Positions 1-20,935 of a stretch of DNA of 20,935 nt are shown here, one piece after another. The notes beneath the pieces were generated by a model. It was not told where the DNA came from, did no database searches, and saw nothing but the letters and a program-made list of their open reading frames with translations. This DNA is from a virus. Made by a program: the position numbers and the translations under genes. The first letter of the stretch is position 1. Each line of letters opens with the position of its first letter. Where the stretch lies: IMG/VR virus record IMGVR_UViG_3300048032_000422, positions 1-20,935 of that record. One strand, given 5' to 3'.

Positions 1-845
1 CAGTCAAGCTGATATGAGCCACAAACAGCCTTCTCATGGTTGGCTATCTTTTCCATTAATGCAGTTTGTATGCAGTCCTTTTCTTCTTCTAGCTCCTTAA
101 TCTCAGCATTAATATTCTCATGCCTTGCAATCATTCCAGAAAAAGAATCGTCTATCTCCAGAACATCTTCAGCCACTGGTATATCTTCAAACATGACATA
201 AGCATCATCAGAGGTTTCAGGATCAAAGTAGGTTTCTGTCTTAACTCTTTTCTGCCAGTCATCAGCAATAATTCTTAACTCTTCGCTAAAGGCTGGATCA
301 CGTTGATAGAAAAAGTAATTGATCTCATTGGCAATATGACTAAAGATCACCAGCATACCCCAAGAGCAGCCAGTGATCTCAACTTGAGTCTTAAGCTGAA
401 TCCAGCCACGCCAATCTTCAGGATAGTCTTTTGGATAGTCCTTAGTTAGTTTGCACTCAACGATGCCTTTACCATTGATAGTAATATGCTCATGGTCTGG
501 AACATAAATGCCTAACTGTGGATTCTCCTCAATAGTTAGATCATTAGCCATTGCAGTTCCATCTAAAGAACATTGAATGGGAAAGAATGGATGGGTAAAA
601 GCTTCTGGAAATTCAGTCTCTACATCTGTGAGACCCATCTTCTCAGTTGCAAATCTTATGATGCCATCTTCAAAAAAGTCTCCCAGCTCCATAGCTGTGT
701 TCTGGTCAAACCTAATGTTCTCACCATGCTTGGCTTTGATGTGCTCTTGCAACTGACGTTGCTTAGATTTGTATTTACCTTTGCCCATTGCATTAGCTAC
801 AGTTGATGCTGATAGCTCATCGTCTTTAGTTAGCTTACCTACCAT
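1..845 (-). CDS. YqaJ-type phage recombination exonuclease (partial, cut by left edge)
   Basis: The 281 visible codons start at ATG 845 and run off the left edge without a stop. Visible features match the YqaJ/lambda-Exo branch of PD-(D/E)XK nucleases: a G-x-x-x-E helix motif (G55, E59), a buried Asp in SLDG (D95), the catalytic E-x-K strand in GIVECKLT (E130, K132) and a following Gln helix (WIQLKTQVEI, Q150 and Q154). Family members digest dsDNA 5' to 3' and feed 3' tails to a single-strand annealing protein of RecT/Erf/Sak type. The partner gene would be expected further left. The C-terminal visible part (after about residue 245) is Glu/Lys-rich and probably helical. The start overlaps the stop of the 54-aa gene upstream by 11 bases, so translation is probably coupled. 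Family call is confident; the exact role is inferred. Confidence 0.85.
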   Translation of the reverse strand, partial: MVGKLTKDDELSASTVANAMGKGKYKSKQRQLQEHIKAKHGENIRFDQNTAMELGDFFEDGIIRFATEKMGLTDVETEFPEAFTHPFFPIQCSLDGTAMANDLTIEENPQLGIYVPDHEHITINGKGIVECKLTKDYPKDYPEDWRGWIQLKTQVEITGCSWGMLVIFSHIANEINYFFYQRDPAFSEELRIIADDWQKRVKTETYFDPETSDDAYVMFEDIPVAEDVLEIDDSFSGMIARHENINAEIKELEEEKDCIQTALMEKIANHEKAVCGSYQLD

Positions 846-999
846 AGTTCTCCCCTCTGGTTAATCTGAATTCTTCTTGCTTGAAGATTCGATGGTTCTG
901 CTGGCACTTTAATGCCAGCTTAATTTTAGCGATAAACTCTTCATGGTTGTCAGCCACAATCTTAACGCCCCCTACTTTAGTAATTAATTTTTTACTCAT
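835..999 (-). CDS. Small hypothetical protein, 54 aa
   Basis: ATG at 999 lies inside the stop of the previous gene (TAATG) and the frame runs 54 codons to TAA at 835, overlapping the exonuclease start by 11 bases. The product is basic and probably folded: a short strand-like N-terminus (KKLITKVGGVKIVADN) followed by a helix (HEEFIAKIKLALKCQQ). I do not recognise a family. It is held between an unknown gene and a recombination exonuclease in a tightly packed cluster, which suggests an early or DNA-metabolism accessory. No promoter of its own is visible. It could be a non-functional frame, but the perfect fit between neighbouring stop and start codons argues that it is translated. Confidence 0.65.
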   Translation of the reverse strand: MSKKLITKVGGVKIVADNHEEFIAKIKLALKCQQNHRIFKQEEFRLTRGENYGR

Positions 1000-1361
1000 T
1001 ACGCTACCCCCTTTTGTTTAGCCCTTCTCATTCTTGCACCTGCATTGTTGGCAAGTCTAATATTCTCATTACCCAGTGCAAACCATTTCTCATTCAAAGC
1101 TTCCAGAACTTCTGCATCAGTGAATGGTGTTTCATTCGTCAGCAGCTCCATGTCTTTGACCCTGACAATCTTGCTGGTGTGCCCATGCCAAATCTCTTGC
1201 TTAAGCTTGAAGCTACAATTGCGATTGTAGTAAACGAAGCACTTGCCATGACCCCAATAATTATCAGGGTCTTGATAGTCTTTTGACCAGCCACCAGAAT
1301 GATCTGTGCTGCCCACCTCAGATTTCTCTGAGGTGTTAAAGTATTTGTTGATATCTTCCAT
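999..1361 (-). CDS. Hypothetical phage protein, 120 aa
   Basis: An unrecognised 120-aa protein. The N-terminal half is rich in Gly, Asp and aromatic residues (GGWSKDYQDPDNYWGHGK, then a CFVYYNRNC segment), followed by a strand-like stretch and a basic helix ending in ARMRRAKQKGVA. Two Cys (C41, C49) flank an aromatic strand; no complete metal motif is seen. No signal peptide or membrane helix. Its ATG overlaps the upstream stop (TAATG), so it is translationally coupled to the 150-aa gene and should be expressed from the promoter at 1843-1872. The stop/start junction at its end repeats, base for base over 12 nt, the junction at its own start. Function unknown; the neighbourhood suggests a role near recombination or early takeover. 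Confidence 0.7.
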   Translation of the reverse strand: MEDINKYFNTSEKSEVGSTDHSGGWSKDYQDPDNYWGHGKCFVYYNRNCSFKLKQEIWHGHTSKIVRVKDMELLTNETPFTDAEVLEALNEKWFALGNENIRLANNAGARMRRAKQKGVA

Positions 1362-1813
1362 TACGCTACCTCTCTATTTTTCTTGTAAAAGAACTTAGAT
1401 TCTCCAAACGACTCATAGGAGTCTACAAGCTTATAACCCATAGCTCGCAAAGCTCGCCTTCTATTGTCTTGATGAACATTTTGTGCACAGATGCCATCAA
1501 AGACATAAGTGATAATTTCCTCATCAGAAAAATCAGAAAACTTTTGAATATCATCATAATATTCAGTTCTGGGTATTCCTCTGAATTTTTTGGGAATATC
1601 ACGATCAAGAATTTCTTCTTGAATCGCAAAATATTTATATGGCTTACCAAACACAGGCGATATCTCTTGCTTACCTAATTCTGTATAAGCAAACTCAAGA
1701 GCTTGTTGCCTTGTGTCGAATTTTCTATGAGCAGAGCCTTGTCTCCTCATTGTGTTGATACATTTATCTTCTTGTGAAAGATATAGCATCCATGCAGTTT
1801 TTTGTTTTTCCAT
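1361..1813 (-). CDS. Hypothetical phage protein, 150 aa, first gene after the internal promoter
   Basis: First gene downstream of a consensus-like promoter, with a strong Shine-Dalgarno (AGGAGA, 1818-1823) four bases before the ATG, which fixes the start at 1813. The protein is a soluble alpha/beta-looking polypeptide with many Lys, Glu and aromatic residues: an N-terminal strand (TAWMLYLSQ), a helix (RQQALEFAYTELGKQ), an acidic helix around residues 91-100 and a basic C-terminal part (RRRALRAMGYKLVDSY). No signal peptide, membrane helix or known catalytic motif is seen. It is the lead gene of a TAATG-coupled cluster continuing to the 120-aa, 54-aa and exonuclease genes. I do not recognise its family. 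Confidence 0.7.
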   Translation of the reverse strand: MEKQKTAWMLYLSQEDKCINTMRRQGSAHRKFDTRQQALEFAYTELGKQEISPVFGKPYKYFAIQEEILDRDIPKKFRGIPRTEYYDDIQKFSDFSDEEIITYVFDGICAQNVHQDNRRRALRAMGYKLVDSYESFGESKFFYKKNREVA

Positions 1814-1842
1814 TTTATCTCCTAATTAATAATGAATAACCT

Positions 1843-1872
1843 ATTATACAAATATTTAGATATATATGTAAA
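1843..1872 (-). promoter_or_regulatory. Sigma70-like promoter
   Basis: On the minus strand, -35 TTTACA (1872-1867) and a perfect -10 TATAAT (1848-1843) are separated by 18 bases. Transcription would begin near 1835-1838, about 25 bases before the ATG at 1813, with the AGGAGA ribosome site between. It sits in the only sizeable gap of the left 4 kb and begins right after the stop of the nuclease gene, so it would uncouple the recombination cluster from late lysis transcription. Spacer is A+T-rich. No clear operator palindrome was found. Confidence 0.65.
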
Positions 1873-1880
1873 CAATTATT

Positions 1881-2282
1881 TTAATTAATTTCAGAGATAA
1901 TATTTTGCAGGTTTTTGAGAGCATCGTTGTTTTTCATATGCTCATCAGAGATGGTGATTTGGTTTTTTGTTTGTGGCAGCATGAATACCACGTTCTTATG
2001 CCCCAGAGATACCAGAGCGAATAGATCAATGCTGTTACGTTTATAGGTTCTGTTTTTAGCATGAAGCCCACGCCTTAGATCAAAACGCCAGTTTAATCTG
2101 GCTTTTTCTATCTTAGTTGCAGTTTTAACTTGGCAACGATACAGGTTGAGTTTGTATTCAAAGATAATATCTGCTGAAGCCCCATGAGGTACGATTAGAA
2201 CTGTGGTTATCTCATTAACCAGAGACAAGTAAGCTGCTGCTAGATATTCGCCAAAATCCCCAACAGATTTAGCACTAGCCAT
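1881..2282 (-). CDS. PD-(D/E)XK nuclease-like protein
   Basis: A 133-aa protein with the layout of small PD-(D/E)XK endonucleases of the archaeal Holliday-junction resolvase/PDDEXK type: helix with GDFGEYLAAAYL (E12), strand IVPHGASADIIFEY (D38), strand LYRCQVKTA (Q51, K53), then a Phe/Asp-rich strand and SIDLFALVSL. The third acidic position is Gln (Q-x-K instead of E-x-K), a variation known in this fold. Such enzymes cut branched or specific DNA; here the substrate is unknown. It is separated from the endolysin by only three bases, so it is probably co-transcribed with late lysis genes, and it precedes the promoter for the recombination cluster. Possible roles: junction resolution before packaging, host DNA degradation, or a homing-type free-standing nuclease. 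Fold call moderately confident; role inferred. Confidence 0.7.
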   Translation of the reverse strand: MASAKSVGDFGEYLAAAYLSLVNEITTVLIVPHGASADIIFEYKLNLYRCQVKTATKIEKARLNWRFDLRRGLHAKNRTYKRNSIDLFALVSLGHKNVVFMLPQTKNQITISDEHMKNNDALKNLQNIISEIN

Positions 2283-2285
2283 AGC

Positions 2286-2735
2286 TTATTCCTTACAGCT
2301 TTTTAATTGCTCCGAGTTGAATATGGCACGTCTGCCTACTTGTTCTGCATATTTGCTGTTGAGTAACTCATCACCAGCCTTTTCCCATTCGTTAAGTTCC
2401 ATATAACTTCTGGTCATTCTAAAGCTCATCCAAGTGTTGATGCCCATGTTAAATACCACATCAATACAAACGTATTGAGCTGTGATAGGAAGCTTACGCC
2501 AAGTTATCCAGTGCTTATCTAAATCTTTAATGACGTTAGTAATATCATTATTAAGCAGATACATGGCTTCTTCTTCTGTGATGCCATTGGTCTCAAGATT
2601 CCTACCCACGCCCACGCTGGTATATCCTGTGGGGCAAGTGTAGCTTTTTAGAATTAAGCCCTCGAAATCTATCAACCTTTTTTTAATTAAATCTCTATCG
2701 AAATGTTTATCTTCTTGATGCATAAAAGCGTACAT
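2286..2735 (-). CDS. Endolysin, T4-lysozyme-like muramidase (GH24)
   Basis: 149 aa, the usual size for phage GH24 lysozymes that hydrolyse the MurNAc-GlcNAc bond of peptidoglycan. The active-site region aligns by eye with T4 lysozyme: catalytic E25 in DFEGLILKSY, C34 at the position of T4 Asp20 (as in P21-type enzymes with a CP-x-G motif), and S40 where T4 has Thr26, followed by VGVGRNL. A later helix with VCIDVVFNMG matches the C-terminal lobe. There is no signal peptide or SAR helix, so export should depend on the holin encoded immediately upstream; the two genes overlap at TAATG. The E-C-S triad instead of E-C-T or E-D-T is slightly unusual but conservative. Confidence 0.9.
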   Translation of the reverse strand: MYAFMHQEDKHFDRDLIKKRLIDFEGLILKSYTCPTGYTSVGVGRNLETNGITEEEAMYLLNNDITNVIKDLDKHWITWRKLPITAQYVCIDVVFNMGINTWMSFRMTRSYMELNEWEKAGDELLNSKYAEQVGRRAIFNSEQLKSCKE

Positions 2736-3211
2736 TATTTCTCCTTTTTATTACTAGCTCCAAAATAAAAAGATATAACTGCTGTAGCTATACCTGTTAA
2801 TGATCCAATGATCAGCATGACAATATCGTCAGAGCTATCATCTATTGGAAAAGCAGTAATAAAAAAGATGTAACCCATAAAGCCAATCATTGAAAGCAAG
2901 CCCAAGACTTTAGGAGTCCAGTCATTGCTAAATTTATTTCTAGCATCTTGGATGTCTTGAGTCTCAAGAGCAAAAACATCTATATCCATTTGTTTCATTT
3001 GCACTTCAAACTCTTGCTCTGCTGCTTTGAGTCTAATGAGCTGTTCTGGTGTTGCATCACCTAAAGCTTGTTCTATTGATCTAGGCTCTGGCTTGCAACC
3101 TAGTGCATCAGCCACCATGTTCACAGCCATGCCAGCAACAGGTGAACCCATGCCAGCAGCAATTGTTGGCACTAAGCCACCTATCAGGCTTTTAATTTTG
3201 TTGAATTTCAT
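2735..3211 (-). CDS. Holin-like membrane protein (3TM / GTA holin type)
   Basis: 158 aa. An N-terminal hydrophobic Gly/Ala-rich segment (about residues 8-38), a charged middle helix (PEQLIRLKAAEQEFEVQMKQ through the QDARNKFSNDW region), and two strong membrane helices (about 100-120 and 129-151) followed by FGASNKKEK. The order 'PEQL..LK.AEQ.FE..M', 'AR....DWTPKVL' and 'FYFGAS' is what I know from the 3-TM holin family often placed before endolysins in proteobacterial phages and gene transfer agents. It would form the inner-membrane lesion that releases the lysozyme. Start and stop are both TAATG overlaps with the neighbours. The role is inferred from family resemblance and position. Confidence 0.78.
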   Translation of the reverse strand: MKFNKIKSLIGGLVPTIAAGMGSPVAGMAVNMVADALGCKPEPRSIEQALGDATPEQLIRLKAAEQEFEVQMKQMDIDVFALETQDIQDARNKFSNDWTPKVLGLLSMIGFMGYIFFITAFPIDDSSDDIVMLIIGSLTGIATAVISFYFGASNKKEK

Positions 3212-3417
3212 TATGTAAATAGAGTCCTTAGAGTTAAGGTCAATAAACTAGCACCTATGGTTGTAAGACCACCAATCATCCACCACATCATTCTGGTGAT
3301 AGAGGCTTCTAGTTTGTCTAGTTGTTTGAAATTAGTTCTCCAGCGTTCAGCACATTCAGTTTCATGGCGAATAAGCTCAGTATGAACTGTTGCTGCTGTT
3401 GGCTTGGAGTTAGGCAT
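3211..3417 (-). CDS. Small XhlA-like membrane protein
   Basis: 68 aa: a charged amphipathic N-terminal half (HTELIRHETECAERW, then QLDKLEASI) followed by one membrane helix (about 43-65, MMWWMIGGLTTIGASLLTLTL) and a short tail. This shape resembles the XhlA/haemolysin-like small proteins found beside phage holins, which assist or modulate lysis. It sits between a 28-aa single-helix protein and the main holin, overlapping both by TAATG. It could be an accessory holin, an antiholin or an i-spanin-like protein; the periplasmic segment is too short for a typical i-spanin. No Cys lipobox. Confidence 0.65.
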   Translation of the reverse strand: MPNSKPTAATVHTELIRHETECAERWRTNFKQLDKLEASITRMMWWMIGGLTTIGASLLTLTLRTLFT

Positions 3418-3503
3418 TATTTCTTAAATTTCTTAATATCTTCTTTGTGTAACCACAAAAGAAAACCAATAATAATTGTGTTAAAGATAGGTAATAATTC
3501 CAT
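3417..3503 (-). CDS. 28-aa single-helix membrane micro-protein
   Basis: A very short frame between two coupled genes. Its ATG at 3503 is formed by the TAATG at the end of the lipoprotein gene, and its TAA at 3417 forms the TAATG that starts the XhlA-like gene. The product is Met-Glu followed by a hydrophobic stretch (LLPIFNTIIIGFLLWL) and a Lys-rich cytoplasmic-type tail (HKEDIKKFKK). The helix is at the short end for spanning a membrane. The exact stop-start fit on both sides and its place in the lysis cassette argue that it is translated. Possible roles: pinholin- or antiholin-like modulator, or a leader for coupling. Function is inference. Confidence 0.6.
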   Translation of the reverse strand: MELLPIFNTIIIGFLLWLHKEDIKKFKK

Positions 3504-3772
3504 TATTTAGATTCCTCAGGTTTGTCTTGAAGCTCGTCAGTTTGCTCGTCAATGTTTTCAACAACTGTATCAATTACGCCATCGTAAGTTTCAGCCACTG
3601 TATTAACAATATCACCAACGTCTTTTAATGCTGCTCCTGAGATAGAGCCAGCAGTTTTAACAGTTGTATCAACTGTGGTCATGGCAATATCTTTACCACC
3701 TTCAATCACTGAATTAACAGTTGCACATGAAGTTGCAAATAAGCCAATTAAAATAAATGTAATATTTCTCAT
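3503..3772 (-). CDS. Small phage lipoprotein, candidate outer-membrane lysis component
   Basis: 89 aa. N-terminus MRN, hydrophobic ITFILIGLFATS, then Cys16: a signal peptide with a plausible lipobox (A-T-S-C), so the mature protein would be lipid-anchored. The mature part is a Val/Thr/Asp-rich repeat-like helix (VIEGGKDIAMTTVDTTV, VGDIVNTVAETYDGVIDTVV) ending in an acidic tail (DEQTDELQDKPEESK). Its place in the lysis cassette makes an o-spanin or entericidin-like role possible, but o-spanins are usually Pro-rich and paired with an i-spanin, which is not evident here. Alternative: superinfection-exclusion lipoprotein. Lipoprotein call is good, role uncertain. Ends with TAATG into the 28-aa gene. 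Confidence 0.7.
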   Translation of the reverse strand: MRNITFILIGLFATSCATVNSVIEGGKDIAMTTVDTTVKTAGSISGAALKDVGDIVNTVAETYDGVIDTVVENIDEQTDELQDKPEESK

Positions 3773-4029
3773 TATTCAGATTCCTCTGTTTGTGTATCTT
3801 CTGGTGTTTCCACTTCCAAGCTACGTTTAAAGTCTTGAACCAAGTAATTTTTGAAACGATTAAGCTTTAAATGTTCTCTTTCCAATCTTTGTAATTGTGG
3901 AACAATCTCATTTAGCTCCACTGCAATTGGCAATTGCTCCTCGTTTAATTCTGATGCCCTGTAAGGCACATCATCAAATGTAATAATAATTGGTTCTTCG
4001 TTTGTCATTTCTTTTTTCTCTTCAGTCAT
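3772..4029 (-). CDS. Small acidic coiled-coil protein (DUF6447-like)
   Basis: 85 aa, soluble and acidic. A disordered acidic start (TEEKKEMTNEEP), a strand (IIITFDDVPYRASELNEEQ), then one long amphipathic helix (about residues 30-70; LPIAVELNEIVPQLQRLEREHLKL... in two stretches) and an acidic tail. The layout 'short beta strand, Ser-Glu-Glu, long heptad helix with LQRLE' resembles the DUF6447 small proteins of marine phages; this is recalled by eye, not searched. A GGGAG ribosome site lies eight bases before the ATG. It ends with a TAATG overlap into the lipoprotein gene. Function unknown. Confidence 0.65.
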   Translation of the reverse strand: MTEEKKEMTNEEPIIITFDDVPYRASELNEEQLPIAVELNEIVPQLQRLEREHLKLNRFKNYLVQDFKRSLEVETPEDTQTEESE

Positions 4030-4071
4030 AGTTTGCTCCCTATAAAAGCTAGTTAATAAAGTTATATTCTA

Positions 4072-4344
4072 TCAAGAATTATTTGAAATGTAATCTAAAC
4101 CAGTTGCAATCGCATCTGTATAGCTAGACTTATCTGATGAGTCACCGACTACATCGGGTGTTTCATCATTTTCGTCTACTGGTTCATAAGCTAAGATAAT
4201 TTCAAGATGGTCTACATTTCTTTGAACCAAATCATTGATTTCTTCTTGGGTCATATTTGCAACATCGTGTGTACCACTATTAATATCATTAATAAGTGTT
4301 ACGCTATCGGTTGCTGCTGTTAATACTTGTTCTACTGTTTGCAT
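4072..4344 (-). CDS. Hypothetical protein next to the tail fibre, 90 aa
   Basis: The frame is open from an ATG at 4389, but the start at 4344 is preferred: GGAG with a spacing of six bases precedes it and it begins one base after the fibre stop. The 90-aa product is acidic with helix-forming N-terminus (MQTVEQVLTAATDSVTLINDI), a second helix (TQEEINDLVQRNVDHLEIIL) and a Ser/Asp-rich tail. No membrane segment. Position directly after a fibre gene is where fibre-assembly or decoration proteins are often found, but I recognise no family. It might also be the first gene of the lysis group. Confidence 0.6.
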   Translation of the reverse strand: MQTVEQVLTAATDSVTLINDINSGTHDVANMTQEEINDLVQRNVDHLEIILAYEPVDENDETPDVVGDSSDKSSYTDAIATGLDYISNNS

Positions 4345-4345
4345 T

Positions 4346-7300
4346 TTATTCTCCGTTAAGAATGTTAATTTCATTTTGTAAGCTATCACATTTTGCTGAT
4401 AACTCTTGTACTGCTTTAATTAAAGGTTGGATAAACCCAACATATTCTAAACATTGTGTTCCTTCAACATCTGTAGTCCATCCACTAAAACCAGCAGGTA
4501 ATTCTGGATGATTGTCTATGGCTGTTTTTACTTCCTGTGCAATCATACCAAGTTGTACTTTTTCTAAGTTTAGATGTCTTACTTCTGAACCTTCTTTGTA
4601 TTGAGGCATATCATTTGGAATATCTTTTCTTTTTTTCCATTTAAAAGTTCTTGGTCTCAAGTCATTTATAAAACTTAACCCTACAGTAGAATCTGTAATT
4701 TCTTCCTTTAATCTTTCATCTGAACCTGCTGTAAAACCATTTGTACTACCATAAAGATAATATCCTTTATTAGTATTTTCCCCAACAGTAAAATAACCTG
4801 AGCCATTTGTGCTTAAGTCTCTACCAAAACCAAATTCACCATTACTACCTGATGCATAAGCAGGTTGCACATTTGCTCCTACACAGGTATGTCCTGAGCC
4901 TCCTGTTGTTACATTATCTCCAGCACCTTTGCCAATAAAAGTCATATTTGATGCTGTGGTAACATCTCCTCCTGCCAAATAACCTATCAATGTATTATCA
5001 GTCCCAGTAGTTGCATTAACCCCTGAACTTTTACCAACCCAAAGATTGCGTGAACCTGTGGTGTTTGAATATCCTGCTGCGTCTCCTAAAGCAGTATTTG
5101 TAGCACCTGTGGTGTTTGCTTTTAAAGAATCAAGTCCAACAGCAGTATTGTTAGAGGCGGTGGTGTTTGCAAATAAAGCATTTCTACCAACTGCTGTGTT
5201 GTCATCACCTGTGCTGTTAGAACCTAAAGAACTTTTACCTATTGCTGTATTTCTATTGCCAGTAGTATTGGCATCATTTGCTAAAGCACCAACTGCGGTG
5301 TTATCTGTACCTGTGGTGTTTTTTCGTAAAGCATCGTAACCAACTGCTGTGTTGTTACTTGCTGTGGTATTGTCGCCCAAGGCAAGATAACCAAGTGCTG
5401 TGTTATTACCACCAGTTGTGTTATCAAACATAGCACCATGACCCACTGCTGAATTATTAGCTCCTGTGGTGTTGTTTGCTAACCCACTTGTTCCTAATGT
5501 TACATTTGAATGTCCTGTGGTGTTATCAAGCAATGCATCCTTGCCAACTGCTGCGTTGTTATATCCTGTGGTATTAGAATACAAAGCACTTGTACCTAGA
5601 CCAGTATTAGTTGCTCCTGTTGTAGTCAAAGCACCTGCATAAGCACCTAAAAAAGTATTTTCTGCTGCTGTTGTTTGTGTTGAACCTGCAAGATATCCTA
5701 TTGCAGTGTTATAACTTGCGGTAGTACAGGCATCTAGAGCTAAAGCACCTACCGCTGTATTTTGTGTGCCTGTGGTGTTTTGTTGTAAAGCATTTGAACC
5801 GATTGCAGTGTTGTTAGAAGCTGTAGTGTTAACTAATAACGAATTTTCACCCATAGCGACATTATCTGAACCTGTTGTATTGTCTCTCATGGAGTTTTTG
5901 CCAAAAGCATTGTTTTGTGCACCTGTGGTGTTTGCTCCTAATGCAGAGTAACCAACTGCGGTGTTGTTAGATGCTGTAGTATTTGCTCCTAAAGCTGCTC
6001 TACCAACTGCTGTGTTATTAGCACCTGTAGTATTAGCGTCTAATGCTGCTACCCCTACTGCTGTATTTTCTGCTCCAGTTGTATTAACTACCAACGAGTT
6101 ATAACCAACTGCGGTGTTATTTTGACCAGTAGTGTTTGCCGCTAAAGAAGACTTACCAACGGCTGTATTTCTTGGTCCTGTAGTGTTTAAATTTAAAGCT
6201 AAATAACCTAAAGCAGCATTATCAGCACCTGTAGTATTTTGTGAAAGCGAGGCAACTCCCACAGAAGTATTTCCATCTGCTGACGTATTATTTTCTAATG
6301 CTGTTCTTCCTACCGCAGTGTTATAACTCCCTGTCGTATTCGAATACAAAGCTCTATAACCAATGGCAGAGTTTCTATCACCTGTTGTTAAAGCCGCAAA
6401 AACATCTACACCTACTCCAGTATTTTGATCTGCTGCACTAATCGTGCCAGTAGAATCACTACCAACCATAATTGAGTCAGTAAAGTTTGTTCCACCTTCT
6501 TTGAATGTAACACCACCACCTGCTGCATCTTCCCAAGCAATTCCACTGCCTGTAGATGTTAAAACTTGTCCATCTGTGCCTTGAGAGCCTGCGATGGTTA
6601 GGTTGTTTAGTTCTACAGTTCCGTTTACATCTAATTTTTGTGTTGGCGAATCAGTTCCAATTCCAACGCTTCCATCAGAAGTGATAGTCATTTTAGTAGT
6701 TAATAAAGTACCTTTTTGTGTTTGAAACTCTATTTGTCCATCAGTATCACTATAATCTTCTACCCATACTCCTATACGACCATAAATATCTCCATCATTT
6801 TGAAAGTTAATAAAGCCTGTACCATACCCATCACCTAAAGTGCCACTTCTGTCTAAATTTATAACTGGGTATGTACTATCTTCTATGTGAAGTTTTGCAC
6901 TATTATCAATGGTTGAAGTTCCAATTCCAACACTTCCAGAGCTATCAATAGTAATAGCAGTAGACGTAGCATTATCGTCAATACCAGTTGATGTGAAACC
7001 TGTAAGCGTACCAACGCTTGTAATGTTAGGTTGAGCTGCTGTGGCTAGTGTGCCTGTAATGTTTCCTGAAGATTGGATAGTGCCTGTAATATTTATATTA
7101 CCAGTACCTGTAATGTCATTAGAGTTTAAGTCTAAATCACCACCAAGCTGAGGAGTTGTATCTTCTACAACATTGTTAATAGAAACTGCTTGTGCTCTGG
7201 CATCTGTATAATAAAGATTAGTGCCTTCAGATAAATCGCTTGTAGATTTACCAGAAAAAGCTGAGTTAAACCTAGCACTTGTGTAATATAAATTGGTTGT

Positions 7301-9919
7301 ACCTTCGCTGACTGTATCAGTATCGCCTTGAGTGAATGTTAGAACACCAGTGGTTGAGTTGTAAGCTAGTTGAGTTGATCCTTCTGAGATAGCAGCTCTG
7401 GCTCTAGCATCTGTGTAATATAAATTGGTTGAACCTTCTGAAATATCATCGCTGTCTAATACCACAGCTCCAGTTAATGTATTAACACTGGTTACTGGTG
7501 CTGCTGATGCTGTAAAGCTAATAACACCAGTTGAGCTGTTATAGCTTATATCACCAGAAGCAGAGATAGAACTTCTTGCTCTGGCTGTGGTGAAATATTC
7601 GTTAGTGCCTTCTGATAAGTCAGATGTAGATTTAGAGCTTAAATCTAAATTTGCCCCAGTTTGTAGATTAACTCTGGCATCTGCTCTGGCGTTTGTAAAA
7701 TAGAGGTTAGTTGAGCCTTCGCCAATATCATCAGTATCGTGATTTGAAACATCTGAAACTGTGCCAGTAACATTACCAGTGATATTACCTTCAATGTTAG
7801 CAACCAAAGTGCCAAGTGAATTAAGTGTAATGTTTCCTGTAGCACTGCCATCTGCTGTAGTCAGACCTAGTGTAAATTTGTCTGCTGACTCATCCCACAT
7901 AAAGATGCCATTATCTTGATTACCCCTGTTAATCAACATACCAGAATCATTTACTGGGCTGCCTGTTAGTCCTGCATTAAGCTGGAACAGATTATCTTCT
8001 ATATCTAAATTTGTAGTATCTAATGATGTTAGCGTTCCATTAACAGTTAAATTTCCTGCAACTGTTAAGCTGTCTGCTATTTGCACATCATCTGGCAAGG
8101 TTAAAGTTACATCAGCAGATTCACTGCCTGAGCCTGTAACTGTAATCTTATTAGAAGTGCCAGTAATTGTTTGAATGTAATTGCCTGTAGTATCTGTGCC
8201 AAGCGTTACGCTGTTGGCTTGCACACTACCAGCTACAACTCCCAAATTATCTACAAATGTTTTAGTAACTCTAGCATCAATAGCAGAGTTAGCCCTTGCA
8301 TCTGTATAATATAAATTAGTGTTTTCTGTTAAATCATTTGTTGTCTTGTTGCCAAAAGCAGAATCAAATCTAGCTTGTGTATAGTAAAGGTTAGAACCTT
8401 CGGTTAGATCGTCTGTATCTTTGGTTGCAAGTCTAGTATCAAACCTAGCATCGGTGTAATAAAGGTTAGTACCTTCTGCTAAATCGCCTGTATCTTTTGT
8501 AGCTAATCTGGTGTCAAAATCAGAATTAACTCTTGCAGTTGTATAGTAAAGATTAGAGCCCTCTGCCAAATCGCCTGTATCTTTTGTGCCTAATCTAGTA
8601 TCAAAGTCTGAATTAACCCTTGCAGTTGTATAGTAGAGATTGTTGACTCCTTCACTTAAAGAGTCAGTATCTTTTGTTGCAAGTCTAGTATCGAAGTCTG
8701 AATTAACTCTTGCAGTGGTGTAATAAAGATTAGAGCCCTCTGCTAAATCTCCAGTATCTTTGGTAGCCAGTCTAGTATCAAACATAGATTCGCCCCTAGC
8801 TGTAGTCCAGTAGAGATTAGTATTCTCTGGAACAATAGAAGTATCTAATGTTGATGTTGCTGATTGATTAGAGCCATTGCCTATAAATATTTTGCCATTG
8901 TCTAAGTTAGGCGTTGCATTTGATCTGCCAGCACCACCTACTTTAATTGATCCAGCAGAAGCATGGCTTCTAATAACCTTACCTATGTTTTGTATTTGTG
9001 AGCTTTCGCCTGTTGGTTCTGTGGTTGTATAAGCTCCTGCTGTTGTAGATACATATAGAATCTGACCCTCTGAAACTCCAGAAGTATCTAAATTCTCTAT
9101 TGTTCCAAAAGTTACAACCTGCAAAGCAGCATTATCATTTGCATCAGATAAAGCCAATCCAAAAGCAGGCATCTTAGATGCATCATCAGCTTTTGCTTGA
9201 GCTACTGTTGGCACATCTCCAGAAACTCCAGATATATAAACCACATCTCCAGCAGATAAAGCACCATCAGCTTTAGCGTTAAACCTAATACCACCCTCTA
9301 AATCACCTATAAACTCATTGCTTGCTGTAATAGTGTTAAAAGTAACATCACTGGTTACAGCAACAGCCTGACCAATAGCAACAACTGGTGTAGAGCTTTC
9401 GCCTGTTCCACCTGTAATTGTTACGCCAGTGCCACCAGATATGCTCTCAACATAATCGCCAGTGGTATCAGTTCCAAGAGTAATAGAGTTAATTTGAACA
9501 ACTGTAGATATATCTACATTAGCACTACCATCAAAAGAGACTGAACCAACAACATCGCCTGATAGAGATATGGTTCTTGCTGTTTCTAATGTGGTTGCTG
9601 TATCAGCGTTGCCTGTTAGGTCTCCAGTAACATTACCTGTAACATTGCCAGTTACATTACCTGTTACATCACCTGTTAAATTGCCTGTAAGTACATTGGA
9701 TGAGCTAATGCTTACGCCAAAAGTGATCCAAGCATTATTAGCAGCGTTTCTTATTTTTAATACGCTGTTTGCTGTATCTACCCATAACTGATGGGCAAAA
9801 GTAGTTGAAGGCTCGGTAGCCCCTGAATTAACTGTAGCAATAGCTGCTAGAGCGTTGTTTAAATCAGCTCTGAAGTCAGCTCCACTTTGGTTAGCTAAAT
9901 TATAATCGTGTTGTGCCAT
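4346..9919 (-). CDS. Giant repeat-rich tail fibre with C-terminal S74 intramolecular chaperone
   Basis: 1857 aa. Residues 1-70 form an N-terminal attachment domain (MAQHDYNLANQSGADFRADL..., WVDTANSVLKIRNAANNAW) of a type common in marine phage fibres. Then: seven VTGN-type tetrapeptides (77-104); beta-rich linker domains; seven NLYYT-x-AR units (368-550); a five-copy return of the same motif (738-912); and about 30 tandem 17-aa units of the form NTTGxxNTAVGxxALxx (1177-1687), typical of trimeric left-handed beta-roll stalks. The C-terminus (1733-1857) is a peptidase S74 chaperone: S1733 in SDERLKEEI with K1738 as the Ser-Lys pair, then GMIAQEVK and a terminal coiled coil. In this family the chaperone trimerises the fibre and cuts itself off just before the Ser. 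Role: host receptor contact. The upstream gene encodes its likely assembly chaperone. Confidence 0.9.
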   Translation of the reverse strand: MAQHDYNLANQSGADFRADLNNALAAIATVNSGATEPSTTFAHQLWVDTANSVLKIRNAANNAWITFGVSISSSNVLTGNLTGDVTGNVTGNVTGNVTGDLTGNADTATTLETARTISLSGDVVGSVSFDGSANVDISTVVQINSITLGTDTTGDYVESISGGTGVTITGGTGESSTPVVAIGQAVAVTSDVTFNTITASNEFIGDLEGGIRFNAKADGALSAGDVVYISGVSGDVPTVAQAKADDASKMPAFGLALSDANDNAALQVVTFGTIENLDTSGVSEGQILYVSTTAGAYTTTEPTGESSQIQNIGKVIRSHASAGSIKVGGAGRSNATPNLDNGKIFIGNGSNQSATSTLDTSIVPENTNLYWTTARGESMFDTRLATKDTGDLAEGSNLYYTTARVNSDFDTRLATKDTDSLSEGVNNLYYTTARVNSDFDTRLGTKDTGDLAEGSNLYYTTARVNSDFDTRLATKDTGDLAEGTNLYYTDARFDTRLATKDTDDLTEGSNLYYTQARFDSAFGNKTTNDLTENTNLYYTDARANSAIDARVTKTFVDNLGVVAGSVQANSVTLGTDTTGNYIQTITGTSNKITVTGSGSESADVTLTLPDDVQIADSLTVAGNLTVNGTLTSLDTTNLDIEDNLFQLNAGLTGSPVNDSGMLINRGNQDNGIFMWDESADKFTLGLTTADGSATGNITLNSLGTLVANIEGNITGNVTGTVSDVSNHDTDDIGEGSTNLYFTNARADARVNLQTGANLDLSSKSTSDLSEGTNEYFTTARARSSISASGDISYNSSTGVISFTASAAPVTSVNTLTGAVVLDSDDISEGSTNLYYTDARARAAISEGSTQLAYNSTTGVLTFTQGDTDTVSEGTTNLYYTSARFNSAFSGKSTSDLSEGTNLYYTDARAQAVSINNVVEDTTPQLGGDLDLNSNDITGTGNINITGTIQSSGNITGTLATAAQPNITSVGTLTGFTSTGIDDNATSTAITIDSSGSVGIGTSTIDNSAKLHIEDSTYPVINLDRSGTLGDGYGTGFINFQNDGDIYGRIGVWVEDYSDTDGQIEFQTQKGTLLTTKMTITSDGSVGIGTDSPTQKLDVNGTVELNNLTIAGSQGTDGQVLTSTGSGIAWEDAAGGGVTFKEGGTNFTDSIMVGSDSTGTISAADQNTGVGVDVFAALTTGDRNSAIGYRALYSNTTGSYNTAVGRTALENNTSADGNTSVGVASLSQNTTGADNAALGYLALNLNTTGPRNTAVGKSSLAANTTGQNNTAVGYNSLVVNTTGAENTAVGVAALDANTTGANNTAVGRAALGANTTASNNTAVGYSALGANTTGAQNNAFGKNSMRDNTTGSDNVAMGENSLLVNTTASNNTAIGSNALQQNTTGTQNTAVGALALDACTTASYNTAIGYLAGSTQTTAAENTFLGAYAGALTTTGATNTGLGTSALYSNTTGYNNAAVGKDALLDNTTGHSNVTLGTSGLANNTTGANNSAVGHGAMFDNTTGGNNTALGYLALGDNTTASNNTAVGYDALRKNTTGTDNTAVGALANDANTTGNRNTAIGKSSLGSNSTGDDNTAVGRNALFANTTASNNTAVGLDSLKANTTGATNTALGDAAGYSNTTGSRNLWVGKSSGVNATTGTDNTLIGYLAGGDVTTASNMTFIGKGAGDNVTTGGSGHTCVGANVQPAYASGSNGEFGFGRDLSTNGSGYFTVGENTNKGYYLYGSTNGFTAGSDERLKEEITDSTVGLSFINDLRPRTFKWKKRKDIPNDMPQYKEGSEVRHLNLEKVQLGMIAQEVKTAIDNHPELPAGFSGWTTDVEGTQCLEYVGFIQPLIKAVQELSAKCDSLQNEINILNGE
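4859..6391 (-). repeat. About 30 tandem 51-bp (17-aa) repeats in tail fibre
   Basis: Residues 1177-1687 divide without gaps into about 30 units of 17 residues with consensus NTTG-x-x-NTAVG-x-x-AL-x-x (one unit at the end is 18). Variable positions are x; Asn1, Thr2-3, Asn7 and Gly11 are nearly invariant. Gly4 is replaced by Ala in about eight units, mostly as TTAS. DNA copies differ at many third positions, so this is an old, protein-selected array and not a recent slippage product. Related repeats are known in trimeric adhesin heads and S74 fibres. Confidence 0.9.
7184..7708 (-). repeat. Second block of NLYYT-x-AR motifs in tail fibre
   Basis: Five degenerate returns of the motif (NLYFTNAR, NEYFTTAR, NLYYTDAR, NLYYTSAR, NLYYTDAR), each preceded by an (S)EG(S/T) turn and a D-x-S/D segment, spaced irregularly by beta-rich inserts of about 25-60 residues. 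It reads as a diverged copy of the 8270-8818 block. Confidence 0.75.
8270..8818 (-). repeat. Seven tandem ~29-aa repeats in tail fibre
   Basis: Residues 368-550. The full unit is NLYYTTARVNSDFDTRLATK followed by DTGDLAEGS (29 residues). Copies 2-4 are nearly identical in protein, copies 5-6 are shortened (20 and about 23 residues) and copy 7 is degenerate. The alternating helix-like and turn segments suggest a repeating coiled-coil/beta stalk. Confidence 0.85.
9608..9691 (-). repeat. Seven 12-bp tandem repeats encoding (V/L)TG(N/D)
   Basis: Codons 77-104 encode LTGN LTGD VTGN VTGN VTGN VTGD LTGN. DNA units are imperfect, mostly differing at third bases. The segment lies at the joint between the virion-binding N-terminus and the fibre shaft. 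Being a multiple of three, copy-number change would lengthen or shorten the linker without breaking the frame. Confidence 0.8.
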
Positions 9920-9945
9920 TAATTTACCTCTGTCCTATTGTATAT

Positions 9946-10314
9946 TTAATCTGGTTGAGTTGGAAACACTACATCATCAAAATTTGTAGTTGATTGATGA
10001 GATGATGGTAAGTCTCTTAATTCTTGTCTATAGGTTGCCCATTCTGCTTTTTTTGTATCTGATAAAGGACTATCATTGACTTGAGTCCAGTCTGATTCAA
10101 CTAATAAAGCATCTCTTTTTAATCTTAATATTTCTAATATGTTATCTGTTCTTGCAACAGCTTCACCATCAACAACAATGTATTCATTTGCTTGATAAGA
10201 GCCCTCTATAATTCCTTGACCTTCTTGCAAACCAACTTCATTAATCTCTGCAACAGTTGTTGTTGAGTGATCTATCTCGCCAGTTGCTAAATCATAAACA
10301 GTAAAAGTATTCAT
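9946..10314 (-). CDS. Tail fibre assembly chaperone (Phage_tail_APC-like)
   Basis: 122 aa. The C-terminal half carries the signature of small tail-fibre assembly proteins: LKRDALLVESDWTQVNDSPL, then KKAEWATYRQELRDLP and VVFPTQPD, matching the 'RD.LL..SDWTQ..D.PL....K..W..YRQ.LRD.P...WP..P' pattern known for Phage_tail_APC/DUF4376-type proteins. The N-terminal half (TVYDLATGEIDHSTTTVAEI, GSYQANEYIVVDGEAVAR) is the usual small beta domain of these proteins. It lies directly upstream of the fibre gene, separated by 26 bases with an AGAGGT ribosome site for the fibre, and directly after the J-like hub (the stop of the hub and this ATG overlap). Likely helps fold or attach the fibre. Confidence 0.8.
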   Translation of the reverse strand: MNTFTVYDLATGEIDHSTTTVAEINEVGLQEGQGIIEGSYQANEYIVVDGEAVARTDNILEILRLKRDALLVESDWTQVNDSPLSDTKKAEWATYRQELRDLPSSHQSTTNFDDVVFPTQPD

Positions 10315-13300
10315 TATCGTGTGTTATCCATCATTACGTTTAAAGATAATTGAGTATGATTGTAGCCACCTGAGAAATATACTCTCCAATAAACAGTGGA
10401 TTGTGATGTGCTCAAGGTTGTTATTTGACCTGTGTAAACATAGGTATAACCCCTATAAGTTCCAGCGTTCCAATAAATATTGGTGTTCCCATTGGCATTA
10501 ACCCATGTAGAATTATCTAAAGAATATTGCACCCTGCCACCACTAACATTACCCAAAACTCCTGAGAAGATTGCCACATACCCTGCATTGTCTCTGACTT
10601 GTGTAATTGTTACAGGCACAAAAGAAGCATTACTTCCTGTGTAAGTTCCTGTTCTTTGTACATAAGCTTGACCATCTCTAGCTAATGGGAACTTTGTTCC
10701 TGCTGTTAGATGACTAACAATGGTTGAACTTACATTATCAAAGCTCTTAACATTTAGAGTATCAACATTAATCTTATCGCCAGTAATTGTGCTAGCAGCA
10801 ATTTCTGTAGCTGTAATAGTTCCTGCTGTAATTTTTGCTGCTGTAACTGCTCCTGCTGCTAATTCGTCTGTTGCGATAGCACCTGCTGCAATCTCTGTAG
10901 CTGTAATTGTGTTAGATGCAATATCAGAAGCTGTAATGCTATTTGCAACAATCTTAGCTGACGTAACAGAATTAGCTGCTAGCTCATTAGCTGTTATAGC
11001 ATTAGAAGCAATTTCGTTAGCAGTAATAGTATCGGATGCTATTTTTGCAGCAGTAATTTCATTTGCCCCAATCTTGCCTGCTGTAATTGCACCTGTTGCA
11101 ATTTTTGCAGTAGTAATAGCACTGGATGTAATTTCACTGGCTGTAATTGCACCTGCTGCAATTTTTGCAGTAGTAATAGCATCTGCTGCAATTTTTGCTG
11201 TTGTTATTGCACTTGTAGCTATTTCGCTTGCTGTAATTGTTCCTGCAACTATTTGTGTTGCTGTTACTGAATTGGCTGCAATAGAATCTTGATTAACAGC
11301 ATCTGTAGCTATCAAGGCATTAGTTACAGCATCATTGGCGATTTGTGCTGTTCCTATAGCATCATTTGCTATAAGTGCTGTTGTAATTGCATCATCAGCT
11401 ATCTTTGCTGTTACAACAGCATCAGCAGCTATTTGTGCTGAAGTGATAGCGTTATCTGCAATCTTGGCTGAAGTAACAGCATCAACGCCAAGCTTTTGTT
11501 CTGTAATAGCACCAGCAGCAATAACATCACCCTGAATAGAATTAACTGCTAATTTGGCGTTTGTTACAGCATCAGCAGCTATTTTTAATTCTGTAACTAC
11601 AGAATCTTTCAAATCGGCTGTGGTTACTGGCTGATCACCAATGCTAAAGGTTAAAGTTACTGCATCTGATTCAACGCCAAGAGTATTTATTGAGCTAACG
11701 CTAGCAACATAGTTAGTTCCTTTAGGTAAATAATTTAGATCAGCCTTTTCAACATCAACAATCTTATTTGTGAGTTGATTGCTTGAGCTATCTACTACGT
11801 TGACTCTATATTGATGATCTGGAAAGTCTGTTGGTTCGTTCCAAGATAAAAAGGGTCTGCCTGTAGAACTAGAATCAGTATCAGTAAAAGACAATCCTGT
11901 TGGTGCTTTTACAGCAAAAGCTGAGGGCAAATTAGATAGCTCTTCTACTGGCTCTTGTGGTGGCACTTCCCATGTATAAACATCAAAGTATTCTATTAGA
12001 CTAACTGCAACTAAACCATTTGACTGAAGCTCTAAGGCTTCCACCCTGCATACTTTTCCATTAAAACCTAGTCCTGCATAAGTAAGATCAACGATGTCTC
12101 CCACGTTGAGCTTATACATCTCAGGAGTGCCTAAGAACTGCATCGTGGTCTGATTCCTACTTCTGGTTAAAATAGCTTTTGCCATGTTATAGGCAATGTA
12201 AGGATCAGAAACATAAGGAAACTCTGCCTTTACCTCTAAGACCTCGCCACCATCATCAGAAGTATAGTTAGGAGATGCATCATGTAAGACTGTGGCTGTG
12301 TCTAGTTCATACTTCTTGTTGGCGTTAAAAAATTCAACAATAACTTTATTTGCCTTCTTATCTTTATTGCCATAATCAACTGATATACCAGAATCAGAAA
12401 TAATGTGATCATCGGTAATACTAAAACTAGATGAGCCTGTATCTTCTATTGAGAGCTCATACTTACCATCTATGTAAAGAAAGATACCTCGCATATTAGC
12501 AAGCAACTCTTTAGCATTATCCATAACATTCTTATTAGCATCTAAGTAACCATTGCAATGAAATCTTTTGACCTTTAGTAAAGATGTGCCACTTTGAGAA
12601 GAGTAAGTAGAGCCAAGAGTATTATTAAAATAAACAGAGTATGCTTCGTTGGCATCATAGAATTGTGTTCTTTGTATGTCTTTTATTTCAGCACCATCTA
12701 AAACAAGATTGCTAGAACCATCTTCTAAATCTATTACTTCACCAATTTTGTTTTGCCACCAAATAGAATTTGCACCAGTTCCAGTTATGTTAATAAAATC
12801 ATCTCCAGATGTTCCTTCCCATGTAACGCTTTGTGCTGATCCGTTGAAATAAGGTTGATCAACCAAAGTATCACAAACATTAGCAGCAGAACTAAAGGTA
12901 GTCATATTAATTTGAGATTGTGTCAAACCTTTTCCATACTCATCATTAGTTATAAAATCAAGAAAACATAAAGCTGGATTGTCTGAGTGCTTATAAGTAG
13001 ATACAGTGCCAAATGTCTGAGTATTATCTCTAGGATCAAAAACCTTCTTACCTCTAACTTGTACTGTGAGCTGTGGCACTCCTTTCCACATTCCTTCTTT
13101 ATCATAACCATAATGAGCAGCTATGTAGCAAATTCCATCTAGTCTATGTGATGAAGTCCAATTGGGCATAGATGCAACAAGCATGGGGTCTGCTGTTTGT
13201 GATGCAGTTCCATGATGCAAATTCATTACATATCTATATTTAGCGGTGGGATCAGTTCCAAAAGTACCACCAGTAAGATTTAAGCTATCTGTTCCATTTT

Positions 13301-13739
13301 GAGAAACTGTATTTAAAGAACCTGATCCAGAAGATATCTTGTCTGAGCCAATGTAGCCACCATTTCTAAATCTTGCAGAGTCAGTTAATGGGTTGCCATC
13401 TAGCTCAATTGTTCTGCCCAAAATCTCATCACACTCGCCAACTGATAAAGCATAAACGACATACATATCCCTAGAATCGTTATCGCTGACATCCATGTAA
13501 ATAATTTGTGCTCCAACCCTTCTTGTTCCGTAGATGACTGGTATTTTTCCACCCATAGAGGTTTTGTTCGCCAGTATATCTTGCCCCTTATTGAGCATCT
13601 GTCTGGCTTGAAGAAATCCTTTAACCCCTACTGCAAGCGTTACAACCTGAAATACTGTAGCAATAGCTTGAAGCGTTTTGCTTGCTTCGTAAGCAGCATA
13701 AGCATCAGCAAAAAATTTAACTACTTTATCCCAGACCAT
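10314..13739 (-). CDS. Tail tip / central hub protein, lambda gpJ-like host specificity protein
   Basis: 1141 aa, close to lambda J (about 1130). Residues 1-50 hold a hydrophobic N-terminus; 60-130 contain GGKIPVIYGTRRVGAQIIY and GECDEILGRTIELDG, typical of TipJ/hub proteins. The middle (about 390-600; SYISDPYIA-type region with VGDIVDLTYAGLGFNGKVCRV) resembles the Phage-tail_3 hub domain. Residues about 612-702 form a fibronectin type III domain (APTGLSF...RPFLSWNEP...YRVNVVD...ASVSSINTLG). Then 27 decapeptide repeats (723-992) and a C-terminal beta domain rich in Tyr, Gly, Asn and Ser (about 1000-1141), a good candidate for receptor contact. Position after the M- and L-like genes and before the fibre genes matches the lambda order. 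It closes the tail tip and probably triggers DNA ejection. Confidence 0.88.
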   Translation of the reverse strand: MVWDKVVKFFADAYAAYEASKTLQAIATVFQVVTLAVGVKGFLQARQMLNKGQDILANKTSMGGKIPVIYGTRRVGAQIIYMDVSDNDSRDMYVVYALSVGECDEILGRTIELDGNPLTDSARFRNGGYIGSDKISSGSGSLNTVSQNGTDSLNLTGGTFGTDPTAKYRYVMNLHHGTASQTADPMLVASMPNWTSSHRLDGICYIAAHYGYDKEGMWKGVPQLTVQVRGKKVFDPRDNTQTFGTVSTYKHSDNPALCFLDFITNDEYGKGLTQSQINMTTFSSAANVCDTLVDQPYFNGSAQSVTWEGTSGDDFINITGTGANSIWWQNKIGEVIDLEDGSSNLVLDGAEIKDIQRTQFYDANEAYSVYFNNTLGSTYSSQSGTSLLKVKRFHCNGYLDANKNVMDNAKELLANMRGIFLYIDGKYELSIEDTGSSSFSITDDHIISDSGISVDYGNKDKKANKVIVEFFNANKKYELDTATVLHDASPNYTSDDGGEVLEVKAEFPYVSDPYIAYNMAKAILTRSRNQTTMQFLGTPEMYKLNVGDIVDLTYAGLGFNGKVCRVEALELQSNGLVAVSLIEYFDVYTWEVPPQEPVEELSNLPSAFAVKAPTGLSFTDTDSSSTGRPFLSWNEPTDFPDHQYRVNVVDSSSNQLTNKIVDVEKADLNYLPKGTNYVASVSSINTLGVESDAVTLTFSIGDQPVTTADLKDSVVTELKIAADAVTNAKLAVNSIQGDVIAAGAITEQKLGVDAVTSAKIADNAITSAQIAADAVVTAKIADDAITTALIANDAIGTAQIANDAVTNALIATDAVNQDSIAANSVTATQIVAGTITASEIATSAITTAKIAADAITTAKIAAGAITASEITSSAITTAKIATGAITAGKIGANEITAAKIASDTITANEIASNAITANELAANSVTSAKIVANSITASDIASNTITATEIAAGAIATDELAAGAVTAAKITAGTITATEIAASTITGDKINVDTLNVKSFDNVSSTIVSHLTAGTKFPLARDGQAYVQRTGTYTGSNASFVPVTITQVRDNAGYVAIFSGVLGNVSGGRVQYSLDNSTWVNANGNTNIYWNAGTYRGYTYVYTGQITTLSTSQSTVYWRVYFSGGYNHTQLSLNVMMDNTR
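10764..11573 (-). repeat. 27 tandem 30-bp (10-aa) repeats in the J-like hub
   Basis: Residues 723-992 divide exactly into 27 decapeptides with consensus (D/N/G)AIT-x-AKIAA; hydrophobic positions 3 and 8 are invariant in type (Val/Ile at 3, Ile/Leu at 8). A degenerate unit precedes it. The periodicity suggests a regular beta-helix or coiled stalk carrying the C-terminal domain away from the tip. DNA copies vary at silent sites. Confidence 0.9.
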
Positions 13740-14288
13740 TTAAGACCCCCACCTAACATCTTCTTTGACCTGACCAGCAAACTCCATACCCTTATCACCA
13801 GAGCTAAATGATTGCTGAGACTCATCAGAATAGTGTCTGCCTTTGGTTAGATTCCAATTTGCCCAATGACTTGCAACAGTCATATTTAAAATTGATTGAT
13901 CCAAAGATTCACTTATAGATACGTTTCTTATTTGACCTGTAAAAAAATTAACAGCACCGACAATAGTTTCATCTGAATTAAAATAAGCCAAGTAAACATC
14001 AACTATTTTATCTGTAAACTCACCATCTTGAACCAATGACCTTACATCATCTGTAATATTGGAAAATCCTAAATTAATTTCATTTACTTGTAGTTGACCT
14101 GTTTCAGTTGTTGAATCAACTGTAAGGAAAGAACCCCCAGCTTCATAGTTATTAGAATCGTAAGTTACATCAGAATACCAATCAGTGAGCCTAATTGTTG
14201 ATGATAGATTTAACTCAACTAGAAAAGCTGTTTTAGTAGCTGTGGATGATACTTGTGTTTGTAAAGCAGCAGATAGACTTCTAGGCAT
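13740..14288 (-). CDS. Tail tip protein, DUF2163 / gpL-position protein
   Basis: 182 aa, soluble, beta-rich. The N-terminal part (TKTAFLVELNLSSTIRLTDW, then VTYDSNNYEAGGSFLTVDS) has the layout of the DUF2163/BR0599-type tail hub proteins: 'L..L..g....T....vtydG..Yea..g'. The C-terminal segment (HWANWNLTKGRHYSDESQ, then GDKGMEFAGQVKEDVRWG) matches the tail of that family but lacks the Cys residues used by lambda gpL for an iron-sulphur cluster. It lies between the distal tail protein and the J-like hub, as gpL does. Probable role: adaptor in the tail tip. Its stop abuts the J ATG (TAAATG) and its start overlaps the previous stop (TAATG). Confidence 0.75.
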   Translation of the reverse strand: MPRSLSAALQTQVSSTATKTAFLVELNLSSTIRLTDWYSDVTYDSNNYEAGGSFLTVDSTTETGQLQVNEINLGFSNITDDVRSLVQDGEFTDKIVDVYLAYFNSDETIVGAVNFFTGQIRNVSISESLDQSILNMTVASHWANWNLTKGRHYSDESQQSFSSGDKGMEFAGQVKEDVRWGS

Positions 14289-14887
14289 TAGGTAATAACC
14301 TCTCTAACATCAAATGAAATACTGTAAAAACCACTAGCATCAGTTGAATACATGATTTCATTGTTTTCAAGATATACAGTAAAGCTAGGTTTATTTACAG
14401 TAACAGCTTCATTGTCTGCAAGAGATGCTACTAAATTTGGAGATATGGTTACTGTGGCTGCTCCACCTGATGCATCAGCATCTTCAGATACCATGTACAC
14501 CTTAGAATGATTTGCAAATTTAATATAATCTCCAGCCTTTAATGCTCCAGTTGTTTGTGAAAATCCATCAATCTCTATGGTGTTATCACCAGCAGTATGA
14601 GCTCCATTAACAACTATATCTGTTTCTGATTTGCTTGCACCTAAATTGTCTAATGGTGCTTGTATAGTAAAGTCCTCAAAAGAACCTTTTTGCTTTTGTA
14701 AAAATGCAAATATCTCTTGTGCTTTTTCTTGTTGTAAAGGTGGCATTGCCACTGTAAAAGAAAAATATTGTGAGCCTATTTGTCTTACTTGTTTTTTGCC
14801 AGATAAAGTCTGGTTCAAAAGCGTTGGTCTGTTATCTCTAAAATTTAAAGTTCTAAAATTGGGGTCTGTTGGAAATTGACCAGACAT
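14288..14887 (-). CDS. Distal tail protein (gpM-position)
   Basis: 199 aa, beta-rich. Starts GQFPTDPNFRTLNFRDNRPT and continues LSGKKQVRQIGSQYFSFTVA, MPPLQQEKAQEIFAFLQKQKG, FEDFTIQAP: the kind of pattern seen in distal tail proteins (strands that make a ring under the tape measure, with a helix 'F..L....G.y..F.l'). A middle insert (about 90-165) holds GDYIKFANHSKVYMV and looks like a small OB- or galectin-like insertion. Position immediately after the tape measure corresponds to lambda M or siphovirus Dit. The family identification is by order and layout, not by a motif that settles it. Confidence 0.7.
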   Translation of the reverse strand: MSGQFPTDPNFRTLNFRDNRPTLLNQTLSGKKQVRQIGSQYFSFTVAMPPLQQEKAQEIFAFLQKQKGSFEDFTIQAPLDNLGASKSETDIVVNGAHTAGDNTIEIDGFSQTTGALKAGDYIKFANHSKVYMVSEDADASGGAATVTISPNLVASLADNEAVTVNKPSFTVYLENNEIMYSTDASGFYSISFDVREVIT

Positions 14888-16348
14888 TTATACAACCCCC
14901 ATTTTGCCTTGATTGTTCATGGCATTGTTTATGATTGATGTTATCAATCCTTTTCTTGATGCTAGCAACTGATCAAAGCCAGCAGCATCAACTGTTGATA
15001 TGTTGAAATTGACTGTAGTTCCACCCATTGATTGACCTTTTGTATGATCTATAACTGTTTCATTAGGATGTACCATAGCTAAACGACCACCACGCCCATC
15101 CAATCCCCCTACTCTAGCACCCATACCAGTAAAACCACCCCCCTCAAAGTTATCAAGAGCAGATTTAAATGCACTTCCCAAAAATGAATCTTCTCCAAAT
15201 GCACTTGCTCCAAAACCAAGAACTTTTTTAATAATGTGAATTCTTATCAATTCATTTATTACAGAAGCTACAATCTTTTCTGCTAATTTTCCAAAATTTA
15301 AAAACTCTTTATTTGTAAAATCAAAAAATGTTTTGAATGAAGATGTTAGAGTTGAAGCAACAGAATTCAAACCCTTAAATTGAGTTTTCATTTTGTCAAA
15401 TTGACTTTCGTCAAACTTAAATTTGTTTGATATTTCACTTAATTTTTGTAATTCTGCTTTTATCTCAGCAATTCTGTTTCTTGTGCCTTCAACATCATCA
15501 GTTGTCAGTCCAAGCAAATCAGTCAGAGCACCTTGCATACCAAAACCAGCAGCTTGTTGAGTTCTTCTAAGCTGAGTTTCTAGACCAGCTAATTCTTCTT
15601 CTAACAAGGGAACAGTTTTTTTTCTTTCTATTAAACCTATTGTATCCAATAAATCTAAAAATGTATTTGATGTTGCTATTACAACCTGCTGTAGTGGTAG
15701 CAATGTGGCTCTTTTTAGCTCATTCATTGTGTCATTAAAAATTTCAGCCTGTCTTATAGATTCTTCTGGAATAATTCCAGTTGCAGCAGCAGCTAATTCT
15801 TTCATAGCTTCTGACCCATCTTTTCCCATCACTGCAAGTTTTACACCTGCTCTACCCATCAGATCAGCTAAAATAGCATTTTTTTCAAACTGACTGCCCA
15901 CACCATCAAGAGCTTCAAATAAATCTATAAATACTTCTTCTGCACCTCTAACAGAACCATCAGCGTTTTTAACTTGTACTCCAAGTTTTTGCAATGATCT
16001 ACCAGCTTCAGATGTTCTAAGCTGTGCTTGACCAACCATCTTGGTAAAATTCTGCATACCTTTGTTGAATTCTTCTGTAGTTAATCCAGACTGCTGAGCA
16101 GCAAATTGATAACGCTGTAAGAATTCAGTTTGTACGCCAATAGAATCTGCAACTTTTCCTATACTATCTGCAAGAGCTAATGTTTCATTTGTAAAATTAA
16201 CAATTTGCCTAACAGCAAAAACACCAGCAAAAGCACCAGCTAATTTTTTCATAGCTGACTGTGTACTGTTAATGTTTTTATTTACAGAATTAAAACCACC
16301 TTTAGTCTGATCCGATGCTTTAATTCTTAATTTGTAATCAGTTGCCAT
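14888..16348 (-). CDS. Tape measure protein
   Basis: 486 aa, start at ATG 16348 inside the end of the frameshifted chaperone frame. N-terminal helical part (KIKASDQTKGGFNSVNKN-like segment, then AMKKLAGAFAGVFAVRQI), a long helical centre (ADSIGVQTEFLQRYQFAAQQ, GLTTEEFNKGMQNFTKM, RSLQKLGVQVKNADGSVRG), a membrane-like amphipathic stretch near 350-390, and the Gly-rich C-terminus GGGFTGMGARVGGLDGRGG ending in AMVHPNETVIDHT, the motif seen at the end of lambda gpH-type proteins. It sets tail length and forms part of the DNA-ejection path. At about 1.5 angstrom per residue the tail would be near 73 nm, short for a siphovirus. Confidence 0.9.
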   Translation of the reverse strand: MATDYKLRIKASDQTKGGFNSVNKNINSTQSAMKKLAGAFAGVFAVRQIVNFTNETLALADSIGKVADSIGVQTEFLQRYQFAAQQSGLTTEEFNKGMQNFTKMVGQAQLRTSEAGRSLQKLGVQVKNADGSVRGAEEVFIDLFEALDGVGSQFEKNAILADLMGRAGVKLAVMGKDGSEAMKELAAAATGIIPEESIRQAEIFNDTMNELKRATLLPLQQVVIATSNTFLDLLDTIGLIERKKTVPLLEEELAGLETQLRRTQQAAGFGMQGALTDLLGLTTDDVEGTRNRIAEIKAELQKLSEISNKFKFDESQFDKMKTQFKGLNSVASTLTSSFKTFFDFTNKEFLNFGKLAEKIVASVINELIRIHIIKKVLGFGASAFGEDSFLGSAFKSALDNFEGGGFTGMGARVGGLDGRGGRLAMVHPNETVIDHTKGQSMGGTTVNFNISTVDAAGFDQLLASRKGLITSIINNAMNNQGKMGVV

Positions 16349-16825
16349 TTTTTATTTGCCTATTCTTTTCTTCCAAGTATGCCATCCACCCTGTAAATTC
16401 GGATAAGGTCATCTTTTCCTCTAACTCCTGTAATGTGCAATGCAGCATTTCAGCAAGATAGTATCTAGCAAATAAGTCCTTATCCTCTGCTACTTTTTTG
16501 CTTGTTCTTCTGCATTAGGAGTTGACATAATTTCTAATGCAACTCTTGCAAGAACATCTTTATCCACACCATGCATCATAGTGTGCTTGTCTGATAGATC
16601 AAAAACTTTTTCTCCATCAGAATCTAAGGCTTTATATATTAAGCAATAAGCCATCAACGCTACGTCATCATCTTTTGCAAGTTTCTGCAATTTAGACATC
16701 TCTGCTAATGTTAATGGCTTTGCATATATTTTAAGAACCTTCTCTCCATCACTCCACTCAGGTATTTCAATCTCTTTGATTTCCAAAGAATCAAAATGAG
16801 CTTTAGCCTTATCTATTACGCTCAT
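16338..16825 (-). CDS. Tail assembly chaperone G-T fusion made by -1 frameshift
   Basis: Reading gpG to Lys111 and slipping one base back on A-AAA-AAG (16499-16493) joins a second frame that continues 51 codons to TGA at 16338, total 162 aa. The extension (VAEDKDLFARYYLAEMLHC, then TLQELEEKMTLSEFTGWMAY LEEKN in two stretches) has the layout of T-domains: helix, 'tL.EL...Mt..Ef..W.AY'. Without the slip, TAG follows the heptamer directly. In lambda, gpGT binds the tape measure and recruits tail tube protein; a low fixed ratio G:GT is required. The T frame overlaps the start of the tape measure by 11 bases. Evidence for the frameshift is the heptamer, frame relation, position and T-like sequence; it has not been tested. 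Confidence 0.82.
16490..16825 (-). CDS. Tail assembly chaperone (gpG-like), unshifted product
   Basis: 111 aa. Typical short chaperone between the tail tube and the tape measure: SLEIKEIEIPEWSDGEKVLK strand pair, then KPLTLAEMSKLQKLAKDDDV and a helix-rich C-terminus (DKDVLARVALEIMSTPNAEE). The pattern 'e.pewg....i..kplt..E...l.k' is common to Phage_TAC-type proteins. It ends at TAG just after a slippery heptamer. In the lambda system G and GT together chaperone the tape measure. The start at 16825 lies two bases after the end of the tail tube gene and is the first ATG. Confidence 0.85.
   Translation of the reverse strand: MSVIDKAKAHFDSLEIKEIEIPEWSDGEKVLKIYAKPLTLAEMSKLQKLAKDDDVALMAYCLIYKALDSDGEKVFDLSDKHTMMHGVDKDVLARVALEIMSTPNAEEQAKK
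16493..16499 (-). promoter_or_regulatory. Programmed -1 ribosomal frameshift site AAAAAAG
   Basis: In frame the site reads gcA AAA AAG then TAG. This is the X-XXY-YYZ heptamer with the highest efficiency class in bacteria (the dnaX heptamer). After the slip the next codon is GTA. No obvious strong downstream stem was found; the adjacent stop codon may add a pause. Confidence 0.85.
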
Positions 16826-16827
16826 TT

Positions 16828-17217
16828 TTATACAGTGCTAGCTGTTAAAGCACCATTGCCTTGAACTGAAATACTAGCTTCAACCAAACCATCAAATGAT
16901 GCAGTTCTTGAAACACCAGTTACAATAGCTGAACCACTGTAATAAGTATCGCCAGAAGCATCGCCTTCAGGATAAACATTTAAAGTTACCTCTGATCCAA
17001 TGCTTAAAGCACCTTGACCTGATGTATCAGTTTCATCCCAAAATACATCTAAACTTCCTGAGAAATTTGTTAATGATGCTTTGTAAGTTCTAGCAGAATC
17101 ACCCATTGAAGTATCTTCTAAAGTATCAGCAGATTCTTCGATTGAGTAAGACCTTATTTCAGCTACAGCATTTGAGCCAACCTTTACAGTTCCCTCACTT
17201 CCTTTATGTGTTGCCAT
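16828..17217 (-). CDS. Major tail tube protein
   Basis: 129 aa, compact and beta-rich, with SEGTVKVGSNAVAEIRSYSI and LEDTSMGDSARTYKASLTNF, then SGSLDVFWDETDTSGQGAL and the C-terminal strands SGSAIVTGVSRTASFDGLVE. This is the pattern of siphovirus tail tube proteins (beta sandwich that forms hexameric rings), with 'D.t.mgd......gl..fsGsld' as its core. It is encoded between the tail terminator and the assembly chaperone, as in lambda (V before G). The 55-aa gene upstream ends 14 bases into this frame, so translation is coupled. Length is short but within the range of single-domain tubes; there is no Ig-like C-terminal domain. Confidence 0.88.
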   Translation of the reverse strand: MATHKGSEGTVKVGSNAVAEIRSYSIEESADTLEDTSMGDSARTYKASLTNFSGSLDVFWDETDTSGQGALSIGSEVTLNVYPEGDASGDTYYSGSAIVTGVSRTASFDGLVEASISVQGNGALTASTV

Positions 17218-17371
17218 TTTCTACCTCGTCTTTCGACTTTTCTTTAGAAGAAGATTTAGGTTTATCTTTCGATGGGGCTGCTTCTTCTTTCCAACCCTTA
17301 TTCAATAATGACTCAACCTTAGAAGGGTGAGCATCTATAGAAACTTTTCCGTCTGGACTAATCATTTTCAT
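17204..17371 (-). CDS. Small Lys-rich protein, 55 aa, between tail terminator and tail tube genes
   Basis: A strong ribosome site (AGGAGA, six bases before ATG 17371) starts a frame of 55 codons that ends at 17204, inside the tail tube gene (14-base overlap). The N-terminal half is ordered-looking (MISPDGKVSIDAHPSKVESL followed by LNKGWKEE), resembling the short 'GW' helix modules of head-tail accessory proteins (LEM/HeH-like, recalled by eye). The C-terminal half is a Lys/Ser-rich tail (SKDKPKSSSKEKSKDE), probably flexible. I do not recognise a family. Position suggests a role at the head-tail or tail tube stage. Alternative start at Met3 is possible. Confidence 0.75.
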   Translation of the reverse strand: MKMISPDGKVSIDAHPSKVESLLNKGWKEEAAPSKDKPKSSSKEKSKDEVENGNT

Positions 17372-17381
17372 AATTATCTCC

Positions 17382-17828
17382 TTAAACTGCTACGTCAGGA
17401 GCGTTTTCCTTGACATAGTAGTTTGTTAAAAATGTAAGAGAGACATAGCCCAATGGCTTTTCTCCCTCGCTGTTAAACTCTATCTCTGTGGATTCTAAAT
17501 AAGTATCTTTAGCCAATCCATCAAGAGTTCTGTCAGCAGCTATTGCTGCTTCAACTTCTTTGCTTATTGTATCAATAGTATCATCAAAGTTGCTAGTAGC
17601 TTTGGCATAACCTTCTACTACAACTGAGAGCTCTCTGCTCATAAGTCTTTGTGTTCCTATAACTATAGGCTCAGATGTTTCTGATTTTGTATAAATAATT
17701 AATGCTGGTAAAGAAGCATTTTCTAAAGGGTAAACTCTGGACTCATAAACATTAGAGCCAGTGGTTGTTAATCCTGTTAGGGTTGTTCCAAGTTTCTCTC
17801 TGATTTGTTGTCTAATATGATTTGCCAT
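17382..17828 (-). CDS. Tail terminator protein (gpU-like)
   Basis: 148 aa. N-terminal helix (HIRQQIREKLGTTLTGL), a strand around SRVYPLENASLPALIIYTK, SRELSVVVEGYAKATSNFDD, helix TIDTISKEVEAAIAADRTLD and a final strand region (YVSLTFLTNYYVKENAP). The order 'helix, V..sRv.pl....LPal.iyt..e..., r.L.l.ve......f.d.ld.i..evE.al' is what is seen in minor tail/terminator proteins that cap the tail tube before head joining. It follows two connector candidates and precedes the tail tube gene. Starts in a TAATG overlap with the upstream gene. Call based on layout and position. Confidence 0.75.
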   Translation of the reverse strand: MANHIRQQIREKLGTTLTGLTTTGSNVYESRVYPLENASLPALIIYTKSETSEPIVIGTQRLMSRELSVVVEGYAKATSNFDDTIDTISKEVEAAIAADRTLDGLAKDTYLESTEIEFNSEGEKPLGYVSLTFLTNYYVKENAPDVAV

Positions 17829-18178
17829 TATATTTCCTCAAGCATCAAAGCAGAAAAACCAGTTCTATCTGCTTGTATATTAACAACTGTATAATTTTGT
17901 GCTGCTTTTAATGTATTACCATCAACGTCTTTGATAGCTGCAACAGCTAAAGTATTTCCAAATGATATATTTGGAACGTCTATGGTTCTGCAATAGGCTA
18001 TAGGTTTTACTGCTTCCACACCTATACCTTCTTCTTGTTCAACATATTCATTATTTAGAATAATTTTAATAGTAGAATCTGATCCATTATTTGTGTAAAC
18101 AGCAGACACACCATGACCATATTCTATATCTAAATATGCAATCATATCTTCTTCTGTTTCCATTTGATATTGAGACAT
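17828..18178 (-). CDS. Head-tail connector candidate, copy B
   Basis: 116 aa and a paralogue of the gene immediately upstream. Shared positions include DIEYGHGVSAVY (DI-x-x-GHGV), a beta strand with I-x-I-I and EY, PIAYCRTIDVPNISFGNTLAV and the C-terminal TGFSALMLEE. These are beta-rich small proteins at the site where lambda has FII and other siphoviruses have gp16/gp17-like head-completion proteins. Role as head-tail joining or stopper is inferred from position. TAATG overlaps on both sides. I do not recognise a Pfam family with certainty. Confidence 0.65.
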   Translation of the reverse strand: MSQYQMETEEDMIAYLDIEYGHGVSAVYTNNGSDSTIKIILNNEYVEQEEGIGVEAVKPIAYCRTIDVPNISFGNTLAVAAIKDVDGNTLKAAQNYTVVNIQADRTGFSALMLEEI

Positions 18179-18582
18179 TATTGCTCCTCTAATACCAGTG
18201 AAACTAAGCCTGTATTATCAGGCTCAACTGTTTTTACTAAAAATGTTGTTTCTGGTTTTAATACACTACCCCTATTAGTTGTAATAGCATTTACAACTAA
18301 TTTATCTTCATGCGATATATAAGGAGCATCAGTTGCTTTAATAATTGCTCTGGGCTGATACCCAGCAACAGGAACTGTGCCACCTTCTATGTTGAAATAT
18401 TCTTGATCTATGATGATGTTGATATTGGTTGTATTTCCAGAATCGATGTCAAACCAAGTGTCAATGAGACCATTTCTCTGATCCCATAATGATTGTTGCA
18501 CCTCGAAGAATGTAGCAGTAACTCCATGACCTGTGTTGATGTCTACATAGGAGTTAAAATCTGCTGCACTCTCGATGGGCAT
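18178..18582 (-). CDS. Head-tail connector candidate, copy A
   Basis: 134 aa, paralogous to the downstream neighbour (DINTGHGVTATFFE, NINIIIDQEYFNIEGG, PRAIIKATDAPYISHEDKLV, LKPETTFLVKTVEPDNTG, SLVLEEQ), with a 17-18 residue insertion around QQSLWDQRNGLIDTWFDID. Probably one of a pair of ring proteins joining head and tail. The upstream 71-aa gene ends only three bases before the ATG; no clear Shine-Dalgarno site is seen, so it may be coupled. Confidence 0.65.
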   Translation of the reverse strand: MPIESAADFNSYVDINTGHGVTATFFEVQQSLWDQRNGLIDTWFDIDSGNTTNINIIIDQEYFNIEGGTVPVAGYQPRAIIKATDAPYISHEDKLVVNAITTNRGSVLKPETTFLVKTVEPDNTGLVSLVLEEQ

Positions 18583-18585
18583 GAT

Positions 18586-18801
18586 TTATTTTTTAGCTCT
18601 TTTCTTTGGAGCTTTAACCTCTGATGTTTCTAAACCAACGCTTCTATCAGCTTGTTTAGCTTTTGGTTTTTCAACATGAATTTCTGCCTTGCCATAGCCA
18701 CATAATGAATGACCTGTTTCTTGATCTAGCTCTACTACATCTCCAGCATGAACTTTTGATCCATTGGCAACTGTGTCTTGTAAAATTTTATATTTTTTCA
18801 T
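18586..18801 (-). CDS. Small basic protein downstream of the capsid gene, 71 aa
   Basis: The frame is open from 18843, but that upstream part encodes the hairpin and a low-complexity NGGGNPTT stretch, so ATG 18801 (MKKYKILQDT) is preferred. The product has a short beta domain (KYKILQDTVANGSKVHAGDV, then VELDQETGHSLCGYGKAEIH) of SH3-like layout, followed by a flexible basic tail (VEKPKAKQADRSVGLETSEV and KAPKKRAKK). Similar small proteins with a DRSVGL segment follow capsid genes in some marine phages, as I recall. No clear Shine-Dalgarno is seen before 18801 because the G-rich arm of the hairpin occupies that position. Possible roles: head decoration or accessory. Function unknown. Confidence 0.65.
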   Translation of the reverse strand: MKKYKILQDTVANGSKVHAGDVVELDQETGHSLCGYGKAEIHVEKPKAKQADRSVGLETSEVKAPKKRAKK

Positions 18802-18809
18802 AATTAAGG

Positions 18810-18829
18810 TGGTGGGGTTTCCCCCACCA
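18810..18829 (-). other. Stem-loop with GAAA tetraloop between capsid gene and next gene
   Basis: In the minus-strand transcript an 8-bp, mostly G-C stem (UGGUGGGG paired with CCCCACCA) closes a GAAA loop. It begins 21 bases after the capsid stop (18851). No U-run follows the stem, so it is not a classical intrinsic terminator. It could slow or partly end transcription, protect the 3' end of capsid mRNA, or cover the ribosome site of the 71-aa gene. Confidence 0.7.
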
Positions 18830-18850
18830 TTCCATTTAAGCATCAGCTAA

Positions 18851-20104
18851 TTAGTCAGATGACTTACAGAAACTAACAGCATGACGAACTGCTACGTCTA
18901 CAGTTTGTAGAGCAATAATTCTCACACCACCTGCTTTTGAAAGTGCATAAGGATCAACAGTAATGTCTAATCCACCATACATTCCAATTAACAAGTCAGC
19001 AAAGTTTCCAAAGTAGAAATCACCTGAAGTTACTTGATTACTTCTGATAACATTGTAGCCATTCATTCTTCCATCAGGCTCAACAACGAACTGACCAGAA
19101 CCTGTGTCCTTGCTAGTTGTTTTCAATGTTCCATAGTCTGCTGGCTTACAAATGTAAGACAATGAACCAGACAATGCATTATCAGCAGCAACAGCACTTT
19201 CCATAGCTATAACCTCAGCAAAAGTTGGGCTAGCAGCAGCAAATGTTGTTGTATTGATTCCAGAAGTGTTAGCAATACCAGTTGGTTGACCACTTGAACC
19301 ACTACCAGCCAAAGCACCTAAATCAATTGCAAGAGCAATAGATTGTGTTAGGTCATCTCTGATTAAGTTTTCAATATCTAATGAAGATTGTTGAAGCATT
19401 AATCTTGAAGCATCAGTGTGAGCACCGATAACTTTAGGAGACATGGTTACTGATCCTGAAGTGAATTCAGACTCAGCAGAGTCTCCACCTTCAGTAGCAA
19501 TCCAGCCAGCAGAAGCAGCAGCAGTTTTCTTAGGAATAACCACGTTGCCTTGTAATCCACGAAGCATAGTTGCACCAGCTTGCATTACAGAAGAAGAGTT
19601 TCTTAGAACGTCTATGAAATCTCCACCTTTATAATCTTCAGCGATAAGAGTAGAGTCATCACTTGTGTTCAGGTCTCTAGTCCAGTTACGAAGAACGTCA
19701 GCAGGAAGCATAATTCCTTGTGCTACTTTGCCATGTTCTCTAGCAGCTTGCTCTGAACATTCGAATTCGAATTCAGCGGCTCGCTGTGCATTTCTGTCAG
19801 AAGGGTTAGCAAGAGCGTTTATAGCTTTTACTAAACTAAATCTTCTAACTTCTTTTGGTGTCATTCCGATTTCAGAAGGAGTTTCAAGTGGAGTGTTATT
19901 AGAAATGTTTTCCAATAATATTCCTCTGAACTCTTCAACAGATACACCTTCTTGAATAGCCTTGTCAGCTAGGTCTCTTTTATTGTGCTTTACAGCAAGA
20001 TCAATGATCTCTTTTGAATTTCTTTTGAATTCAGCTTTTGCTTCGTCAGCACTTTGAGCTCTAACTTCATCAAGGTTAATTTCATTTTTAACTTCTTCAG
20101 TCAT
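18851..20104 (-). CDS. Possible separately initiated capsid protein (nested start)
   Basis: An internal in-frame ATG at 20104 (MTEEVKNEINLDEV) begins the capsid half of the fusion. It is preceded by AAAGGT six to seven bases upstream, a fair ribosome site. Starting here would make a 417-aa capsid precursor, the normal size for a stand-alone major capsid protein with delta domain. This would allow more capsid than protease to be made from one gene. Proposal only; alternatively the whole fusion is made and cut by its own protease. Confidence 0.4.
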   Translation of the reverse strand: MTEEVKNEINLDEVRAQSADEAKAEFKRNSKEIIDLAVKHNKRDLADKAIQEGVSVEEFRGILLENISNNTPLETPSEIGMTPKEVRRFSLVKAINALANPSDRNAQRAAEFEFECSEQAAREHGKVAQGIMLPADVLRNWTRDLNTSDDSTLIAEDYKGGDFIDVLRNSSSVMQAGATMLRGLQGNVVIPKKTAAASAGWIATEGGDSAESEFTSGSVTMSPKVIGAHTDASRLMLQQSSLDIENLIRDDLTQSIALAIDLGALAGSGSSGQPTGIANTSGINTTTFAAASPTFAEVIAMESAVAADNALSGSLSYICKPADYGTLKTTSKDTGSGQFVVEPDGRMNGYNVIRSNQVTSGDFYFGNFADLLIGMYGGLDITVDPYALSKAGGVRIIALQTVDVAVRHAVSFCKSSD

Positions 20105-20785
20105 TTTTGTTACCTTTATTTGAGTTTTAGTTTGTTTATCTTTAGAACGTCCAACGCCTACAAGTCTGGATTGATCAGCAGGAACGCTAACAGAAGAAAC
20201 TTCCATTGGCGTCCAATTTGCTTTGTAATAATCCTCGCCATCACGTTGAATACGCTCCAGTTTATCTATCCTGTAGCCTACAGAGATATTCATACGAATA
20301 CCATCTTTGACATCTTCATATACTTCTCGAGCTAGTTCGCTTTTTCCAAAGCGTACAACAGCAGTTGTCCTTTTTGCTGTCTCGTCAAGTTTGAATTCTT
20401 CAATTACACCTATTTGCTTGGTCATATCGTGATCAAGGAGCAGTGGTGCTCGCCCAGATGCTATAAACTCCATGTTTATATCACCTTCAGAATGTCCTAG
20501 CACTTCCATGCCAAAACTTCTTTCAACAGGTTCTTCAGAAGAAACGCCAACTCTGACTCTACGATTTTCTTCATCAACATAAGAAGCTCTGGAAAGATCA
20601 ACAGTCCTATATTTCATAGGCATATGTACAACCTTTCTTTCTTCCTCATCTTGATCCATCATAGAAACTTCCTCAGCCATTTCTACTTCTTCACCTTCTT
20701 CTACATCCTCATGTTTCTCAAACTCAACGATAACAGAGTTATCAGTTTCAGAAACGCTGAGGATATGTCTATCTTCTTTTAACAT
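18851..20785 (-). CDS. Fused prohead protease and HK97-fold major capsid protein
   Basis: A 644-aa product from ATG 20785 (GAGGAG six bases before it). Residues 1-55 are acidic and disordered. About 60-213 is an HK97-type prohead protease (S78/U35): LLLDHD with H119, NISVGYR with S168, and an acidic third residue candidate in MEVSSVSVPAD (E195). About 228-645 is the capsid part: a helical delta/scaffold region (EEVKNEINLDEVRAQSADEA...), then SLVKAINALANPSDR, the P-domain and A-domain, LGALAGSGSSGQPTGI (E-loop-to-P-domain region) and C-terminal strands (GGVRIIALQTVDVAVRHAVS). The two parts are separate proteins in HK97 (about 225 and 385 aa). The frame remains open upstream of 20785 to the right edge, so a longer product is not excluded. 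Confidence 0.9.
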   Translation of the reverse strand: MLKEDRHILSVSETDNSVIVEFEKHEDVEEGEEVEMAEEVSMMDQDEEERKVVHMPMKYRTVDLSRASYVDEENRRVRVGVSSEEPVERSFGMEVLGHSEGDINMEFIASGRAPLLLDHDMTKQIGVIEEFKLDETAKRTTAVVRFGKSELAREVYEDVKDGIRMNISVGYRIDKLERIQRDGEDYYKANWTPMEVSSVSVPADQSRLVGVGRSKDKQTKTQIKVTKMTEEVKNEINLDEVRAQSADEAKAEFKRNSKEIIDLAVKHNKRDLADKAIQEGVSVEEFRGILLENISNNTPLETPSEIGMTPKEVRRFSLVKAINALANPSDRNAQRAAEFEFECSEQAAREHGKVAQGIMLPADVLRNWTRDLNTSDDSTLIAEDYKGGDFIDVLRNSSSVMQAGATMLRGLQGNVVIPKKTAAASAGWIATEGGDSAESEFTSGSVTMSPKVIGAHTDASRLMLQQSSLDIENLIRDDLTQSIALAIDLGALAGSGSSGQPTGIANTSGINTTTFAAASPTFAEVIAMESAVAADNALSGSLSYICKPADYGTLKTTSKDTGSGQFVVEPDGRMNGYNVIRSNQVTSGDFYFGNFADLLIGMYGGLDITVDPYALSKAGGVRIIALQTVDVAVRHAVSFCKSSD

Positions 20786-20935
20786 AGTTTTCTCCTCAGT
20801 ATTTTCTACTGGATGTACTTCCAATTCATTTGAATTGAAATCGTTAAAATCCCTTATGGGATTAATCTTGGTTAATGTGCTGAACTTATGACCCACTTCG
20901 GTATCAGTAGGTTCACCACTTCTATAAATTTGTAT
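20783..20935 (-). other. Open reading frame upstream of capsid fusion, extending off right edge
   Basis: The capsid frame has no stop before the right edge; its first 50 codons in the window read IQIYRSGEPTDTEVGHKFST then LTKINPIRDFNDFNSNELEV. A GTG start at 20896 is in this stretch but has no ribosome site. It may be the end of an upstream reading frame (portal region) or simply noncoding. The other two frames carry a stop at 20872-20874 and 20922-20924. Not enough sequence to decide. Confidence 0.35.

Follow-up and report, generated by a model that had tools for sequence, protein, structure and literature searches.

The window, i.e. the whole stretch of DNA analysed here, corresponds to a 20,935-base virus record of IMG/VR. 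Profile matches place the tail terminator, tail tube, G(T) and tape measure genes in this order. The gpG-like tail assembly chaperone ORF (16825-16490, minus strand) encodes 111 aa, ends with TAG and matches PHROG 20784, 344 and 16513 as well as, by predicted fold, 2OB9. It is located between the major tail (tube) protein gene (16828-17217, minus strand; PHROG 1407, 6.6e-16, with Phage_tail_2 just below cut-off), which is the expected partner of T, and the tape measure protein gene (14888-16348, minus strand; PHROG tape measure families, with PhageMin_Tail below cut-off), which is the expected partner of G. This is the position of a lambda-type G/GT gene. The nearest cultured relatives are the Roseobacter CRP-822-type phages (the capsid is 60.6% identical to that of CRP-811), with patchy similarity at the DNA level.

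The 3' end of the gpG-like ORF reads GCA AAA AAG TAG. The slippery heptamer A_AAA_AAG (16499-16493, minus strand) is in the right phase for tandem -1 slippage and adjoins the 0-frame stop TAG (16492-16490, minus strand), which is TAA or TGA in relatives and rarely a non-stop codon. The -1 frame T domain (16493-16338, minus strand) comprises 51 codons (16493-16341) followed by TGA (16340-16338), the protein sequence of the extension being VAEDKDLFARYYLAEMLHCTLQELEEKMTLSEFTGWMAYLEEKNRQIKNGN, and the predicted G-T fusion is 162 aa long. The tape measure ATG starts at 16348, giving an 11 nt overlap with T, and the stretch without a called gene is 16349-16489. Hence, coordinates and phase bear out the initial annotation with respect to the A-AAA-AAG next to the stop, the 111-aa gene call with an uncalled gap behind it and the 51-codon -1 extension whose end lies 11 bases into the tape measure gene.

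A TAA at 16517-16515 closes the -1 frame upstream, so the shift is confined to 16514-16493, i.e. approximately the last seven codons before the stop, and no second XXXYYYZ heptamer is present in this zone. Elsewhere in the window's genes we found 39 phase-correct XXXYYYZ motifs in 6382 codon pairs (each gene's final codon pair was skipped), none of them A_AAA_AAG. More telling is that the motif together with an open -1 frame recurs in relatives beyond what chance would give.

Conservation of the slip site and coding of the -1 frame

Among 80 IMG/VR loci close to the window nearly all G ends consist of A_AAA_AAG followed by TAG or TAA, with the same -1 extension. Wider searches brought the number of loci whose G end could be read to 252; their sources are phages of Pelagibacter, Roseobacter and Rhodobacter as well as uncultured phages. 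The heptamer contacts the 0-frame stop in 237 of these, where the open -1 frame recurs, and in 69 of the 75 clusters formed at 90% nucleotide identity; the conservation check proposed in the initial annotation thus came out in its favour. The window lineage and HTVC111P/112P have A_AAA_AAG as heptamer, the HTVC202P/026P, CRP and DSL-LC06 lineages A_AAA_AAC and RcCronus G_GGA_AAC, and the XXXYYYZ form and phase of the heptamer are preserved in every lineage. The distance between heptamer and stop is 3 nt in phi3LM21-type prophages and one pelagiphage cluster, and 12 nt in two clusters. When the phi3LM21 fusion was used as query against genome contigs only two rhizobial prophages were retrieved, and a plasmid search gave no match. 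The further exceptions are single damaged contigs, e.g. L051, which is intact except for an early stop inside G, and in L054 the sequence runs out at the contig edge. In L116 (1501-1920) a deletion between two A-runs removes the G end and brings T into the frame of G; this is either a real variant or an assembly error.

These data bear on whether RNA polymerase slippage on the A-run, and not the ribosome, puts G and T in one frame in some of the mRNAs. There is an A-run at the junction, and in the HTVC202P lineage it comprises nine As, a length sufficient for transcriptional slippage (PMC3711429). In contrast, the window and its relatives have six As, always with G after and C or T before, which is fewer than the approximately 8-9 or more consecutive As or Ts that characterise a transcriptional slippage site. 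Moreover, RcCronus has G_GGA_AAC without any long run, and the heptamer is constant in XXXYYYZ form and phase in all lineages. Overall we consider this explanation very improbable; because the run is six As, polymerase slippage is unlikely in the window, and it is possible in the HTVC202P lineage with its A9.

Purifying selection acts on the T extension in the -1 frame only. Specifically, in the window lineage dN/dS is 0.127 for T in the -1 frame and 0.105 for G, compared to 1.63 and 1.24 when the same T-region bases are read in the other two frames. The mean number of stops in the T region is 6.7 and 4.2 in the other frames and none in the -1 frame, which is where stops in relatives would, according to the initial annotation, have spoken against a frameshift. 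The pattern is the same in the CRP and pelagiphage lineages (T dN/dS 0.19 and 0.36, respectively). The fused G-T proteins of relatives align across the junction, and together with the dN/dS value this means that the extension is kept as a protein in the -1 frame, as in a lambda-type G/GT. The -1 frame could also be a remnant or a sequencing artefact, leaving G as the sole product, and single damaged contigs (L051 and L116) do exist. We regard this as scarcely credible, given purifying selection in the -1 frame and the recurrence of this layout in cultured phages and hundreds of independent contigs.

With respect to homology, PHROG 16513, "tail assembly chaperone", spans residues 3-152 of the fusion and continues through the junction (1.1e-9). 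The tail family PHROG 337 is matched by T on its own (1e-5) and by 19 of 40 T relatives. For G, Pfam Phage_TAC_13 scored 15.9 bits, which is below the cut-off of 28.8 bits, and the Pfam matches of other G relatives (MKRN1_C and others) were taken as noise. A sequence-profile search of solved structures gave nothing for G, and for T weak matches to designed repeats and an unrelated effector, none of which is relevant. AlphaFold gave models of high confidence for both parts, with pLDDT values of 88.7 for G and 92.3 for T, the latter with three helices. The best PDB match of the G model is 2OB9, the HK97 tail assembly chaperone (prob 1.00, TM 0.52, E 1.6e-3), followed by 3KLU, YqbN (prob 0.98, TM about 0.5), and in a viral structure library the RcRhea tail assembly chaperone (A0A0K1LL64, 160 aa) matches both the G model and the T model. 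On the basis of these models G is predicted to have a tail assembly chaperone fold, in keeping with a lambda-type G.

T might also be thought of as a separate small gene, with independent or coupled initiation within the -1 frame, and most of the window lineage has an ATG at T codon 16 (16448-16446). This ATG is missing in L010, a start at codon 16 would leave T without its first helix, and none of the first 20 T codons of the pelagiphage lineage resembles a start; moreover, both the selection and the PHROG 16513 match continue through the junction. An independent T start was rejected because of L010 and the pelagiphage lineage, and with all the evidence taken together a separate T gene appears extremely improbable.

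A predicted G/GT pair and its known counterparts

Taken together, the gene position, the fold of G, the T-like extension, the conserved heptamer and -1 frame and the annotated precedents support the reading in the initial annotation, and we conclude that this gene of a marine siphovirus-like phage very probably makes G and GT by lambda-type programmed -1 frameshifting. What the analysis shows is the sequence signal and its conservation, selection on the -1 frame at the protein level, homology and fold; the ribosomal nature of the slippage, its rate and its role in assembly are inferred. The majority of ribosomes would translate 111 codons and halt at TAG to give G, while a minority would slip one base back on A_AAA_AAG, with tRNA-Lys re-pairing from AAA/AAG to AAA/AAA. 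The slipped ribosomes would bypass TAG and produce the 162-aa GT with its three-helix T domain. By analogy with lambda, the tape measure protein would be coated by many G and few GT, T would recruit the tail tube subunits, and both G and GT would depart from the finished tail. The abutting stop may let the release factor compete with slippage and in this way help to set the G:GT ratio.

In phage lambda the production of a short and a long tail chaperone by a -1 slip has long been known, and the slip site is GGGAAAG. The window resembles lambda G/GT with respect to gene order, a short and a (here predicted) frameshifted long form, the -1 direction and a T that ends near the tape measure start. 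It differs in having A_AAA_AAG and not G_GGA_AAG, a stop directly after the heptamer and a T of 51 aa. The lambda G:GT ratio is approximately 30:1 and matters for assembly (review PMC5009743), and two cloned tail chaperone genes gave 6-7% shift when tested (PMC3711429).

Among closer counterparts, the database records of the Rhodobacter phages RcCronus and RcSaxon annotate a joined CDS. They share with the window homologous G and T, the gene order and the contact between heptamer and stop (G_GGA_AAC TGA in RcCronus), but differ in having about 30% identity, a different heptamer and a hairpin predicted downstream. The Roseobacter CRP-822-type phages and Pelagibacter HTVC202P, 026P, 111P and 112P also have homologous G and T, the latter in the -1 frame, and heptamer-stop contact, but mostly with A_AAA_AAC (A_AAA_AAG in HTVC111P/112P). 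T is unannotated in the Pelagibacter and Roseobacter phage records examined, and our data thus close an annotation gap concerning a conserved domain of 45-63 aa; standard gene calling would likewise overlook the T domain in uncultured relatives. In the HTVC111P and HTVC112P records, gp45 (L085, 1906-2058) and gp41 (L092, 1906-2052), respectively, are annotated antisense across the T extension, and these two are probably false genes.

AAAAAAG slip sites have been predicted in tail chaperone genes of Paenibacillus larvae phages (PMC6003738), and a stop-adjacent AAAAAAC in that of Acinetobacter phage Loki, with an identical motif in IME_AB3 (PMC5313236); the likeness of these phages to the window refers to published slip-site predictions only, and neither paper holds a conservation survey of the slip site. 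Hence, both A_AAA_AAG in tail chaperone genes and contact between heptamer and stop have precedents. What stands out is only this contact and its retention across many marine phages. It is mildly new that the abutting stop itself looks selected, judging from sequence comparison in two lineages, and that the window's lineage is without a conserved hairpin or Shine-Dalgarno stimulator.

Stimulatory elements and the adjacent stop codon

In E. coli dnaX the slip site is flanked by an upstream Shine-Dalgarno (SD) and a downstream hairpin, the shift is about 50% and it yields the shorter product. The initial annotation described the window's slip site as being of the dnaX type, which is correct for the heptamer, A_AAA_AAG in both, but not for the stimulators, since the window lineage is without a conserved SD or hairpin; in addition, the window's predicted frameshift product is the longer one. 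Upstream of the heptamer the window reads GCAGAAGAACAAGC, which has no SD-like core. After dereplication, only 2 of the 21 sequences from the window lineage have an SD-like element, and an internal SD was therefore rejected as stimulator in this lineage. Downstream, pseudoknot-free folding gave weak pairing and no conserved hairpin in the window lineage (RNAalifold -1.2 kcal/mol, no covariation; single-sequence z -1.1). A stem pairing the stop codon (UAGCAGA with UUUGCUA) was rejected as a conserved stimulator, since the pairing is lost where relatives read UAACAGA or UAAUUGA and the alifold energy is -1.2 kcal/mol.

Other lineages differ in this respect. Plausible hairpins are predicted downstream in HTVC111P/112P and in RcCronus, that of RcCronus being GC-rich. 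CRP-lineage loci (e.g. L082, where G ends at 1791) have GAGGA 6 nt upstream of A_AAA_AAC, and 29 of 31 CRP-type phages were positive in the scan for SD-like motifs. As read from the sequence, this GAGGA is a possible internal SD with a spacing shorter than in dnaX.

Gene trees and codon usage in T provide some insight into the role of the stop itself. As a guide only, since related sequences are not independent, the gene trees indicate that the stop codon changed six times at its third base (A/G) in the window lineage and six times at its second base (A/G) in the CRP lineage, each time to another stop, such that all 12 inferred base changes preserve a stop. Likewise as a guide for the same reason, T codon 1 is CTA or CTG in 24/24 CRP clusters, compared to CTR being 43% of CTN in the rest of these genes, and Arg at T codon 2 is AGA/AGG in 15/15, compared to AGR being 23% of Arg codons elsewhere. 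This suggests that the abutting stop may itself be maintained by selection. One interpretation is that, across several marine alphaproteobacterial phage families, a stop in contact with the slip site contributes functionally to the signal. In the window's lineage, without hairpin or SD, the slip would then take place while the stop waits in the A site, and release factor supply would set the G:GT ratio. We put this forward as a tentative proposal that is rather doubtful at present.

We see about an even chance that the stop at the heptamer is simply a convenient end of G with no part in the slip. G terminates alike in all these phages, the position of the G end may be the sole target of selection, and the stop conservation and the codon bias are equally compatible with selection on G length alone. 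Adjacency is, moreover, not essential: it was lost three times in the pelagiphage lineage according to the gene trees, and some relatives have distances of 3 and 12 nt. The stop-to-stop changes in both lineages and the CTR and AGR codons at T codons 1 and 2 speak against a stop without function in the slip.

When the HIV site was tested in bacteria a stop at that position reduced slippage, and extra RF2 abolished it (PMC4373837), which means that the abutting stop here could just as well keep the ratio down as increase it. In the PRFect data heptamer and stop are on average 26 nt apart in SEA-PHAGES genomes and 36 nt apart in the Xu set (PMC10885494), placing zero distance as a lineage rule on the unusual side. 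The loci provide a natural set of minimal -1 signals, consisting of heptamer and stop with no evident stimulator in the window's lineage, and the A_AAA_AAG, A_AAA_AAC and G_GGA_AAC variants would be useful for testing how an adjacent stop and release factor tune -1 slippage. If the stop is merely a convenient G end, the system is an ordinary one.

Other features of the window

The other neighbours of the G/GT gene include a fused S78 protease-capsid, a head closure pair, a distal tail protein and a hub protein. The fusion is a single ORF (18851-20896, minus strand) that joins prohead protease S78 with the capsid. The head closure genes (17828-18178 and 18178-18582, minus strand) are adjoining paralogues with 30.5% identity over 131 aa (E 2.7e-17), each with a match to Phage_attach / PHROG 82, a head closure family. 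The interval between tail terminator and tail tube holds a lysine/serine-rich ORF of 55 aa (17204-17371, minus strand), which overlaps the tail tube start by 14 nt and is under the size cut of the ORF list. A Pfam search with it gave no match, and a small gene is annotated at the equivalent position in Pelagibacter phage HTVC111P. Finally, an 1857-aa fibre-like protein (4346-9919, minus strand) carries a Peptidase_S74 chaperone domain at its C-terminus and long arrays of short repeats containing NTTG.
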